From Aestuariibaculum sediminum (lineage in GTDB: Bacteria; Bacteroidota; Bacteroidia; Flavobacteriales; Flavobacteriaceae): a DNA stretch of 64,000 nt. Location of the stretch: assembly GCF_014596945.1 (NCBI RefSeq), contig NZ_JACVXB010000009.1:1-64000 (forward strand). The letters are read 5' to 3'. The position numbers and the translations under genes are program-made. The notes under the pieces were generated by a model that ran no database searches, was not told the DNA's origin, and was given only the letters and a program-made list of their open reading frames with translations. Positions within the stretch are counted from its first letter, which is position 1. Every line of letters starts with the position of its first letter. Positions 1-64,000 of this stretch are shown here, one piece after another.

Positions 1-26
1 CTAGCAACATCGCCGCTAACGGGCTG

Positions 27-59
27 CAAATATACCCCGCTTTTTCCTTACCAAACAAA
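27..59 (-). promoter_or_regulatory. Candidate Bacteroidota promoter for a gene left of the window
   Basis: Read on the minus strand there is a -7 box TATATTTG (27-34), matching the TAnnTTTG consensus of Bacteroidota promoters. TTTG boxes lie 17 and 21 bases upstream of it (52-55 and 56-59). It points out of the left edge, so the gene it serves is not visible. Confidence 0.45.
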
Positions 60-60
60 C

Positions 61-402
61 TTTTTTTATCCTTTTTTATTCATTTTTACACTCTTCTCTT
101 GTTGTCAATGAGTTACAATCCTTTTATTTTTATTTTCACTTAATAAACAGTCATGTTTTTTACCAGACACTATAATATATTCTCAATATATTATATGTAT
201 AACCTAATATTAGAGTCATAACTGATAGAGCTCAAGAAGAAACAAAAAAAGACTTCTAAAAAACCGAACTTGACCCAAAGTATTTTTAGATGGGTAAAAA
301 CTGAATACTGACTATGTGACAAAAAACATAAAGCGTTTTAACAAAAGTATTTCCACCAAATTATTTACGTCTTAACTATTTTTTTACTCGCTTTTCAAGA
401 TA
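61..402. other. Intergenic region upstream of the mscS gene
   Basis: This is 342 bases of AT-rich sequence without a supported gene. It contains the AT-only inverted repeat described separately at 171-195. I find no good TAnnTTTG box on the plus strand close to the mscS start, so the promoter of that gene is not identified. Confidence 0.5.
171..195. repeat. AT-only inverted repeat, 11-bp arms
   Basis: The arms at 171-181 and 185-195 are exact reverse complements (TATAATATATT and AATATATTATA) around a 3-base CTC loop. No T-tract follows, so it is not a standard terminator. It may be a protein site or a chance product of the AT-rich context. Confidence 0.5.
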
Positions 403-450
403 ATGTCTAGAATAGTTAATATTTTTGATATAAATAAAAATAAACACATT

Positions 451-1266
451 ATGGATTTAGAAAATTTCGAATCGGGAAAATTAATGGATTTCATTACCGA
501 ATATGGCTTAAAAATTATTGGCGCCATTCTTATCTGGATAATTGGGTCTTGGATTATCAAAAACATCCTTAAAGCCACTCGTAAAATGATGGCAAAAAGT
601 AATTACGACGAAAGTTTACAGAAATTTTTATTAAACCTATTTAGCTGGGGCTTAAAAATACTTTTAATCATCACGCTACTTGGAACCTTAGGCGTACCAA
701 CAACCTCGTTTGCTGCCATTATAGCAGCTGCTGGATTAGCAGTAGGTATGGCTCTCCAAGGATCGTTAGGTAATTTTGCCGGTGGCGTTTTAATTATGAT
801 TTTTAAACCTTTTAAAATTGGAGATTTAATTGAAGCCCAAGGAGAAATTGGTGTAGTTAAAGAGATTGAAATATTTACCACTAAATTAACTGGACTTTCA
901 AACAAAGAAATAATTATTCCAAACGGAGCTTTATCTAATGGAAACATTATAAACTACACCACTGAAGGGACCCGTCGTGTGGATTTAGTTTTTGGTGTAA
1001 GCTACGATTCAGATATCAAGAAAACCAAAGAAGTTATAATGAATGTCTTAACATCGCACCCTAAAGTATTGGACACACCTGCACCAGCAGTAACGGTTTT
1101 AGAACTTGCGGATAGTTCGGTAAATTTCGCTACCAGACCTTGGTGTAAAACGGAAGACTACTGGACCGTTTACTTTGACGTTACTGAAAATGTAAAAGAG
1201 GCTCTTGATGCAGCAGGTATTGAAATTCCTTACCCACATCAAGTTGAAATTCATAAAAATGCCTAA
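451..1266 (+). CDS. Small-conductance mechanosensitive channel, MscS family
   Basis: This is an inner-membrane tension-gated channel that releases solutes on osmotic downshock. With the start chosen here it has 271 residues, close to the length of E. coli MscS. Two N-terminal membrane segments precede the Gly/Ala-rich pore helix at about residues 88-115 (GLAVGMALQGSLGNFAGG), followed by the beta domain with IIIPNGALSNG and the C-terminal IPYPHQVEIH signature. An in-frame ATG at 403 would add 16 residues (MSRIVNIFDINKNKHI). The ATG at 451 was preferred because the family alignment begins there. It converges with tsaB with only 3 bases between the stops. The family call is firm and the start is less certain. 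Confidence 0.9.
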   Translation: MDLENFESGKLMDFITEYGLKIIGAILIWIIGSWIIKNILKATRKMMAKSNYDESLQKFLLNLFSWGLKILLIITLLGTLGVPTTSFAAIIAAAGLAVGMALQGSLGNFAGGVLIMIFKPFKIGDLIEAQGEIGVVKEIEIFTTKLTGLSNKEIIIPNGALSNGNIINYTTEGTRRVDLVFGVSYDSDIKKTKEVIMNVLTSHPKVLDTPAPAVTVLELADSSVNFATRPWCKTEDYWTVYFDVTENVKEALDAAGIEIPYPHQVEIHKNA

Positions 1267-1269
1267 GAT

Positions 1270-1944
1270 TTATTTAGACTTTGGTTTCATAACAACAAAG
1301 TCTTTTAAATAATAAGGTTCAAAATAAGCGACATCTTCGGTGTCGCTTTTTTTATACTTTGCGTCACTTATACCCCCCATCTGGCTTGCACTTGGAAATT
1401 TATCATCGATAAAAATAGCATTAGGATGCTTAATTAAGGTTTTTGTTTTCTCAACCCCACTTCCAATAAAATAAACTTTACCCTTATTTAAATAGTCTTC
1501 AAACGCATTTTCATCCAACACCTGTGCTTCAGTTTTACGGACCTCGTTATAATTGGCATCGTAAATAGCCGAATACACTTCCATGCGTCTGGCATCAAGC
1601 ATAGACACAATAACACCTTCTGACGCGTTTACTTGTTGAGCTAACGAGAGCAATGTAGGCACCGCAATTAATGGTTTATCTAATGCAAAACACAAGCCTT
1701 TGGCTGCCGACACTCCTATTCGTAACCCAGTATAAGACCCAGGTCCTTTGCTAATTGCCACCGCATCTAGACTTTTTGCATCAACCTTAGCTTCCTTTAA
1801 AACAGATTCAATAAATACATGCAGACTTTCAGCATGCGAATAATTTTTACTATTATCTTCTTTTAAAACAATAGTTTTTCCATTGTTTGAAATAGCTACC
1901 GAACAGTTGGTAGTAGCTGTTTCTATATTAAGTATGAGTGCCAA
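1270..1944 (-). CDS. tsaB: tRNA threonylcarbamoyladenosine biosynthesis protein TsaB
   Basis: TsaB is the non-catalytic partner of TsaD in making the t6A37 modification of tRNAs that read ANN codons. The 224 residues match the family length. The N-terminal ILNIETATTNCSVAI resembles the ASKHA-fold opening of TsaB, and SKGPGSYTGLRIGVSAAKGL (about residues 65-84) is the diagnostic family motif. The start is a TTG: no ATG lies between it and the preceding stop, and the family sequence begins exactly here. It follows the tolC-like gene by about 2 bases, so it is probably the last cistron of the exporter operon. This is a chance linkage rather than a functional one. Confidence 0.93.
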   Translation of the reverse strand: MALILNIETATTNCSVAISNNGKTIVLKEDNSKNYSHAESLHVFIESVLKEAKVDAKSLDAVAISKGPGSYTGLRIGVSAAKGLCFALDKPLIAVPTLLSLAQQVNASEGVIVSMLDARRMEVYSAIYDANYNEVRKTEAQVLDENAFEDYLNKGKVYFIGSGVEKTKTLIKHPNAIFIDDKFPSASQMGGISDAKYKKSDTEDVAYFEPYYLKDFVVMKPKSK

Positions 1945-1946
1945 TT

Positions 1947-3275
1947 TTAATTTTTTAAAGATTTTCCCATGTAAAAGTCTAAAACTTTTGTTTTAAAAAC
2001 AAAATCATATTTTGAATTTATCAAAGAAGTTTGCGCATTGAGGTAACGAATTCTCGTTTGCTCTAAATCGAAAGCAGTCATATTACCAAGTTTATAACGT
2101 TCTTCGGCATTTTCGAAAGCGATTTTTTGTGATTCTATTGATTTTTTGGCCGCTTCAAATGCTTTTAATGCCGCTTGCGCATCGGTAAAAGCCTGCTGAA
2201 TATTATTTTCCAAATCTAATTTAGCTTGTTGCAAATCTAACTTAGAGTTTTGTTCCTGAATTTGCGATTTAGCAACTGCTGTTTTATTTTGATATTTCGA
2301 AAAAATAGGAATGTTTACTCCCAACCTGAACGAATGTGACTTTTGATTATTAAGCTGATTAAAAAATGAGTCTTCATTTTCTGTTAGATTAGAAAAAAAC
2401 ACATTCGAACCAAAACCATAACCAAAACTTACGGTTGGCCAATACCCCGCTTTATTAACCTCTGTACCTAACTCAGCTACTTCAACATTTTTCTTTGCTA
2501 ATTTAATCTCATTCCTATTATCGTAGGCATACGACAAAATAGAATCGACATCATTATAAAATAGCGCAAATGAAAATGAATTAATATCAATTAGTTCTAT
2601 TTGAAATCCCTTATTAGGAATTTGCAATAATTGTGATAAGGACAGTAAAGATAAATTATAACTGTTCTCTGCATTAATTAAACTTTGTTCATCTGAAGCT
2701 AAAGTTGCTTCGGCATCAAAAATATTAGCTTTAGGCTGTACTCCAGCATTGACAAAACTTTTTACCTGCTCTAACTGATTTTTAGAAAATTCGATTTGCG
2801 CTTTGGCAATCTCTAAATTTTCCTTGTTAAACAAAACGTTTAGATAAGCATTTGCAACATTTAGTGCAATGTCGTCCTTTAATTGCTGCAACTGTAATTC
2901 GTTTGCTTCTTGAGACAACCGCGATTGTTTGTATAAGTTCGAATTTCGAAAGCCATTAAATACGGTTTGCGAAACTTGAATTCCAAAATTTGTTTGGTGC
3001 GATGTACGATTAACAAACTGCCCTTGAAATAGCTCTTGATTACCAAACCCCATTGATTGATTAGCGCTAGCCCCTATCGATGGTAATAAACCTCCTTTTG
3101 CTGCAATAACATTTTGTTCTCCTGTTAACAACGAATTTTGAGATTTCTGAACACTAATATTATTCTCCAAGGCATAATCTATACATTCTTGCAGGCTCCA
3201 TTTTTTTTGTTGCGCCACCGAAACTACACTCATCAAGAACATTAATAGCAATATATTGTATTTTAGTTTTAACAT
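1947..3275 (-). CDS. TolC-family outer-membrane efflux channel
   Basis: This is the outer-membrane channel of a tripartite exporter. A signal peptide covers about residues 1-21 and ends ...SVVSVAQ. The rest is the typical duplicated TolC layout: helical Gln/Ala/Asn-rich hairpins (NSLLTGEQNVIAAKGG; AKSQIQEQNSKLDLQQAKL) separated by short beta segments. Its 442 residues are normal for Bacteroidota members. It lies 16 bases after the adaptor gene in an operon with the ATPase and two permeases, which supports a MacAB-TolC type assembly. The substrate cannot be read from the sequence. Confidence 0.93.
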   Translation of the reverse strand: MLKLKYNILLLMFLMSVVSVAQQKKWSLQECIDYALENNISVQKSQNSLLTGEQNVIAAKGGLLPSIGASANQSMGFGNQELFQGQFVNRTSHQTNFGIQVSQTVFNGFRNSNLYKQSRLSQEANELQLQQLKDDIALNVANAYLNVLFNKENLEIAKAQIEFSKNQLEQVKSFVNAGVQPKANIFDAEATLASDEQSLINAENSYNLSLLSLSQLLQIPNKGFQIELIDINSFSFALFYNDVDSILSYAYDNRNEIKLAKKNVEVAELGTEVNKAGYWPTVSFGYGFGSNVFFSNLTENEDSFFNQLNNQKSHSFRLGVNIPIFSKYQNKTAVAKSQIQEQNSKLDLQQAKLDLENNIQQAFTDAQAALKAFEAAKKSIESQKIAFENAEERYKLGNMTAFDLEQTRIRYLNAQTSLINSKYDFVFKTKVLDFYMGKSLKN

Positions 3276-3291
3276 AATTTAGGTTTATCTT

Positions 3292-4416
3292 TTAACGTCC
3301 AGATCTGCTCGCTTCTTTATCATCCTCAGAAGTTTTATTCCAAACCTTTATTTTATCACCTTCTTTAAGTCCATTAATAATTTCCACATTTATTCCATCA
3401 GACAATCCAAGCTCTACATCTACTTTTTTATATTTTCCTTCGCCCTCCAAAACCTCTACATAAGGTTTTTCTGTAATTTTATTGTACTGCAGCAAAGCTT
3501 CACGAATTGCAAAAACACTGTCTTTACTTTCAATATCTATTTCGGCATTAGCGCTGTATCCTGCTCTAACATTCGTACCTTCTTCTATATTTACATTTGC
3601 TTTTATAGTAAACTGCACGGCTCCATTTTCTTCAATGCCTTTAGGAGCTATAAATGTTAAGGTTGCTGGAAAGTCTTTATCAATAATGGCACCAAGAACA
3701 ACATTAATAGCTTTACCTTCGGAAAGCTTTCCAACTTCGGCCTCATCAACCTTACCTTCAAAAATCATTTGATTCATATCGGCAACAGTCGCAATCGTGG
3801 TTCCATCATTGAAATTATTACTTTCAATAACCTGATCACCTTCACGCACAGGAATCTCTAATATAGTTCCCGCAATTTGAGCAATGATATTCGTATTTGC
3901 CGAGCTTCCTCCTGACAGAGACCCTCGCTTAATGATCTGATAATCATTTTGAGCTTGGGTTAAAGTTTCTTTAGCCTGATTAAATGACAACTCACTGTTT
4001 TCGAAATCCTGTTGCGAAATTACTCCTTTATCAAAAAGCGATTTATTTCTTTTGTATAAAGTTTCTGCATTGTTATAGGATAATTGCGCTGTTTTAATTC
4101 GACTTTTCGCGCTAACGAGACTTTGCTCATTTGGTACAACACGAATTTTTGCAATTAAATCACCCTTTTTTACTTTATCACCTTCTTCGACAACAATTTC
4201 ATCAATAATACCTGAAATTTGTGGCTTCAATTCAATTTCTTCCTCAGGATTTAACTTTCCTGTAGCAACAGCTTTTGTGTTAATGGAAGTGTAAAAAGGT
4301 TCTTCTACTTCAAATTCTTCAATAGCCTTAGAGTTGGCGTCCTTAAAATATTTTAAAACGATCAATAATAGAATTAAACCAACTATTCCTATTATGATTT
4401 TTACTGTTTTACTCAT
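3292..4416 (-). CDS. HlyD/MacA-family periplasmic adaptor subunit
   Basis: This is the membrane-fusion protein that links the inner-membrane ABC transporter to the TolC-like channel. One N-terminal membrane anchor (about residues 5-22) is followed by a split biotinyl-lipoyl domain (GIIDEIVVEEGDKVKKGDLI at about 68-87), a coiled-coil hairpin (SLFDKGVISQQDFENSEL region), the second lipoyl half (GTILEIPVREGDQV) and beta-barrel / membrane-proximal domains. Its length of 374 residues is normal. It sits 15 bases after the distal permease gene in the same operon. Confidence 0.93.
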   Translation of the reverse strand: MSKTVKIIIGIVGLILLLIVLKYFKDANSKAIEEFEVEEPFYTSINTKAVATGKLNPEEEIELKPQISGIIDEIVVEEGDKVKKGDLIAKIRVVPNEQSLVSAKSRIKTAQLSYNNAETLYKRNKSLFDKGVISQQDFENSELSFNQAKETLTQAQNDYQIIKRGSLSGGSSANTNIIAQIAGTILEIPVREGDQVIESNNFNDGTTIATVADMNQMIFEGKVDEAEVGKLSEGKAINVVLGAIIDKDFPATLTFIAPKGIEENGAVQFTIKANVNIEEGTNVRAGYSANAEIDIESKDSVFAIREALLQYNKITEKPYVEVLEGEGKYKKVDVELGLSDGINVEIINGLKEGDKIKVWNKTSEDDKEASRSGR

Positions 4417-4431
4417 GTGCTTTTTTTATTG

Positions 4432-5676
4432 TTATTCTTCTCTTAATGCTTCTATAGGTTTTATACTTGTGGCTTTAAATGCAGGGATTAGCCCTATTAA
4501 AGTCCCTAGTATTACTAATATTATTAACGCGACAAACACTATTGCAATAGAAACCGAAGGATTTACTATTGCTGCCGTATCTCCCCGACCAAAAAAATGA
4601 TTTAATAAAATTAAAATCCACCCTCCCGAAATAATACCAATAATTCCAGCAACTAATGTAATAAACACAGCCTCTACAACAATTTGTCGCTTAATCTCAA
4701 ATGGGGTTGCTCCAAGTGCGCGTCGTACACCAATCTCTTTGGTGCGCTCTCGAACTGTAATGAGCAAAATATTTCCTATGGCAAAAACCCCTGCTATTAA
4801 TGTCGATATACCAACAAACCATGTTAAAAACTGCATTCCAATAAGAAAACCGGAAAAACGTTCGAATAATTTACCCAGATTAAAACTTCCAAAGGCTCGA
4901 GTATCATCTGGGTGTATATTATTCAGGTTTTTTAATAACAGTTTGGTGTCTAGTTCTATTTGCTTAATATCAAAATCAGGCTTTCCAGTAATCATTAAAG
5001 AACCAATTAAATCACCTTGATTATATATTTGTTGAAATGTGGTAAAAGGAATATGAAGATCTTGTTTTGGTCCTCGACTTGTTGTATCCAATTTAAATAT
5101 GCCAACAACCTTAAAATTTATTCCACTAACATCAATATATTTACCTATTGCATCTTCTCCCTTTTCAAACAACTGTTTATAGACATCTTCTGAGATAACA
5201 ATTACTTTTTTATTATGTTGGATATCATTTTCATTTAAAAAACGTCCTGTCAGCAAGTTTTTCTTTTGAAGGTTATCCAGCAAGGGATAGTCACCCGCCA
5301 TTTGGAAATTACCTGATTGAAAATTTCTGGATGCACTGGTTTGTTTTTGACTTCTTGGCAATACAAACTCAACGCCTTTAACATTATCTTCAACCTTACG
5401 TGCATCGGTAAGTGTTAGCCTAACCCGCTTACCTTCCTGAAAACCTCTAAAAGGAATACTGGTTGTTTGCCCCCAAATAAAAACACTATTTGTTGCGTAA
5501 TCTCCAAATAACCGATTGAATGAATTCTCTAGTCCTCTAGCAGACCCCAGTAATCCAATAAGCAGAAGTATACCCCACCAAACACCCACCATGGTTAATA
5601 CCGACCTAAGCTTATTTTTATTTAAGCTGTCCAGTACTTCCTGCCAGGTATCTCTATCGAATAAAAATCTAAACAT
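4432..5676 (-). CDS. MacB-like ABC transporter permease (second of a pair)
   Basis: This is an inner-membrane permease with the MacB/FtsX plan: one N-terminal membrane helix (about residues 20-42), a large periplasmic MacB_PCD domain (about 45-270) and three C-terminal helices with the coupling segment ERTKEIGVRRALGATPFEI. The ATG at 5676 gives MFRFLFDRDTWQEV, which aligns with the start of its neighbour MFDLDLWREI. It begins just after the stop of that gene (5680-5678), arguing for translational coupling. An in-frame extension to 5757 exists but would lie inside the upstream gene. It has no ATPase domain, so it must share the single ATPase of the operon. Confidence 0.92.
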   Translation of the reverse strand: MFRFLFDRDTWQEVLDSLNKNKLRSVLTMVGVWWGILLLIGLLGSARGLENSFNRLFGDYATNSVFIWGQTTSIPFRGFQEGKRVRLTLTDARKVEDNVKGVEFVLPRSQKQTSASRNFQSGNFQMAGDYPLLDNLQKKNLLTGRFLNENDIQHNKKVIVISEDVYKQLFEKGEDAIGKYIDVSGINFKVVGIFKLDTTSRGPKQDLHIPFTTFQQIYNQGDLIGSLMITGKPDFDIKQIELDTKLLLKNLNNIHPDDTRAFGSFNLGKLFERFSGFLIGMQFLTWFVGISTLIAGVFAIGNILLITVRERTKEIGVRRALGATPFEIKRQIVVEAVFITLVAGIIGIISGGWILILLNHFFGRGDTAAIVNPSVSIAIVFVALIILVILGTLIGLIPAFKATSIKPIEALREE

Positions 5677-5677
5677 A

Positions 5678-6907
5678 CTAATCGTTTCTAAGCGCAACAA
5701 TAGGTTTAATTTGTGATGCCTTTTTTGCGGGTAAATATCCCGCAATAGCACCAGCAATAATTAATGTTATCGTTGCTCCAAGCACCAAGGTATTACTCAC
5801 CCTTGGGTCTTTTATAAAATATACTTCCAAACTTGGACCAATAACATCTAAAACACCTATCCCAATAATTAGCCCCACATAACCAGCAATGGCTGTAATA
5901 AAAATAGATTCTAATAAAATAATAGAAACTATAGATCCTGGCGAAGCTCCTAAAGCTTTTCTAATACCAATTTCCTTGGTGCGTTCCTTAACAATAAATA
6001 TCATTATATTACTTATACCAACAACACCCGCGACAAGCGTACCAAATCCAATAACCAAAATAATTACAGTTAATCCATAAGTAATCATACTAACTCTCTT
6101 GGTCGTTTCGGCCCTATTAAATAATCTTATGGCGCTTTGATCGTTGTTTGCAACCGAAAACCGCTGTTTTAACTTTGACTCTATAGAACTTCCAAATGCC
6201 AAAGCCTGACCAGCTGACATCTCAGGATTATAAGTAAGATGCATCATGTCGACAAAATCGTTATTGCCATATAAAAATTGTATGGTACTCACTGGTATAT
6301 AAATTACACGCTCTTCTAAGTCGCCTTCATCATCGGTAAAAACACCTACGATTTTATATTGAATTCCTCCTAAATTTATATATTTTCCTAAGGGCTCTGT
6401 TTTCTTAAATAAATCTTCAACAATAGCTTTCCCAATTACAGCTATTTTAGTTCTATTTTCAATATCACCTTGATTTACATATCGACCCGATTCAATTTTA
6501 TTGTTTTCAATAAACATATAATCAGGATACACCCCACGAACATCATAATTACTTTTCTCTCCTCTGAAAGACACAGCATAATTTCTATTTATTTTAGATG
6601 TAAAATATTGGACATCATTCCCAAATTGGTCAAGAATATAATCGGAATCCTCATTTTTAAACTGAATTTTTCTGCCTGATTGCAAGCCTTTGTACGCTTT
6701 AGAAGTGCGTCCCGGATAAATAACTATTGAATTATTAGCATCGGTACCGAATGAATCATTAAACGTGTTTTGCAAACCATTGGCGATACCAAAAAGTATT
6801 GCGAACAATAAAATTGCAAATGCTACTGTAAAACCAGAGAGCAAACTTCTGGTTCTGTTTTTATTAATACTTTGAAATATTTCCCGCCAAAGATCTAAAT
6901 CAAACAT
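5678..6907 (-). CDS. MacB-like ABC transporter permease (first of a pair)
   Basis: This 409-residue permease has the same layout as the gene downstream: an N-terminal helix (about residues 20-45), a periplasmic domain and three C-terminal helices with KERTKEIGIRKALGASPGSI as the coupling motif. The two permeases are clearly related but well diverged, which fits a heterodimer. Its start overlaps the end of the ATPase gene by 8 bases (6900-6907). In the family such permeases work as mechanotransducers that push periplasmic substrates into TolC. The substrate is unknown. Confidence 0.92.
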   Translation of the reverse strand: MFDLDLWREIFQSINKNRTRSLLSGFTVAFAILLFAILFGIANGLQNTFNDSFGTDANNSIVIYPGRTSKAYKGLQSGRKIQFKNEDSDYILDQFGNDVQYFTSKINRNYAVSFRGEKSNYDVRGVYPDYMFIENNKIESGRYVNQGDIENRTKIAVIGKAIVEDLFKKTEPLGKYINLGGIQYKIVGVFTDDEGDLEERVIYIPVSTIQFLYGNNDFVDMMHLTYNPEMSAGQALAFGSSIESKLKQRFSVANNDQSAIRLFNRAETTKRVSMITYGLTVIILVIGFGTLVAGVVGISNIMIFIVKERTKEIGIRKALGASPGSIVSIILLESIFITAIAGYVGLIIGIGVLDVIGPSLEVYFIKDPRVSNTLVLGATITLIIAGAIAGYLPAKKASQIKPIVALRND

Positions 6908-7601
6908 ATTGTTCGGCTCTAACTTGGTTTACTTTTGTGTCCTCAATAATTACACCATCGCGCAATCGAACGATACGTTTGCACATATTGGCAATATCTT
7001 CCTCATGTGTCACCATTAAAATAGTTTTTCCTTCATCGTTTAATTGCTGAATAAAAGCCATGATTTCATGTGACGTGTTGGTATCTAAAGCACCTGTTGG
7101 CTCATCGGCAAGCAACAATTTCGGATTTGCTGCTAAAGCGCGTGCGATTGCTACACGTTGTTTTTGTCCACCCGAAAGTTCTTTAGGTAAATGATGCGAC
7201 CAATCGGCGAGACCAACTTTACCAAGATGAAACATTGCTAACTCCAATCGTTCTTTACGTTTCATACCTTGATAATATAGCGGTAAGGCTACATTTTCCA
7301 GGGCGGTTTTATAGTTAATAAGATTAAAGGATTGAAATATAAACCCTAAAAACTTATTTCTGTAAACAGCTGCTTTTTTTTCGGTTAAATTCTTTATTGT
7401 TAATCCATCCAAGATGTACTCTCCCGAATCGGCTTCATCGAGCATACCTATTATATTTAAAAGTGTTGATTTACCAGAACCGGAAGACCCCATAATAGCA
7501 ACCATTTCGCCTTGGTTAACCGATAAATCGATTCCCTTTAAAACATGCAAACTAGAATCGCCCATTGGATAGGACTTATGTAATTGATGAATTTGTAACA
7601 T
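6900..7601 (-). CDS. ABC transporter ATP-binding protein, MacB/LolD type
   Basis: This is the cytoplasmic ATPase that powers the tripartite exporter. All the motifs are present: Walker A GSSGSGKST (about residues 38-46), Q-loop FQSFN, signature LSGGQKQR, Walker B LLLADEP and H-loop VTHEE. Its length of 233 residues is normal for the MacB/LolD/FtsE class. It is the first gene of a five-gene exporter operon (ATPase, permease, permease, adaptor, channel). A -7 box lies about 60 bases upstream of the start. Confidence 0.95.
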   Translation of the reverse strand: MLQIHQLHKSYPMGDSSLHVLKGIDLSVNQGEMVAIMGSSGSGKSTLLNIIGMLDEADSGEYILDGLTIKNLTEKKAAVYRNKFLGFIFQSFNLINYKTALENVALPLYYQGMKRKERLELAMFHLGKVGLADWSHHLPKELSGGQKQRVAIARALAANPKLLLADEPTGALDTNTSHEIMAFIQQLNDEGKTILMVTHEEDIANMCKRIVRLRDGVIIEDTKVNQVRAEQYV

Positions 7602-7656
7602 TTTAACCGAAGTATTAATAAGAATTATAAGTTACTAAAAGATTAGACACTCATAA

Positions 7657-7664
7657 CAAAGATA
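7657..7664 (-). promoter_or_regulatory. Candidate -7 box for the ABC exporter operon
   Basis: On the minus strand this reads TATCTTTG, a full TAnnTTTG match, about 55 bases before the ATPase start codon. I do not see a TTG box at the expected distance, so only the -7 element is supported. Confidence 0.35.
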
Positions 7665-7693
7665 TGTTACAAAACGAGGTATAAAAGTTTTTA

Positions 7694-7924
7694 TTATTTT
7701 TTTAACGTATTGAATTTCTTATAAATAAGATAGCCAATTCCTGCAACCAAAAGGTAAGGAATAGCCATTAAATATACAATTCCATCATTTATACCTTGAG
7801 CTGCAGACTGTCCCTGTTCACTTTCCAACACAGCACGACACATGGCGCATTGTGCTTGAGTTTTAAAAACGCCAAGGCACATAATAATAAATAGGATAAT
7901 ATGTTGCCTACCTGTTTTACGCAT
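7694..7924 (-). CDS. Small CxxC membrane protein of an oxidase biogenesis cluster
   Basis: This 76-residue protein is not one I can name. It has a hydrophobic N-terminus that looks like a signal peptide ending ...KTQAQ, then at once QCAMCRAVLESEQGQ with a CxxC pair (about residues 26-29), a hydrophobic stretch VYLMAIPYLLVAGIGYLIY (about 50-68) and a basic tail KKFNTLKK. That suggests a short exported domain with two cysteines anchored by one C-terminal helix. Its start overlaps the DUF420 gene by 8 bases, and SCO lies just before that, so a role in copper or heme delivery to the oxidase is a reasonable inference. This remains untested. Confidence 0.75.
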   Translation of the reverse strand: MRKTGRQHIILFIIMCLGVFKTQAQCAMCRAVLESEQGQSAAQGINDGIVYLMAIPYLLVAGIGYLIYKKFNTLKK

Positions 7925-8450
7925 AATAAGGAGATATCATAATATAAACCAAAACACCTGTAATAGCAACATACAACCATAATGGAAATGTGATTTTTGC
8001 GATTTTCTTATGACGCTCTATATTATTTGTAATTCCGCGCACATAAGTAATTAATACAAACGGAATAACCACTATAGACATTAATATGTGCGTAATTAAA
8101 ATAAAATAGTACATATATTTTAAAACCCCTTCTCCTCCAAATTTCGTCGAATCGCTGGTCATATGGTAAGCCACATACATAACTAAAAACAGTAACGATA
8201 ATATGATAGCTGTTTTCATTAAACGTTCATGTAATTGTATTTTACCACCTCTAACAGCAATAAATGCCAAAACCAAAACTAGCGCTGTAATTGCATTTAT
8301 AGAAGCGTAAATTGGAGGTAAAAAGACAGGAAGTTTAGCATCAATTTTCACACCAAACAAAATAGCCACTACTACCGGAATAACAATTGACAAAGCAATT
8401 ATTAACTTATTATATTTTGTGTCGTCTATTAATGGGTTAGAATTATTCAT
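7917..8450 (-). CDS. DUF420 domain membrane protein (CtaM-like)
   Basis: This 177-residue protein has about five membrane helices and the DUF420 pattern (ALVLAFIAVRGGKIQLHERL; YHMTSDSTKFGG; ILMSIVVIPFVLITY). Members of the family are encoded beside heme-copper oxidase genes, and one, CtaM of Firmicutes, is needed for assembly of certain oxidases. The conserved His in QLHERLM and the His-containing FILITHILMS segment are typical. The gene overlaps SCO upstream by 8 bases and the small CxxC gene downstream by 8 bases, so the three are almost certainly co-translated. Confidence 0.88.
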   Translation of the reverse strand: MNNSNPLIDDTKYNKLIIALSIVIPVVVAILFGVKIDAKLPVFLPPIYASINAITALVLVLAFIAVRGGKIQLHERLMKTAIILSLLFLVMYVAYHMTSDSTKFGGEGVLKYMYYFILITHILMSIVVIPFVLITYVRGITNNIERHKKIAKITFPLWLYVAITGVLVYIMISPYYA

Positions 8451-9186
8451 TAAGCAATTTTTTAATATCTTCTTTTAAAGCTGTAATTTCTTGAGGCGCA
8501 CCATCGTCATCAACCTTTTCGGTTTCTGAGGCAATACCTCTATAATATATGATCGGATTTCCAAATTCGTCCTTTCTTGAACGAATAAAACCATTTTTAT
8601 CAATTAAGGCAAAATTACCTGAATGTTCAAAACCTCCAGCAGCAGTTTCATCTTCGGCTGAATATAAATTAAAGCCCTGATTAGATAACTCGTAAATTGT
8701 ATCACGATTACCTGTCATTAAATGCCAATTCGGATTAACAATACCATATTGATCGGCATAATCTTTTAAAACTTCTACCGAATCGTGCGCTGGATTAATG
8801 GTAAATGAAGCTACTCCAAAATTTTCAAATTCTGAAAATGTATTCTGAATTTGAACTAGATTTTTGGTCATTCTAGGACAAATGGTAGGACAGGTTGTAA
8901 AGAAAAATTCTACTACATACACTTTCCCTTCGTAATCCTTGTTGGTAATCATTTTACCATTTTGATCTGTAAATGAAAATGAAGGCACCTTTTTAGGAAC
9001 CGCATTGACTTCTATAAAGGCCAAATCTGATTCTTTACCGTTTTTTTCGGTTGCGAAATCACTTCGACTTTCATCGCGTACAATATCGTTATTGGTTATT
9101 CTATCTATTATTTTTGGTATAAATAATATGCCAAATAACAGAATGATAAACGCAATACCGATATATGAATAATTATTCTTCTTCAT
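8443..9186 (-). CDS. SCO1/SenC family copper chaperone for cytochrome oxidase
   Basis: SCO proteins deliver copper to, or reduce the cysteines of, the CuA site of subunit II. The 247 residues have one N-terminal membrane anchor (about 7-25) followed by a thioredoxin fold on the periplasmic side. The copper ligands are visible: CPTICPRM (the CxxxC pair at about residues 98-102) and the conserved His in EHSGNFALIDK. It overlaps the preceding gene by 14 bases and DUF420 by 8. The CuA subunit it would serve is encoded 30 kb away at 38.6-39.7 kb. Confidence 0.93.
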   Translation of the reverse strand: MKKNNYSYIGIAFIILLFGILFIPKIIDRITNNDIVRDESRSDFATEKNGKESDLAFIEVNAVPKKVPSFSFTDQNGKMITNKDYEGKVYVVEFFFTTCPTICPRMTKNLVQIQNTFSEFENFGVASFTINPAHDSVEVLKDYADQYGIVNPNWHLMTGNRDTIYELSNQGFNLYSAEDETAAGGFEHSGNFALIDKNGFIRSRKDEFGNPIIYYRGIASETEKVDDDGAPQEITALKEDIKKLLNE

Positions 9187-9895
9187 CTTTATTTTTTAAA
9201 TCGTAGTCTCTTCGGCTGGAAGAATCGAACTCACCTTTACGTTTTTGTCTATACTCAGTAAACAGTATACGTAAATCGTCACTCATTTTATTTTTAATTT
9301 CGGCAACCTCTATACAGTTATAAGCATATAAACCATAAACAGGATTGTTTTTTTCTTTCTCACGATCTTCACGATCATCGATTCGACCCCGCTGATACAA
9401 GTCTTTATCAACTATAAATATTTTATTTGTTTGTAATGCTGAGCCCAAAGCTTCTTCGCTTTTTAAACTCGCGTAAACCTGTTCTATATTTTCAGGAGTC
9501 CCATAAACAAAGTGCCAAAATTTTAAGTCTTCGTAAGTAAATATTTCTTCCTTTAATTTCGCCACGGAATCTTCGGTCCCGAATGGTACAACTAACACCA
9601 CCTGAAATTTTTTGAAACCTTTAAATTTATCGTAAACCAGCTCCTTCAAGTTAGAAGCTTCAATCATATTATTCATAGGATTCTTACCTAAAAACCCCAA
9701 AACTGTGATGTGGTCTTTTAAAAAAATTTCTGTACCATCGTCTGATACAAAATCATTAATATCCTTTACCGATTTATTTACAATATCTAAAGGCGTATAG
9801 TTATGAGTAGCCGGATATAAAAACAATAAAAACGTTACAGGCAGAAAAAATAAAACTGCTAAAACGACGTATCTGCTTATTTTTTTATAATTCAT
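9173..9895 (-). CDS. Membrane-anchored thioredoxin-fold-like protein without a CxxC, beside SCO
   Basis: I cannot assign a named function. The 240 residues begin with one membrane helix (about 8-27, YVVLAVLFFLPVTFLLFLYP) and continue with an exported domain whose pattern (ITVLGFLGKN at the first strand; NKIFIVDKDLYQRGRID as the late strand with an acidic turn) resembles a SCO or thioredoxin fold. The CxxxC position is replaced by FLGKNPMNN, and the only Cys visible is in AYNCIEV near residue 194. The tail is highly charged (Arg/Lys/Asp/Glu). It is the first gene of the SCO-DUF420-CxxC run and overlaps SCO by 14 bases. The likely role is structural or regulatory in oxidase assembly. Confidence 0.8.
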   Translation of the reverse strand: MNYKKISRYVVLAVLFFLPVTFLLFLYPATHNYTPLDIVNKSVKDINDFVSDDGTEIFLKDHITVLGFLGKNPMNNMIEASNLKELVYDKFKGFKKFQVVLVVPFGTEDSVAKLKEEIFTYEDLKFWHFVYGTPENIEQVYASLKSEEALGSALQTNKIFIVDKDLYQRGRIDDREDREKEKNNPVYGLYAYNCIEVAEIKNKMSDDLRILFTEYRQKRKGEFDSSSRRDYDLKNKDEEE

Positions 9896-9921
9896 TAAAA
9901 CCCTGTTGTGTTTTGTGGTGC

Positions 9922-9957
9922 AAAAATAAAAAAAGGCGGTATAATTACCGCCTTTAT
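9922..9957 (-). terminator. Rho-independent terminator after the subunit IV gene
   Basis: Read on the minus strand, a 7-bp stem GGCGGTA/TACCGCC with a 4-base loop (9935-9952) is followed by a run of T (complement of 9922-9934). It lies between the subunit IV gene and the Trx-like/SCO operon. The T-run overlaps a TATTTTTG box (9921-9928) that could start the next transcript. Confidence 0.85.
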
Positions 9958-9983
9958 ATATCTATTTAACTAAATTATAATAG

Positions 9984-10364
9984 TTAAAAATCTTTTTTAA
10001 TAAATCCTTTATCGTAAACGTTAAAAACATAACCACCTTCTTGTAGTAAGATGAAGGTTAAATATAAGATTAAGAAAATCGTCGTCCAAACAACAGCGCG
10101 TCTTAATCCTTTAGTTTCATCGCGCATGTGCATGAAATCCCAAGCAATGTAATACGCCTTTACGATAGTTAAAATAATAAATATCCAGTTAAGTAATTTC
10201 ATACCTAACACTTTTACCATTAAACTTTCTGGTTTGTAAATACCTAATACAACCTCAATAGCGGTTACAAACGATAAGAAGATTAAAACTCCCCAGATTT
10301 TTTGAGTATTAGATTTGAATTTAAGTAACCCTCTAAAAATTTCTAATTTATGATCTTGTGCCAT
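9984..10364 (-). CDS. Cytochrome c oxidase subunit IV (prokaryotic type)
   Basis: This is a small integral membrane subunit of the heme-copper oxidase. The 126 residues form about three hydrophobic helices (GVLIFLSFVTAIEVVLGIY; LLNWIFIILTIVKAYYIAW; AVVWTTIFLILYLTFIL) with WDFMHMRDE between helices 2 and 3, the pattern of the bacterial COX4 family. It has no cofactor ligands and is thought to stabilise the complex. It follows the larger subunit III gene by 21 bases and ends the ctaB-III-III-IV operon before a strong terminator. Confidence 0.9.
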   Translation of the reverse strand: MAQDHKLEIFRGLLKFKSNTQKIWGVLIFLSFVTAIEVVLGIYKPESLMVKVLGMKLLNWIFIILTIVKAYYIAWDFMHMRDETKGLRRAVVWTTIFLILYLTFILLQEGGYVFNVYDKGFIKKDF

Positions 10365-10385
10365 TTTTAATGCTTTTTATATAAA

Positions 10386-11366
10386 TTAAACTAGGTAGAA
10401 GAATGTAAATACAAATACCCATACTAAATCGACAAAGTGCCAGTAAAGACCAACTTTCTCAACCATCTCATAACTCTTACGTTTCTCGTAGGTTCCTAAT
10501 ACTACATTAAAGAAAATAATGATATTAAGAACAACTCCTGAAAATACGTGGAATCCGTGGAAACCAGTAATGAAAAAGAAGAAATCTGCAAATAAAGGTG
10601 AGCCATATTCGTTATGCTGTAAATTAGCACCTTCAACAACTAACTTACCATTTGCTTTTAATTGTTTTAAAGATTCCTCTCTAGATAAAACAGTTTTTTG
10701 ACCATCTTCAGTTAAATATTGTGTTCGAACTAATAGGTTGCTATTCGCCTCAAAACCGTGAATTACATCTTCTACGGTATACGTCGGTAAAGACCCTTCT
10801 CCTACAAACCATAATCCATTTTTACGCTCTTGCTGAACACGTTCATGTTCTCCAGCAACTGCAAAATCTCTTAACGCAACACGATGACCATCAGCATCAA
10901 CAAACTGTAATATATTACCTCCTTTTGTTTCAACAGCGCCATAATCTCCTTTAATAAAAGTTGCCCATTCCCAAGCTTGCGATCCTACGAAAATTAAACC
11001 ACCTATAATGGTTAAGAACATGTAAAGTGTAACTTTAGCTTTGTTTAAATGGTGTCCTGCATCTACCGCTAGCACCATAGTTACAGACGACATAATAAGA
11101 ACAAATGTCATAAATGCCACATAAATCATAGGCAATTCATGTCCGTGTAAAAACGGTACGTGTGTAAATACTTCGTCGGCTATTGGCCAAGCATCAATAA
11201 ATTTAAATCTAGAAAATCCATAGGCAGCTAGGAAACCAGAAAATGTTAAAGCATCTGAAACGATGAAAAACCACATCATCATCTTACCGTAACTTGCCTT
11301 AAGTGGTTCATTACCACCACCCCAAGTTTTACCTTCTGCTTCAGAAGTTACAACTGTAGTACTCAT
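10386..11366 (-). CDS. Cytochrome c oxidase subunit III, long form with hydrophilic insertion
   Basis: Subunit III binds lipids and protects the proton uptake path of the oxidase. The 326 residues contain the subunit III core: KMMMWFFIVSDALTFSGFLA near the start, VGSQAWEWATFI, then FFFITGFHGFHVFSGV and the ending GLYWHFVDLVWVFVFTFFYLV. Between WEWATFIKGDYG and FADFFFF lies a hydrophilic stretch of roughly 110 residues (about 145-255) that the shorter neighbour lacks. It lies 137 bases downstream of the short paralogue. The subunit identity is secure and the role of the insertion is unknown. Confidence 0.92.
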   Translation of the reverse strand: MSTTVVTSEAEGKTWGGGNEPLKASYGKMMMWFFIVSDALTFSGFLAAYGFSRFKFIDAWPIADEVFTHVPFLHGHELPMIYVAFMTFVLIMSSVTMVLAVDAGHHLNKAKVTLYMFLTIIGGLIFVGSQAWEWATFIKGDYGAVETKGGNILQFVDADGHRVALRDFAVAGEHERVQQERKNGLWFVGEGSLPTYTVEDVIHGFEANSNLLVRTQYLTEDGQKTVLSREESLKQLKANGKLVVEGANLQHNEYGSPLFADFFFFITGFHGFHVFSGVVLNIIIFFNVVLGTYEKRKSYEMVEKVGLYWHFVDLVWVFVFTFFYLV

Positions 11367-11503
11367 ATATGTCGGTTATTATTTAAAAGTTGGACAAAAA
11401 TAATCATTTTATTCATGTAATAAAACATCAAACTTAAATTTTAAAGGCATAAACACTGATGTTTTAAGATGTTTGTTTAGTATTTATGTATTTGTTTATG
11501 AAA

Positions 11504-12085
11504 TTATCTAACGAAATATAAAAACAAGAACAGATATACCCACAGTATATCAACAAAATGCCAAAAAGTTGCAGCCAGCTCAAAGCCAAGCATATTGGTC
11601 GCAGAATACTTCTGTTTAAAATGATTATAAATTACAACCAACAAACAAATTAATCCGGCAACAACGTGTAAGATGTGCATTACTGCAATAACATAAACAT
11701 AAGACATGGTAACATTACTGGTTGGACCTGTAAAATTATATCCTAAATCTATAATCTGCTGAAACCCTACAAACTGATTGTATATAAAAACAATACCTAA
11801 AATAAGGGTTACAACTAACCAAAGCATCGTTCCTGTTCTATTTTCTTTTTTTAAGGCTTGTTTTGCTAAAAGAAACGTAACACTGCTTAATACAATAACC
11901 ACAGTACTTATTATAAATGCATTTGGCAATTGAAAATCTTTTAACCAATCTGGTCGTGAACTACTTACTATAAAAGCACTTGTCCAGCCTGCAAACGACA
12001 TTACTAAAGAAATGATACCAAACCAAAGCATCATTTTTTTGGCTCTTACTGTTTTTTCTTCTGTGGTACCTTGTGTTAAATCCAT
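11504..12085 (-). CDS. Cytochrome c oxidase subunit III, short form
   Basis: This 193-residue subunit III-like protein has five membrane helices and the family ends MMLWFGIISLVMSFAGW, IYNQFVGFQQI, VIAVMHILHVVAGLICL and ATFWHFVDILWVYLFLFLYFV. The His/Trp pattern matches the long neighbour, but there is no inserted domain. It lies 3 bases after ctaB. Paired subunit III genes next to ctaB are common in Bacteroidota. Whether both enter the same complex cannot be told here. Confidence 0.92.
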   Translation of the reverse strand: MDLTQGTTEEKTVRAKKMMLWFGIISLVMSFAGWTSAFIVSSSRPDWLKDFQLPNAFIISTVVIVLSSVTFLLAKQALKKENRTGTMLWLVVTLILGIVFIYNQFVGFQQIIDLGYNFTGPTSNVTMSYVYVIAVMHILHVVAGLICLLVVIYNHFKQKYSATNMLGFELAATFWHFVDILWVYLFLFLYFVR

Positions 12086-12088
12086 AAT

Positions 12089-12982
12089 TTATCTGATAAA
12101 TTTATCTATAACGTATACAATTTGTATTAATGAAATATAAGACACACTAACAATCATTAATTGCCTGGCCGCTTTTTCGGTCATTATTTTAATCAATCTA
12201 AAAGCGTAGTACAGCATCCATAAGCCCAATAAAAATACAATAACAGCCGCTACAATACTTAATTGCAAACGCCCTGTAAAACCAAAAACGGGAATAATTG
12301 AAACTAAAACTGTCCAAATGGTATACATTATAGTTTGAACAGCAGTTCCTTTATCTTGTTTTCCTGTAGGTAACATGTAGAATCCGCCTTTTTTATAATC
12401 CTGATATAAAAACCAGCCAATTGCCCAAAAATGAGGAAATTGCCAAAAAAACTGTAACGCGAATAATGTACCAGGCTCAATACCAAAATCATCGGTTGCT
12501 GCTACCCATCCTAACATAAACGGAATCGCTCCTGGAATAGCACCAACAAAAACCGCCAAAGGTGTTTTAGTTTTTAAAGGTGTATACACACAGGTGTATA
12601 AAAAGATAGATATAGCTCCGAACATAGCCGTTTGCTTATTTATCGCATATAAAATTATTACACCTAATAAGGTAAACAAACAAGCAATTACAAACGCTGT
12701 AGTTACAGACATACGCCCCGATGGAATGGGACGGTTTTTGGTTCGATCCATTAAGGCATCTAAATCCTTTTCAATAATTTGATTAAACGCATTAGAGGCA
12801 CCTACCATAAAATACCCCCCTAAAGCTAATAAAATAAGCGTTTTATAATTTACCATATCAACCCCTAACAAATAACCTGCAAGAGATGAAAACACCACGC
12901 TTAAAGCTAAACGCATTTTAGTAATTTCTTTAAAATCTGAAATAACCGAAGGGGCTGTTAATGAAGTTTTTGAGCTACTCAA
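12089..12982 (-). CDS. ctaB: Protoheme IX farnesyltransferase (heme O synthase)
   Basis: CtaB transfers a farnesyl group from farnesyl diphosphate to the 2-vinyl of heme B to make heme O, the precursor of heme A for the oxidase. The 297-residue UbiA-type membrane protein has the aspartate motif NQIIEKDLDALMDRTKNRP (about residues 66-84) and the second loop YQDYKKGGFYMLPTGKQD. The start is a TTG; no upstream in-frame ATG is visible and the first internal ATG (residue 23, in ITKMRLAL) falls at the first membrane helix. It heads the operon and has a good promoter 37 bases upstream. Confidence 0.95.
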   Translation of the reverse strand: MSSSKTSLTAPSVISDFKEITKMRLALSVVFSSLAGYLLGVDMVNYKTLILLALGGYFMVGASNAFNQIIEKDLDALMDRTKNRPIPSGRMSVTTAFVIACLFTLLGVIILYAINKQTAMFGAISIFLYTCVYTPLKTKTPLAVFVGAIPGAIPFMLGWVAATDDFGIEPGTLFALQFFWQFPHFWAIGWFLYQDYKKGGFYMLPTGKQDKGTAVQTIMYTIWTVLVSIIPVFGFTGRLQLSIVAAVIVFLLGLWMLYYAFRLIKIMTEKAARQLMIVSVSYISLIQIVYVIDKFIR

Positions 12983-13018
12983 TGTTCTTTTTTCTTAATC
13001 GCTTTTCTTTTGCGAGTG

Positions 13019-13049
13019 CAAAGATACTTTTTAATACCAATTTGACCAA
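13019..13049 (-). promoter_or_regulatory. Promoter of the ctaB-oxidase subunit operon
   Basis: On the minus strand, a TTG (13047-13049), a 20-base spacer and TATCTTTG (13019-13026) fit the Bacteroidota -33/-7 consensus. The -7 box is 37 bases before the TTG start codon of ctaB, giving a leader of about 30 bases. Confidence 0.6.
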
Positions 13050-13156
13050 TGCTTTTTACAGGTATTTAAAAAAGTTAACGTGGGATAATTGGATCACCTT
13101 AAATACATTGCAACGCAACCAATTAAAATTTTTAGCATCTTTAATAAAAAAGAAAT

Positions 13157-13669
13157 ATGAAATATTACTTTTCAATATTGTTAATGCTCATTAATTGTTT
13201 TATTTCTTGTGATAAAGCTGAAGAAAATAACCCCTGCCAACCAGAAACAACAATTTCAACCTGGAAGGTTAACAAAGAAATAAAAGTAGATTTTAATTCT
13301 GAATTTAACAGAAACGACTATTCTATAATCGAAGGGAACAAATTATTGTTTGAATACAATCATTCAGGCGCTCAGTGTGACCATTTTATTGATGACGAAT
13401 GGGGAGAGAAACTAATATTTCACATTGAAATTAGTCAAACCAAATTTGAATATAATGAAAATGATATTCTGTTAACAAACTGCTTTTATCAACAATATGG
13501 TGCTTGGGTAAACCATAATAAATACGAAATTAAAAACGGAATTTTAAAAGGAGAAAAAATATCAGACAGCACATGGGAAATCACGGTAAATATTTATACC
13601 ATTCCTTTGTTTGAAGATGAAGAACCTAAAAATATTCAATTCAAAACAATTTTTACCGAATCAAACTAA
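13157..13669 (+). CDS. Orphan lipoprotein of unknown function
   Basis: I do not recognise this 170-residue protein. It starts with a lipoprotein signal peptide (MKYYFSILLMLINCFISC) whose lipidated Cys is about residue 18, followed by DKAEENNPCQ, a +2 Asp type sequence. The rest is predicted beta-rich, with alternating polar and aromatic residues (STWKVNKEIKVDF; LIFHIEISQTKFEY; WEITVNIYTIPLF) as in small lipocalin-like or single-sandwich lipoproteins. It stands alone between ctaB and the remB-like gene. Codon use is similar to its neighbours. A surface or periplasmic location is the only safe inference. Confidence 0.75.
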   Translation: MKYYFSILLMLINCFISCDKAEENNPCQPETTISTWKVNKEIKVDFNSEFNRNDYSIIEGNKLLFEYNHSGAQCDHFIDDEWGEKLIFHIEISQTKFEYNENDILLTNCFYQQYGAWVNHNKYEIKNGILKGEKISDSTWEITVNIYTIPLFEDEEPKNIQFKTIFTESN

Positions 13670-13759
13670 ATTAAATCAGATGAATAATGCAAACCTAAAC
13701 ACCTGTTCAGGTTGACTCAAATTCGCAAATGACAGCCATTTGATAATCAATAAAATTTA

Positions 13760-15859
13760 TCAAAAATCGAAATACCAGTTAAATAAATCGGTACGGATCC
13801 CGAAGTTAATCCATACCGTATTCGATTTAAACGTTGAAGCTGTTTCGGTTTCTGGATTAAAATCTCTGAAAGTGACTTCTGTAAAAATTTTAAGATTTGA
13901 TGCTGGATTAATTAAATACCCCGCTTGCAGATTTCCATTAAACACATTTGTTTTATTACCTTGACCAACTTCTACACCAGTATCAAAAGGCCTGTCGTCA
14001 TAATCGCGGTAAACATCACTTCCATAGCTAAAATTATCTATTCCATCGTTGAAATCTAAACCGCGAACACCAAAAATAAATTTAGCATTGGCAAACCAAC
14101 GGTTATAATGATACCGTCCTATTACTATAAACTCACTAAGGTTAGCTCCCCATAAATGCGCCATAGATTGGTTGCTATGCCCATAGTTGGTAGCAATCGT
14201 GTTGTGCGAGTACGTGTACGGACGAATACGATTATATTCTGCCTGCAATAGTAAATTATCGACATTAAAAGCGTTATAATACTTAGCGCCTATTTGATAT
14301 CCATATTTATTTGCCCAACTACGCTCTCCTCCTTTTATTTCTTTCAAAGAAAATTCATCTAACACAAACTGGCTGTAAATATTGATGTGATCGTTTATTT
14401 TATACTTTGCCGATGCCCCTAAAATCGCATTACCCGCATCCTGCCCTGTTTCAAACTCAATGGCTCTGTAAAAAATAACCGGATTCAAATAGTTTATATC
14501 GAAACCACGGTTATTGGTATTGGTCCACATTACCGATTCAAAAAAGCCAAGATTTAATCGTTTTGATACATTCCAGCTTAAATAATGGTTTGCTATATAT
14601 TTCGTTAAAAAAGCTCCATCTTCGGTGACTTCGGGACGGACATCCTTTAACCACATCCAGGTATTGGTATATTTAATTTTCCAAAATTGCGTGTTTATTT
14701 TTAGAAACGGGTGAGGACTTGCAACATCACTTAACAATAATGAACGATAACCGTCTCCTATAAAGTTTTTTCCATGTCCGAATTGAATGTTTATAAAATG
14801 CACCGGCGCATACGACAAATAAGCCTCAGCCACAGGATAATCATAAGAATCGGTCTTAAAGCGCTTTGCAATACCACGTCCAGGGATAACCGCCGGATCG
14901 GGACCAAAGGCCTTTAAACTTTCGGCATATTGGTTAAAGTATTGAGCAAACCGCCCCTGGCTTTCAAAAACGGTGGTATAGAAATTGAATTTTTCTCCCA
15001 AACCTCCCTGAACTCTTAAACCTCGCGTATTATTATATGTAGAACTAAAATCTGCTTCCGAATCGTGGCCTACTTCCAAATCAAAAATTGGATCAATTGT
15101 AAACCAATAATCTTTTCCTTGTAATTGCACCAAATGCTCATTCCATAATTTTCGCCCTGCCCACGTGGCTCTATCTTGTTTTAGCTTTGCTTGTTCTTCA
15201 TTAAAATCATAATATTTCGAAACGTCCTGATAAACAAAGGGCTTGGAAGCTGTATGACTATTTGTTCCAACTAAATTAATCTGCCTATCAAATTTTGAGT
15301 AATCTGCGTGTGTAAAAGGTATATTTAACTGGCTAGAATACGCCTGATTTTCATAGTTTATTAATGTCGTATTTACACTATCGAACTCCTTTTTAACCCG
15401 AGTTTCTATAGTTGACACGTTTTTTACTTTTGATTCCTCCGTTCTTTCTACAACAACTTCTTCAAAAGGAACATTAAAGCGAATTGAATACTGTTTAAAT
15501 ACTGGACGACCATTATAAGTCGCTGGTCTTATTATCGGTAATTTATCAAAGACACGTTGGACCTCTTTCTTAAGTTCTTCATAAATAGCATCGACGTAAA
15601 CAACCTTGAACTGTCCTTTAACATCTACTTCAAACAATATATAAACATGACCACTATATTCTTCCTTCTTTACAATTTCAGGTATTTTAAAAGTATCATG
15701 AATATGATTATAAACAGCACTATTAAAACACTTTTGCAGGTCGTTAACCCCTACAGAATCACAACTTGAAAATACCGGAGGTTTTTCATAAAACAGGGCT
15801 TCTTGAGAAAGCACATTAAATTGAAGACATACAAAAAATAACAGTATTAGGTGCTTCAT
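13760..15859 (-). CDS. RemB-like gliding-motility outer-membrane protein with N-terminal TonB-C-like domain
   Basis: The 699 residues match the size and style of RemB, a protein linked to gliding motility in Flavobacterium johnsoniae. After a signal peptide (about 1-18) comes a domain of about 120 residues with PPVFSSCDSVG, QKCFNSAV and GHVYILFEVDVKGQFKVVYV, which parallels the TonB C-terminal domain of the two genes upstream. The remainder (about 230-699) has the repeated aromatic-ended strands of an outer-membrane barrel, including DPIFDLEVGHD, FINIQFGHGKNFIGDGYRS and a terminal Trp-Tyr-Phe-Asp-Phe. The RemB assignment is by resemblance of size, layout and context, so a more general Wzi-like barrel remains possible. 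Confidence 0.78.
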   Translation of the reverse strand: MKHLILLFFVCLQFNVLSQEALFYEKPPVFSSCDSVGVNDLQKCFNSAVYNHIHDTFKIPEIVKKEEYSGHVYILFEVDVKGQFKVVYVDAIYEELKKEVQRVFDKLPIIRPATYNGRPVFKQYSIRFNVPFEEVVVERTEESKVKNVSTIETRVKKEFDSVNTTLINYENQAYSSQLNIPFTHADYSKFDRQINLVGTNSHTASKPFVYQDVSKYYDFNEEQAKLKQDRATWAGRKLWNEHLVQLQGKDYWFTIDPIFDLEVGHDSEADFSSTYNNTRGLRVQGGLGEKFNFYTTVFESQGRFAQYFNQYAESLKAFGPDPAVIPGRGIAKRFKTDSYDYPVAEAYLSYAPVHFINIQFGHGKNFIGDGYRSLLLSDVASPHPFLKINTQFWKIKYTNTWMWLKDVRPEVTEDGAFLTKYIANHYLSWNVSKRLNLGFFESVMWTNTNNRGFDINYLNPVIFYRAIEFETGQDAGNAILGASAKYKINDHINIYSQFVLDEFSLKEIKGGERSWANKYGYQIGAKYYNAFNVDNLLLQAEYNRIRPYTYSHNTIATNYGHSNQSMAHLWGANLSEFIVIGRYHYNRWFANAKFIFGVRGLDFNDGIDNFSYGSDVYRDYDDRPFDTGVEVGQGNKTNVFNGNLQAGYLINPASNLKIFTEVTFRDFNPETETASTFKSNTVWINFGIRTDLFNWYFDF

Positions 15860-15922
15860 GAACTCTATATTAGGGTTGAAATTTGCTGAAAGATACTACA
15901 TTTTTAAGAATGACATTAATAA

Positions 15923-15957
15923 AAAAAACCGATATTGTTACACAATATCGGTTTTTT
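15923..15957 (-). terminator. Intrinsic terminator between the first tonB gene and the remB-like gene
   Basis: Arms of 16 bases at 15923-15938 and 15942-15957 are exact reverse complements around TAC, with A/T runs at both outer ends. It lies just after the stop of the upstream tonB gene, so on the minus strand it ends that transcript. The symmetry would also allow function on the plus strand. Confidence 0.85.
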
Positions 15958-15975
15958 AAAGCATTACATTATTAT

Positions 15976-16773
15976 TTAATACTGAACTTTAAATACGATG
16001 GGTAAATCATAAATAACATCCACATTTTTATCGCGTTGTTTTCCAGGAATCATCTCAGGTATAAAATCGATAACGCGTTCGGCTTCATTTTCCAATTTAC
16101 TATGTGGCGCGCGAATTTTTACATCTTTAACCCTTCCATTTTTATCGATTGTAAAACGTGTTCGTATAACTTGTTTTCCTGATAGCCCCAACTCATTTCC
16201 CAATTCGGTATCAAACTTTCTCTGAATGAGTTTAGACAATTTATCGGACATACATTTCTTCCGTCCTTCATTATCTTTTTCCTTTTCACAGCCCGGATAT
16301 ATAGGAACCTGCTCAACACGAATAAAGTCTACGGGAGCATCTTCGTCGGGAGCTTTTTCCAAGACCAATACTCCTGGTTTTAAATCTTCTTTTGCCCCAG
16401 TATTTTGTTCAGCTGTAACAACCTCTTTAGGCTTAATAAATTCAGGAATCTCATCTACTATATCAGGTTCCTTTGTTAAAATTTCAACCTGTTTTTGTTC
16501 TACTTTAGGTGCTACCTTTTCTTCGTAAACCTTAATGTTCTCGATAGCAATTTCCTCTACACCTACGTCGCAATAAACTTCTCCAAAATCTTTAGGGATT
16601 TCGGTTTCGAATTTCATTTCTAAAAGACCGTACGCCGAAAGCAGACAAACTATTAATCCAATTTGAAAATAAAGGGTAGTGTTTTTTTGTAAATTTGCTT
16701 CATGCTTTTGTGATTTTTTCACGATTTGCTCATTTTGCCGAATGAGTTCGTGAGTTTTCTTTGAATGACTCAT
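15976..16773 (-). CDS. Energy transducer TonB (paralogue 1)
   Basis: This inner-membrane protein couples the proton motive force, through ExbB/ExbD, to outer-membrane transporters. From the ATG at 16773 it has 265 residues: a basic N-terminal cytoplasmic tail (MSHSKKTHELIRQNEQ), one membrane helix (about 31-48), a long Glu/Pro/Val linker and a TonB C-terminal domain (QVPIYPGCEKEKDNEGRKKC; TRFTIDKNGRVKDVKIRAPH; AERVIDFIPEMIPGKQRDK). An upstream in-frame extension of 18 residues to 16827 is unlikely. A paralogue lies immediately upstream, and each has its own terminator. Its partner receptors are not encoded nearby. Confidence 0.93.
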   Translation of the reverse strand: MSHSKKTHELIRQNEQIVKKSQKHEANLQKNTTLYFQIGLIVCLLSAYGLLEMKFETEIPKDFGEVYCDVGVEEIAIENIKVYEEKVAPKVEQKQVEILTKEPDIVDEIPEFIKPKEVVTAEQNTGAKEDLKPGVLVLEKAPDEDAPVDFIRVEQVPIYPGCEKEKDNEGRKKCMSDKLSKLIQRKFDTELGNELGLSGKQVIRTRFTIDKNGRVKDVKIRAPHSKLENEAERVIDFIPEMIPGKQRDKNVDVIYDLPIVFKVQY

Positions 16774-16832
16774 AATTATTAAAGTTAACTTGTTAATATT
16801 ATGATAAAAGCACAATAAGCATACCAAAAAAG

Positions 16833-16864
16833 AAAACCCGTTACAAAAATTGTAACGGGTTTTT
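16833..16864 (-). terminator. Intrinsic terminator between the two tonB genes
   Basis: A 13-base stem (16833-16845 with 16851-16863) closes a 5-base loop, with A/T runs on the outside. It lies between the stop of tonB paralogue 2 and the start of paralogue 1, so the two genes are probably separate transcripts. Confidence 0.85.
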
Positions 16865-16898
16865 AATATTTTAAAGGTTTTATTATAAACGCTTTAGC

Positions 16899-17624
16899 TT
16901 AGTCCTGAACCTGGAATATAATTGGTAACGAATATGGTACTGTTACCGGCTTACCACGTTGTTTTCCTGGTTGCATTTTAGGAAGTAAATTAATTACACG
17001 TGCAGCCTCCTTTTCTAATCCAGGGTGCGGTGCTCTTGCTCTAATTCCTGTAATGTTTCCTGTTTTGTCGATTTTAAAGATTACGTTTATACGTTGTCTT
17101 CCTGACAAACCTAAATCACCAGCCAAATCTGTATTAAACTTTTTATTTACGAATTGCGAAATCTTTTTAGACATACAATTCTTTTTATCGATATTGGTTT
17201 TCTCTTTTTCACAACCAGGGAAAACAGGAACGTTTTCAATTACTGCGAAAGGCACCTCAATATCTTCTTCTACAGCATCAGCAACTTCAACCTCAGCTAC
17301 TTCTACGATTTCAGTTTCTTGCGTTACCTCGGTAGATTCGATTACTGTTTCTTCAACTTCAACTTCATCTTCTACTATTTCAATCACCTCTGGTGCAGCT
17401 GGTGGCGGTGGTGGTGGTGGTGGCGCAATATTTTGATTGGTAAGCGGTATTTCTTCTTCAATTTCTTGCTCCATGTTAACCATACCGATTTCGATATCTT
17501 TATCGTCATAAGTTTTATAGTTGATGGCATAATTTGTTAAGAATAACATTAATGCTAAACCAACTGCAAAGTAAAGTGAACTATTACGTCCAACATTTGC
17601 TTTAGGATTCTTTTTAGGTTCCAT
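16899..17624 (-). CDS. Energy transducer TonB (paralogue 2)
   Basis: This 241-residue TonB has one N-terminal membrane helix (about residues 14-31), a short proline run APPPPPPPPAAPE (about 66-78), a Glu/Val-rich linker (EIVEVAEVEVADAVEEDIEV) and a C-terminal domain very like that of its neighbour (VPVFPGCEKEKTNIDKKNC; VIFKIDKTGNITGIRARAPH; RVINLLPKMQPGKQRGKP). Both carry the same two-cysteine segment at the start of the domain. The linkers differ strongly, the domains little, so this is a tandem duplication with linker divergence. It lies about 65 bases after the VanZ start-proximal genes end, in the same orientation. Confidence 0.93.
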   Translation of the reverse strand: MEPKKNPKANVGRNSSLYFAVGLALMLFLTNYAINYKTYDDKDIEIGMVNMEQEIEEEIPLTNQNIAPPPPPPPPAAPEVIEIVEDEVEVEETVIESTEVTQETEIVEVAEVEVADAVEEDIEVPFAVIENVPVFPGCEKEKTNIDKKNCMSKKISQFVNKKFNTDLAGDLGLSGRQRINVIFKIDKTGNITGIRARAPHPGLEKEAARVINLLPKMQPGKQRGKPVTVPYSLPIIFQVQD

Positions 17625-17689
17625 AATTTAAATACGTTTTTTCAGGATTGCTAAAATAACCATTTATTTATCAAAAAAGCAAGCCTTTA

Positions 17690-18067
17690 TTATTTTTTAA
17701 TCTGCTTTCTAGTATATACTAATACTGCAACTACAGCTAACAGCACACCTGAGGTATTCGCTATAACATCGTATAAATCAGGCTTTCGTGTCTCTGTTAC
17801 CATCCCTTGTAATACCTCAATAACTATACCAAAAATTATTGAAAATAATGCCGAATAAATTATAGATTTTAATTTTTTGAAACCAAACTTATAATGCCCT
17901 GTACCGTACCACAATAAAGCTAGCACCAAGTACGTGAGGGCATGAAATATTTTATCGGCAAAAGAAACCCCTAAATCGGGGACTTCTTTTAATCGCATTA
18001 AGCATACATATGTTAACGCTAAAGTGTAAGTTACACTTATTAAAAACAGATTTTTTTTAAGCACCAA
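17690..18067 (-). CDS. VanZ-family membrane protein
   Basis: This 125-residue protein has four predicted membrane helices and the VanZ-like pattern: [21 protein letters not shown] (about residues 35-55) and [32 protein letters not shown], cited here in two parts, [12 protein letters not shown] and [12 protein letters not shown]. Its function is unknown in general; the original VanZ gives mild teicoplanin resistance. The start is either TTG at 18067 or GTG at 18064. Both lie inside the end of gcvH (overlap 8 to 11 bases), so translation is probably coupled to gcvH. The pairing with gcvH and sprA recurs in related flavobacteria. Confidence 0.85.
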
Positions 18068-18437
18068 GAAGGGCTTTATAGTCGTCTGCAGACATTAAAC
18101 CTTCTACTTGAGAAAGGTCTGAACATTTTACCTTAATCATCCAACCTTCACCGTAAGGATCGCTATTTACAGTTTCAGGAGCGTCTTCTAAGGCTTCGTT
18201 GAATTCGATAATTTCCCCAGATAATGGTAAGAATAAATCTGATACTGTTTTCACAGCTTCAACAGTTCCGAAAATTTCTTCGGCTTCTAAAGTTTCATCA
18301 ACAGTTTCAACTTCAACATAAACAATATCACCTAACTCGCTTTGAGCGAAATCTGTAATACCAATTGTTGCTACATCACCGTCTATACTAACCCACTCGT
18401 GATCTTTAGTATATTTTAATTCTGCTGGAATATTCAT
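18057..18437 (-). CDS. gcvH: Glycine cleavage system H protein
   Basis: GcvH is the lipoyl carrier that shuttles the aminomethyl group between the P, T and L proteins of glycine cleavage. The 126 residues are the normal length. The lipoylation site is visible in [19 protein letters not shown], with the modified Lys near residue 63, and the N-terminus [20 protein letters not shown] is typical. No gcvT, gcvP or lpd gene lies in the window. It has its own promoter and sits just downstream of sprA. Confidence 0.97.
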
Positions 18438-18464
18438 TTTTATTAATTAAAGTTAAAGTTTCGG

Positions 18465-18495
18465 CAAATGTATTTATTCGAAGGCTAAATTCAAA
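18465..18495 (-). promoter_or_regulatory. Promoter of gcvH
   Basis: On the minus strand TTTG (18492-18495) is followed after 19 bases by TACATTTG (18465-18472), an excellent -33/-7 match. The -7 box lies 28 bases before the gcvH ATG. It is placed in the 69-base gap after sprA, so gcvH-vanZ can be expressed apart from sprA. Confidence 0.65.
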
Positions 18496-18506
18496 CACTT
18501 ATTGTG

Positions 18507-21500
18507 TTAATTCCCAAAATTATATCGCAGCGTAACACCCGATCGAATTGTTGTTTGCGGAAATGCTGTGCTTATCGCGTAATCGGAGAAGGCATAATCG
18601 AAGTAAAAAATACCCGTTAGGTTTTTACTAAATGCATAGTCGGCCGAATATTTGAAATTCCAAATGGTTTGGCCCGAAGTAATCTGGTTATTTTCTAAAT
18701 CGAGATACCTGATAATGGTTTTATTATCCCTTACCGAAATATCAGCTTTCATATTAAGGTCACTAATAATTCGTTTACTTGGACCTGCTAAATTTGAATG
18801 AATACGCAAATCTTTAATTCTATAGCCCAAGCCTATGGTATACTCTTTACCTTGTACTTCGGTCATTAAATTATTATCAAAACTCAGCGACAGCAAACGG
18901 TCTCTTTGAATTTCTGCCAATATTTTAATTGAGTTTTTCATTTCAAAATCTATACGCACCAACGGACTAAAACGCTCCATTAAATTAATGTTACTGAATA
19001 AGGTTTTATTTTTATAATTGCCAGACTGGTTCTTTACATCGGCTGGTTGACTATCGTATTCGACTGAAAAATCTGGCTGAACATAATCTAAATTAGTTTG
19101 AAACTGATTGATTGTATAATTAGAAGTATAACCATGGTTTATAGAAAAACGCCTAAAATTCCTTTTGAACCATTCGAATTTCATAAACCCTGTATATTTT
19201 AAATTCCAATTTGGTATGGGCACATTTCTAAAAGCACTGGTTTTCACCTTACCGGCATCGGTACCAGAATAGGCCGCCAAAAAGGCTGGTAACAAAACGG
19301 CCTGACTATTTTTTCCGAAACCTTTTGGGAATCCGTCTGCATCTACATCATTTAAATTTACACCTTGTTTCTGAGCCAATCTTCTGGCAATCGTTAAGCG
19401 ATTTGATCTAAAATCATTAAATGCATCACTTGAATTTTCGTCACTCGCACTAAATGCCGTTTTAAGTAATATGGTTGAAATACTAAAGTTACCGAAATTA
19501 TTAGGCGTTAAGGATTCATATTCGTAGGCTCCTGCTACATTATTAACCCTGTAATTTTCGGCATAATTATCTACATAAAGTTTGTTTCCTGTTAAATCAA
19601 TTTTTAAATCTCTTACAGGCTCAACTGTAGCAGTATACCCAAAATCTTCACTATGCGAAGTTGTGTATTGCTGATTAAATTCAGGAAACAATGTTAACCA
19701 ACCATTCCTTGCCGCTAAATACCTGACATCATTTTGGCTACCAAAAGTAAACCCTAAGGTTGGTTTTAGTGTTCCAATAAATCCAGGTGTTTGAAGGTAA
19801 CCTGGTAAAAACGTCCCATTATTTTCTGAATAATTTAATTGAATATTCTTAACGCTCGTTAAAATATCGATACCCGCATTTAAAAATTTTGTACCCGTGT
19901 CGCCTTTAGGTTTTGACTGGTTGTCTGATGGATTTGGCGGATTATTACTACTTCTAGTTGTTGTTGATGTATTTCTTCTAACTGGTTTTTTCACCAAACC
20001 TATATTTCGATACAAACGATTTAAATCGAATCTTGTATTTATATTATGAACATTTGAATTTTGAACTGTATTTCCTAAATTATAGGTTACGCCATCGACT
20101 TCCAAATTACCATAAAGGTCTGATCCTTTTTGCCACTGAAACGTACCACTGTATTGATACGTAGCATTAATAAAATTTAAAGCTGGTATTTTTTCAAACG
20201 GTACCTGATAGTTTATACCTAACTCCTGCATTTGCCTGTTAGGATCACCAAAATCAAAAAAGCCATCCCATACATCTAAAGTTGGATCCTGCAATTGCTC
20301 ATTTGCAACAGTATTCTTAAAATAGTTACGAATAATATTGTTATTAGCTGCTGTAAAATTGAAACTTAAAGCATCGGTTAAATTATAATTAATGGTGTAC
20401 TGAAAGTCGAACATGTAATTTCTTCTAAACAATTCTTCGATAGCAATATTACCGGCAGCGAGCTCAACTTCTCTATATTTTTGCTTATTAAATTGTCTAT
20501 TAATATCGGTATTAACGGTAAAGCTAGCCGGCAGTAAGTTAAGATTAAAATCTTTTAATAATTTCCAATACTTTCCTGTAAATAGCGAATCCTTATTTTT
20601 AAATGGTTCAATTCTTAGCGGCTCAAAATTGTATGCATAATTAACCCCGGCCCGTATCGATTTATTTACAGAATTTTCGATTTCGAAATCCCTATGCTCT
20701 ACTTTGTTATATGAGTAATTTAAGGTCAGGTTTTCTACATCGTAAAAATGAGGCTTTCTTTCTTCATTTGTTTTTATTTTACGAACCCCTATAAAATTAA
20801 TACTCTTACGTTTGGTATAATCTTCCGATTGTTGCTTGATCCGTTCCCGTTCTCCATTTGATTGCGCCGCATCCAATCTGGAATCTAAAGTTAAATCTTC
20901 GTAATACTGATCGTATTTAGGCGTAATTAATTCCTCACTTTGCCCATAATTAAACGGTATTTGAACTCCCCACTCTTTTGGCAATAGTTGTCCGACATTA
21001 ACATTAGTCACAACATCATACTGTTTCACATCTTCCAGACTTCGCTGACTTGGACCTTGCTCTATACCTCCGAATCCTGATGTGCTTTGCCTACCAGTTG
21101 CCGAAATATTCATAAAATCGGCCACATTACTATCCATACTTAACACAGCAGCCCAACCTCCTTCGTTATCCATATCGGATAATCGCAATTCGTTAAACCA
21201 AACTTCGGCACATAACTCGCTGTCGGTTGCATTTTTTACACCGACCATAAGTGTTCTAATATCACCAAAATTTGGATTTCCTTTAATTCCTACCCGATGT
21301 TGTCCTGTTACATATCCTGAGTATGGGTCTGACACTAAGTTAATGTCACCGTTTACCACATCGTAAAATGTTGGATCTTCATTTCCGAGTGTCATTTGCG
21401 ATATACCTTCCGCTTTTATTTTGGTTAAAATTTCAACCGGTAAATTAATCTCATTTTCAGTTGGCCATATACCTTCTCTCGTTTCCGAAGTAGATATCAT

Positions 21501-24500
21501 TAAAGGTATTTCAATTTGATAAAAGTTTTCTGTAAGGTCGTTACCCATTCTAATAAATCCAACAACATCGTTATCTGTTAAATTACCAGTGCCATCTTCA
21601 CCGTCTTCTGCGTGAATAAACATTCGTAAGCGCTTAAACTGACGCATATCTATACTTATATTTTTATAGACCGCCTTTGCGTCTTCAGCTTCCAGATTAC
21701 ATACTTTAACCACTAGCGATTGCTCATTCTGATCTACTACCGTGTTGTTATTAAACAACTGTTCCGGTTCAATTCCGGGTGGACGTTGATAACTTCCTTC
21801 GTTCTCAATAGTACCTATTACACCTACCGAAAAATCGGTTTGCGCATCTTCTGGGGTTGGGTCATTTTTATCTAAAGCCTGTGTATATCGACGCCATTCA
21901 CTTCGCACCAACTCTAACGAACCAAAACGCATAACAGTAGGTTGTATGAAATCTTTCAAATAAATACGTGTAAAGCGTATCGAGCGGAAATCGCTAATTC
22001 CACCATATCGTTTATACTCTGGTATATTATTATCATCGAATTTCTCTAATGGCACGTTAATAGGAATCCTGAACTGATACCATCTTACAGGCACATTATC
22101 TCCATTTGGCATCCTGCGCACAGGTTCTTTAAAATCTCTTAAGAATTCCTTTAAAGGATTACTGTTGGGTAAATTTTCAAAATCGTCTTTCGATTGCGGC
22201 AAATTTTGACGGCTAATAGGTAAGGCATATTCAAAATAACTATTAATAGTATTCATCGTGTTGTCGCGATTTACATCCTCGACATCTGGTTGCGTATTTG
22301 CACCACGATCGGTATTAGAAAAAGTATCAGGTGTATTTCCCTGCACGCCATTATACTTTTTGTAACGTTCGAAAATATCTCCTTCAGCATTTAAAAAATA
22401 GGTGTAATTATCGTTTGATGGATCTTCACCAAAATTATTACCGAAAATGGCGAGCTCTTCTGCGTCATCGTAACCATCGTAACCCACATCTTGATTATCG
22501 CGTTCCTGACCTGTAGTATCGAACGTGTAAATTAAGGACTGGTTTAATGGCGCCACCGTACCCCATTCGGTTGGATTCAATAAACTTATATCGCCATCTT
22601 TAGGCAAACCATTTTCATACAACTTTTTACCATCTTTAATAATGTCTTCGGAAATATTACCTAAGTTAAACACCAATGTACCACCAGGGTTTGACGGGTT
22701 CTCATGAAATGGATCTTGCAGCCAAAATTCTATGTACTCCACATTTTGCTGTTCGAAGTCGGTTGAAGTTATCTGACGTGTAATTCCTGCCCAGGAATCC
22801 TGCGGGTTGCTAATTACATTATTAGTAGTGTTAGGATCGAAATTATAGGGTCCACGCTCGGTTGGGTAATATGCTAAATCTAATGTAGATAGCACCGAAT
22901 TTTGACCTTGAACTAAATCCCGATCTGGAAATAATTCGTTAATAAAAACACGACTTGTATACAAACTAGACATGTCGTTGTCGGAGATGCCATTGGGACG
23001 TTGCCCACTGTAAAATATTGGGTCGATATTATACCAGTTAAGCATGGCGCGCTGGTACCCATTTTGAATACCATTTTCATCCTCATTTGGGTTAGATGCC
23101 ACATTCAATTCTAAAGGCCTGCTGGATAAAAACCAGGATTGCTGCGATTTTAAATCGATAGCGTTTTGGGTACCCTCAAAATCATCAATATATGAAGTTG
23201 CTTCACCATTTAAACTGGTTCGTTTAGGAGCTCCAGGAGCAAGATAAGCGAATTCACCACGTAACGATACATTCGATTCTACATCGGTATCTATATTTGG
23301 TAATTTGTTAACCATTCGTGTTAAGAATGGCACTTTAGTTGCGTAATTTCCGTTTAATCCGAAAATCGTATTATTTATAGGCTCCGAACCATAATTAGCC
23401 TTTTGTGTGATAGGTCGTTCATTTAAATTTAAAAATGTTCCGCCAAGCACAAAATTTTCGTTGAATTTATGTTCGACATTAAATCCGGTAAAACGCTTTG
23501 TTTGCTGACCAAAAACGGCATTATTCTCGGTAGAAACCTCAATAGGTGTATTTGATGCTTTTAAAGCTTCATCTAAAATTTGAACCCGTCCTAATTGATA
23601 ATTTACAGTATAATCAACTCCTTCAACTAATACACGACCTCCTGCTGTTACTTTTACAGAACCACGCGGTACATTAAAGGAACCTATAGGAATACCGTCG
23701 CTGCCAGTAGATTTATAACGCCCTTTTAATTTGAACTTGTTTTTCTCTACCTCTTCTAAAGCAGCTGTTTTAGTACTGTTATAAAGAATATCGTAAACGT
23801 ACTTTTTCTGATCGTCGTTATAGGTTGTTTCATCAGTATATGTTCCGTCACCCAGAACATTAAAAAGATATTCTCCAAAAGGTTCTGCGCTGGTAAATAT
23901 AATTTTCCCATTTTGCGGAATTACTGTGATACCTGGGACAAAATCAAAAAAACCATCACCATTGGTTTGCGGGTCGTTATTAAAATTTAACTTATCTAAA
24001 TTAAATACTCGTAATAAGGGTGTATTCTGAATTTTTGCTTCTTCTGGCGTATTGGCCGTTAACGGGTTTCCGTAAACATCTTTAGTAAAATCTGACCCTA
24101 CGGGTTTTATAAAGTTTAAAGGTGAAGCTTCATTGTAAAATATGTTTAATTTAAAATCTTCTTGACTTAGGTTATAAGCTCCCGTATCATAAACGTTTTT
24201 CATCATTAAATCCCAGATGTATCTGTCGACGTTTGTAACACTACTTTTTAATAATTTTAAAACTAAGTTTGTATTTACCACATTGGTTACCTGTCCAGAA
24301 CTGTTTGTTGTTACATCGGTGGCATCTACACCATCGTTAGCAAACTCTCCAACCTGATACACATTTCCTCCAACAGTAAACTGAAAAGCTACAGCCAGCA
24401 CCTCATCGTTATTTAAACGCTGCGTTAAAGAAAGGTAACCTAATTGACTATTAAAGGTGTACTCTCTGCCGTTTTCTAATTTTCTCGCATTTTCCAATTT

Positions 24501-25772
24501 GGCATAATCGAAACCTTCATTTACTCCAGATATATTAAAACCGTTATGAACCGTTGAAATATCTCGTATCGCATCGTTTAGCTGAGAATTGGGACCACCA
24601 ACAATTGTGGGGTCGAATGCATTATTACCATTGTCTGGAAATACCCCTGGAGCTCCAAATACATTAACATTAGAATCGACCTTATCGGTTTCGGCTAAAT
24701 CCTGAAGCGCCACAATGTTTCTAACATTATCAGTTTTATTACTTCTGTTGGTTATCCAAACCTCTAATCGGGTAATTTGTAACCCTTTATTATTTATAAA
24801 TGGATAATTCTCTAATGCCCGATCGTAATTTTCTCTAAAGTACTGCGCTAGGAAAAAGTGCCTGTTTTCGTCGTAATCGCGAATAAATAATTCAAACTCT
24901 TCCAAAGTACCGCCTCCTTGAGCTATAACTCGGTTAGATTCTGAACGTTGCTCAGAAAAGACCGCCGTAACTGTCGTTTTACCAAACTGAAGCTGTGTTT
25001 TAACACCGAACAAACTTTGCGCCCCAGTAATTAAAGAGCTATTTAATGGCATATTTACATTACCAACCTCAATTTTTTGAATAATATCATCCTCTGTTGG
25101 CGTGTATTCTAATTTTATAAGATTTTGAAAATCGAATGTTGATTGTGTATCGTAATTAGCATTTACCTGAAGTCTGGTTCCAACCTTACCTAGCAAACTT
25201 AAACTAATACGCTGATCGAAATCGAAAGTAAAATTGCTGCGGTTTCGAGGAGAAAATGTGGGATTATCCTGCCTTGAGAATAAAACTCCTAAATCCATCT
25301 CTACCGATCCCTGAGGCACCACCTCTATAGTATTGCTACCAAAAATACTTTCAAATAACCCAGATTTTACATAAAACTCAGGCAACAGGTTCTTTTGAGC
25401 ATCTTCAGTACCATCCTTTTTACCATCTAAGGCATCTATTTTTTCTTTGTAATACGACCTTAAACTTTCTTTAGCCACTAAATCGTAATATTCCTGTGGC
25501 GTTAAAATAACCGGATACTTAATATTAAAAGACCCTATTTTTTCGGTGTAAATGTAGCGATTCGTTACAGGGTCGTAAGTATATTTAGCATCGATGCTTT
25601 CGGGCTTTGGGGTTTTAATGGTACCCAGACTAGCCCCTGTTTTTAAAGAATCCTGAGCATAAGACCAACCTAGGCCTACAAACAAAAAAACCACAGATAA
25701 AAAAAACGTTTTAAAATGCTCTTTTTTTGCTGTGTTAATCAATTTTTGAAAAAGAAGGTTAGTTATATTCAA
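18507..25772 (-). CDS. sprA: SprA, translocon of the type IX secretion system (gliding)
   Basis: SprA (Sov in Porphyromonas) is the giant outer-membrane barrel through which T9SS cargo, including gliding adhesins, is exported. The 2421 residues fit the family size of about 2400-2500. A signal peptide ends ...VGLGWSYAQ (about residue 40). Motifs include GSVEMDLGVLFSRQDNPTF, the long periplasmic/plug-binding middle part, and many barrel strands down to the C-terminal FDYAFSDYAISTAF and GVTLRYNFGN. The start is a TTG 6 bases after the ruvA stop: no ATG precedes the signal sequence, and the next codon upstream is ATT. Other T9SS core genes (porK-N, porV) are not in the window. Confidence 0.96.
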   Translation of the reverse strand: MNITNLLFQKLINTAKKEHFKTFFLSVVFLFVGLGWSYAQDSLKTGASLGTIKTPKPESIDAKYTYDPVTNRYIYTEKIGSFNIKYPVILTPQEYYDLVAKESLRSYYKEKIDALDGKKDGTEDAQKNLLPEFYVKSGLFESIFGSNTIEVVPQGSVEMDLGVLFSRQDNPTFSPRNRSNFTFDFDQRISLSLLGKVGTRLQVNANYDTQSTFDFQNLIKLEYTPTEDDIIQKIEVGNVNMPLNSSLITGAQSLFGVKTQLQFGKTTVTAVFSEQRSESNRVIAQGGGTLEEFELFIRDYDENRHFFLAQYFRENYDRALENYPFINNKGLQITRLEVWITNRSNKTDNVRNIVALQDLAETDKVDSNVNVFGAPGVFPDNGNNAFDPTIVGGPNSQLNDAIRDISTVHNGFNISGVNEGFDYAKLENARKLENGREYTFNSQLGYLSLTQRLNNDEVLAVAFQFTVGGNVYQVGEFANDGVDATDVTTNSSGQVTNVVNTNLVLKLLKSSVTNVDRYIWDLMMKNVYDTGAYNLSQEDFKLNIFYNEASPLNFIKPVGSDFTKDVYGNPLTANTPEEAKIQNTPLLRVFNLDKLNFNNDPQTNGDGFFDFVPGITVIPQNGKIIFTSAEPFGEYLFNVLGDGTYTDETTYNDDQKKYVYDILYNSTKTAALEEVEKNKFKLKGRYKSTGSDGIPIGSFNVPRGSVKVTAGGRVLVEGVDYTVNYQLGRVQILDEALKASNTPIEVSTENNAVFGQQTKRFTGFNVEHKFNENFVLGGTFLNLNERPITQKANYGSEPINNTIFGLNGNYATKVPFLTRMVNKLPNIDTDVESNVSLRGEFAYLAPGAPKRTSLNGEATSYIDDFEGTQNAIDLKSQQSWFLSSRPLELNVASNPNEDENGIQNGYQRAMLNWYNIDPIFYSGQRPNGISDNDMSSLYTSRVFINELFPDRDLVQGQNSVLSTLDLAYYPTERGPYNFDPNTTNNVISNPQDSWAGITRQITSTDFEQQNVEYIEFWLQDPFHENPSNPGGTLVFNLGNISEDIIKDGKKLYENGLPKDGDISLLNPTEWGTVAPLNQSLIYTFDTTGQERDNQDVGYDGYDDAEELAIFGNNFGEDPSNDNYTYFLNAEGDIFERYKKYNGVQGNTPDTFSNTDRGANTQPDVEDVNRDNTMNTINSYFEYALPISRQNLPQSKDDFENLPNSNPLKEFLRDFKEPVRRMPNGDNVPVRWYQFRIPINVPLEKFDDNNIPEYKRYGGISDFRSIRFTRIYLKDFIQPTVMRFGSLELVRSEWRRYTQALDKNDPTPEDAQTDFSVGVIGTIENEGSYQRPPGIEPEQLFNNNTVVDQNEQSLVVKVCNLEAEDAKAVYKNISIDMRQFKRLRMFIHAEDGEDGTGNLTDNDVVGFIRMGNDLTENFYQIEIPLMISTSETREGIWPTENEINLPVEILTKIKAEGISQMTLGNEDPTFYDVVNGDINLVSDPYSGYVTGQHRVGIKGNPNFGDIRTLMVGVKNATDSELCAEVWFNELRLSDMDNEGGWAAVLSMDSNVADFMNISATGRQSTSGFGGIEQGPSQRSLEDVKQYDVVTNVNVGQLLPKEWGVQIPFNYGQSEELITPKYDQYYEDLTLDSRLDAAQSNGERERIKQQSEDYTKRKSINFIGVRKIKTNEERKPHFYDVENLTLNYSYNKVEHRDFEIENSVNKSIRAGVNYAYNFEPLRIEPFKNKDSLFTGKYWKLLKDFNLNLLPASFTVNTDINRQFNKQKYREVELAAGNIAIEELFRRNYMFDFQYTINYNLTDALSFNFTAANNNIIRNYFKNTVANEQLQDPTLDVWDGFFDFGDPNRQMQELGINYQVPFEKIPALNFINATYQYSGTFQWQKGSDLYGNLEVDGVTYNLGNTVQNSNVHNINTRFDLNRLYRNIGLVKKPVRRNTSTTTRSSNNPPNPSDNQSKPKGDTGTKFLNAGIDILTSVKNIQLNYSENNGTFLPGYLQTPGFIGTLKPTLGFTFGSQNDVRYLAARNGWLTLFPEFNQQYTTSHSEDFGYTATVEPVRDLKIDLTGNKLYVDNYAENYRVNNVAGAYEYESLTPNNFGNFSISTILLKTAFSASDENSSDAFNDFRSNRLTIARRLAQKQGVNLNDVDADGFPKGFGKNSQAVLLPAFLAAYSGTDAGKVKTSAFRNVPIPNWNLKYTGFMKFEWFKRNFRRFSINHGYTSNYTINQFQTNLDYVQPDFSVEYDSQPADVKNQSGNYKNKTLFSNINLMERFSPLVRIDFEMKNSIKILAEIQRDRLLSLSFDNNLMTEVQGKEYTIGLGYRIKDLRIHSNLAGPSKRIISDLNMKADISVRDNKTIIRYLDLENNQITSGQTIWNFKYSADYAFSKNLTGIFYFDYAFSDYAISTAFPQTTIRSGVTLRYNFGN

Positions 25773-25778
25773 AATTCT

Positions 25779-26360
25779 TTACAAATTTTTTAAAGCCTGC
25801 TTAATTAAGTTTTCGACGGTTGCTTCTGGTTCTGTTTTTAAAATCTTATCTACAACGCGCTCCGCCTGCTTTCTAACATAACCAAGTACCTCTAAAGCAG
25901 ATAACGCTTCATCTTTGTTGGTATTGTCTTTTGTAGCAGAAACTTCATCTAAATCATAAATTTTAAGAACCTTATCTTTTAAATCGATAATAACACGTTG
26001 CGCCGTTTTTGCTCCAATACCTTTTATAGATTGTATAAGTGGAGCATCGCCGGAGGCAATACCTTCAATGACTTGTTTTGGCGTTAGGGAAGATAACATA
26101 GTACGCGCCGTACTGGCACCTATACCACTTACAGAGAGGAGTAGTCTAAAAACTTCTCGCTCTATTAAAGAAGAAAACCCATATAAGGTATGGGCATCTT
26201 CTTTTATTTGTAAATGCGTATATAGTTTTAAATTCTCGTTATTTGGAATTTCGGAATAGGTATGAAGTGAAATATTTAACAAATATCCTACTCCATTACA
26301 ATCTATAACAACATCTGTTAAATTCTTCTCTACAAGTTTCCCTTGAATATGTGTAATCAT
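25779..26360 (-). CDS. ruvA: Holliday junction DNA helicase subunit RuvA
   Basis: RuvA binds four-way junctions as a tetramer and loads RuvB for branch migration. The 193 residues show the OB-fold domain I (MITHIQGKLVEKNLTDVVID), the helix-hairpin-helix pair (LLSVSGIGASTARTMLSSL and SIKGIGAKTAQRVIIDLKDK) and a C-terminal UBA-like domain III (EALSALEVLGYVRKQAERV). It is separated from ruvB by about 9.4 kb, as often in Bacteroidota. It lies directly upstream of sprA with a 6-base gap, so sprA is likely read from this promoter. Confidence 0.97.
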   Translation of the reverse strand: MITHIQGKLVEKNLTDVVIDCNGVGYLLNISLHTYSEIPNNENLKLYTHLQIKEDAHTLYGFSSLIEREVFRLLLSVSGIGASTARTMLSSLTPKQVIEGIASGDAPLIQSIKGIGAKTAQRVIIDLKDKVLKIYDLDEVSATKDNTNKDEALSALEVLGYVRKQAERVVDKILKTEPEATVENLIKQALKNL

Positions 26361-26381
26361 TTATAGCAATTGGTATACTTT

Positions 26382-26410
26382 CAAATGTAATAAAATTATT
26401 TAAAAATCAA
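26382..26410 (-). promoter_or_regulatory. Candidate promoter of the ruvA-sprA transcript
   Basis: On the minus strand TTG (26408-26410), an 18-base spacer and TACATTTG (26382-26389) match the consensus, 22 bases before the ruvA ATG. It is the only good promoter seen ahead of sprA. Confidence 0.5.
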
Positions 26411-26413
26411 TCG

Positions 26414-28711
26414 TTATAAGTCATCCTTTTCCTTCTCCTGTTTTTCCTTTTGCTGTGCATCTACTACAGCGATAGCCGTCATATTTACAATTTCATCTAC
26501 GCTGGCTCCAAACTGAAGGATGTGAACCGGTTTACGCATACCCATCATTATTGGCCCAATAGACTCCGCTTCGTTAAGCTCCTTTAAGAGCTTATAAGTG
26601 ATATTAGCAGAATCTAAAGTAGGGAATATCAAGGTGTTAACTTTTTTATCTACCAGTTTTGAAAACGGGAATTTATCCTTAAGCATCTCGGCATTTAAAG
26701 CAAAATCCGTTTGTAATTCTCCATCTATTATCATATCTGGATAATAGCGATGTAAATAAGCTACAGCGTCACGGACTTTTGATGCTTTAGGATCGGATGA
26801 TGAACCAAAATTTGAATATGAAGTCATAGCCATAACTGGTGTCATACCAAACATTCTAACCACTTGCGAAGTCATTTGCGCAATTTTAGTAAGTGTTTTG
26901 GTATCTGGATCAATGTTTATAGAAGTGTCGCTTAAAAATAATGGGCCTCGCTTGGTCATCATAACATTTGTAGTAGCTACACGTTTTACTCCTTTAGCCA
27001 TACCAATAAGTTCTAACATTGGCTTCACCACTGTTGGATAACTTCTAGAATACCCTGTAATTACTGCATCGGCATCGCCTTCATTTACCATCATGGCAGC
27101 AAAATAATTACGTTCTCGCATTAATCGTTGTGCTGAATAATAGGTAACGCCTCTTCGTTTACGCTGTTCCCAGTATACTTTTGCGTATCTGTTTTTACGA
27201 TCATTTTCTTCTTCTGTTTTAGGATCGATAATCAATACATCGTCACCTTCAAATTCAATTTCGGCCATTAATTCCTCAATAGCTTCCTTTCTTCCTAATA
27301 AAATAGGAATTGCAATACCTTCTTCATAAGCAATTTGTGCCGATTTTAATACTTGCAATTGATCTGCTTCAGCAAAAACCACACGCTTTGGGTCTAATTT
27401 AGCTCTGTTAAGTAACAATCGAACCATTTTATTATCGGATCCTAAACGCTCACGTAATTTATCCTGATACCCTTCCCAGTCGATGATAGGCTCTTGCGCA
27501 ACCCCACTTTCCATAGCTGCTTTAGCAACAGCTGGAGGAACCTCAGCTATTAAACGAGGATCAAATGGTTTAGGAATAATATACTCTTTACCGAAGGTTA
27601 ATTTAGTTTCTCCATAAGCTATATTTACTTGTTCAGGCACTGGTTCTTTAGCCAATCGAGCTAAAGCTTCAACTGCAGCCATTTTCATAGCTTCGTTAAT
27701 TTTTGTAGCACGAACATCTAAAGCGCCTCTAAAAATAAATGGAAATCCTAAAACATTATTTACCTGATTAGGATGATCGCTACGCCCTGTCGCCATAATG
27801 ACATCTTTACGCGTAGCCAACGCCAAATCGTACTTAATCTCAGGGTCTGGATTTGCCATAGCAAAAACGATTGGGTCGTTAGCCATTGACAGTAACATTT
27901 CTGGAGAGAGTACATTAGCCATAGACAAACCAATAAACACATCAGAATCTTTCATAGCTTCCTCTAAAGTGTCAATTTTTCTATGGGTTGCGAACTCGGC
28001 TTTCTCTGCTGATAAATTATCTCTGTCGTCTCTAATCACACCTTTACTATCGAGCATGACCATATTTTCACGTTTTGCTCCAAAAGCCTGATACAAACGA
28101 GAGCATGAAATCGCTGCGGCTCCTGCACCACTGATTACGATTTTCACATCCTCTATTTTTTTCCCAATTAACTCTAAGGCATTTATTAAAGCTGCCGCAG
28201 AAATTATGGCTGTACCATGCTGGTCGTCGTGCATTACCGGAATATCAAGCTCCTCTTTTAATCGACGTTCGATTTCGAAAGCTCCAGGTGCTTTAATATC
28301 TTCTAGGTTTATTCCACCAAAAGTTGGTGCAATATTTTTTACAGTTTCGATAAATTTATCGACGTCTTCAGTATCTACTTCAATATCAAAAACATCAATA
28401 TCGGCGAATATTTTAAATAAAAGCCCTTTTCCTTCCATAACAGGTTTAGATGCCTCAGGACCAATATTTCCTAATCCTAAAACTGCTGTTCCGTTGGAAA
28501 TTACTGCTACTAAATTGCCTTTTGCTGTATATTTATAAGCATTATTTTTGTCCTTTTCGATTTCTAAACATGGCTCTGCAACCCCTGGCGAATATGCTAA
28601 AGATAAATCTCTTTGTGTGGCATATTTTTTGGTTGGTACGACCTTAATTTTTCCTGGAGTAGGTTTTGCGTGGTATATAAGTGCCTCTCTACGTTTACTT
28701 TCTTGGCTCAT
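26414..28711 (-). CDS. maeB: NADP-dependent malic enzyme with C-terminal phosphotransacetylase-like domain
   Basis: MaeB decarboxylates malate to pyruvate with NADP+, supplying NADPH and pyruvate. The 765 residues are the normal length of the fused form. The malic N-domain (DLSLAYSPGVAEPCLEIEKD at about 33-52; VMHDDQHGTAII) and the NAD(P) domain (VKIVISGAGAAAISCSRLY) occupy about residues 1-410. The rest (about 430-755) is the phosphate acetyl/butyryltransferase-like domain, which in this family is regulatory rather than catalytic (MMVNEGDADAVITGYSRSYP; GPIMMGMRKPVHILQFGAS). The gene is monocistronic, with a -7 box about 25 bases upstream. Confidence 0.95.
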   Translation of the reverse strand: MSQESKRREALIYHAKPTPGKIKVVPTKKYATQRDLSLAYSPGVAEPCLEIEKDKNNAYKYTAKGNLVAVISNGTAVLGLGNIGPEASKPVMEGKGLLFKIFADIDVFDIEVDTEDVDKFIETVKNIAPTFGGINLEDIKAPGAFEIERRLKEELDIPVMHDDQHGTAIISAAALINALELIGKKIEDVKIVISGAGAAAISCSRLYQAFGAKRENMVMLDSKGVIRDDRDNLSAEKAEFATHRKIDTLEEAMKDSDVFIGLSMANVLSPEMLLSMANDPIVFAMANPDPEIKYDLALATRKDVIMATGRSDHPNQVNNVLGFPFIFRGALDVRATKINEAMKMAAVEALARLAKEPVPEQVNIAYGETKLTFGKEYIIPKPFDPRLIAEVPPAVAKAAMESGVAQEPIIDWEGYQDKLRERLGSDNKMVRLLLNRAKLDPKRVVFAEADQLQVLKSAQIAYEEGIAIPILLGRKEAIEELMAEIEFEGDDVLIIDPKTEEENDRKNRYAKVYWEQRKRRGVTYYSAQRLMRERNYFAAMMVNEGDADAVITGYSRSYPTVVKPMLELIGMAKGVKRVATTNVMMTKRGPLFLSDTSINIDPDTKTLTKIAQMTSQVVRMFGMTPVMAMTSYSNFGSSSDPKASKVRDAVAYLHRYYPDMIIDGELQTDFALNAEMLKDKFPFSKLVDKKVNTLIFPTLDSANITYKLLKELNEAESIGPIMMGMRKPVHILQFGASVDEIVNMTAIAVVDAQQKEKQEKEKDDL

Positions 28712-28735
28712 ATGATAATTAGTTAACTAATTAGG

Positions 28736-28743
28736 CAAATATA
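28736..28743 (-). promoter_or_regulatory. Candidate -7 box for the malic enzyme gene
   Basis: The minus strand reads TATATTTG 25 bases before the ATG. No TTG at the correct spacing is seen. The rest of the 290-base gap up to the trehalase gene is AT-rich and holds only the trehalase terminator. Confidence 0.4.
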
Positions 28744-28941
28744 ATAATACTCCTCTAGGTAAACGGTTTATCTTATAAGTTTTTAATGATACTTTTTTAA
28801 CTAAATCGTGTATTATATTACTTTCAAAACACACATTTGATTACTAATATTATAATTTTCATTTGAATTTTGTACGAATCAAACTCGACATAATGATATT
28901 TTAATATATGAATTACATTTATGTCAATAAATTTAATTTCC

Positions 28942-28975
28942 AAAAAAAAGGCTTTATCATTATAAAGCCCTTTTT
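28942..28975 (-). terminator. Intrinsic terminator of the trehalase operon
   Basis: On the minus strand an 8-9 bp stem (GGGCTTTAT with ATAAAGCC, loop of about 4) is followed by a run of eight T. It lies 27 bases after the trehalase stop. Confidence 0.85.
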
Positions 28976-29001
28976 GTAGTTGGTAAGTTTGGTTATGTTT
29001 T

Positions 29002-30849
29002 TTATTTGAATATTACGTCTGGGTCGGTTACTGCATTTAACAATTTAATATATTTTTCATCCAATAACTTTACACCCAATTTAAAGGAGGCATTGGTCCA
29101 TCCAAATCCACCATCGGGAACATATTTAAAGTTAGTTCCAACATTTCCGTATTCGACATTTACTTCATGCGTACAATGGAAAACATCAAATTTTTCTGGA
29201 ATTAAACCGTTATAATCTACCGCCGTTTTTACGATAAGCCAAAGCCAACGGTAAATTAGCTCCTGACTTTTCTCATGAAAATCATAATTTTCCAACCCTT
29301 CCCAAATTAGCATTTGGTGTGGTGCCCAGCCGAAAGGGAAATCCCATTGACGATCTGGCATGTCTTCTGGCAACATTACTAAACGTGCTGTTGACACTAT
29401 ACCGCCTTTAAAAGCTATTTCTGGTAAGTGATTTAACAATTTATTGGCTTGTTCCTGACTACAAAGATTGGCCCATAACGGATAAAAATTTGAAGCTGAA
29501 CTACAGGGTTGTTGTTCTTGCGTTTTAAAATTATAATCGTAATAGCATCCCATCTCTTTGTTCCACATGAACTTATCCATTAAACCTTTTCGATGATTAG
29601 CGCGTTCATACCAGTCTTTAGAACTAAATGTTTCTCCTTTAAAAGTAAAGTTATCATCAAAACAATGTTCAATAAAATAAGCTATGTCGGATTCGTATTT
29701 GTATAGCAAACTGTTTAAATCGACCGTGTTTAAATGCGCCGAACAGCCATCGAGTCTGTTAGTAGTATCATGTCCACTTTCGCGCATACTTCTGTCGTGC
29801 ACAAAATACATATCTAAATCTTCGTCTATGAGCTGCTTATCATCATACTTTGCTTTAAATTCTTCTAAAGGTAAATTATGTTTTTTAGCGTAGATTTTTA
29901 AAATTGCATCAAAATGTCCAGGTTCTGTTTCACTCGGAGCCCCCTGTCCTTCTCCAAAATATCTATTCAATCCATTTTCTGTTAAACGCACACCTTTAGT
30001 CATCCAAACGTTAAAATACTCGGTAATTGCTGTACAAAGTTTTTGTTTTAACCAGCCCTCAGGTAAATCGAACGCATAAGCCGTATACATTTCTTTTATA
30101 AAAGAACTAAAAAATGGCGGTTGTGACCTTGATAAATAATAGCTTCGATTGGCATTAAGTATTTTTCCGTAATGAATAATTTGATATTCTAAATTGTCAA
30201 TCATAGATTGAGCCAATTCAAACTTATCATCTATAATAAGTCCGAGACTTATAAAATAACTATCCCATCCATACATTTCATTAAACCTTCCTCCTGGCAC
30301 AACAAAAGGACGGCTATGCCCTTGAATTTGCGAATAGGCCAAAGATAAAATCCCAGGTTTTTGGTTTAAGGCTAAAATTAATTCCTTCGAGATGTTTTCC
30401 GGGATAGCTTCTACTTTTACATGACTATGCTTTTCTGTTTTTTTCTTATAAAACTGAAGTGCATTTATATCCGACTCTGGCACATAGAGTCTTAAATAAT
30501 CCCCTTGCATTTTCTCATCTTCCAATACTTCAAGTAAGCCATCGTCATCAAAGCTACGAGTTAACTTATCCCAGTAATAATCTTTTATAACTCTTGAAAG
30601 TCTTGTTACAGGCGCTTCAAATACATGTTCCAAATTTACAACTCCTGTTTCTTCATTTAATAAAGCTGTTTCCTGTAGTAAATTAGCTAAATAATATGTG
30701 CCTTCGATGGTAACAGGCTCCCCATTTATATTATCAACTATCAAAGACTTTTTACCATGATCTTCTACCGTAATAGTATAACTTCCAGTAGTATCTTCCT
30801 GGTTAATTAAAAGTTCAATAAGTTTATCTCTATGAATTAATAACTTCAT
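29002..30849 (-). CDS. Alpha,alpha-trehalase, glycoside hydrolase family 37
   Basis: This enzyme hydrolyses trehalose to two glucoses. The two family signatures are present: PGGRFNEMYGWDSYF (about residues 185-199) and QWDFPFGWAPHQ (about residue 510), along with the region RESGHDTTNRLDG that holds a catalytic Asp-like position. No signal peptide is visible, so the enzyme is cytoplasmic and would act on sugar brought in by the MFS transporter upstream. An N-terminal extension of about 130 residues precedes the (alpha/alpha)6 barrel. Its start overlaps the transporter gene by 20 bases (30830-30849). Confidence 0.92.
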   Translation of the reverse strand: MKLLIHRDKLIELLINQEDTTGSYTITVEDHGKKSLIVDNINGEPVTIEGTYYLANLLQETALLNEETGVVNLEHVFEAPVTRLSRVIKDYYWDKLTRSFDDDGLLEVLEDEKMQGDYLRLYVPESDINALQFYKKKTEKHSHVKVEAIPENISKELILALNQKPGILSLAYSQIQGHSRPFVVPGGRFNEMYGWDSYFISLGLIIDDKFELAQSMIDNLEYQIIHYGKILNANRSYYLSRSQPPFFSSFIKEMYTAYAFDLPEGWLKQKLCTAITEYFNVWMTKGVRLTENGLNRYFGEGQGAPSETEPGHFDAILKIYAKKHNLPLEEFKAKYDDKQLIDEDLDMYFVHDRSMRESGHDTTNRLDGCSAHLNTVDLNSLLYKYESDIAYFIEHCFDDNFTFKGETFSSKDWYERANHRKGLMDKFMWNKEMGCYYDYNFKTQEQQPCSSASNFYPLWANLCSQEQANKLLNHLPEIAFKGGIVSTARLVMLPEDMPDRQWDFPFGWAPHQMLIWEGLENYDFHEKSQELIYRWLWLIVKTAVDYNGLIPEKFDVFHCTHEVNVEYGNVGTNFKYVPDGGFGWTNASFKLGVKLLDEKYIKLLNAVTDPDVIFK

Positions 30850-32059
30850 GTTTTTTAATAGTTTTATTCAACATTAACAGGGATATAATTAAGACTGTCA
30901 TTGGTATAATCATGAAGAAAAATGCCTTTTGACCTCCAATATGCTCAAAGAGGTAGCCAATAATTCTTGACCCTAAAGTCCCACCAAGTGCAGAGAAAAT
31001 AACAATTAAACCTGTCATTGAACTATGCAGTTTATTTGGAAGTGCAGAAAGCACCACTGAGTTGATTAAGGGATAGATGGGCGCTATAAACAGCCCAATA
31101 ATTGGAAATATAAAACCTATAAAAGGTATATCGGATACATTTGTAATTTCATTTGTTTCTAAACCAAAAACCTTTGGAAGAATTACAGCTACAATTATCA
31201 TGGCAACAACAATACAGGTAACTGATATGGTTAACCAAGATACTTTTTTTACTAAAGCTCCAGCCAACAATCTACCTACCGCAAGAGAGATTGCCAGAAT
31301 ACTTGCCATTTGGACGCTTAATGTATCATTTAAAGACAATACAGACTTGTTAAACGTTGGCAACCATGTCATAATCCCTTGCTCTACCATAACAAATAAA
31401 AAGGCACTGATAACAAAAAAGATAACTAACGGCGCAACAATAAGCTTTAACATAGCTATAAAATCTTGCGTTATAGTTTTATTGGATATCTCTGGTTTTA
31501 CTTCAATTTTTGAAAAGAGCAATAAGATAAAGGAAACCGCTATTAATCCAGCTAAAAACAGATATACATCTAGCCACGCATCTGGATTAGTTTCATCAAA
31601 AAAAGCAGGAAAAATAAAATAGGCTAAGGCTATGCCCACCATAAAAAATCCTTCTATAGAACTCATAAAACTTCCGTGCTCCTGCGGCGAATTTGTTAAA
31701 AGTCCTATCATGGAATATACGGACACCTTAATAAAGGCAAAGGCAATACCAATGGTTAAAAACAAAATTTTAGTACTGCCAAAAGTATTTCCATAATACA
31801 TGTATAAACACCCAAAAAAGACTACAAAAAGCGCGATTAGCATACTTCGTTTATAACCAATTTTAGGAAGAAATGATGCGACAAAAAAAGACACAAAGGC
31901 AATGGACAAATCTTTAAACCCCTCTAATACACTGGCATTGGTTTCGCTTACATTGTAATTATCTATAGCCTGTTTTATAACAATACCAACGCTGTTAAGT
32001 AATATGGCGAATACGAAATAATTTACGTAAAGAGCGATTTTAATACCAAGATTCTTCAT
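30830..32059 (-). CDS. MFS sugar transporter, probably trehalose or a related disaccharide
   Basis: The 409 residues form about 12 membrane helices with an MFS repeat; GYKRSMLIALFVVFFGCLY follows helix 2, and the second half repeats the pattern (AVGRLLAGALVKKVSWLTIS). The layout is close to the FHS (FucP-like) group of sugar:H+ symporters. The substrate is inferred from the overlap with a cytoplasmic GH37 trehalase and from LacI regulators transcribed the other way. It is the first gene of that operon and has an unusually long leader, about 345 bases if the predicted promoter is right, carrying a 32-bp palindrome close to the start codon. Confidence 0.85.
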   Translation of the reverse strand: MKNLGIKIALYVNYFVFAILLNSVGIVIKQAIDNYNVSETNASVLEGFKDLSIAFVSFFVASFLPKIGYKRSMLIALFVVFFGCLYMYYGNTFGSTKILFLTIGIAFAFIKVSVYSMIGLLTNSPQEHGSFMSSIEGFFMVGIALAYFIFPAFFDETNPDAWLDVYLFLAGLIAVSFILLLFSKIEVKPEISNKTITQDFIAMLKLIVAPLVIFFVISAFLFVMVEQGIMTWLPTFNKSVLSLNDTLSVQMASILAISLAVGRLLAGALVKKVSWLTISVTCIVVAMIIVAVILPKVFGLETNEITNVSDIPFIGFIFPIIGLFIAPIYPLINSVVLSALPNKLHSSMTGLIVIFSALGGTLGSRIIGYLFEHIGGQKAFFFMIIPMTVLIISLLMLNKTIKKHEVINS

Positions 32060-32082
32060 TCAATTGTTTTGGTTTCGATTAA

Positions 32083-32114
32083 AACACCGCTTAAAAATAT
32101 TTTTAAGCGGTGTT
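32083..32114. repeat. Perfect 32-bp palindrome upstream of the MFS gene
   Basis: The sequence 32083-32114 equals its own reverse complement. Each half is 16 bases with the outer part AACACCGCTT. It ends 24 bases before the transporter ATG. In RNA it would form a long hairpin in the leader near the ribosome site. No good T-tract follows on the minus strand (only TTTT), so it is not a typical terminator, and its centre TA is unlike a LacI operator. Confidence 0.8.
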
Positions 32115-32408
32115 AACAAACAAACATCTAATAATCCCAATTACAACTATTAATAATCAAAATTCTATCCTAGGGGGCGATTTTTTACGAACCGCCTTGA
32201 GCGCAACTTTTCTCAAATAATTTTAAATCTTATTCGAAATTCAAATCACACTTTTAAACTAAAACAATTCTAAATTACATGCTCTCAACTTCTTCCTATT
32301 TCCTTTATTTACCATTAAATTGAACATTGAAAGTTTTGAAGGTGTGTTTATTTTAGTTTTATATTACTTTTTTATAAGTAAATGATTTAATGGCTTTTAA
32401 TTCTATTT
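32115..32408. other. Non-coding leader region between MFS gene and its promoter
   Basis: There is no supported gene here. If the minus-strand promoter at 32409-32440 is used, this stretch is transcribed as an untranslated leader. It holds a short GGCG/CGCC pairing near 32174-32195, too weak to call a structure. I recognise no known riboswitch class. Confidence 0.4.
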
Positions 32409-32440
32409 CAAATGTAACCCTCCTATTTCATTTAATACAA
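32409..32440 (-). promoter_or_regulatory. Candidate promoter of the MFS-trehalase operon
   Basis: On the minus strand TTG (32438-32440, within a T-rich run), a 21-base spacer and TACATTTG (32409-32416) match the consensus. It lies about 350 bases before the MFS ATG. Two LacI-type operators lie 11 bases upstream of the TTG, so a bound regulator would touch the upstream edge of polymerase. Confidence 0.5.
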
Positions 32441-32450
32441 AAAAAACGAA

Positions 32451-32464
32451 CGAAAACATTTTCG
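32451..32464. promoter_or_regulatory. LacI-family operator, site 1 (one mismatch)
   Basis: CGAAAACATTTTCG is a 14-bp palindrome with one break at the centre (CA in place of CG). It resembles site 2 and the CcpA/LacI class operator with a central CpG. Its centre lies 21 bp from that of site 2, two helical turns. Confidence 0.7.
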
Positions 32465-32471
32465 ATTTAAC

Positions 32472-32485
32472 CGAAAACGTTTTCG
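32472..32485. promoter_or_regulatory. LacI-family operator, site 2 (perfect)
   Basis: CGAAAACGTTTTCG is an exact 14-bp palindrome with the central CpG expected for LacI/GalR regulators, whose hinge helices enter the minor groove there. It lies 95 bases upstream of the first LacI gene and on the far side of the MFS promoter, fitting control of both directions. Confidence 0.75.
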
Positions 32486-32579
32486 ATTAACAATAGCAAT
32501 AGTTATTTCATCGAAATCAATTTAAATTTTATACCATAAATTGCTATATTGACAATAGAAACCCTAATAACATGAGAAT

Positions 32580-33644
32580 ATGAGAACTGTCACTCTAAAA
32601 CAAATTGCTGAAGAGTTAAATATTTCAGTAACCACAGTTTCCAAAGCCCTTAAAGGTTATTCCGATGTAAGTAAAGAAACAAAAAAGCGCGTTCTTGATT
32701 TAGCCGAACGTCTCGATTACACGCCAAATTCTTTTGCAGTGAGTTTAAGAATGCGCCAATCTAAAATTATTGGTGTTATAATTCCAGATACGGTACATTA
32801 CTTTTTCTCAATTGTTATTAAGGGAATTTTAAAAGTTGCCGAACAGCATGATTATATGGTCATCTTAATGCAGAGTAATGAGAAATTTGAACTCGAAAAG
32901 AAACAAATTGATTTGCTATTAAGCAAAGGGGTTGATGGCATTTTAATTTCGTTATCGAATAATACAAAACGGTTTGACCATTTACAAAAAGTAATAAAAC
33001 ATGACATACCATTATTGTTATTCGATAAAATTGCTAAAACGGTAAATTGCTCAAAAGTATATATTGATGACCGTAAAGCCGCTTACGATGCCGTTACTTA
33101 CCTAATAAATAAAGGGTACCGCCGTATTGCTCATTTTAGAGGTGATTTAAACCCGCAAAATTCGATTGATCGATTTTTAGGCTATAAGCAAGCGTTATTA
33201 GACAATAACATTCCTTTCGACCCAAAATTGGTTTATATGTGTAACAACAATACCGATTTTGATGATGGATACAATAACGCAAAACAAATGTTTGAAGACC
33301 ATGGTCATACCATTGATGCTGTTTTTACAATAACTGATCTCATATCGATAGGTATTATAAAATACTGTGACGATAACGGCATTAAAGTTCCGGACGATTT
33401 AGCTTTATTTGGGTTTAGTAACTGGTTTATGTCTTCGGTAATAAACCCAGAATTATCAACAGTAGAGCAACACCCATTTAAAATTGGTGAAACTTCAGCT
33501 GAAATTTTATTTGATGAAATTAAACGCAAACTTAACGACGAACCTATTGAATATAAAAAAGTGGTCATCCCAACAGAGCTCGTTATTCGAAAATCGAGTG
33601 AAAAAAGCGAAAATAATCCCATTAAAAAAGTAATAAACCTATAG
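32580..33644 (+). CDS. LacI-family transcriptional regulator (first of a tandem pair)
   Basis: This is a DNA-binding regulator, probably sensing trehalose or a derivative. The 354 residues have a LacI helix-turn-helix ([20 protein letters not shown], residues 4-23), a hinge (YTPNSFAVSLRMRQS) and a periplasmic-binding-protein-like sensor domain (IIGVIIPDTVHYFFS to the end). It is about three quarters identical by eye to the next gene. A three-codon reading frame (ATG AGA ATA TGA) ends over the start codon, which may be accidental. The two operators 95-130 bases upstream make autoregulation likely. Confidence 0.93.
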   Translation: MRTVTLKQIAEELNISVTTVSKALKGYSDVSKETKKRVLDLAERLDYTPNSFAVSLRMRQSKIIGVIIPDTVHYFFSIVIKGILKVAEQHDYMVILMQSNEKFELEKKQIDLLLSKGVDGILISLSNNTKRFDHLQKVIKHDIPLLLFDKIAKTVNCSKVYIDDRKAAYDAVTYLINKGYRRIAHFRGDLNPQNSIDRFLGYKQALLDNNIPFDPKLVYMCNNNTDFDDGYNNAKQMFEDHGHTIDAVFTITDLISIGIIKYCDDNGIKVPDDLALFGFSNWFMSSVINPELSTVEQHPFKIGETSAEILFDEIKRKLNDEPIEYKKVVIPTELVIRKSSEKSENNPIKKVINL

Positions 33645-33769
33645 TTTGGATAAACTTTAAAATAGCTCATTATAAATCATTAGTCGCAGATAATCAACGT
33701 ATTTACATATAATAATTTAAAATTATTATTACTACTTTCGTCGCTTTGACATCAATTTTAGTAGAATAA

Positions 33770-34792
33770 ATGAAAACAGTTACCCTAAAGCAAATAGCTA
33801 ATGAGCTAAATATTTCTGTAACTACTGTCTCCAAAGCATTAAAAAATTATCCCGACGTTAGCAAAAAAACACGCCAACGTGTTTTAGAGTTAGCTAAAAG
33901 TTTAGACTACACCCCAAATGCTTATGCGGTTAGTCTACGTATGAAACAATCGAAAACTATAGGTGTAATAGTTCCAGATACGGTTCATCATTTTTTCTCT
34001 ACGGTTATTAAAGGTATTTTAAAAGAAGCTGAATCACGCGATTACATGGTAATCTTAATGCAAAGTAATGAACGTTTTGACTTAGAAAAAAAGCAAATCG
34101 ATTTACTTATGAGCAAAGGGGTTGATGGTATTCTGGTGTCGTTATCTAACGATACCAAAAAATTCGATCACCTTCAAAAGGTTATCGATTATAACATTCC
34201 ATTGGTTTTATTTGATAAAATTTCAAAAACCCTGAAATGTTCAAAAGTTTACATAGATGATAGAAAAGCCGCTTACGATGCCGTTACCTATTTGATAAAA
34301 AAAGGTTTCAAACGTATTGCTCATTTTAGAGGCGACTTAAATCCGCAAAATTCCATAGATCGTTTCTTAGGGTACAAACAAGCTTTATTAGATAATGGCA
34401 TACCATTTGACCCTGAGTTGGTATACATGTGTAATAACAATGCCGACTTTGATGATGGCTATAACAACGCTAAAAAACTTATAACAGACCATGGCTCTAA
34501 CGTGGATGCAATCTTTACTATTACCGATTTAGTTGCTATTGGTATCATAAAATACTTTAAGGACCATGATATAAAAGTACCTGATGACATTGCATTATTT
34601 GGGTTTAGTAATTGGTTTATGTCTTCGGTAATTTGCCCCACATTAACAACCGTAGAGCAACATGCCTTTGAAATTGGTGAACAATCTTCTAAAATATTAT
34701 TTGATGAAATACAGTGCAAATTAACAAAAACACCCATAAAACATAAAAATATAATTATCCCTACCGAAATGATTTTTAGAGAATCGAGCTAA
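33770..34792 (+). CDS. LacI-family transcriptional regulator (second of a tandem pair)
   Basis: The 340 residues are a close paralogue of the gene before. The recognition region [13 protein letters not shown] differs from it by one residue, so both should read the same operator. The sensor domain is also alike ([20 protein letters not shown] is shared), but the stretches after residue 235 and the C-terminal 50 residues have diverged. The 125-base gap between the two genes holds no copy of the operator and no strong promoter, only a TACTTTCG near-match at about 33731. The gene converges with queG, and the two stops overlap by 4 bases. Confidence 0.93.
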
Positions 34793-35715
34793 CTTTTTAA
34801 GAAATCAATATTTCTTTTTAGTCCAGAAAATTTGGTTCGTTTTACTGCCGATTTTTTAAATATTTTGCTAAATACCTCTTGGGTAATTTCTTCCCAATCC
34901 CTTTTAGACATAGTCAAAAGCTCAGGGTGCGGATTAAATAAAGGTTCATTATGTCCTTTAGAAAATCGATTCCATGGACATACATCCTGACATACATCGC
35001 ATCCAAACATCCAATTATCGAACTGCCCTTTAAATTCTGTAGGAATTTGATCTTTTAATTCTATGGTAAAATAGGAAATACACTTACTTCCGTCTACGAC
35101 GTAAGGTTCTTTTATCGCCTGCGTAGGACAGGCATCAATGCATTTAGTACAAGTACCACAATGATCGGTTGTAGGGGCATCGTATTCCAATTCTAAATCC
35201 ACAATAAGTTCGGCAATAAAATAAAACGAACCAACTTGCCGGGTTATTAGATTACTATTTTTACCGACCCAACCTAATCCACTTTTGGCTGCCCAAGCCT
35301 TATCTAAAACAGGAGCTGAGTCAACAAATGCACGTCCGTTAACTTCACCAATTTCATCATTAATAAAATTTAGAAACACTTTTAGCTTATCTTTAATTAC
35401 AAAATGATAATCGGTTCCATAAGCATATTTACTAATTTTTGGAGCTTCTCCATCTACTTGTTTATGTTCAGGGTAATAATTTAATAATAATGAAATGACA
35501 CTTTTCGAACCTTCAACCAACTTTGTAGGGTCTAATCGCTTGTCGAAATAATTCTCCATATAGCTCATTTCACCGTGCATATTTTTATTTAACCATTTTT
35601 CTAATCGAGGAGCTTCCTCTTCTAAAAATCCAGCACGACTTATCCCACATGACAAAAAACCGAGGCGTTTGGCTTCGGTTTTTATCAATTGTGTATGTTT
35701 TGTAAGAGACTTCAT
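34789..35715 (-). CDS. queG: Epoxyqueuosine reductase
   Basis: QueG performs the last step of queuosine synthesis in tRNA, reducing epoxyqueuosine with a cobalamin cofactor and two [4Fe-4S] clusters. The 308 residues match the shorter form without HEAT repeats. The cluster motifs are [16 protein letters not shown] (about residues 188-203) and [11 protein letters not shown] (about 239-249), and [12 protein letters not shown] lies ahead of them. It follows ruvB by 3 bases in the same operon. The stop overlaps that of the second LacI gene. Confidence 0.95.
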
Positions 35716-35718
35716 TTA

Positions 35719-36741
35719 TTAAAACAATCCTCCCTGTACAGATCCTTTTATACGTCCTAAATGTTTATATGCTAATTCGGTAACTTCGCGACCACGCGGC
35801 GTTCGCATGATAAAACCCTGTTGTATTAAAAAAGGCTCATAGACTTCTTCAATCGTTTCGGCACTTTCACTAACTGCGGTAGCTAATGTAGTAATACCTA
35901 CAGGACCTCCTTTAAACTTATCGATTATAGTTGTTAAAATTTTATTATCCATTTCATCCAGACCATGAGCATCGACATTTAACGCCTGAAGTGCGAATTT
36001 CGCTATTTTAATATCTATACTTCCATTACCTTTTATTTGTGCAAAATCACGAACCCGACGTAATAATGCATTGGCTATACGTGGCGTACCTCGACTTCGT
36101 CCTGCTATTTCAATAGAAGCTTCCATACTAATAGGGACATTTAAAATCGATGCACTACGTTCTATAATTGTTGCTAATAATTCGGTGTTATAATATTGAA
36201 GTCTACTTTGAATACCAAATCGAGCGCGCATTGGCGATGTTAACAATCCCGACCTCGTTGTTGCACCTACTAAAGTAAACGGATTCAAATTAATTTGAAC
36301 CGTACGTGCATTAGGACCAGATTCAATCATGATATCAATCTTGAAATCTTCCATTGCCGAATACAGATATTCTTCAACAATTGGACTTAAACGATGAATT
36401 TCGTCAATAAACAAAACATCGCGTTCATCTAGATTTGTTAAAAGCCCTGCAAGGTCTCCTGGTTTGTCTAAAACAGGTCCTGAGGTTACTTTTATACCCA
36501 CATTAAGTTCGTTTGCTAAAATATTAGCTAACGTTGTTTTACCAAGCCCTGGTGGGCCATGAAATAATGTATGATCGAGTGCTTCACTTCTTAAATTAGC
36601 CGCCTGAACAAAAACCTGAAGATTCTCCAATACCTGATCCTGACCCGTAAAATCGTCAAAACTAAGAGGTCTTAACTTTTTTTCAACATCTAATTCTTCT
36701 GGTGAAAAGTGATCGCTTGTAGGGTCTAAGTTTTCGTTCAT
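35719..36741 (-). CDS. ruvB: Holliday junction branch migration ATPase RuvB
   Basis: RuvB is the AAA+ motor of RuvABC. From the ATG at 36741 it has 340 residues, the usual length; a 7-residue upstream extension (MHLRYFI) is unlikely. Walker [12 protein letters not shown] (about residues 60-70), Walker [10 protein letters not shown], sensor [19 protein letters not shown] and the C-terminal winged-helix ([19 protein letters not shown]) are all present. It begins 19 bases after a -7 box and is followed closely by queG. Confidence 0.97.
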
Positions 36742-36759
36742 AATAAAGTATCTCAAATG

Positions 36760-36767
36760 CAAATATA
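36760..36767 (-). promoter_or_regulatory. Candidate -7 box for ruvB-queG
   Basis: The minus strand reads TATATTTG 19 bases upstream of the ruvB ATG, just after the terminator of the oxidase operon. No clear TTG is seen at the usual distance. Confidence 0.4.
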
Positions 36768-36770
36768 AAG

Positions 36771-36802
36771 AAAAAGCCTTTCTAAATTTAGAAAGGCTTT
36801 TT
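36771..36802 (-). terminator. Terminator of the ACIII-oxidase operon
   Basis: A fully symmetric hairpin (AAAAAGCCTTTCTAAA with its reverse complement) lies 19 bases after the coxA stop. It has A/T runs on both sides, so it works on the minus strand here. Confidence 0.85.
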
Positions 36803-36821
36803 GCAATTTATTTATCTTTTA

Positions 36822-38612
36822 TTAGTGTTGAAGTTCTTCTTCACCATCCTTTAGCGGAACATTTTGAGGAACAAAATCTACATCATGACCTGGCTTACTG
36901 TAATCGTATGCCCAACGGTAAACATGAGGAATCTCTCCTGGCCAATTTCCGTGAATATGCTCAACTGGTGTAGTCCATTCTAAAGTAGTAGACTTCCAAG
37001 GGTTTTGAGATGCCTTTTTTCCGTAGAAAATACTGCTAAAGAAGTTATATAAGTATATAATTTGCACAACTCCACCTATTAAAGCAAACACAGTAATAAC
37101 AACGTTTACATTAGCTAAATCATCGAATAATGGAAAGTTACTGTTTGTATAGTAACGACGAGGTAATCCAGCCATTCCAATAAAATGCATTGGGAAGAAA
37201 ACACCGTAGGCACAAACTGCAGTTATCCAGAAATGAATGTATCCTAAATTTTTGTTTAACATACGTCCAAACATTTTAGGGTACCAGTGGTAAATACCAG
37301 CAAACATACCGTAAAGCGCAGAGATACCCATTACTAAGTGGAAGTGAGCCACAACGAAATATGTATCATGAACGTTAATATCTAAAGCCGAATCTCCTAA
37401 AATAATACCAGTTAAACCTCCAGTAATAAATGTAGAAACAAATCCAATAGAGAATAACATAGCCGGATTCATTTGCAGGTTACCTTTCCAAATGGTGGTT
37501 ATCCAGTTGAAAGCCTTTACAGCAGATGGAATCGCAATTAATAAAGTAGTAAATGTAAATACAGAGCCTAAGAAAGGATTCATTCCCGAAACGAACATAT
37601 GGTGACCCCATACGATTGTAGATAAGAATGCAATCGCCAATATTGAAGCAATCATTGCACGATACCCAAATATTGGTTTACGTGAATTTGATGCCATAAT
37701 CTCAGATACCAGACCCATTGCAGGTAAAATTACAATATATACTTCCGGGTGACCTAAAAACCAAAACAAGTGTTCGAATAATACCGGTGAACCTCCATGA
37801 TAATGTAACACTTCACCTTGAATGAATATATCTGATAAGAAGAATGATGTTCCAAAACTTCTATCCATTATTAATAATAAAGCAGCAGATAATAATACCG
37901 GGAATGATACTACACCAATAACTGCAGTGATGAAAAATGCCCAAATAGTTAAAGGTAATCTGGTCATTGTCATTCCTTTTGTACGTAAATTAAGAACGGT
38001 AACAATATAGTTAAGTGAACCTAATAAAGACGATGCTATAAAGATTGCCATAGATACTAACCATAATGTCATACCCATTCCTGAACCTCCTTGCGCCATT
38101 GGTAAGGCACTTAATGGGGGATAAATAGTCCATCCCGCAGCAGCTGGACCAGCTTCAACAAATAATGAAATTACCATGATGATACTAGACAAAAAGAATA
38201 ACCAGTAAGAAACCATGTTAAGGAATCCAGAAGCCATGTCACGCGCACCAATTTGTAACGGAATTAATAAGTTACTGAAGGTACCACTTAAACCAGCTGT
38301 AAGTACAAAGAATACCATTATAGTACCATGTATGGTTACTAATGCTAAATAAATATCGGCATCCATAACACCCTCAGGTGCCCATTTTCCTAATAAAGCC
38401 TCAAATAACACGTTTGGCTCCTCTGGCCATGCAATTTGCATACGGAACATTAAAGACATAATAATTCCGATTACTCCCATAATGGTACCCGTAATAAGGT
38501 ATTGCTTAGCAATCATCTTATGGTCCATACTAAAGATGTACTTCGTTACGAAAGTCTCTTTATGATGATGTCCGTGGTCGTCGTGAGCGTGAGTATCTGC
38601 GTGTGCTGACAT
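36822..38612 (-). CDS. ctaD: Cytochrome c oxidase subunit I (heme-copper oxidase, A-type)
   Basis: This is the catalytic subunit that holds heme a, heme a3 and CuB and reduces O2 to water while pumping protons. The 596 residues contain 12 or more helices. The CuB/crosslinked His-Tyr helix is FLGHPEVYIVILPAMG, whose Glu marks the A1 type, followed by the CuB His pair in IVWGHHMFVSGMNP and the heme ligand region FVVAHFHLVMG. A His-rich N-terminal tail (HADTHAHDDHGHHHKE) precedes helix 1. It is the last gene of the ActA-F/CoxB/CoxA operon; subunits III and IV are encoded 25 kb away. Confidence 0.97.
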   Translation of the reverse strand: MSAHADTHAHDDHGHHHKETFVTKYIFSMDHKMIAKQYLITGTIMGVIGIIMSLMFRMQIAWPEEPNVLFEALLGKWAPEGVMDADIYLALVTIHGTIMVFFVLTAGLSGTFSNLLIPLQIGARDMASGFLNMVSYWLFFLSSIIMVISLFVEAGPAAAGWTIYPPLSALPMAQGGSGMGMTLWLVSMAIFIASSLLGSLNYIVTVLNLRTKGMTMTRLPLTIWAFFITAVIGVVSFPVLLSAALLLIMDRSFGTSFFLSDIFIQGEVLHYHGGSPVLFEHLFWFLGHPEVYIVILPAMGLVSEIMASNSRKPIFGYRAMIASILAIAFLSTIVWGHHMFVSGMNPFLGSVFTFTTLLIAIPSAVKAFNWITTIWKGNLQMNPAMLFSIGFVSTFITGGLTGIILGDSALDINVHDTYFVVAHFHLVMGISALYGMFAGIYHWYPKMFGRMLNKNLGYIHFWITAVCAYGVFFPMHFIGMAGLPRRYYTNSNFPLFDDLANVNVVITVFALIGGVVQIIYLYNFFSSIFYGKKASQNPWKSTTLEWTTPVEHIHGNWPGEIPHVYRWAYDYSKPGHDVDFVPQNVPLKDGEEELQH

Positions 38613-38642
38613 AATCTTATATCGTATTTATCTTTTTATTAA

Positions 38643-39710
38643 TTAGTTTGTTAGAGAGTTTTTAAATTCCTTCTGTTCTTTAATCCATGCATCAAACTCT
38701 TCCTGAGTTTCTACTACAATCTTCATTTGCATGTTGTAGTGTGATTTACCACAAATTTTATTACAAATTAACAAGTAATCAAATTCATAGCGATCTAAAG
38801 CATCCTCTCCTTTAGCTATTAAATCCTTACTTTTTTCAACTCTAATTTTGTTGATATTAGCCACTTTTTCAACCATATCAGGGTTTTGTCTCATTTCCTC
38901 ACTAGTAACGGTTGGTGTAAAACCAAACTGAGTAATCATACCAGGAACACAGTTCATTTGAGCTCTAAAATGTGGCATATAAGCCGAATGTAATACGTCT
39001 TGAGAACGCATTTTAAACAATACTGGCTTTCCTACAGGTAAGTGTAATTCTTTAGTTATAATATCATCCTGAGCGTTTGGATCAGCTTCATCTAAACCTA
39101 AAACGTTAGCTTTATCGATATCTATTAAGCGTACATTAGCTAAACCTAAGGTATTATCCTGACCAGCATAACGTGCTGTCCAGTTAAATTGCTGAGCATA
39201 TAATTCAATAACTAATGGATCATCACTTTCATCAACGCCCATAATGTTTACCCAAGTATTTAAACCATATATAATTAAACCTGCTAATACAATAACTGGA
39301 ATAATTGTCCAAATGGCTTCAAGCTTATTATTATCGGCAAAGAATAGAGCTTTTTTCCCCTTCTCTCCCTTATATTTAAAAGCAAAATAGTGTAATAAAA
39401 ATTGCGTTACTGTTTGAACAAAAAATATGATAACTAACGATATAGCCATTAAGTTATCTATGGTTGGACCATGAGCAGAAGCCGAGTTAGATAGTAACGG
39501 TAAATCGCCCCATTTAACTATGCTTATAATGGTAATGATATAAATGAAGGCTAAGAAGCCCATCATTAAATATGCATTTATTTTGTTGTCTTTATCGGTG
39601 GCAACCTGGTCGCACTCCGATTTTGCCTGAGCCAAATCGAATATTTTTACCATTTGCCATATGGCAACTAGAATAAATACTAAAACTATAATTGTTAATA
39701 AAGCAGTCAT
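38643..39710 (-). CDS. Cytochrome c oxidase subunit II with CuA site
   Basis: Subunit II accepts electrons in its CuA centre and passes them to subunit I. The 355 residues have membrane helices near the start (about 2-18 and 50-68) and at about 85-105 and 135-155, then a periplasmic cupredoxin domain. The CuA ligands are CNKICGKSHYNM (about residues 318-329), matching CxxxCxxxHxxM, and the upstream His is in QDVLHSAYMPHFRAQM. No CxxCH is present, so it is not a caa3-type fused heme subunit. It lies 30 bases after ActF. Confidence 0.96.
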   Translation of the reverse strand: MTALLTIIVLVFILVAIWQMVKIFDLAQAKSECDQVATDKDNKINAYLMMGFLAFIYIITIISIVKWGDLPLLSNSASAHGPTIDNLMAISLVIIFFVQTVTQFLLHYFAFKYKGEKGKKALFFADNNKLEAIWTIIPVIVLAGLIIYGLNTWVNIMGVDESDDPLVIELYAQQFNWTARYAGQDNTLGLANVRLIDIDKANVLGLDEADPNAQDDIITKELHLPVGKPVLFKMRSQDVLHSAYMPHFRAQMNCVPGMITQFGFTPTVTSEEMRQNPDMVEKVANINKIRVEKSKDLIAKGEDALDRYEFDYLLICNKICGKSHYNMQMKIVVETQEEFDAWIKEQKEFKNSLTN

Positions 39711-39740
39711 TGTTATCGTTCGTCTTTATTTATATCTTAA

Positions 39741-41096
39741 TTAATAATGAAATTCTTCGCTTTCCTTTGTTAAAGGGTAATTCTTAGCTAGTAATGGTGC
39801 TTTTGTTAAAGCTGTAAACACTACAAATATAAATAACCCTCCAAATAGTAATATGGCACCAATTTCAGGAACTCCAATAAACCATCTATCGCCAACTGTT
39901 GCAGGCATAATCATATTGAATACATCAATATAATGACCAAATAATATTACTAAACCAGTCATTACTACAAACCAAGGTACACGTTTAAAGTCTGCATTCA
40001 TAAGTAATAATACAGGGAATATAAAATTAAGTGCTACCATACCAAAGAACGGCAGGTTATAATCATTAATACGTGTAATAAAATAAGTTACCTCCTCTGG
40101 TATGTTAGAGTACCAGATAAGCATAAATTGAGAGAACCATAAATAAGTCCAGAAAATACTAATGGCAAACATAAACTTAGCGACATCGTGTAAATGGTTT
40201 TCATTTACAAACTCTAAATAACCTCTAGATTTTAAATAGATAGTTATTAAGGCAATTGCAGTAATACCACTTACAAACATACTAGCGAAAACATACCATC
40301 CGAATAACGTTGAGAACCAGTGTGGATCTACACTCATTACCCAATCCCAAGACATCATAGATTCTGAATAAATAAAGAAAACTAGGAAAGCTGCTGCTAT
40401 ACGGAATGATTTCTTGAAATTACTTTTATCTTCAGCTGAATCTTGAGCAATTGAGAACTTACGGGCAAAATGACGATATAAACTCCATCCTGCAATAAAA
40501 ACAATACCTCTTACTGCAAACATTGGTAAATTCAACCAACCCGATTTTCCTTGAATTAAGGCATCCTCTGCCACGATTTCAGGATTCATCCAGATGAATA
40601 AATTATAATGACCTATAGTTCCAGAGGCAATTGCTATTAATAAAACAATAATCGCTCCAGGTAATACATAAGCGGTTATAGCTTCCATTACTCTAAAAAG
40701 CACAGGTGACCATCCAGCTTGAGAAGCGATTTGAATGGCATAAAATGCTAAAACACCCAAACCAATCATCATAAAGAAAAATGCACCAACATATAAAGCC
40801 GACCAAGGACGGTTTGCAATCTGGTGCTGTACGTGTTCTGCATGCGCATCACCGTGGTGAGCATCTTCTCCATGTGAAGTTTCTGCATGAGCACCATGAG
40901 TATCATGCGCACCAGCAACTTCATGTGTAGCCTCTTCTCCGTGTCCTCCACCATGATGTGAAGCTTCTTCAGCAAGCATTGTTTTAACTTCGTCTAAAGA
41001 TTTATGAGATGTCATAAAACCATATCCAACACCTAATACTCCTAAAACCATTAAGATGATTGAAAATGTCTTTAATTTATTTGAAAATGTATACAT
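39741..41096 (-). CDS. ActF, membrane subunit of Alternative Complex III
   Basis: ActF is the second NrfD-like membrane subunit of ACIII, which oxidises quinol and passes electrons to cytochrome c or directly to the oxidase. The 451 residues have about ten helices (SLYRHFARKFSIAQDSAED between helices; MSWDWVMSVDPHWFSTLFGW is characteristic). Between the first helix and the second lies a strongly His-rich stretch (about residues 45-92, e.g. HHGGGHGEE, HGAHAETSHGEDAHHGD). That stretch looks like a metal-binding loop, or simply a low-complexity linker. Confidence 0.92.
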   Translation of the reverse strand: MYTFSNKLKTFSIILMVLGVLGVGYGFMTSHKSLDEVKTMLAEEASHHGGGHGEEATHEVAGAHDTHGAHAETSHGEDAHHGDAHAEHVQHQIANRPWSALYVGAFFFMMIGLGVLAFYAIQIASQAGWSPVLFRVMEAITAYVLPGAIIVLLIAIASGTIGHYNLFIWMNPEIVAEDALIQGKSGWLNLPMFAVRGIVFIAGWSLYRHFARKFSIAQDSAEDKSNFKKSFRIAAAFLVFFIYSESMMSWDWVMSVDPHWFSTLFGWYVFASMFVSGITAIALITIYLKSRGYLEFVNENHLHDVAKFMFAISIFWTYLWFSQFMLIWYSNIPEEVTYFITRINDYNLPFFGMVALNFIFPVLLLMNADFKRVPWFVVMTGLVILFGHYIDVFNMIMPATVGDRWFIGVPEIGAILLFGGLFIFVVFTALTKAPLLAKNYPLTKESEEFHY

Positions 41097-41116
41097 ATCT
41101 ATATAATCTTATCTTC

Positions 41117-41665
41117 TTACTTTACTAAATCAGCTCTTAATTTTAATACATACGAAACTACTTGCCAGCGTTCTTCTTCATTAATTTGATTAGCGTAAGA
41201 ACCCATTGCATTTTTACCATAGTAAATGGTGTGGTAAATACTTCCAGCTGTAATATCTCTATCGGCATAATTTGGTATACCTAATATTTTTTCACGTTTT
41301 ACAAGTTTACCTTGCCCGTCGCCCTTATTTCCATGACAGATACCGCAGTATATATCGTAAAGTACTTTACCTCTTTCTAAATCCACTTTTGTAGAATCAA
41401 TTGGATTTGTTAAGGTCGCCTTTGCCAATTCGTAACCTTCAGTAGTATTTTCAATATCGAATGGAACAAACCCTCTAGGTATTGTACCTTCTGCCGGTAA
41501 TTGTGCTTCTACTCCATTTCTAAAAGCAGTCGACTCACTATAGGTTTCGTATCCTACAGATTCATACATATTTGGCATGAACTGGTAATTTGGTGCGGAA
41601 TCTTTTTTACAAGATACAGCTACTAAAACAACTGCTATTGCTAATATTTTAATTAAGCTCTTCAT
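41117..41665 (-). CDS. ActE, monoheme c-type cytochrome lipoprotein of ACIII
   Basis: ActE carries electrons from the ACIII core. From the ATG at 41665 it has 182 residues: a lipoprotein signal peptide with VAVSC (Cys about 19), and one heme motif YCGICHGNKGDGQGK (CGICH about residues 128-132) with a Met ligand candidate in AMGSYANQI. The longer reading from 41689 would overlap the ActD stop. It is a single-heme protein, unlike the six-heme ActA. Confidence 0.92.
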   Translation of the reverse strand: MKSLIKILAIAVVLVAVSCKKDSAPNYQFMPNMYESVGYETYSESTAFRNGVEAQLPAEGTIPRGFVPFDIENTTEGYELAKATLTNPIDSTKVDLERGKVLYDIYCGICHGNKGDGQGKLVKREKILGIPNYADRDITAGSIYHTIYYGKNAMGSYANQINEEERWQVVSYVLKLRADLVK

Positions 41666-41672
41666 CTCTATA

Positions 41673-42203
41673 TTAATGCGCTTTATCAATTAGATTAATT
41701 TCTACGGCTCCAGTTTCACTTAGTAAACTTTGTAATGCTTCTTCGTTACCATCCACAGGAATTTCCATTAGGAAATGATCGTCTGTTGTTCTTGGATCCG
41801 GATTTTCAGCATTTTTAAAAGGCCACATTCTACTACGTAAGTAAAATGTTATTACCATTAAGTGGGCTGCGAAAAATACCGTTAATTCGAACATGATAGG
41901 CACGAACGCCGGCATGTTTTCAATAAAACTAAAACTAGGTTTACCACCAATATTTTGTGGCCAATCTTCAATCATGATGAAATTCATCATTGTTATTGCT
42001 ACAGTTAAACCAACTAATCCGTATAAAAATGCCGCGATGGCGATACGAGTTGGCGCTAAGCCCATAGCTTTATCTAGCCCGTGAACTGGAAACGGGGTAT
42101 ATACTTCTTCAATGTGATATTTTGCAGCCTTTACTTTCTTGACAGCCGACATTAAAACATCGTCATCATTATAAATCGCGTGAATTACTTTAGATGCTTC
42201 CAT
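41673..42203 (-). CDS. ActD, DUF3341 subunit of Alternative Complex III
   Basis: This 176-residue subunit has the DUF3341 pattern: a cytoplasmic N-terminal part (VIHAIYNDDDVLMSAVKKVK; YTPFPVHGLDKAMGL), two membrane helices (about 55-78 and 96-122), and a C-terminal segment with DHFLMEIP. In ACIII it contacts the other membrane subunits and has no cofactor. It sits 10 bases after ActC and 8 bases before ActE. Confidence 0.94.
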   Translation of the reverse strand: MEASKVIHAIYNDDDVLMSAVKKVKAAKYHIEEVYTPFPVHGLDKAMGLAPTRIAIAAFLYGLVGLTVAITMMNFIMIEDWPQNIGGKPSFSFIENMPAFVPIMFELTVFFAAHLMVITFYLRSRMWPFKNAENPDPRTTDDHFLMEIPVDGNEEALQSLLSETGAVEINLIDKAH

Positions 42204-42212
42204 TTCTTACGC

Positions 42213-43658
42213 TTAGTTTTTATTGTTAACGTTACCAGAAGTTCTTTCGTCTGCTCCTGTACCTACTAAACTCCCTCCTGCTTCTCTAATTTTCTTATAT
42301 CGTTCTCCCGAAGATTTAAGAATGGTCTTAACCTCTGCCTGTGCAATTACCGGGAATGTTCTAGAGTATAATAAGAATAATACAAAGAAGAATCCGATGG
42401 TTCCAACAAAAATTCCAATATCAACGAACGTTGGCGAGAACATTGTCCAAGACGATGGTAAGTAATCACGGTGTAAAGACGTTACGATAATTACAAAACG
42501 CTCAAACCACATTCCTATGTTTACTACAATCGAGATAAAGAATGAGAACATGATACTTGTTCTTAACTTTTTAAACCACATAAACTGTGGAGAGAATACG
42601 TTACATGTCATCATCGCCCAATACGCCCACCAGTAAGGACCAGTAGCTCTGTTTAAGAAGGCATACTGTTCATACTCCACGCCAGAGTACCACGCAATAA
42701 ATAACTCAGTAATATATGCCACACCAACTATAGAACCAGTAATCATAATAATGATGTTCATAAGTTCGATGTGTTGTACGGTAATATAATCTTCAAGATT
42801 ACATACTTTACGCATTACAATTAATAATGTGTTTACCATTGCGAATCCAGAGAATACCGCTCCAGCAACGAAGTACGGTGGAAAGATAGTGGTGTGCCAA
42901 CCTGGAATAACCGACGTAGCGAAGTCAAACGATACGATAGTATGTACAGAAAGTACTAAAGGTGTAGCTAAACCAGCAAGTACTAAAGATACTTCCTCAA
43001 AACGTTGCCAGTCTTTTGCACGACCTGTCCAACCGAAACTTAACAAGGAATAAATTTTCTTTTGGAAAGGCTTTATAGCTCTATCGCGTAACATGGCGAA
43101 ATCTGGCAATAAACCGGTCCACCAGAATACCAATGATACCGATAAATATGTCGAAATCGCGAATACGTCCCATAATAATGGCGAGTTAAAGTTAACCCAT
43201 AAAGAACCGAATTGATTTGGAATTGGTAACACCCAATAACCTAACCATGGACGACCCATGTGAATAATCGGGAATAAACCAGCCTGAACTACCGAGAAGA
43301 TAGTCATTGCCTCCGCAGATCGGTTAATTGCCATTCTCCATTTTTGACGGAATAATAAAAGTACCGCAGAAATAAGTGTTCCTGCGTGACCAATACCAAC
43401 CCACCAAACGAAGTTAGTAATATCCCAGGCCCAACCTACGGTTTTATTTAAACCCCAAGTTCCTATACCTGTAGATATGGTATAAATGATACATCCAAGT
43501 CCCCAAAGAAAGGCTGCTAGTGAAATTCCAAAAACTATCCACCATTGTTTATTTGCTTTTCCTTCAACAGGCTTTGCTACATCCACAGTAACGTCGTGGT
43601 ATGACTTTTCTCCTGTAACTAAGGGTCTTCTAATAGGTGCTTCGTAATGAGACGCCAT
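42213..43658 (-). CDS. ActC, NrfD-like quinol-binding membrane subunit of ACIII
   Basis: ActC is the NrfD/PsrC-type membrane subunit thought to bind the quinol beside ActB. The 481 residues form about ten helices with characteristic segments ITNFVWWVGIGHAGTLISA (about 85-103), RPWLGYWVLPIPNQFGSLWV and DWQRFEEVSLVLAGLATPLV. The polar N-terminus (ASHYEAPIRRPLVTGEKSYHD) is typical. It lies 28 bases after ActB in the same operon. Confidence 0.95.
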   Translation of the reverse strand: MASHYEAPIRRPLVTGEKSYHDVTVDVAKPVEGKANKQWWIVFGISLAAFLWGLGCIIYTISTGIGTWGLNKTVGWAWDITNFVWWVGIGHAGTLISAVLLLFRQKWRMAINRSAEAMTIFSVVQAGLFPIIHMGRPWLGYWVLPIPNQFGSLWVNFNSPLLWDVFAISTYLSVSLVFWWTGLLPDFAMLRDRAIKPFQKKIYSLLSFGWTGRAKDWQRFEEVSLVLAGLATPLVLSVHTIVSFDFATSVIPGWHTTIFPPYFVAGAVFSGFAMVNTLLIVMRKVCNLEDYITVQHIELMNIIIMITGSIVGVAYITELFIAWYSGVEYEQYAFLNRATGPYWWAYWAMMTCNVFSPQFMWFKKLRTSIMFSFFISIVVNIGMWFERFVIIVTSLHRDYLPSSWTMFSPTFVDIGIFVGTIGFFFVLFLLYSRTFPVIAQAEVKTILKSSGERYKKIREAGGSLVGTGADERTSGNVNNKN

Positions 43659-43686
43659 AATTATATAATTGATTCTTTAATTAGAT

Positions 43687-46600
43687 TTATGCTTCAGTTG
43701 TATTTCTCACTTTAGTTTGATACATCACGTTAGGTTTTGTTCCTACGTGCTCTAATAAGTGATACATACGGTTATCTTCTTTAAGTTTCGCAACTTTGCT
43801 TTCCTTATCGTTAATGTCTCCAAAAGTCATTGCTCCACTTGAACAAGCGGCCGAACATGCTGTTTGGAATTCACCATCCTTAATTTCACGTCCATCACGT
43901 TTGGCATCAAGAATTGTTTTCTGAGTCATTTGAATACACATAGAACATTTTTCCATAACCCCACGAGAACGTACCACAACGTCTGGGTTTAATACCATAC
44001 GTCCTAAATCATCATTCATATGATAATCGAACTCGTCGTTACCATTATATAAGAACCAGTTAAAACGACGTACTTTATAAGGACAGTTGTTTGCACAGTA
44101 TCTTGTACCCACACAACGGTTATAAGCCATATGGTTTTGACCTTGACGACCATGCGATGTTGCCGCCACCGGACAAACAGTTTCACAAGGTGCGTGGTTA
44201 CAATGCTGACACATTACTGGTTGGAAAGCTACCTGTGGATTAGCAGAAGCATGCTCCATTTCACCAAACTCACTTAATGAGCTTCCTAAACCTGCGATGT
44301 TATCTTTCTTCTCATCATCACCTGCGAAAGATTCTTCAGATGAATAATATCTATCAATACGTAACCAATGCATATCACGGCTACGACGTACTTCTGTTTT
44401 CCCTACTACAGGCACATTATTTTCGGCGTGACATGCAATAACACAAGCCCCACATCCTGTACAAGCATTTAAATCGATAGATAAGTTGAAATGGTGCCCG
44501 ATTGAACGATCAAACTCATCCCATAAATCAACATCTGGTGAAGTTACCGGAGTTTCTTCATGATTTAATGATACCTGCGGAATAGCATTCCAGTATTTTT
44601 TATCTTTTGTATTAAATACTTCCAGAGTCGTTTCCTTTACAATATCACCACGTCCCATAAGAGTATTGTGCAACTGCACACAAGCAAATTCATGCACTCC
44701 TGACACGGCTTCAATTGTTACATCCTGAACATTGTTAAAGTTATGGTATAATGCATAGGCGTTAACACCAGTTTGCATTTCCTCTTTAAGTCCTTTAGTT
44801 TTACCGTAACCAAACGACAAACCAACAGAACCTTTAGCCTGACCTGGTTGAATTAATACCGGCACTGTTAAAGCTGTTCCGTTAACTGTTACTTTCGCAT
44901 AGCTTCCATTTAATGCGCCATTAGCAACATTTTCGTTAGTTAAACCTAACGCATCAGCATCAACTTTAGAAATTGTCAGGTAGTTATCCCAAGATGTTCT
45001 TGTAATTGGATCTGGAAATTCTTGTAACCATGGGTTATTGGCCTGCTGACCGTCTCCCATACCTACTTTAGTATATAGTGACAATTGTAAACCGTTACTC
45101 TTGGCAGAAGCTGCTAATGCACTTGCTGCTTGATTATCTGGTTTTTCAACTTCATTATTTTCTACTACATCCTCTAACTCATCAATCTCATTAGTTTCAT
45201 AAACCTCTTGCGAAACAAACTGTCCATCGTGTAACGCCTGATTAAAAGACGCTCCATTTAAGATATCAGTTGTCCAGATTTCTTTGATGTAATCATTATA
45301 AGAACTTGGATTTGATGTCCAAACTAATAAAGCCTCTTGAAACTGTCTTGTATCAAATAACGGACGAATAGTTGGTTGCGTTAATGCATAATGTCCGTTT
45401 TTAATTTCTACATCTCCCCAAGACTCTAAATAATGTGGAGCAGCAGCAATATACTGCGTTTCCGAAGCTGTTTCATCTTCCTTCATTGAGAAAGCTACCG
45501 ATAACTCGGTTTTCTTTAGGCCTTCAGAAAAATCGGCAGCGTTTGGTAATGTGTAAACTGGGTTAACACCAGCCATAATGATTGCTGCTACTTTACCTGC
45601 TTTCATTTCTGCAACTAAATTCGCAACATCTTTCGCATTACCTTGTCTTGTTTTAATAGCAACTTTAGGATCGAAAGCCTTACTTGCTAAAAACTCATTT
45701 ATTTCTAGAGCTACGGTTTGTGCATTTACATCCTGAATTCCTGTAACAACAACTCCGTTAGACCCAGCTTTCTTTAATTGAGCAGCTGCTTTTTGAACAG
45801 CCTCATCGATATGTGCTGGTAATTCACCACCTACGGCACCACCAACTACATAACTATATAATTTCGCTAAGGCTACCTTTTGCTGACTTGGTGTTAAAGG
45901 AACACGTTTGTCGGCATTAGCACCAGTTAGCGACATATTTGATTCAAACTGAATATGACGTGACATTTTGCCGTGATTAGGCACTTTGTTCTTTGCATAG
46001 CCAGAATCAAATCCACCACCTTGCCAGTCTCCCAAGAAGTCCGCTCCAACAGAAACAATAGTCATCGCTTTTGAGAAATCGTAGTTTGCTAAGCCTCGCT
46101 TACCATACTTTGCCTGATAAGCATCTAAAGCAGCACTTTCTGAAATCGCATCATATACTACATGCTGAACATTACCGTACTCTTCTTTAAAGTCGGCAAT
46201 TAAATTACGCGTAGAAGGACTCGCAAAAGTTTGCGTTAATAAAACAATCTTCTTGTTAGCCGCTTTTAATTCCTTTAATTTTTTAATGGTCGCTGCATCG
46301 AAATCACCCCATGAAATGGCATTACCATCTTTTTTAGGACCTTGCACTCTTAAGCTATCATACAATCCTAAAACCGAAGCGTTCACTCTGGCATTAGCAC
46401 TACCATTGGTAGCTGCCAAAGTATTATTTTCAATTTTAATTGGACGACCTTCACGTGTTTTCACTAAAACACTAGCAAAATCGAACCCATCAGCAACGGT
46501 AGTTGCATAGTAGTTAGCAACACCCGGAATAATTTCTTCGGGTTGCACAACGTAAGGAATCGATTTAACTACAGGACCTTCACAGGCAGCTAACGAAGCA

Positions 46601-46794
46601 GCCGCTGTACTAAATCCTACATATTTTAAGAAATCGCGACGCGTTGTAGAACTAGACTCTAATGCATTTTTATCACCTAAAAATTCATCTGTAGGAATCT
46701 CTTCTACAAACTCGTTTTGTTTTAGCGTCTCAACAATAGAGCTATTATCGTTTAGCTCTTCAACACTTTTCCAGTATTTCTTGTTTGATGACAT
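43687..46794 (-). CDS. ActB, iron-sulfur / molybdopterin-oxidoreductase-like subunit of ACIII
   Basis: The 1035 residues combine an MGD-oxidoreductase-like domain (about 60-740) with a C-terminal ferredoxin part. A Tat signal lies at TTRRDFLKYVGFSTAAASLA (about residues 50-69), the 'Tat-variant' position typical of this protein. The Fe-S ligands are CTGCGACVIACHAENN (about 777-792), CQHCNHAPCETVCP, RYCANNCPYKVRRF and EKCSMCIQMTQ, giving up to four clusters. In known ACIII the upper domain lacks the molybdopterin, so it is not a Mo enzyme despite the resemblance. Confidence 0.95.
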   Translation of the reverse strand: MSSNKKYWKSVEELNDNSSIVETLKQNEFVEEIPTDEFLGDKNALESSSTTRRDFLKYVGFSTAAASLAACEGPVVKSIPYVVQPEEIIPGVANYYATTVADGFDFASVLVKTREGRPIKIENNTLAATNGSANARVNASVLGLYDSLRVQGPKKDGNAISWGDFDAATIKKLKELKAANKKIVLLTQTFASPSTRNLIADFKEEYGNVQHVVYDAISESAALDAYQAKYGKRGLANYDFSKAMTIVSVGADFLGDWQGGGFDSGYAKNKVPNHGKMSRHIQFESNMSLTGANADKRVPLTPSQQKVALAKLYSYVVGGAVGGELPAHIDEAVQKAAAQLKKAGSNGVVVTGIQDVNAQTVALEINEFLASKAFDPKVAIKTRQGNAKDVANLVAEMKAGKVAAIIMAGVNPVYTLPNAADFSEGLKKTELSVAFSMKEDETASETQYIAAAPHYLESWGDVEIKNGHYALTQPTIRPLFDTRQFQEALLVWTSNPSSYNDYIKEIWTTDILNGASFNQALHDGQFVSQEVYETNEIDELEDVVENNEVEKPDNQAASALAASAKSNGLQLSLYTKVGMGDGQQANNPWLQEFPDPITRTSWDNYLTISKVDADALGLTNENVANGALNGSYAKVTVNGTALTVPVLIQPGQAKGSVGLSFGYGKTKGLKEEMQTGVNAYALYHNFNNVQDVTIEAVSGVHEFACVQLHNTLMGRGDIVKETTLEVFNTKDKKYWNAIPQVSLNHEETPVTSPDVDLWDEFDRSIGHHFNLSIDLNACTGCGACVIACHAENNVPVVGKTEVRRSRDMHWLRIDRYYSSEESFAGDDEKKDNIAGLGSSLSEFGEMEHASANPQVAFQPVMCQHCNHAPCETVCPVAATSHGRQGQNHMAYNRCVGTRYCANNCPYKVRRFNWFLYNGNDEFDYHMNDDLGRMVLNPDVVVRSRGVMEKCSMCIQMTQKTILDAKRDGREIKDGEFQTACSAACSSGAMTFGDINDKESKVAKLKEDNRMYHLLEHVGTKPNVMYQTKVRNTTEA

Positions 46795-46828
46795 ATTATA
46801 TAATTGAATTACTTCTTATTAAATTTTA

Positions 46829-48121
46829 TTAATAGTGGCATTTTCCACATTCTAAACCACCCATTTGTGCAGCCGTAAGTTTATCTACACCATACTTCTT
46901 AGATAATTCTTCATGAATTTTCTCGTAGTAAGCATTATCTTCTACTTTTACATTTGTCGTTCTGTGACATTCTATACACCAGCCCATAGTTAATGGCGCA
47001 TGTTGATACATCACTTCCATTTCCTCCACAGGTCCGTGACAAGTTTGACACTCTACACCTGCTACCGACACGTGTTGAGAGTGATTAAAGTAAACAAAAT
47101 CTGGCAAATTATGGATACGCACCCATTTCACAGGATGTGAATCTCCTGTATATTTTTGGTTCGCATCATCCCAACCTGCCGCAGCATATAATTTTTTGAT
47201 TTGATCGTCGTAGAACTCTTTTGAATATTCCGGGCTCGTTTCACCATTGTACTCATAAATAGATTTATGACAGTTCATACAAACGTTTACGGATGGAATT
47301 CCAGAAGTTTTACTTACACGTGCTGATGAGTGACAGTATTTACAATCGATACCATTATCGCCTGCGTGAATTTTATGTGAGAAATGAATAGGCTGAACCG
47401 GTTGATAACCCTGGTCTACACCTACCTGCATTAAATAACCATAAATAAAATAAGCACCAGCAAGCAACAAGAATATGGCAGATACTAACATTAAGAATTG
47501 ATTCTTAACAAACGCTTTCCAAAGCGGCATTCTTTTAGTTTCTTCTGGTAATTCTACCCCTTGCGCTTCAGCAAAACGACGTAAGGTCTTATTTACCAAA
47601 AACAAACCAATCGCTAATAAGGCAAACAACACAGCAAGTGCCCCTAATACTAATTCGTTAGACACACCTGAAGACGCACCTCCATCCGCACCAGCCTGAG
47701 CCGTAGCAACAGCAGCTGGAGCCTCTTGTTTAACTTCGGCTGTATAAGCCAAAATATCATCAATATCCTTTTCAGATAATTGAGGGAAAGCCGTCATCGC
47801 TGCTCCAGAATACTCATTGTAAACTTTGTTAGCATAAGCATCGCCCGACTTAATAACACCAGAACTATTATGAATCCAATCATAAATCCATGCTCTGTCA
47901 AGTCCTTGCTCATCTGCTAAACGCGCCTCAACATTACGAAGCGCTGGCCCTGTCATTTTTTTATCTAATTGGTGACAAGCAGCACAATTTGCATTAAATA
48001 ATGATTTTCCTTTTGCTGGATCGCCTTCTTGAGCCGAAAGCCTCGCGGTAAATACTAATAAAACAATTAAACTTAAACCAAGTATGTTTTTGCCTAATTT
48101 ACGGTGAATCACCTTTTTCAT
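46829..48121 (-). CDS. ActA, fused monoheme + pentaheme cytochrome c of ACIII
   Basis: From the ATG at 48121 this 430-residue protein has a signal peptide (ends ...TARLSAQ), a monoheme cytochrome domain (CAACH, about residues 46-50), two membrane segments (about 155-180 and 210-232) and a pentaheme domain with CKYCH, CMNCH, CQTCH, CIECH and CGKCH. That is six heme-binding motifs in all. The first gene of the ACIII operon, it lies about 35 bases upstream of ActB. An N-terminal extension from 48166 is possible but would precede the signal peptide. Confidence 0.93.
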   Translation of the reverse strand: MKKVIHRKLGKNILGLSLIVLLVFTARLSAQEGDPAKGKSLFNANCAACHQLDKKMTGPALRNVEARLADEQGLDRAWIYDWIHNSSGVIKSGDAYANKVYNEYSGAAMTAFPQLSEKDIDDILAYTAEVKQEAPAAVATAQAGADGGASSGVSNELVLGALAVLFALLAIGLFLVNKTLRRFAEAQGVELPEETKRMPLWKAFVKNQFLMLVSAIFLLLAGAYFIYGYLMQVGVDQGYQPVQPIHFSHKIHAGDNGIDCKYCHSSARVSKTSGIPSVNVCMNCHKSIYEYNGETSPEYSKEFYDDQIKKLYAAAGWDDANQKYTGDSHPVKWVRIHNLPDFVYFNHSQHVSVAGVECQTCHGPVEEMEVMYQHAPLTMGWCIECHRTTNVKVEDNAYYEKIHEELSKKYGVDKLTAAQMGGLECGKCHY

Positions 48122-48204
48122 ATTGTTGGTTATATTAACTTCTAAACTTTGGTATGGTTTTTTCATACAATAATTTAAAAAAAACGCAGTTATAAAATCT
48201 CTCG

Positions 48205-48212
48205 CAAAAGTA
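48205..48212 (-). promoter_or_regulatory. Candidate -7 box for the ACIII-oxidase operon
   Basis: The minus strand reads TACTTTTG, a full TAnnTTTG match, about 84 bases before the ActA ATG. There is no TTG at the ordinary spacing, so the promoter is tentative. Confidence 0.35.
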
Positions 48213-48336
48213 ACACTTAAAGTCGATTTTAGAAATGTTACATTAGCGTTAATTGATAATTTAGAGACATTCTAAATAATAAAAATGAACCTATAATTGC
48301 GTTATTACGTATACATTTGCATAAACCCAATAAAAA

Positions 48337-48732
48337 ATGAAACCTTTGAATTTAAAAATCAAGCTTTTAGGACTTTTTTGCTTTGTTTTAACTTTTGGCA
48401 TTACTAACGCACAACAAGGCAACGTCACTATAAATCAGGATAGAAGCATTACAACGTTATTAAATCTTAAGAAAGAAATTAATACTAACGAAAGTGATTC
48501 CGAAAGGTATAGAATACAAATTTATTCGGGCAACAGAGCGAAAGCCGAAAAAACTCAAGATGAATTTTCAGAAACTTTTCCTGATTGGCGAGCTACAATT
48601 CAATACGAAACTCCTAATTTTAAAATTTGGGCAGGTAGTTTTAGAACACGCTTAGAAGCAGACAGAGCTTTAAAAAAGATTAAGACCGAATTTCCTGCTG
48701 CATTTATTTTTAAACCTAAAAAGTCTAGCTAA
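48337..48732 (+). CDS. SPOR-domain exported protein
   Basis: This 131-residue protein has a signal peptide (MKPLNLKIKLLGLFCFVLTF..., ending ...GITNAQQ, about 1-27) and a single SPOR domain at the C-terminal half: RYRIQIYSGNRAKAEKTQDE and YETPNFKIWAGSFRTRLEAD. SPOR domains bind glycan strands of peptidoglycan lacking stem peptides. It is divergent from ActA and convergent with the tail-collar gene. A role at the cell wall or division site follows from the family but not from context. A TACATTTG box lies at 48312-48319. Confidence 0.9.
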   Translation: MKPLNLKIKLLGLFCFVLTFGITNAQQGNVTINQDRSITTLLNLKKEINTNESDSERYRIQIYSGNRAKAEKTQDEFSETFPDWRATIQYETPNFKIWAGSFRTRLEADRALKKIKTEFPAAFIFKPKKSS

Positions 48733-48750
48733 TTTCGATTTAAAGAATTA

Positions 48751-48781
48751 AAAAAAAGCGACCAAATGGCCGCTTTTTTTT
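48751..48781. terminator. Bidirectional terminator between the SPOR gene and the tail-collar gene
   Basis: A stem AGCGACC/GGCCGCT with one mismatch, flanked by A7 and T8 runs, lies between two converging genes. It can end both transcripts. Confidence 0.8.
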
Positions 48782-48783
48782 AT

Positions 48784-49266
48784 TTAATTTCTTGATGGAT
48801 ATACCCCTTTAAGAGCAATAATGTAATTTATGGCTTGATAAGGCTGAATATTGTTTATGGTTTGTCCTTCTCCCCCACGATTTCCAACATTACTATTTAC
48901 ATTTATTCCTTTATTGAATGCAGAAATATCCTTAACAACATTACTTTTTTCGTCGCCGCCTTTTTGCCCCAATCGGTACGAACTTAATCCAGGACCTGCA
49001 CCAGGATGCACTACAACTCTTCCTCTTAGATCCGGTAAAGCAAAATTTGTTCTTCCATCGCCACCGTAAGTCGTTCCTAAAATAGAAAACAACGCTGTAT
49101 TGCTACTTATTGGCAATAGCTGACCATTACAAAGTGCCCACCCACGGGGCGCAAAATTTCCAGCAAACATAACCACCTGACCAATAAGCGGCTCGGATTG
49201 CGCATTAACTTTAAATCCTGTTAACAAGGCTAAAAACAAAACAATAATTGGTAATAATTTACGCAT
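48784..49266 (-). CDS. Secreted single-domain tail-collar (Mdp-like) protein
   Basis: A signal peptide (about residues 1-22, MRKLLPIIVLFLALLTGFKV) is followed by a phage tail-collar domain: GQVVMFAGNFAPRGWALCNG (about 27-46), SNTALFSILGTTYGGDG and FALPDLRGRVVVHPG. The family also includes the bacterial 'microcystin-dependent protein' group of unknown function. The ending IQPYQAINYIIALKGVYPS is typical. No other phage gene is near, so this is a chromosomal, exported relative and not part of a prophage. The strand and position beside the infB terminator give no functional clue. Confidence 0.88.
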   Translation of the reverse strand: MRKLLPIIVLFLALLTGFKVNAQSEPLIGQVVMFAGNFAPRGWALCNGQLLPISSNTALFSILGTTYGGDGRTNFALPDLRGRVVVHPGAGPGLSSYRLGQKGGDEKSNVVKDISAFNKGINVNSNVGNRGGEGQTINNIQPYQAINYIIALKGVYPSRN

Positions 49267-49332
49267 ATTAGAATATTTTAATTTTACATTGCTTTCAAGT
49301 TAACAATAAAAATAATAGTCATCCATGTATAC

Positions 49333-49360
49333 AAAAAAAATCCCGCGTATCGCGGGATTT
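49333..49360 (-). terminator. Terminator of the rimP-nusA-infB operon
   Basis: A 10-bp stem AAATCCCGCG/CGCGGGATTT with a TAT loop (49338-49360) is followed on the minus strand by a run of T (complement of 49333-49340). It lies 31 bases after the infB stop. Confidence 0.9.
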
Positions 49361-49391
49361 AAAATTATTGTTGAAATAGATTTTTTTCTAC

Positions 49392-52199
49392 TTATTTAAG
49401 TTTCTTTTTAACTTCAACTTCGTGGAAAGCTTCAATAACATCACCTTCTTTAATGTCGTTGTAATTTTTAATTTGCATACCACAGTCGTAACCTTTCGTT
49501 ACTTCTTTAACATCATCTTTGAAACGTTTAAGCGATGCTAATTCTCCCGTAAACACCACTACTCCATCTCTAATAATACGCACTCCTGAACTTCTTAGAA
49601 TCTTACCATTAGTTACCATACAACCGGCTATGCTACCAATTTTAGATACTTTAAAGATTTCTCTAATTTCAGCCGTACCAGTAACTTCTTCTTTAAATTC
49701 TGGCGATAACATTCCTTCCATGGCGTCCTTAAGATCATTAATCGCATCGTAGATAATGGAATACGTTCTGATATCGATTTCTTCTCTATCGGCAGTTGCT
49801 CGTGCATTTCCAACAGGGCGCACATTAAATCCAATAATAATAGCATCGGAAGCCGAAGCCAACAACACATCACTTTCGGTAATGGCTCCTACCCCTTTAT
49901 GTAAGATGTTTACCTGAATTTCTTCAGTCGATAATTTTTGGAATGAATCGGTAAGGGCTTCAACAGAACCATCCACATCTCCTTTAAGGATTATATTCAA
50001 TTCTTTAAAGTCTCCTAGTGCAATACGACGTCCAATCTCATCTAGTGTAATATGACGTTGCGTTCGTACAGACTGCTCTCGTTGTAATTGAGAACGTTTC
50101 GCAGCGATTTGCTTGGCTTCACGTTCATCTTCAAATACGTTAAACTTATCACCGGCCTGTGGCGCACCATCTAAACCAAGTATAGACACTGGTGTAGAAG
50201 GACCTGCTTCGGCAACATCATTACCACGCTCATCGTGCATAGCTTTAACTTTACCACTGTTTTTACCAGCCAACACGTAATCCCCAACACGCAGCGTACC
50301 TGCCTGTACTAAAACAGTTGCAACATACCCTCTACCTTTATCTAAAAAGGCTTCAACTACTGTACCAACTGCAGGTTTTTCAGGATTAGCTTTAAGTTCT
50401 AACAACTCAGCTTCAAGCAATACTTTTTCTAATAATTCTTTAACGCCAGTTCCCATTTTAGCAGAAATATCGTGAGATTGGATTTTACCTCCCCAGTCTT
50501 CTACTAAAAGGTTCATATTTGCTAAGCCTTCTTTAATTCTATCAGGATTTGCATCTGGCTTGTCAATTTTATTTATAGCAAAAACTATTGGCACACCAGC
50601 TGCCTGCGCATGCGAAATAGCCTCTTTGGTTTGTGGCATGATATCGTCATCGGCCGCAGCCACAATTATAGCGATATCGGTAACTTGCGCACCACGAGCA
50701 CGCATTGCTGTAAAGGCCTCGTGACCTGGTGTATCTAAGAACGCTATTTTTTGTCCGTTTTCTAATTCTACACCATAAGCTCCAATATGCTGAGTAATAC
50801 CTCCAGACTCACCAGCGATTACATTTTCCTTACGGATGTAATCTAAAAGTGATGTTTTACCGTGGTCAACGTGACCCATTACGGTTACAATCGGTGCTCT
50901 TGGTTTTAAATCTTCTTCTTTATCTTCAACAACTTCAATTGACTCTTCAATATCGGCTGTTACAAATTCTACTTTATACCCAAATTCTTCAGCAACTATT
51001 GATAAAGTTTCTGCATCTAAACGCTGGTTCATGGTAACCATCATACCAAGCGACATACAAGCTGAGATAATAGAGGTTACAGGAACATCCATCATGGTAG
51101 CAACCTCATTTGCTGTTACAAACTCAGTAACTTTTAATACTTTACTTTCTGCTGCTTCCTGCTGTAATTCTTTTTGAGTTTGGTCTCTGTGCTGATCTCT
51201 TTTATCTCTACGATATTTAGCACCTTTACCTTTTGAGGATTTCCCTTGAAGTTTTTCAAGTGTTTCACGCACTTGCTTTTTAACATCTTCTTCGCTAGGA
51301 TCTTCTTTAATAATTGGACGTCTACCTTTGTTTCCTCCCTTATTAAAACGATCGTTTGATCGATTTCCTCTATCACCTCCCTGATTTCCAGATTGGTTAG
51401 GACCTCCAGCTTTGCTTATACGACGACGCTTCTTTTTATTGGCAGCATCTCCTCCTTGCTTATTGTCGGTCTTTTTATCTTCTTTCTTCTTTTTAGGCTT
51501 ATTGAATTGAGATAAATCAATTTTATCGCCTGCAATTTTAGGCCCAGAAAGCTTTTGGTATTTGGTTTTCACCTTTTCCTCAGAAACCAATTCACCATTC
51601 TCATTAGTAACCATAGTTTTCTCAACTTCAGGCCCTTGATGTTTAGGTTTTTGGCTTACTGGCTTCTCAGCTTTTTTCTGTTCCTCTTTAGTTTCCTTTA
51701 CAGGTGCCTCTGGTTTAGCCTCTGGTTTTACCTCTTCGGCTTTTGGCTTTTCTGCTACCGTTGGTTGCTCTTTAGGAGCTTCAGCTTTCGCTTCTTCCTG
51801 TTTAGGTGTTTCTGGTTTTTCGGCCTGAGGTTTCTCAGCAGGTTTATTAGAATCTAAATCTATTTTACCTACTTGCTTCGGTCCAGAAAGTATTTTAGTG
51901 GCTTTTACAATTTCTTCCTTTCTAGCTGCCTCTTTCTGTTTTTCTTCAAGTTCACGCTCGCGTTGCTCTCGCAGCTCCTCTTTTTCTTTCTGCTTAGCCT
52001 CACTAACCTCTTTAGATGCTACTTTTTTGTTAGCATCTGTTTGAAACTCATTAGAAAGCACATTATATACTTCCTCTGAAATTTTAGTGGTTGGTCGCTT
52101 CTCTATTTCGATGCCCTTTGAATCTAAAAATTCTACAGCTCGATCTAAAGAAATATTCAGCTCGCGTAATACTTTATTTAATCTTATTGTTTCAGCCAT
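49392..52199 (-). CDS. infB: Translation initiation factor IF-2
   Basis: IF-2 is the GTPase that brings fMet-tRNA to the 30S and joins the 50S subunit. The 935 residues have an N-terminal IF2_N motif ([20 protein letters not shown], residues 5-24), a long Lys/Glu/Pro-rich region (about 70-330) and the GTPase domain with [14 protein letters not shown] (G1, about 438-451), [15 protein letters not shown] (G3) and INKIDK (G4). The C-terminal domains follow. It is the last gene of a conserved operon behind rimP and nusA. Confidence 0.98.
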
Positions 52200-52230
52200 A
52201 AATTGCCTTTAAAATACTCAAATATATATG

Positions 52231-53463
52231 TTATTCTTCGAATTCTTCTCTTAAAATTCTAATAACTTCTTTAATTGTTTCTTCTTCTAAATCGGTACGT
52301 TTAACTAAATCTTTAACTTCCTCTTCTAAAATACTTTTTGCAGTATCTAATCCAACTCTGCTAAATTCTTCAATTATCCATCCCTCTATTTCATCTGAGA
52401 ACTCGCTTAACTCAACGTCTTCCTCAGCACCTTCTCTAAACACATCGATATCGTAACCTGTTAACTGTCCCGCTAAACGGATGTTGTGCCCACCTCTACC
52501 AATGGCCTTACTTACCTCTTCTGGCTTTAATATTACTTCTGCTCGTTTATTCTCTTCATCTATTTTAATAGACGTTACACGCGCAGGGCTTAAAGCTCTT
52601 GTAATATACAACTGTAAGTTGTTTGTATAGTTTATAACATCGATATTTTCATTTCCTAGTTCACGTACAATCCCGTGAATTCTAGACCCTTTCATACCAA
52701 CACATGCACCAACTGGATCGATTCTATCATCGTATGAATCTACCGCTACTTTTGCTTTTTCACCAGGAATTCTAACCACGTTCTTAATTGTAATTAAACC
52801 ATCAAAAACTTCTGGTATTTCCTGCTCAAATAGTTTTTCTAAGAACGATGGTGCCGTTCTAGACATAATAATTGTTGGTTTTGCCCCTTTCAGCTCAACA
52901 CTATCAATTACTCCTCTTACATTATCACCTTTTCTAAAGAAATCGGAAGGTATTTGTTTATCTTTTGGTAAAACAATCTCGTTACCTTCATCATCCAACA
53001 AAATTACAGCTCTATGACGAATATGATGTACTTCTGCCGTATAAATTTCACCAACTAAATCTTTAAACTGCTTAAAAATTATAGTGTTGTCGTGTTCGTG
53101 AATTTTAGAAATTAAATTTTGACGCAATGCTAATATCGCACGTCTTCCTAAATCTATAAGCTTTACTTCTTCTGAAACGTCTTCTCCTACTTCAAAATCT
53201 GGTTCAATTTTACGAGCTTCAGTTAACGAAATCTCCTGATTTGGATCTTCAACTTCTCCATCGGCTACTACGACTCTGTTTCTCCAGATTTCTAAATCTC
53301 CTTTATCAGGGTTTACAATAATATCGAAATTATCATCATCACCATATTTCTTCTTTAAGGCACTTCTAAACACTTCCTCTAAAATCGCCATTAACGTAAC
53401 ACGGTCAATTAGCTTATCGTCTTTGAATTCTGAAAAAGATTCAATTAACGCGATATTCTCCAT
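52231..53463 (-). CDS. nusA: Transcription termination/antitermination factor NusA
   Basis: NusA binds RNA polymerase and controls pausing, termination and antitermination. The 410 residues have the N-terminal RNAP-binding domain, an S1 domain (GEIYTAEVHHIRHRAVILLD), and two KH domains with DPVGACVGMKGSRIHGIVRE and SKAIGRGGHNIRLAGQLTG. The extra C-terminal acidic repeats of proteobacterial NusA are absent, as usual in Bacteroidota; the end is a short acidic helix. It follows rimP by 13 bases and precedes infB by 31. Confidence 0.98.
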   Translation of the reverse strand: MENIALIESFSEFKDDKLIDRVTLMAILEEVFRSALKKKYGDDDNFDIIVNPDKGDLEIWRNRVVVADGEVEDPNQEISLTEARKIEPDFEVGEDVSEEVKLIDLGRRAILALRQNLISKIHEHDNTIIFKQFKDLVGEIYTAEVHHIRHRAVILLDDEGNEIVLPKDKQIPSDFFRKGDNVRGVIDSVELKGAKPTIIMSRTAPSFLEKLFEQEIPEVFDGLITIKNVVRIPGEKAKVAVDSYDDRIDPVGACVGMKGSRIHGIVRELGNENIDVINYTNNLQLYITRALSPARVTSIKIDEENKRAEVILKPEEVSKAIGRGGHNIRLAGQLTGYDIDVFREGAEEDVELSEFSDEIEGWIIEEFSRVGLDTAKSILEEEVKDLVKRTDLEEETIKEVIRILREEFEE

Positions 53464-53476
53464 AACTCTTATTGAA

Positions 53477-53938
53477 TTAAAATTTAATCATAACTTTTGC
53501 TTCTACAATTTCCTCGTAAGCGATATTCGCTTGTTTTGTTACAGTTACTTTACCTTTACCTATAGGCTTAGGTTCTCTAACTTTCCATTCTAATGTTATA
53601 TCTGTGTCGGTGGCTTGAGTAAGTGTCCCTTCGAACTTTTCCGAAGCTGTTCTTACTTTCAGGTCTCTATTCAGATTCTTTTTATACTGTCTTAAATTTA
53701 CTAGTGGTGATGCTGCTCCTGCAGACATTACTTCTAACGAAAAATCGTGTTCTTCTCGATCAATATTATGTTCAATAGCGCGACTTACAAACATGCAGTC
53801 TTCAACCAACACCCCATTATCGCCATCAATTACAATTTTAACATGGTTATCGTTACCAATATTAAACTCTATCAGAAACAAATCATTTCGTTCCAGTAAC
53901 GCGGCATCCAGCAATTCTTTTACGGTCTCTTTAAACAT
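53477..53938 (-). CDS. rimP: Ribosome maturation factor RimP
   Basis: RimP assists assembly of the 30S subunit. The 153 residues are the normal length. The alpha/beta N-domain includes HVKIVIDGDNGVLVEDCMFV (about 32-51) and the Sm-like C-domain follows SAGAASPLVNLRQYKKNLN. It is the first gene of rimP-nusA-infB. A hairpin with a T-run lies immediately upstream of its start. Confidence 0.96.
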   Translation of the reverse strand: MFKETVKELLDAALLERNDLFLIEFNIGNDNHVKIVIDGDNGVLVEDCMFVSRAIEHNIDREEHDFSLEVMSAGAASPLVNLRQYKKNLNRDLKVRTASEKFEGTLTQATDTDITLEWKVREPKPIGKGKVTVTKQANIAYEEIVEAKVMIKF

Positions 53939-53948
53939 TTTATTTTAT

Positions 53949-53974
53949 AAAAAGAGGGGACTCTATGTCCCCTC
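53949..53974 (-). promoter_or_regulatory. Terminator-like hairpin in the rimP leader
   Basis: On the minus strand an 8-bp stem GAGGGGAC/GTCCCCTC with a 5-base loop (53954-53974) is followed by five T (53953-53949) about 10 bases before the rimP ATG. It has the form of an intrinsic terminator or attenuator placed inside the leader of an operon that encodes NusA itself. Confidence 0.6.
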
Positions 53975-54000
53975 GTTCTTAATTTCGCCTTTCAACGCTG

Positions 54001-54034
54001 CAAATATACAACATTTTATTGATTTTTAAAGCAA
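54001..54034 (-). promoter_or_regulatory. Candidate promoter of rimP-nusA-infB
   Basis: On the minus strand TTG (54032-54034), a 23-base spacer and TATATTTG (54001-54008) fit the consensus, with the spacer at the long end. It lies about 62 bases before the rimP start, so the leader would contain the hairpin at 53954-53974. Confidence 0.45.
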
Positions 54035-54163
54035 TATTTCATAATTTTAAGTAGTTAGCCATTATAACCAACCTAAATATTTATAACTAAATTTAGTATT
54101 CTTTAATAAAAAATTACGAACACGACTAACAAATTTTAAATCCTAATTTAAACAATAAAACCA

Positions 54164-54997
54164 ATGAAGAAAATATTAGTCCCAACAGACTTTTCAACTG
54201 AAGCAGAAAACGCATTAAAAGTAGCAGCACAATTAGCCAAAACATACAAATGCGAACTCCACCTACTACATATACTTGAAATTCCAATTCACCAGGTAGA
54301 TCCTATAAGTGGATTTAGTGAATTGCCAGAAGCTATATTTTTTATGAAATTGGCTCATAAACAATTTACCGAACTTAAAAAGAAGGACTTCTTAAAAGGC
54401 TTAAAAATTCATGAACATGTTGAGTTTCATGAAATATTTAAGGGTGTATTCCAAGTTTGTAAAAAGCAAAACATAGACCTAGTAGTAATGGGCTCCAGTG
54501 GGGCGAGTGGGTTGAGAGAAATATTTATTGGAAGCAACACCGAAAAAGTGGTAAGAACCTCTAAAACACCCGTACTCGTAATTAAAAACGATCACCCCGA
54601 ATTTAAAATAGAAAACATGGTGTACGCCTCAGATTTTGAAACCGACAGCAAAGCATCTTTCGCTAATGCCGTAAACTTTGCCCAGCTATTTAAAAGCAAA
54701 CTACATTTGGTTATGGTAAATACACCTAACTACTTTATAAGTACCGATGACGCTAAATCAAAAATAAATCAATTTATTGAAGACTCAAATTTAACAAACC
54801 ACACAATAACCATTTATAATGACGTAAACGTTGAAAGTGGCATTTTAAACTTTGCCAAATCCATTTCTGCCGATGTAATAGGCATTAGTACCCACGGCCG
54901 AAAAGGACTTTCTCACTTCTTTAATGGTAGTATAAGCGAAGATTTAGTAAACCACGCGAATCGTCCTATTCTAACTTTTAAAATAGAAGACAACTAA
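54164..54997 (+). CDS. Tandem universal stress protein (two UspA domains)
   Basis: The 277 residues are two UspA domains in a row. The first (about 1-143) has KKILVPTDFSTEAENALKVA and the ATP-loop pattern VVMGSSGASGLREIFIGSNT. The second (about 150-277) has the matching ISTHGRKGLSHFFNGSISED. Such proteins accumulate in starvation or stress and bind ATP/AMP in the G-2x-G-9x-G(S/T) type. It is monocistronic, with no clear promoter, and shares a terminator with tRNA-Gln. Confidence 0.92.
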   Translation: MKKILVPTDFSTEAENALKVAAQLAKTYKCELHLLHILEIPIHQVDPISGFSELPEAIFFMKLAHKQFTELKKKDFLKGLKIHEHVEFHEIFKGVFQVCKKQNIDLVVMGSSGASGLREIFIGSNTEKVVRTSKTPVLVIKNDHPEFKIENMVYASDFETDSKASFANAVNFAQLFKSKLHLVMVNTPNYFISTDDAKSKINQFIEDSNLTNHTITIYNDVNVESGILNFAKSISADVIGISTHGRKGLSHFFNGSISEDLVNHANRPILTFKIEDN

Positions 54998-55040
54998 TAG
55001 AGCGATTAAAACTTTTTAAAAAGAATAATACTAAAATCAA

Positions 55041-55072
55041 AAAACCCCGATTATTTTAATAATCGGGGTTTT
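55041..55072. terminator. Terminator between the Usp gene and tRNA-Gln
   Basis: A symmetrical hairpin (AAAACCCCGATTATT... with its reverse complement) ends in a T-run on the plus strand and in A's that give a T-run on the minus strand. It lies between the convergent Usp gene and the tRNA, so it can serve both. Confidence 0.85.
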
Positions 55073-55079
55073 ATTTTTG

Positions 55080-55152
55080 TTGGCCTACTAGGGCTCGAAC
55101 CTAGACTCTTCTGGACCAAAACCAGACGTGTTGCCAGTTACACCATAGGCCA
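55080..55152 (-). tRNA. tRNA-Gln (anticodon TTG)
   Basis: Read on the minus strand the cloverleaf closes: acceptor TGGCCTA/TAGGCCA, D-stem GTGT/ACAC, anticodon stem TCTGG/CCAGA with loop TTTTGGT and TTG at positions 34-36, and T-stem CTAGG/CCTAG with loop TTCGAGC. The discriminator is A and no CCA is encoded. TTG reads CAA, which fits glutamine. The promoter lies 18 bases upstream. Confidence 0.95.
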
Positions 55153-55169
55153 GTACCTGTTTGCGGGTG

Positions 55170-55199
55170 CAAATTTAAAACAAAGTTTTATTTCTACAA
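55170..55199 (-). promoter_or_regulatory. Promoter of tRNA-Gln
   Basis: On the minus strand TTG (55197-55199), 19 bases, TAAATTTG (55170-55177): an ideal Bacteroidota spacing. The -7 box ends 18 bases before the tRNA 5' end. Confidence 0.6.
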
Positions 55200-55251
55200 G
55201 CTTTTTTTAAAAAAAATATTTTAGCCACCTTAACGTTTCCTTAAAAAGAGG

Positions 55252-55280
55252 TTTGAATACCATAATTATTATTAAATTCG
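55252..55280 (+). promoter_or_regulatory. Possible promoter of the DUF2723 gene
   Basis: TTTG (55252-55255) is followed after 17 bases by TAAATTCG (55273-55280), a seven-of-eight match to TAnnTTTG, ending 25 bases before the ATG. Confidence 0.3.
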
Positions 55281-55305
55281 CCTACGTAAAAATAAAGAAA
55301 AATTC

Positions 55306-58300
55306 ATGACCAGTTCAAACTTTAAGAAGTGGAACACCATTTTAGGATGGTTTGCTTTTTTAATAGCTCTAATCACATACACCTTAACCACCGAACCTAC
55401 TGTAAGCTTTTGGGATGCAGGCGAGTACATTTTAACCTCAGCAAAACTACAAGTTGGCCATCCTCCCGGAGCACCTTTGTTTCAAATGCTTGGTGCTTTC
55501 TTTTCTATGTTCGCTCTTGAACCTTCTCAAGTGGGTTTTATGATGAATATGATGAGTGCCATTTCTAGTGCTTTTACTATTTTGTTTATGTTTTGGACCA
55601 TTACTCTTTTATTGAAAAAAATTGTTGGCACCAAAAAAGACATAAGCGAAGGTAAGGCCATGGCTATATTAGGTAGTGCGCTGGTTGGTAGTTTAGCTTT
55701 CACTTTTACCGATTCGTTTTGGTTTAATGCCGTTGAAACTGAGGTATACGCTATGGCAACTTTAATAATGTCTGTTTTATTCTGGCTTGGCCTGCGTTGG
55801 GAACAAGATATGGAAAAACCACGAGGTAACCGCTGGTTAATTTTAATCGCCTTTATTATCGGACTTTCCTTTGGTGTTCACTTTATGGGATTATTAACGA
55901 TTCCTGCCATTGGTCTTATTTACTACTTTAAAAACTATAAAACAATAACCATTAAAAACTTTATCATTGCTAATATAGCATCGGTAGCAGTTCTATTATT
56001 TGTTTTTAAATTATTAGCTCCTAATATTCTTAAAATCTTTAGTGTATTCGAAATTTTCTTTGTTAACACCATAGGTTTACCTTTCAATTCTGGTTCTATA
56101 ATTGCTGGAATCGTTTTAATTGGTTCAATATACTATGCTTTACGTTATACAAGAACTAAAGGTTATATACACTTAAACACAGCTGCTCTTTGTTTAACTT
56201 TTGTTATTGTTGGATTCTCTACCTGGCTTATGCTACCCATTAGAGCGAATGCCAATGTTGTGATTAACGAAAATAATCCATCGAGTGCCAGAGAATTACT
56301 AGCTTATTACAACCTCGAACAGTACCCTGAAACACACCTGTTTTATGGTCCGCAGTTTACCGACCAGTATGCTTTTTTAGATGAGAACAATCCATATATA
56401 GACGACAAACCTAAATACGAAAAAGACGAAGAAAAAGGAGAGTACGTTATTGTTAATGACTATAAAGGCGCCAAACAAAACTACAATTCAAAGCACGCAT
56501 CTATTTTACCTCGAATGTGGAGTCCCGAACACGCAGAAAACTATATGATGTTTACCGGGTTTTTAAATTTTAAACTAAAACCCGATTATCAAATGGATAA
56601 TCAACTTAGAAGCGCCATCAATAAATTTAAAAATGATGTGGCTCAAGGCAATGTAGATCGCGAAGGCTATAACACCTTTTTAAAGAATTTCAAACAGTAC
56701 ATTGACATTGAAAAACCAAGTTTGGCTGACAACATTAAATATATGTTTCAGTATCAGTTAGGATATATGTATTGGCGCTATTTTATGTGGAATTTTTCGG
56801 GGCGGCAAGATGACATCCAGGGACGATACGATAACCATGGCAACTGGATTACAGGAATCAATTCTATTGATGAAAAATTATTGGGTTTACCTCAAGATAA
56901 TTTACCAAGCGATGTTAAAAACAATAAAGCCAGAAACACCTATTACTTATTACCATTTTTACTCGGTCTTATAGGTTTCTTCTTTTTGTTTAACAAAGAC
57001 AAAAAAGTCTTCTGGACCATGCTTGTATTTTTCTTATTTACAGGTGTTGCCATTCAAGTTTACACAAATGTGCGCCCATTCGAGCCACGCGAACGCGACT
57101 ATTCGGTAGTTGGTTCGTTTTATGTGTTTGCGCTTTGGATTGGTTTTGGCGTATACGCCCTTTACGATGCCTTAAATAAATTTGCTCCTAAAAAAATTGT
57201 TGCTCCAGTAATAAGCCTGATATGTTTAATTCTTGTACCTGGAATTTTAGCAGCAAACAATTGGGATGATCACGATCGTTCAGGAAAATATACCGCCAAC
57301 GCTATGGCGAAAATGTACCTGGACTCCTGTGCCGAAAACGGCATTCTATTTACTATTGGTGATAACGACACCTTTGCCCTTTGGTATGCCCAAGAAATTG
57401 AAGGGTACCGTACCGACGTACGCGTTGTGAACACAAGTTTATTCCAAACCGACTGGTATATAGACCAAATGAAACGCAAAGCATACGAAAGCGACCCGAT
57501 ACCATCTCAGTTAACACACGATTTATACCAATACGGAACCAACGATTATATCGTTATTGAAGAAGTTATTGCCGATACCCTTGACGTAAAACAATTTTTA
57601 GATTTTATCGCAAGCGATAATCCTAAAACCAAATACAAGTATGTTTTACAGCAAAACAATTACGATATAACTCAAGTAAGAAGACAGGATTTAGAAGCCA
57701 GTTACCTACCTACACGACATTTAAGAATTCCGGTAAACAAAGAAAACGCCTTAAAATCGGGTATTGTAAAACCAAAAGACGCCAATAAAATTGTACCATA
57801 TATTGATATTAACATTACTGGCAACGCACTTTACAAAAACAGACTATTAATGCTAGATGTTATTGCCAACAACGATTGGAAACGACCTATATATTTTACG
57901 GGTGGAAGTTTTGGTGACGACGACTATATCTGGATGAAAGATTATTTACAATTAGATGGCCTCTGCTACAAACTGGTACCTATAAGAACGCCTGTTAGTA
58001 AATCTAACCCATTCGATATGGGACGTGTAGACACCGAATTAATGTTTAAAAAAGTCAAGCAATGGGATTGGGGTAATAGTGGAAGTCCTGATATTTATCA
58101 CGATCCTGAAACTCGTAAAAATGCGATTACCTACAGAAGTAATTTAGCTCGATTAATTGAACAATTAATTAATGAAAATAAATTAGATAAAGCCGAAGAA
58201 GTAGCTGATATTGCCATGACCAATATGCCAGTTGATTACTTTGGCTACTACACCCTGTTAGAGCCTTACATAAGCGCTTACTATGAAGTTAACAGTAAAG

Positions 58301-58614
58301 ACAAAGCTCAAAACCTATTTAAAGAGGTTGCAAACAAATACCAAGAAAGCTTAAACTATTACAGCAAGTTATCGATAGATAACCAGAACAGAATGTTTGA
58401 AGAAATCTACACTGACATTCAACGTTACAAGGCTTTAATTGATGTACTCGTGATATACGATCCTGAGTTTGCTAAAACCGAAGGAGAAATCTTCAACAAC
58501 CATCTCATGTTATTTAAGCATTTTTATGGTGAGCAACCCGATGAAGACGTTTACACACCAGAACAGGATTCAACATTTCCTACGTTAGACAGTACGGCTG
58601 ACATCTTAAATTAA
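55306..58614 (+). CDS. DUF2723 (TMEM260-like) membrane protein, probable O-glycosyltransferase type
   Basis: The 1102 residues hold roughly a dozen membrane helices and large soluble regions. The DUF2723 signature is WDAGEYILTSAKLQVGHPPG (about 35-54), with the acidic residue characteristic of GT-C enzymes that use lipid-linked sugars. The second half (about 650-1100) is mostly soluble and includes the conserved NGILFTIGDNDTFALWYAQE and a helical, TPR-like end (DKAEEVADIAMTNMP; AYYEVNSKDKAQNLFKE). The human relative TMEM260 is an O-mannosyltransferase; here activity is only inferred. It lies 3 bases before a deacetylase gene, a likely operon. Confidence 0.85.
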   Translation: MTSSNFKKWNTILGWFAFLIALITYTLTTEPTVSFWDAGEYILTSAKLQVGHPPGAPLFQMLGAFFSMFALEPSQVGFMMNMMSAISSAFTILFMFWTITLLLKKIVGTKKDISEGKAMAILGSALVGSLAFTFTDSFWFNAVETEVYAMATLIMSVLFWLGLRWEQDMEKPRGNRWLILIAFIIGLSFGVHFMGLLTIPAIGLIYYFKNYKTITIKNFIIANIASVAVLLFVFKLLAPNILKIFSVFEIFFVNTIGLPFNSGSIIAGIVLIGSIYYALRYTRTKGYIHLNTAALCLTFVIVGFSTWLMLPIRANANVVINENNPSSARELLAYYNLEQYPETHLFYGPQFTDQYAFLDENNPYIDDKPKYEKDEEKGEYVIVNDYKGAKQNYNSKHASILPRMWSPEHAENYMMFTGFLNFKLKPDYQMDNQLRSAINKFKNDVAQGNVDREGYNTFLKNFKQYIDIEKPSLADNIKYMFQYQLGYMYWRYFMWNFSGRQDDIQGRYDNHGNWITGINSIDEKLLGLPQDNLPSDVKNNKARNTYYLLPFLLGLIGFFFLFNKDKKVFWTMLVFFLFTGVAIQVYTNVRPFEPRERDYSVVGSFYVFALWIGFGVYALYDALNKFAPKKIVAPVISLICLILVPGILAANNWDDHDRSGKYTANAMAKMYLDSCAENGILFTIGDNDTFALWYAQEIEGYRTDVRVVNTSLFQTDWYIDQMKRKAYESDPIPSQLTHDLYQYGTNDYIVIEEVIADTLDVKQFLDFIASDNPKTKYKYVLQQNNYDITQVRRQDLEASYLPTRHLRIPVNKENALKSGIVKPKDANKIVPYIDINITGNALYKNRLLMLDVIANNDWKRPIYFTGGSFGDDDYIWMKDYLQLDGLCYKLVPIRTPVSKSNPFDMGRVDTELMFKKVKQWDWGNSGSPDIYHDPETRKNAITYRSNLARLIEQLINENKLDKAEEVADIAMTNMPVDYFGYYTLLEPYISAYYEVNSKDKAQNLFKEVANKYQESLNYYSKLSIDNQNRMFEEIYTDIQRYKALIDVLVIYDPEFAKTEGEIFNNHLMLFKHFYGEQPDEDVYTPEQDSTFPTLDSTADILN

Positions 58615-58617
58615 GAT

Positions 58618-59301
58618 ATGCCGTTATCCTTAGTTAAAATACCAGAAGTTGTTAAAAAGATGTTCCCAAACTATGTTTGGGACATCCCGACTTCCGATAA
58701 GGTAATTTACCTGACTTTTGACGACGGACCAACCCCTGAGATAACCGATTGGACTCTAAAAATATTGAATGATTTTGAGGCAAAAGCCACATTTTTCTGT
58801 ATTGGAAACAATGTTGAAAAACACCCTGAAATTTTTCAAAATATTATAAAAACAGGTCATGCTATAGGCAATCACACCCACAATCATCTAAAAGGCTGGA
58901 AAACAAAGAAGCAAGACTACCTTAAAAATATTAAGTCCTGCGACAACGCATTTAAATTGCATTTAGCCAATTCAAATCAGGTTGAAGAAAACGAAAAGGA
59001 AGACAAAAATAAAAACATAAAACTTTTTAGACCGCCTTACGGAAGACTAACTCCTGGTCAGGGTAAAGCGCTTTTAGCGATGCATTATAAAATTATTATG
59101 TGGGATGTATTATCGTTTGATTGGGACATTAAAACCAGCAAGGAAGATTGTTTAAGCCATGTTATTAATAACACAGAAAAAGGAAGCGTTGTGGTGTTTC
59201 ACGATAGTATTAAGGCTTCTAAAAACATGCAATACGTCTTACCTAAAGTTTTAAAACACTTTACAAATTTAGGCTACAGTTTTGAATCAATACCTCATTA
59301 A
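58618..59301 (+). CDS. Polysaccharide deacetylase (NodB homology domain, CE4)
   Basis: The 227 residues are one NodB domain. All motifs are present: TFDDGPTPEITDWT (about 34-47, catalytic base Asp and metal Asp), GNHTHNHLKG (metal His pair), RPPYGRLTPGQ, MWDVLSFDWD and VVFHDSIKA (catalytic His). No signal peptide is evident, so the enzyme may be cytoplasmic or anchored by interaction. It is next to the DUF2723 gene and may modify the glycan made or used there. Its stop overlaps that of the next minus-strand gene by 4 bases. Confidence 0.93.
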   Translation: MPLSLVKIPEVVKKMFPNYVWDIPTSDKVIYLTFDDGPTPEITDWTLKILNDFEAKATFFCIGNNVEKHPEIFQNIIKTGHAIGNHTHNHLKGWKTKKQDYLKNIKSCDNAFKLHLANSNQVEENEKEDKNKNIKLFRPPYGRLTPGQGKALLAMHYKIIMWDVLSFDWDIKTSKEDCLSHVINNTEKGSVVVFHDSIKASKNMQYVLPKVLKHFTNLGYSFESIPH

Positions 59302-59594
59302 ATAAACTGCTGAACGATTCCAATAAGCGTATTGGCATCTTGCTCTCCGCTCTGTCGCCACTTCATTTCCCCTCCTTTGTAGATTATTAAAGTTGGAATC
59401 GCCTTTACACGTAAAGCTTCGGCAAGCTCCGCATTTTTATCAACATCTATTTTTATTACTTTAGCCTTATCGCCTAAGGCTGCCGCAACATCTCTTAAAA
59501 CGGCATGCATGGTTGAAGACTGTTCATTCCAGTCGGTAAAAAAATCTAACAACACCGGAATTTCTACATCAATAAGTTCCCCAAATTTTGACAT
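59298..59594 (-). CDS. Thioredoxin-fold protein without the active-site cysteines
   Basis: This 98-residue protein aligns with thioredoxin throughout: the strand before the site (VLLDFFTDW), the helix after it, IKIDVDKNAELAEALRVKAI, the cis-proline loop IPTLIIYKGGE and the terminal helix. The normal WCGPC is WNEQSS here: the sequence at about 59520-59535 is unambiguous in this window, and no Cys is present in the whole protein. It therefore cannot work as a dithiol oxidoreductase. A binding or chaperone-like function is possible. A TATATTTG box lies at 59613-59620. Confidence 0.9.
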   Translation of the reverse strand: MSKFGELIDVEIPVLLDFFTDWNEQSSTMHAVLRDVAAALGDKAKVIKIDVDKNAELAEALRVKAIPTLIIYKGGEMKWRQSGEQDANTLIGIVQQFI

Positions 59595-59612
59595 ACTTTA
59601 TTGTTTATGAGT

Positions 59613-59620
59613 CAAATATA
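59613..59620 (-). promoter_or_regulatory. Candidate -7 box for the thioredoxin-fold gene
   Basis: The minus strand reads TATATTTG, 19 bases before the ATG. The expected TTG is not at normal spacing. The rest of the 192-base gap to the next gene shows nothing else. Confidence 0.35.
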
Positions 59621-59786
59621 CTTTTACAAACCTACACATTTTTTTCAAATTTTTGATATACGTGTTTTTTTGTAGCATATTTTACCACGTCCTAATATAA
59701 AAATACGCAATTTCTATAGGAATTACAACATTTAATAAATAATAGAAATATTACCGTTCACGATTAAAAAAATAAGCGTTTTATTA

Positions 59787-61022
59787 TTATGCCGTTACAG
59801 TACCCTTTTTAAGTTCTATAACGGTAATTTCTGGCCATATTCCAACGCGACCAGGAAACGCTAAATAACCAAAACCTCTATTTACATTAAGATATCTACC
59901 TGCTTCATTATACATTCCTGCCCAATATTTATAACGCCATTTAGCAGGACTCCATTTAAACCATCCCGGAATTTCGATTCCAAATTGCATACCATGAGTA
60001 TGACCGCTTAGGGTTAAATGATAATGATTGTCGTCATTTTTAACTTTCTTTTCCCAATGGGTCGGATCATGACTCATTAAAATTTTAAAATCATTTGCTT
60101 CAACCTGTTTCGTAGCCTTTTGTAAATCACCAGCTTTTTTAAATCCGCCTGTTCCCCAATTTTCTACACCTACCAAAGCCAAACGCTGGCCGCCACGTTC
60201 TATAAATCGACTTTCATTTAACAATAAATCAAAACCTATTTCCCTTTGAAGTGCTTTTAAATCTTCTAAATTTTGATGTTTAGCTTCTTCCGATTCCCAT
60301 GCCACATAATCACCATAATCGTGATTACCTAATACGGAATACAAACCGTCTTTAGCTTTTAGGTTACTAAATATTTTCTGGTAAGGCTTTAATTCATCAG
60401 CCTTGTTATTTACCATGTCGCCTGTAAACAAAATAACATCGCTATTTTGTTCGTTAATTAAATCTATCGCATATTCAACCTTATCAACATTATCAAAACT
60501 ACCTGAATGCACATCACTTATTTGAGTGACTTTATACCCATCGAAAGCCTCTGGTAAATCTTCAAATGTCAAGGTATATTTTAAAACCTTAAAATTGTAT
60601 TTTCCTTTATAAATACCGTATAATATGGAAGCAAACGGAATCGCTGATATACCTAAAGCGATTTTACTTATAAATTGACGACGCGACGCAAAATAATTGC
60701 CTTCGGCAGAATTTCCTTCTGTAAAATATCTATAAATTGCCTGTGGCACCCTGAAAATGTCTTCACCTAACATGGCTATCAACAAAATCATTTTTGGCAC
60801 GAGTAGCGCGATAAAAAACCCAAATGCAAAAGCGTGTCGATGTGTAAAACCATCGCTTCGGTTAAACCCGTAATAATTATATACAAAATTACCGATAACC
60901 AATAAAGACACTACCCAATACAAGGCTTGCACCCAATGGTTTCTGGTGACAGTTTTTAATGCCTGGAAGCCGTAAATATCGACAACTAAATAAAGTATTA
61001 AAAAGATAGCCCAACGCAACAT
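59787..61022 (-). CDS. Membrane-anchored metallophosphoesterase
   Basis: The first ~110 residues carry about three hydrophobic helices (LRWAIFLILYLVVDIYGF; QALYWVVSLLVIGNFVYN; AFAFGFFIALLVPKMILL). A second part starts with SRRQFISKIALGISAIPFAS, a twin-arginine-like segment inside the protein. The catalytic domain (about 150-411) has the full calcineurin-like set: QISDVHSG, FTGDMVN, LGNHDYGDY, LMSHDPTHW and LSGHTHGMQFG. The family (YkuE-like) acts on phosphoesters outside the membrane, but the substrate is unknown. It has an in-line -7-like TATCTTTG at 61037-61044. Confidence 0.9.
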   Translation of the reverse strand: MLRWAIFLILYLVVDIYGFQALKTVTRNHWVQALYWVVSLLVIGNFVYNYYGFNRSDGFTHRHAFAFGFFIALLVPKMILLIAMLGEDIFRVPQAIYRYFTEGNSAEGNYFASRRQFISKIALGISAIPFASILYGIYKGKYNFKVLKYTLTFEDLPEAFDGYKVTQISDVHSGSFDNVDKVEYAIDLINEQNSDVILFTGDMVNNKADELKPYQKIFSNLKAKDGLYSVLGNHDYGDYVAWESEEAKHQNLEDLKALQREIGFDLLLNESRFIERGGQRLALVGVENWGTGGFKKAGDLQKATKQVEANDFKILMSHDPTHWEKKVKNDDNHYHLTLSGHTHGMQFGIEIPGWFKWSPAKWRYKYWAGMYNEAGRYLNVNRGFGYLAFPGRVGIWPEITVIELKKGTVTA

Positions 61023-61128
61023 AAATGGTTTTTTACCAAAGATAAGGGATTTTAAAGAGTATTATAAGCACCACAATATATTTAACGGAACCTTAAGAAC
61101 ATACCATTCTCTGTTATTTCTCCTCCCC

Positions 61129-61854
61129 TTAAAGTGTGGTTGCTTTTAAAATACTTTGAATCGTCCTTATATCAGAATACGACTTAATGGTTTCATCAAA
61201 AAATTTAGAGCTGTTCATGGTAATTTTAGGTTGTTCAATAACCGTTTCAATAGTAGAAGCTGACACATGTATTTCATCAAAGCCAGCTTTTGCAAACAAT
61301 GCAGCATTTTCTGGTTTTATGCCACCACCGGGTAAAACAGACAATTTTTGTTGTCCAAGTTCTTTAAGTTCTTTTAAAAAATGGAGTGCTAAAGCAGCCG
61401 ATGTTTGTTGACCAGAAGTAAGCACACGATCAACTCCTAAACGCTTTAATTCTTCAATCGCATCTATCGGGTTTGGCACCCAATCAAAAGCGCGATGAAA
61501 CGTAAATGGTAATGGTTTCGCGAGGTCTACAAGTTGCTTTGTTTTTTCAATATCTACTGTATTATCATCATTTAAAACTCCCGAAACAATTCCGGCACAC
61601 CCTAGCTCCTTACACAGTTTAATATCGTGCTTCATAATATCCATTTCATCGTCGGAGAACGTAAAACTCCCACTTCTTGAACGAATTAAAACAAACACCG
61701 GAATGGACAAAGTTTCTATAACTTTTTTGATCAAACCAAAAGAAGGTGTTATTCCTCCAACAGCTAATTCCGAGCATAATTCGATACGATGAGCACCCGC
61801 TTTTTCAGCATTTAAAGCCGATTCAAAAGAGTTAGCACAAACTTCTACTATCAT
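61129..61854 (-). CDS. cutC: CutC family protein (copper homeostasis)
   Basis: CutC is a TIM-barrel protein linked to copper tolerance in some bacteria, though its direct role is disputed. From the ATG at 61854 it has 241 residues, the usual size. Motifs include EVCANSFESALNAEKAGAHR (about 4-23), IELCSELAVGGITPSFGL, FHRAFDWVPNP and LTSGQQTSA. A TTG three codons upstream (61863) is possible but less likely. A TATATTTG box lies 19 bases upstream. No operon partner is seen. Confidence 0.92.
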   Translation of the reverse strand: MIVEVCANSFESALNAEKAGAHRIELCSELAVGGITPSFGLIKKVIETLSIPVFVLIRSRSGSFTFSDDEMDIMKHDIKLCKELGCAGIVSGVLNDDNTVDIEKTKQLVDLAKPLPFTFHRAFDWVPNPIDAIEELKRLGVDRVLTSGQQTSAALALHFLKELKELGQQKLSVLPGGGIKPENAALFAKAGFDEIHVSASTIETVIEQPKITMNSSKFFDETIKSYSDIRTIQSILKATTL

Positions 61855-61872
61855 AATTTTCAATTAAAAAAA

Positions 61873-61880
61873 CAAATATA
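61873..61880 (-). promoter_or_regulatory. Candidate -7 box for cutC
   Basis: The minus strand reads TATATTTG 19 bases before the cutC ATG. The -33 box is not clear. The 241-base gap to polA shows no other feature except a weak plus-strand box described next. Confidence 0.35.
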
Positions 61881-62064
61881 GTAATACCTAGATAGAAATC
61901 ATTCTTGTAAAAATATGCAACTTATTTAAATATATAATTCAATTCATTTTTTCGGCAGTAAAAACCTCTTTAAAACCATTTAATTACAACTTTATAACCG
62001 AATTATTTTGTTAATACTATAGTGCCTAAAAACATTTAAATCTCAATTATCGCGTAAGTTTTTG

Positions 62065-62072
62065 TAGTTTTG
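62065..62072 (+). promoter_or_regulatory. Candidate -7 box for polA
   Basis: TAGTTTTG fits TAnnTTTG and ends 24 bases before the polA ATG. There is no TTG at the usual distance upstream. Confidence 0.3.
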
Positions 62073-62095
62073 AAGTTCTTATCAAAACAACACAT

Positions 62096-64000
62096 ATGTC
62101 TGATCAAAAACGTCTTTTTTTAGTTGATGCTTATGCCTTAATTTTTCGCGGATACTACGCCTTTATTAAAAACCCCAGAATAAACAGTAAAGGCATTGAC
62201 ACCTCTGCTATTATGGGATTTATGAATTCGCTTTTAGATGTTATAAAACGTGAAAAACCAGATCATTTAGCTGTATGTTTTGACAAAGGTGGAAGTACCG
62301 ACCGCGTGGAAATGTTTGAAGCTTACAAAGCGAATCGAGACGAAACACCGGAAGCTATAAAAGTAGCTGTACCCTACATTCAAAATATATTACAAGCCAT
62401 GCATATTCCGATTATGGTAAAAGAAGGCTATGAGGCCGACGACGTAATTGGAACACTGTCCAAACAAGCCGAAAAACAAGGCTATCAAACCTACATGGTT
62501 ACTCCCGACAAAGATTTTGCTCAGTTAGTAAGTGAAAACATTTTTATGTATCGCCCTAAGTCCTTTGGTGGTGGTTATGAAACCTGGGGTATTGAGGAAG
62601 TGAAGAAAAAATTTGAAGTTGAAAACCCATTACAGGTTATAGACTTTTTAGGTATGATGGGCGACTCGAGCGATAATATTCCTGGGCTTCCCGGAGTTGG
62701 AGAAAAGACAGCCAAAAAGTTCATTGCTCAATACGGTAGCATGGAGGGGCTTTTAGAAAACACGCATGAGCTAAAAGGTAAAATGAAGGAGAAAGTTGAA
62801 GCCAATAAAGAACTTGGTTTGCTATCTAAAAAACTAGCAACAATTATGCTTGATGTTCCTGTAGAATTCGACGAACACGACTTCGAAATGTCGGAACCAA
62901 ACATAGAAAAAGTCACTGAAATTTTTCAGGATTTAGAATTTAGAAATCTGCTAACTAATTTCTTAAAAACCTTTTCCGCAAATACGGAAGCCGCGAAAGA
63001 ATCTCCAAGTCCATCTAAAGCATCAGACACTAAAACGGAAACTATAAAAGAACCAACTTCAGCCGGAGCAGGTCAATTTTCACTTTTTGGAGGCGGCGAT
63101 GAAACACAAAGCGAAAGCACAGCATCTTACACAAGAAAAACTGCCGAAACCACATCTCACTTTTACCAAAGTGTTGCATCGGGCATGGCTACAAAATTAT
63201 TCGTTAAAAAATTAATGCAACAAACATCGGTATGTTTTGATACTGAAACTACCGACCTGAACCCACTCGCAGCCGAATTAGTTGGTATTGCTTTTTCATG
63301 GGAAACTGGCAAAGGATTTTATTTACCATTTCCGGAGGACAAAAGCGAAGCACAGAAACTTATCGAAGAATTACGACCGTTTTTTGAAAGCGAAAACATT
63401 GAAAAAATAGGTCAGAATTTAAAATACGACATAAAAGTATTAGCAAAATATAATATAGCCGTAAAAGGTAAATTATTCGACACCATGCTGGCTCATTATC
63501 TTATTAATCCAGATATGCGCCACAATATGGATGTTTTAGCTGAAACTTACCTGAATTACTCTCCGATTTCTATTGAAACTTTAATTGGCAAAAAAGGCAA
63601 GAACCAATTATCAATGCGCCAAGTACCTTTGGAAAAGCAAACAGAATATGCCGTAGAAGATGCCGATATCACGCTCCAACTTAAGGAACATTTCGAAAAA
63701 GAATTAGGCGAAGCCAGTACTCAAAAGTTATTCGATGAGATTGAAATTCCACTTTTACGGGTATTATCAGCCATGGAACTGGAAGGCATAAATCTGGACA
63801 AAGCCTTTTTAAACAGTTTATCTGATGCTTTAACCAACGATATCAAAACGCTTGAAAGTAAAATTTACGAAGCTGCCGGTGAGGAATTTAATATCGCCTC
63901 ACCAAAACAGTTAGGTGTTATATTATTCGAAAAATTAAAACTGGTCGACAAACCTAAAAAAACCAAAACAGGACAGTATGCAACAAGCGAAGATATTTTA
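62096..64000 (+). CDS. polA: DNA polymerase I, N-terminal 635 residues (cut by window end)
   Basis: The frame is open from the ATG at 62096 to the last base, so it is partial at its 3' end. The 5'-nuclease domain opens KRLFLVDAYALIFRGYYAF (residues 5-23), with VTPDKDFAQL and GDSSDNIPGLPGVGEKTAKK near residues 140 and 190. A poorly conserved, Ser/Thr/Glu-rich linker (about 302-355) contains GQFSLFGGG. The 3'-5' exonuclease-like domain appears intact: CFDTETTDLNPL (about residues 380-391, metal Asp and Glu), GQNLKYDIKVL and YAVEDADITLQL. The polymerase domain begins near residue 555 and lies mostly outside the window. Confidence 0.97.
   Translation, partial: MSDQKRLFLVDAYALIFRGYYAFIKNPRINSKGIDTSAIMGFMNSLLDVIKREKPDHLAVCFDKGGSTDRVEMFEAYKANRDETPEAIKVAVPYIQNILQAMHIPIMVKEGYEADDVIGTLSKQAEKQGYQTYMVTPDKDFAQLVSENIFMYRPKSFGGGYETWGIEEVKKKFEVENPLQVIDFLGMMGDSSDNIPGLPGVGEKTAKKFIAQYGSMEGLLENTHELKGKMKEKVEANKELGLLSKKLATIMLDVPVEFDEHDFEMSEPNIEKVTEIFQDLEFRNLLTNFLKTFSANTEAAKESPSPSKASDTKTETIKEPTSAGAGQFSLFGGGDETQSESTASYTRKTAETTSHFYQSVASGMATKLFVKKLMQQTSVCFDTETTDLNPLAAELVGIAFSWETGKGFYLPFPEDKSEAQKLIEELRPFFESENIEKIGQNLKYDIKVLAKYNIAVKGKLFDTMLAHYLINPDMRHNMDVLAETYLNYSPISIETLIGKKGKNQLSMRQVPLEKQTEYAVEDADITLQLKEHFEKELGEASTQKLFDEIEIPLLRVLSAMELEGINLDKAFLNSLSDALTNDIKTLESKIYEAAGEEFNIASPKQLGVILFEKLKLVDKPKKTKTGQYATSEDIL

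Follow-up and report, generated by a model that had tools for sequence, protein, structure and literature searches.

Thioredoxins bind their partners through the cis-Pro loop, and thioredoxin is also the processivity factor of T7 DNA polymerase, which holds it by a large thumb insertion. Most redox-dead thioredoxins known so far are either domains within larger proteins or specialised eukaryotic proteins; calsequestrin, phosducin and ERp29 are cysteine-less thioredoxin-fold proteins, all of them eukaryotic and remote in sequence. Cysteine-less members of the fold class have long been known, according to the available part of one account (PMC2757866). Salmonella TrxA with the substitutions C33A C36A still binds most of the regulators tested, and this docking of response regulators is presented, in the available text, as cysteine-independent binding at the protein surface (PMC9584953). 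Escherichia coli CnoX, as far as the accessible section of its description goes, has a thioredoxin domain without oxidoreductase activity, serves proteostasis and carries an SXXC motif, another cysteine and a TPR domain (PMC6282202). The protein that we describe here has, like calsequestrin, phosducin and ERp29, a thioredoxin fold without cysteines. It resembles CnoX as a bacterial thioredoxin domain, in this case predicted to be without oxidoreductase activity, but is a lone, cysteine-free domain. With the T7 factor and regulator docking it would share binding through the thioredoxin surface, but these are side jobs of active thioredoxin, and it lacks the catalytic pair. Among the open-licence papers listed by our searches, we found none on a thioredoxin without cysteines in Flavobacteriaceae. 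In F. psychrophilum, several thioredoxin genes change in expression (accessible part of PMC5787105), and a promoter and alternative sigma factor table includes one thioredoxin family gene (accessible part of PMC9723704); one of these may be the orthologue of the gene described here.

The window (the whole stretch of DNA analysed, 64,000 nucleotides of an Aestuariibaculum sediminum contig) carries this gene on the minus strand at 59298..59594. It encodes a cysteine-free thioredoxin paralogue, hereafter the pseudo-thioredoxin, in an intact frame of 98 amino acids from ATG to TAA with zero cysteines. The Pfam Thioredoxin model (PF00085) matches residues 4–94 with 54.6 bits against a cut-off of 23.5 (E = 1.2e-14), which is far beyond chance; the cut-off of the NCBIfam thioredoxin equivalog TIGR01068 is not reached (65.7 versus 96.8 bits). 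Structure prediction, proposed earlier as a check, gave an AlphaFold2 model (53-row alignment) with a complete thioredoxin fold and a mean pLDDT of 91.4. Solved chains align with this model over 94–98 residues at Z 15.6–17.1 (50 matches listed), and the matches listed by Foldseek and VIA-align 2 are mostly natural, ancestral or designed thioredoxins. Alignment to thioredoxins places W22-N23-E24-Q25-S26 (codons at 59517..59531, minus strand) where WCGPC would be, and assigns I66-P67-T68 (59391..59399, minus strand) to the cis-Pro loop; among 133 aligned rows, one of them from outside Flavobacteriaceae (L222), 131 have P67 and 132 have T68. The original prediction of an untruncated protein with a complete thioredoxin fold, no cysteine and a retained cis-Pro loop is therefore borne out by translation, Pfam match, alignment and model. 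It had read the replacement of WCGPC as WNEQSS; the replacement stands, although the aligned motif has five residues, WNEQS, rather than six. Without the CxxC pair of the thioredoxin oxidoreductases, or any other cysteine, the predicted protein cannot carry out CxxC thiol–disulfide exchange.

The window genome also has CGPC thioredoxins. One of these siblings (G000:C19:12452-12742) is a thioredoxin domain of the same length, with 41% identity to the pseudo-thioredoxin and a common W-R-Q-S-G stretch after the hairpin. It differs in keeping WCGPC, with Asp17, the CxxC pair and G65-V66-P67-T68 invariant in 27 genomes, and its relatives extend to further families and classes of the phylum. In Gillisia mitskevichiae, the cysteine-free copy has a WCGPC sibling gene (L115:1172-1487, minus strand) about 4.5 kb away, making L115 the sole locus with both kinds of gene among 164 orthologous loci, many of them short. 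In three other genomes (loci L213, L214 and L231), a longer second frame with a thioredoxin domain (WCAPC or WCTPC) adjoins the CGPC sibling.

Our first division of homologues into cysteine-free and CxxC sets was made by motif and so gave zero CxxC by construction; that alignment left out rows with more than 20 gaps, and L192 and L220 (100 bases) were also unused. We therefore recounted on loci selected by score. Taking the best match in each of the 164 orthologous loci, picked by score or position in batches of 30, 80, 20, 12, 8 and 14, we found CxxC in none (144 distinct sequences). Over the 98 aligned columns, 134 of the 144 sequences have no cysteine at all, eight have a single cysteine at position 26, the second of the CxxC pair, and two (L146 and L168) have one at position 17. 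The statement that there is no cysteine at all thus holds for the window protein and is the usual, not the invariant, state of its orthologues; the invariant is the absence of CxxC. The position-26 cysteine is carried by L125, L129, L135, L136, L163, L167, L147 and L148 (for example, as WDEAC). Because six of these eight sit in one nested group of the tree, this single cysteine may have been regained, or retained until late. The loop itself takes many forms (WNEQS, WNDQS, WNEAS, WSEPS, WDEAC and many singletons), some with a one-residue deletion nearby. Asp17, which we take to be the buried acid of thioredoxin catalysis, is aspartate in 112 of 133 rows of the cysteine-free set versus 67 of 68 of the CxxC set. 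Among the matches fetched from outside the family, 26 of 27 have CxxC and one (L222) has WCGPF.

The pseudo-thioredoxin is present in 189 of 199 genomes of the family, the window's own included. It is called by score in 185 (E = 1.3e-30 or better among the matches listed, with sequences read in part), and the CGPC sibling of the window genome reaches just 2.9e-21. Four weaker matches (G022, G023, G089 and G186) are taken as divergent copies from their sequences, because they lack CxxC and start with M-x-K-F-G, and because two divergent copies, L165 and L167, adjoin the usual phosphoesterase neighbour. These copies look relaxed, and their scores of 93–110 bits overlap or approach those of the CxxC siblings, which leaves G023 and G186 called on sequence alone. 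The remaining ten genomes (G003, G016, G035, G053, G055, G112, G116, G128, G140 and G158) have only CxxC thioredoxins or nothing; five are less than 90% complete and five at least 90% complete. By score, among the matches listed, the gene is kept in 23 of the 27 genomes of the family of up to 1.9 Mb, a size that refers to the assembly, several being incomplete. Named relatives include Winogradskyella, Psychroserpens, Zobellia and Gillisia, all Flavobacteriaceae, and a few bins are labelled otherwise. Three contigs filed as Cytophagales, Chlorobiota and Cytophagaceae (L042, L053 and L103) have copies that share 81–88% identity with the window protein; such close matches point to misassigned bins.

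A profile built from 17 orthologues was run across the family boundary, on genomes with a completeness of at least 90%. In the phylum sample (392 genomes), 46 of 46 genomes of the family scored at least 121.8 bits and the matches listed from outside it at most 106.5; in the order sample (296 genomes), the top outside-family score among the matches listed was 107.8 bits. The divergent copies, found outside both samples, blur this gap.

We rooted a 115-row tree on four TrxA rows. Its 56 cysteine-free copies group in a single clade (SH-aLRT 97) that lies among the CxxC siblings of Bacteroidota and has a stem 0.51 changes per site long. The closest CxxC rows are L157 and L222, both from outside Flavobacteriaceae (support 82–85), not the siblings of that family. 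As far as this tree goes, both catalytic cysteines appear to have been lost once. The pseudo-thioredoxin would descend from the Bacteroidota CxxC thioredoxins through a duplication or a transfer placed in the common ancestor of Flavobacteriaceae or close to it, and most of the family would have kept it; 98 columns and long branches do not separate duplication in the family ancestor from an older duplication or from transfer. In a tree of DNA polymerase I (Pol I), the earliest branches of the family are G035 and G128, a position with modest support and unsure for G128, which is a long branch; G016, G053, G116 and G158 are nested. From these positions, the gene would have been gained at or near the base of the family and later lost a few times.

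Purifying selection on the protein is strong in the pairs that can be measured: the median pairwise dN/dS is 0.056 in the 37 of 153 pairs of 18 closer copies with dS between 0.05 and 1.5, dS being near saturation in most pairs. In 27 genomes with both copies, mean pairwise identity is 63% for the pseudo-thioredoxin and 65% for the CxxC sibling, and the two are constrained at different places. Sites 22–26 differ in 0.64 of pairs of pseudo-thioredoxins versus 0.01 of pairs of siblings, a rise in variability that ranks first of 93 five-site windows by mismatch and third of 93 by entropy. Conversely, sites 3–8 differ in 0.08 of pairs versus 0.46 in the siblings. Seventeen positions are invariant in the 27 pseudo-thioredoxins (M1, K3, F4, G5, L7, P13, L15, F18, V36, I49, N54, A60, L61, Y72, M77, W79 and R80), and constraint has grown at helix 1, at helix 4 and at single sites only. 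The same contrast is seen with eight of the more diverged genomes removed; the other contrast available, of close pseudo-thioredoxin rows with phylum-wide CxxC rows, is biased, and we rely on the matched genomes. This pattern is the signature of a changed job, not of a lost function. At the cis-Pro loop the pseudo-thioredoxins vary more than the siblings do (0.31 versus 0.12), and at the last hairpin about equally (0.20 versus 0.23); for this reason the protein may use some surface other than the classical groove.

Upstream on the minus strand lies a metallophosphoesterase gene (59787..61022; PF00149, with YaeI as its best NCBIfam match, below the cut-off of that model). Of the 80 close loci, 75 had room for it and 74 have it at this position on this strand, as do 36 of 46 diverse loci and 4 of 8 short loci, with gaps of 46–302 bases. 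On the plus strand, convergent with the pseudo-thioredoxin gene, are a polysaccharide deacetylase gene (58618..59301), found near it in 74 of 80 close, 23 of 46 diverse and 2 of 8 short loci, and a gene for a TMEM260-like (PF11028) protein of 1102 amino acids (55306..58614), found in 76 of 80, 40 of 46 and 2 of 8. The deacetylase stop codon overlaps that of the pseudo-thioredoxin: the palindrome TTAA at 59298–59301 yields both TAA stops, and in several other loci the two gene ends lie within a few bases. The divergent polA gene (62096..64000, plus strand, continuing to 64945 on the contig) encodes a Pol I of 950 amino acids and starts about 2.5 kb from the pseudo-thioredoxin gene.

Two predicted promoter boxes precede the start codon on the minus strand, TAGGTTTG at 59627..59634 and TATATTTG at 59613..59620. 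Both fit TAnnTTTG, given in the accessible part of PMC9723704 as the −7 consensus of flavobacterial sigma-A. The motif lies 20–55 bases upstream of the start codon in 64 of 79 close loci and 32 of 54 diverse loci, where dinucleotide shuffles would give 2.8 and 1.6, and its reverse complement was not found in the same zone. No −33 TTG element with a constant distance to the −7 box was seen before the orthologues. Among the CxxC siblings, 4 of 20 have the box within 120 bases upstream. Because the conserved box precedes the gene, the pseudo-thioredoxin is probably transcribed on its own.

The original prediction held that selection likely keeps the protein for another job. In its support are the lack of CGPC relatives among the orthologues, the single clade, a dN/dS of about 0.06 and the shift of constraint. 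It had named close relatives with a normal CGPC as a sign of recent decay; examination of the homologues found CxxC absent from all 164 orthologous loci, and together with dN/dS this excludes recent decay. A decaying pseudogene or neutral relic could account for a fast-evolving active-site loop, for the absence of the gene from ten genomes and for four very divergent copies. Nevertheless, the selection data, with 17 positions invariant in 27 genomes, contradict it, most small genomes keep the gene, and we give this reading next to no credence. The suggestion that the protein might hold a polymerase-like complex, in the manner of thioredoxin in T7, leads to Pol I, for which it would be a processivity or accessory factor. 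A divergent polA gene falls inside the stretch fetched for 33 of 46 diverse loci and 25 of 80 close ones; in L123, L124, L140, L149 and L162 it is no more than 400 bases from the pseudo-thioredoxin gene. Where polA adjoins the gene, however, the usual intervening phosphoesterase is missing, so this adjacency may follow from its loss, and polA is present in six genomes without pseudo-thioredoxin (G016, G035, G053, G116, G128 and G158; a PolA match was missing in 2 of the 30 genomes searched, G003 and G211). Moreover, the Pol I of the window genome, the one polymerase covered, aligns 589 residues on 594 of Klenow with gaps of up to about six residues, and thus has no thioredoxin-binding thumb insertion. 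The comparison with T7 therefore does not carry over to this enzyme; the partnership is disfavoured and we regard it as highly improbable.

The neighbouring metallophosphoesterase, of which the pseudo-thioredoxin could be a soluble subunit or regulator, has more in its favour than its position: each of the 20 genomes of the family sampled carries it, and of the ten without pseudo-thioredoxin six lack it too, including G116 (96% complete) and G128 (99%). Yet the other four (G016, G053, G112 and G158) have the phosphoesterase without the pseudo-thioredoxin, and the reverse, a pseudo-thioredoxin with no phosphoesterase detected, is seen in six of 11 genomes examined (G004, G058, G067, G186, G187 and G188), a group chosen mostly for non-adjacent genes or small genome size. 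Among these six, G004, G187 and G188 are 93–99% complete, with the pseudo-thioredoxin of G187 known by score only. Outside the family, 75 of 178 genomes have relatives of the phosphoesterase (E = 1e-30 or better), and the pseudo-thioredoxin gene has a promoter-like box to itself, which also counts against this reading. Given genomes with either gene alone and these outside relatives, an obligate partnership is not borne out. The phosphoesterase is the natural first candidate for a non-obligate partner, some data favour a looser link, and the subunit or regulator reading is on balance unlikely. We give slightly less weight to a role as a holdase or chaperone partner that receives or delivers unfolded clients in the style of CnoX. 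CnoX is a precedent for a thioredoxin domain in proteostasis, but the pseudo-thioredoxin is one domain of 98 residues with thioredoxin-type Pfam matches only; it has no TPR domain, and is for that reason not a CnoX, and it has no cysteine for mixed disulfides. This role, too, seems unlikely.

We favour, as somewhat probable, the reading that the pseudo-thioredoxin is a protein of CxxC ancestry that now works without catalysis, as an adaptor or docking protein that binds another protein, presumably in the cytosol, a location assumed because the sequence has no evident N-terminal signal. Protein binding, which the original prediction had also named, is the natural reading of what constraint is left, namely the fold and positions that the catalytic siblings do not keep. 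We infer the binding, the surface used and the location in the cell: a partner would sit on a non-catalytic surface that takes in helix 1 (K3, F4, G5 and L7), the end of helix 3 (A60 and L61) and the last hairpin (M77, W79 and R80), and the old active-site loop would drift while this surface stays constrained. More tentatively, and with rather less confidence, we suggest that the protein defines the family, as a fixed and almost universal subunit or adaptor in some core process of the cytosol of Flavobacteriaceae, kept even in small genomes, whose working surface is the one at helix 1, the end of helix 3 and the last hairpin that is variable in the siblings.

Because general thioredoxin domain models match the pseudo-thioredoxin well, its annotation calls for caution. 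A lone, widely fixed bacterial redox-dead thioredoxin with a catalytic sibling in the same genome amounts to a natural experiment, in which the same fold, in the same cells, has had its catalysis removed and another surface constrained. The identity of the partner would show which job the thioredoxin scaffold keeps without redox chemistry, and may reveal a new part of flavobacterial physiology.
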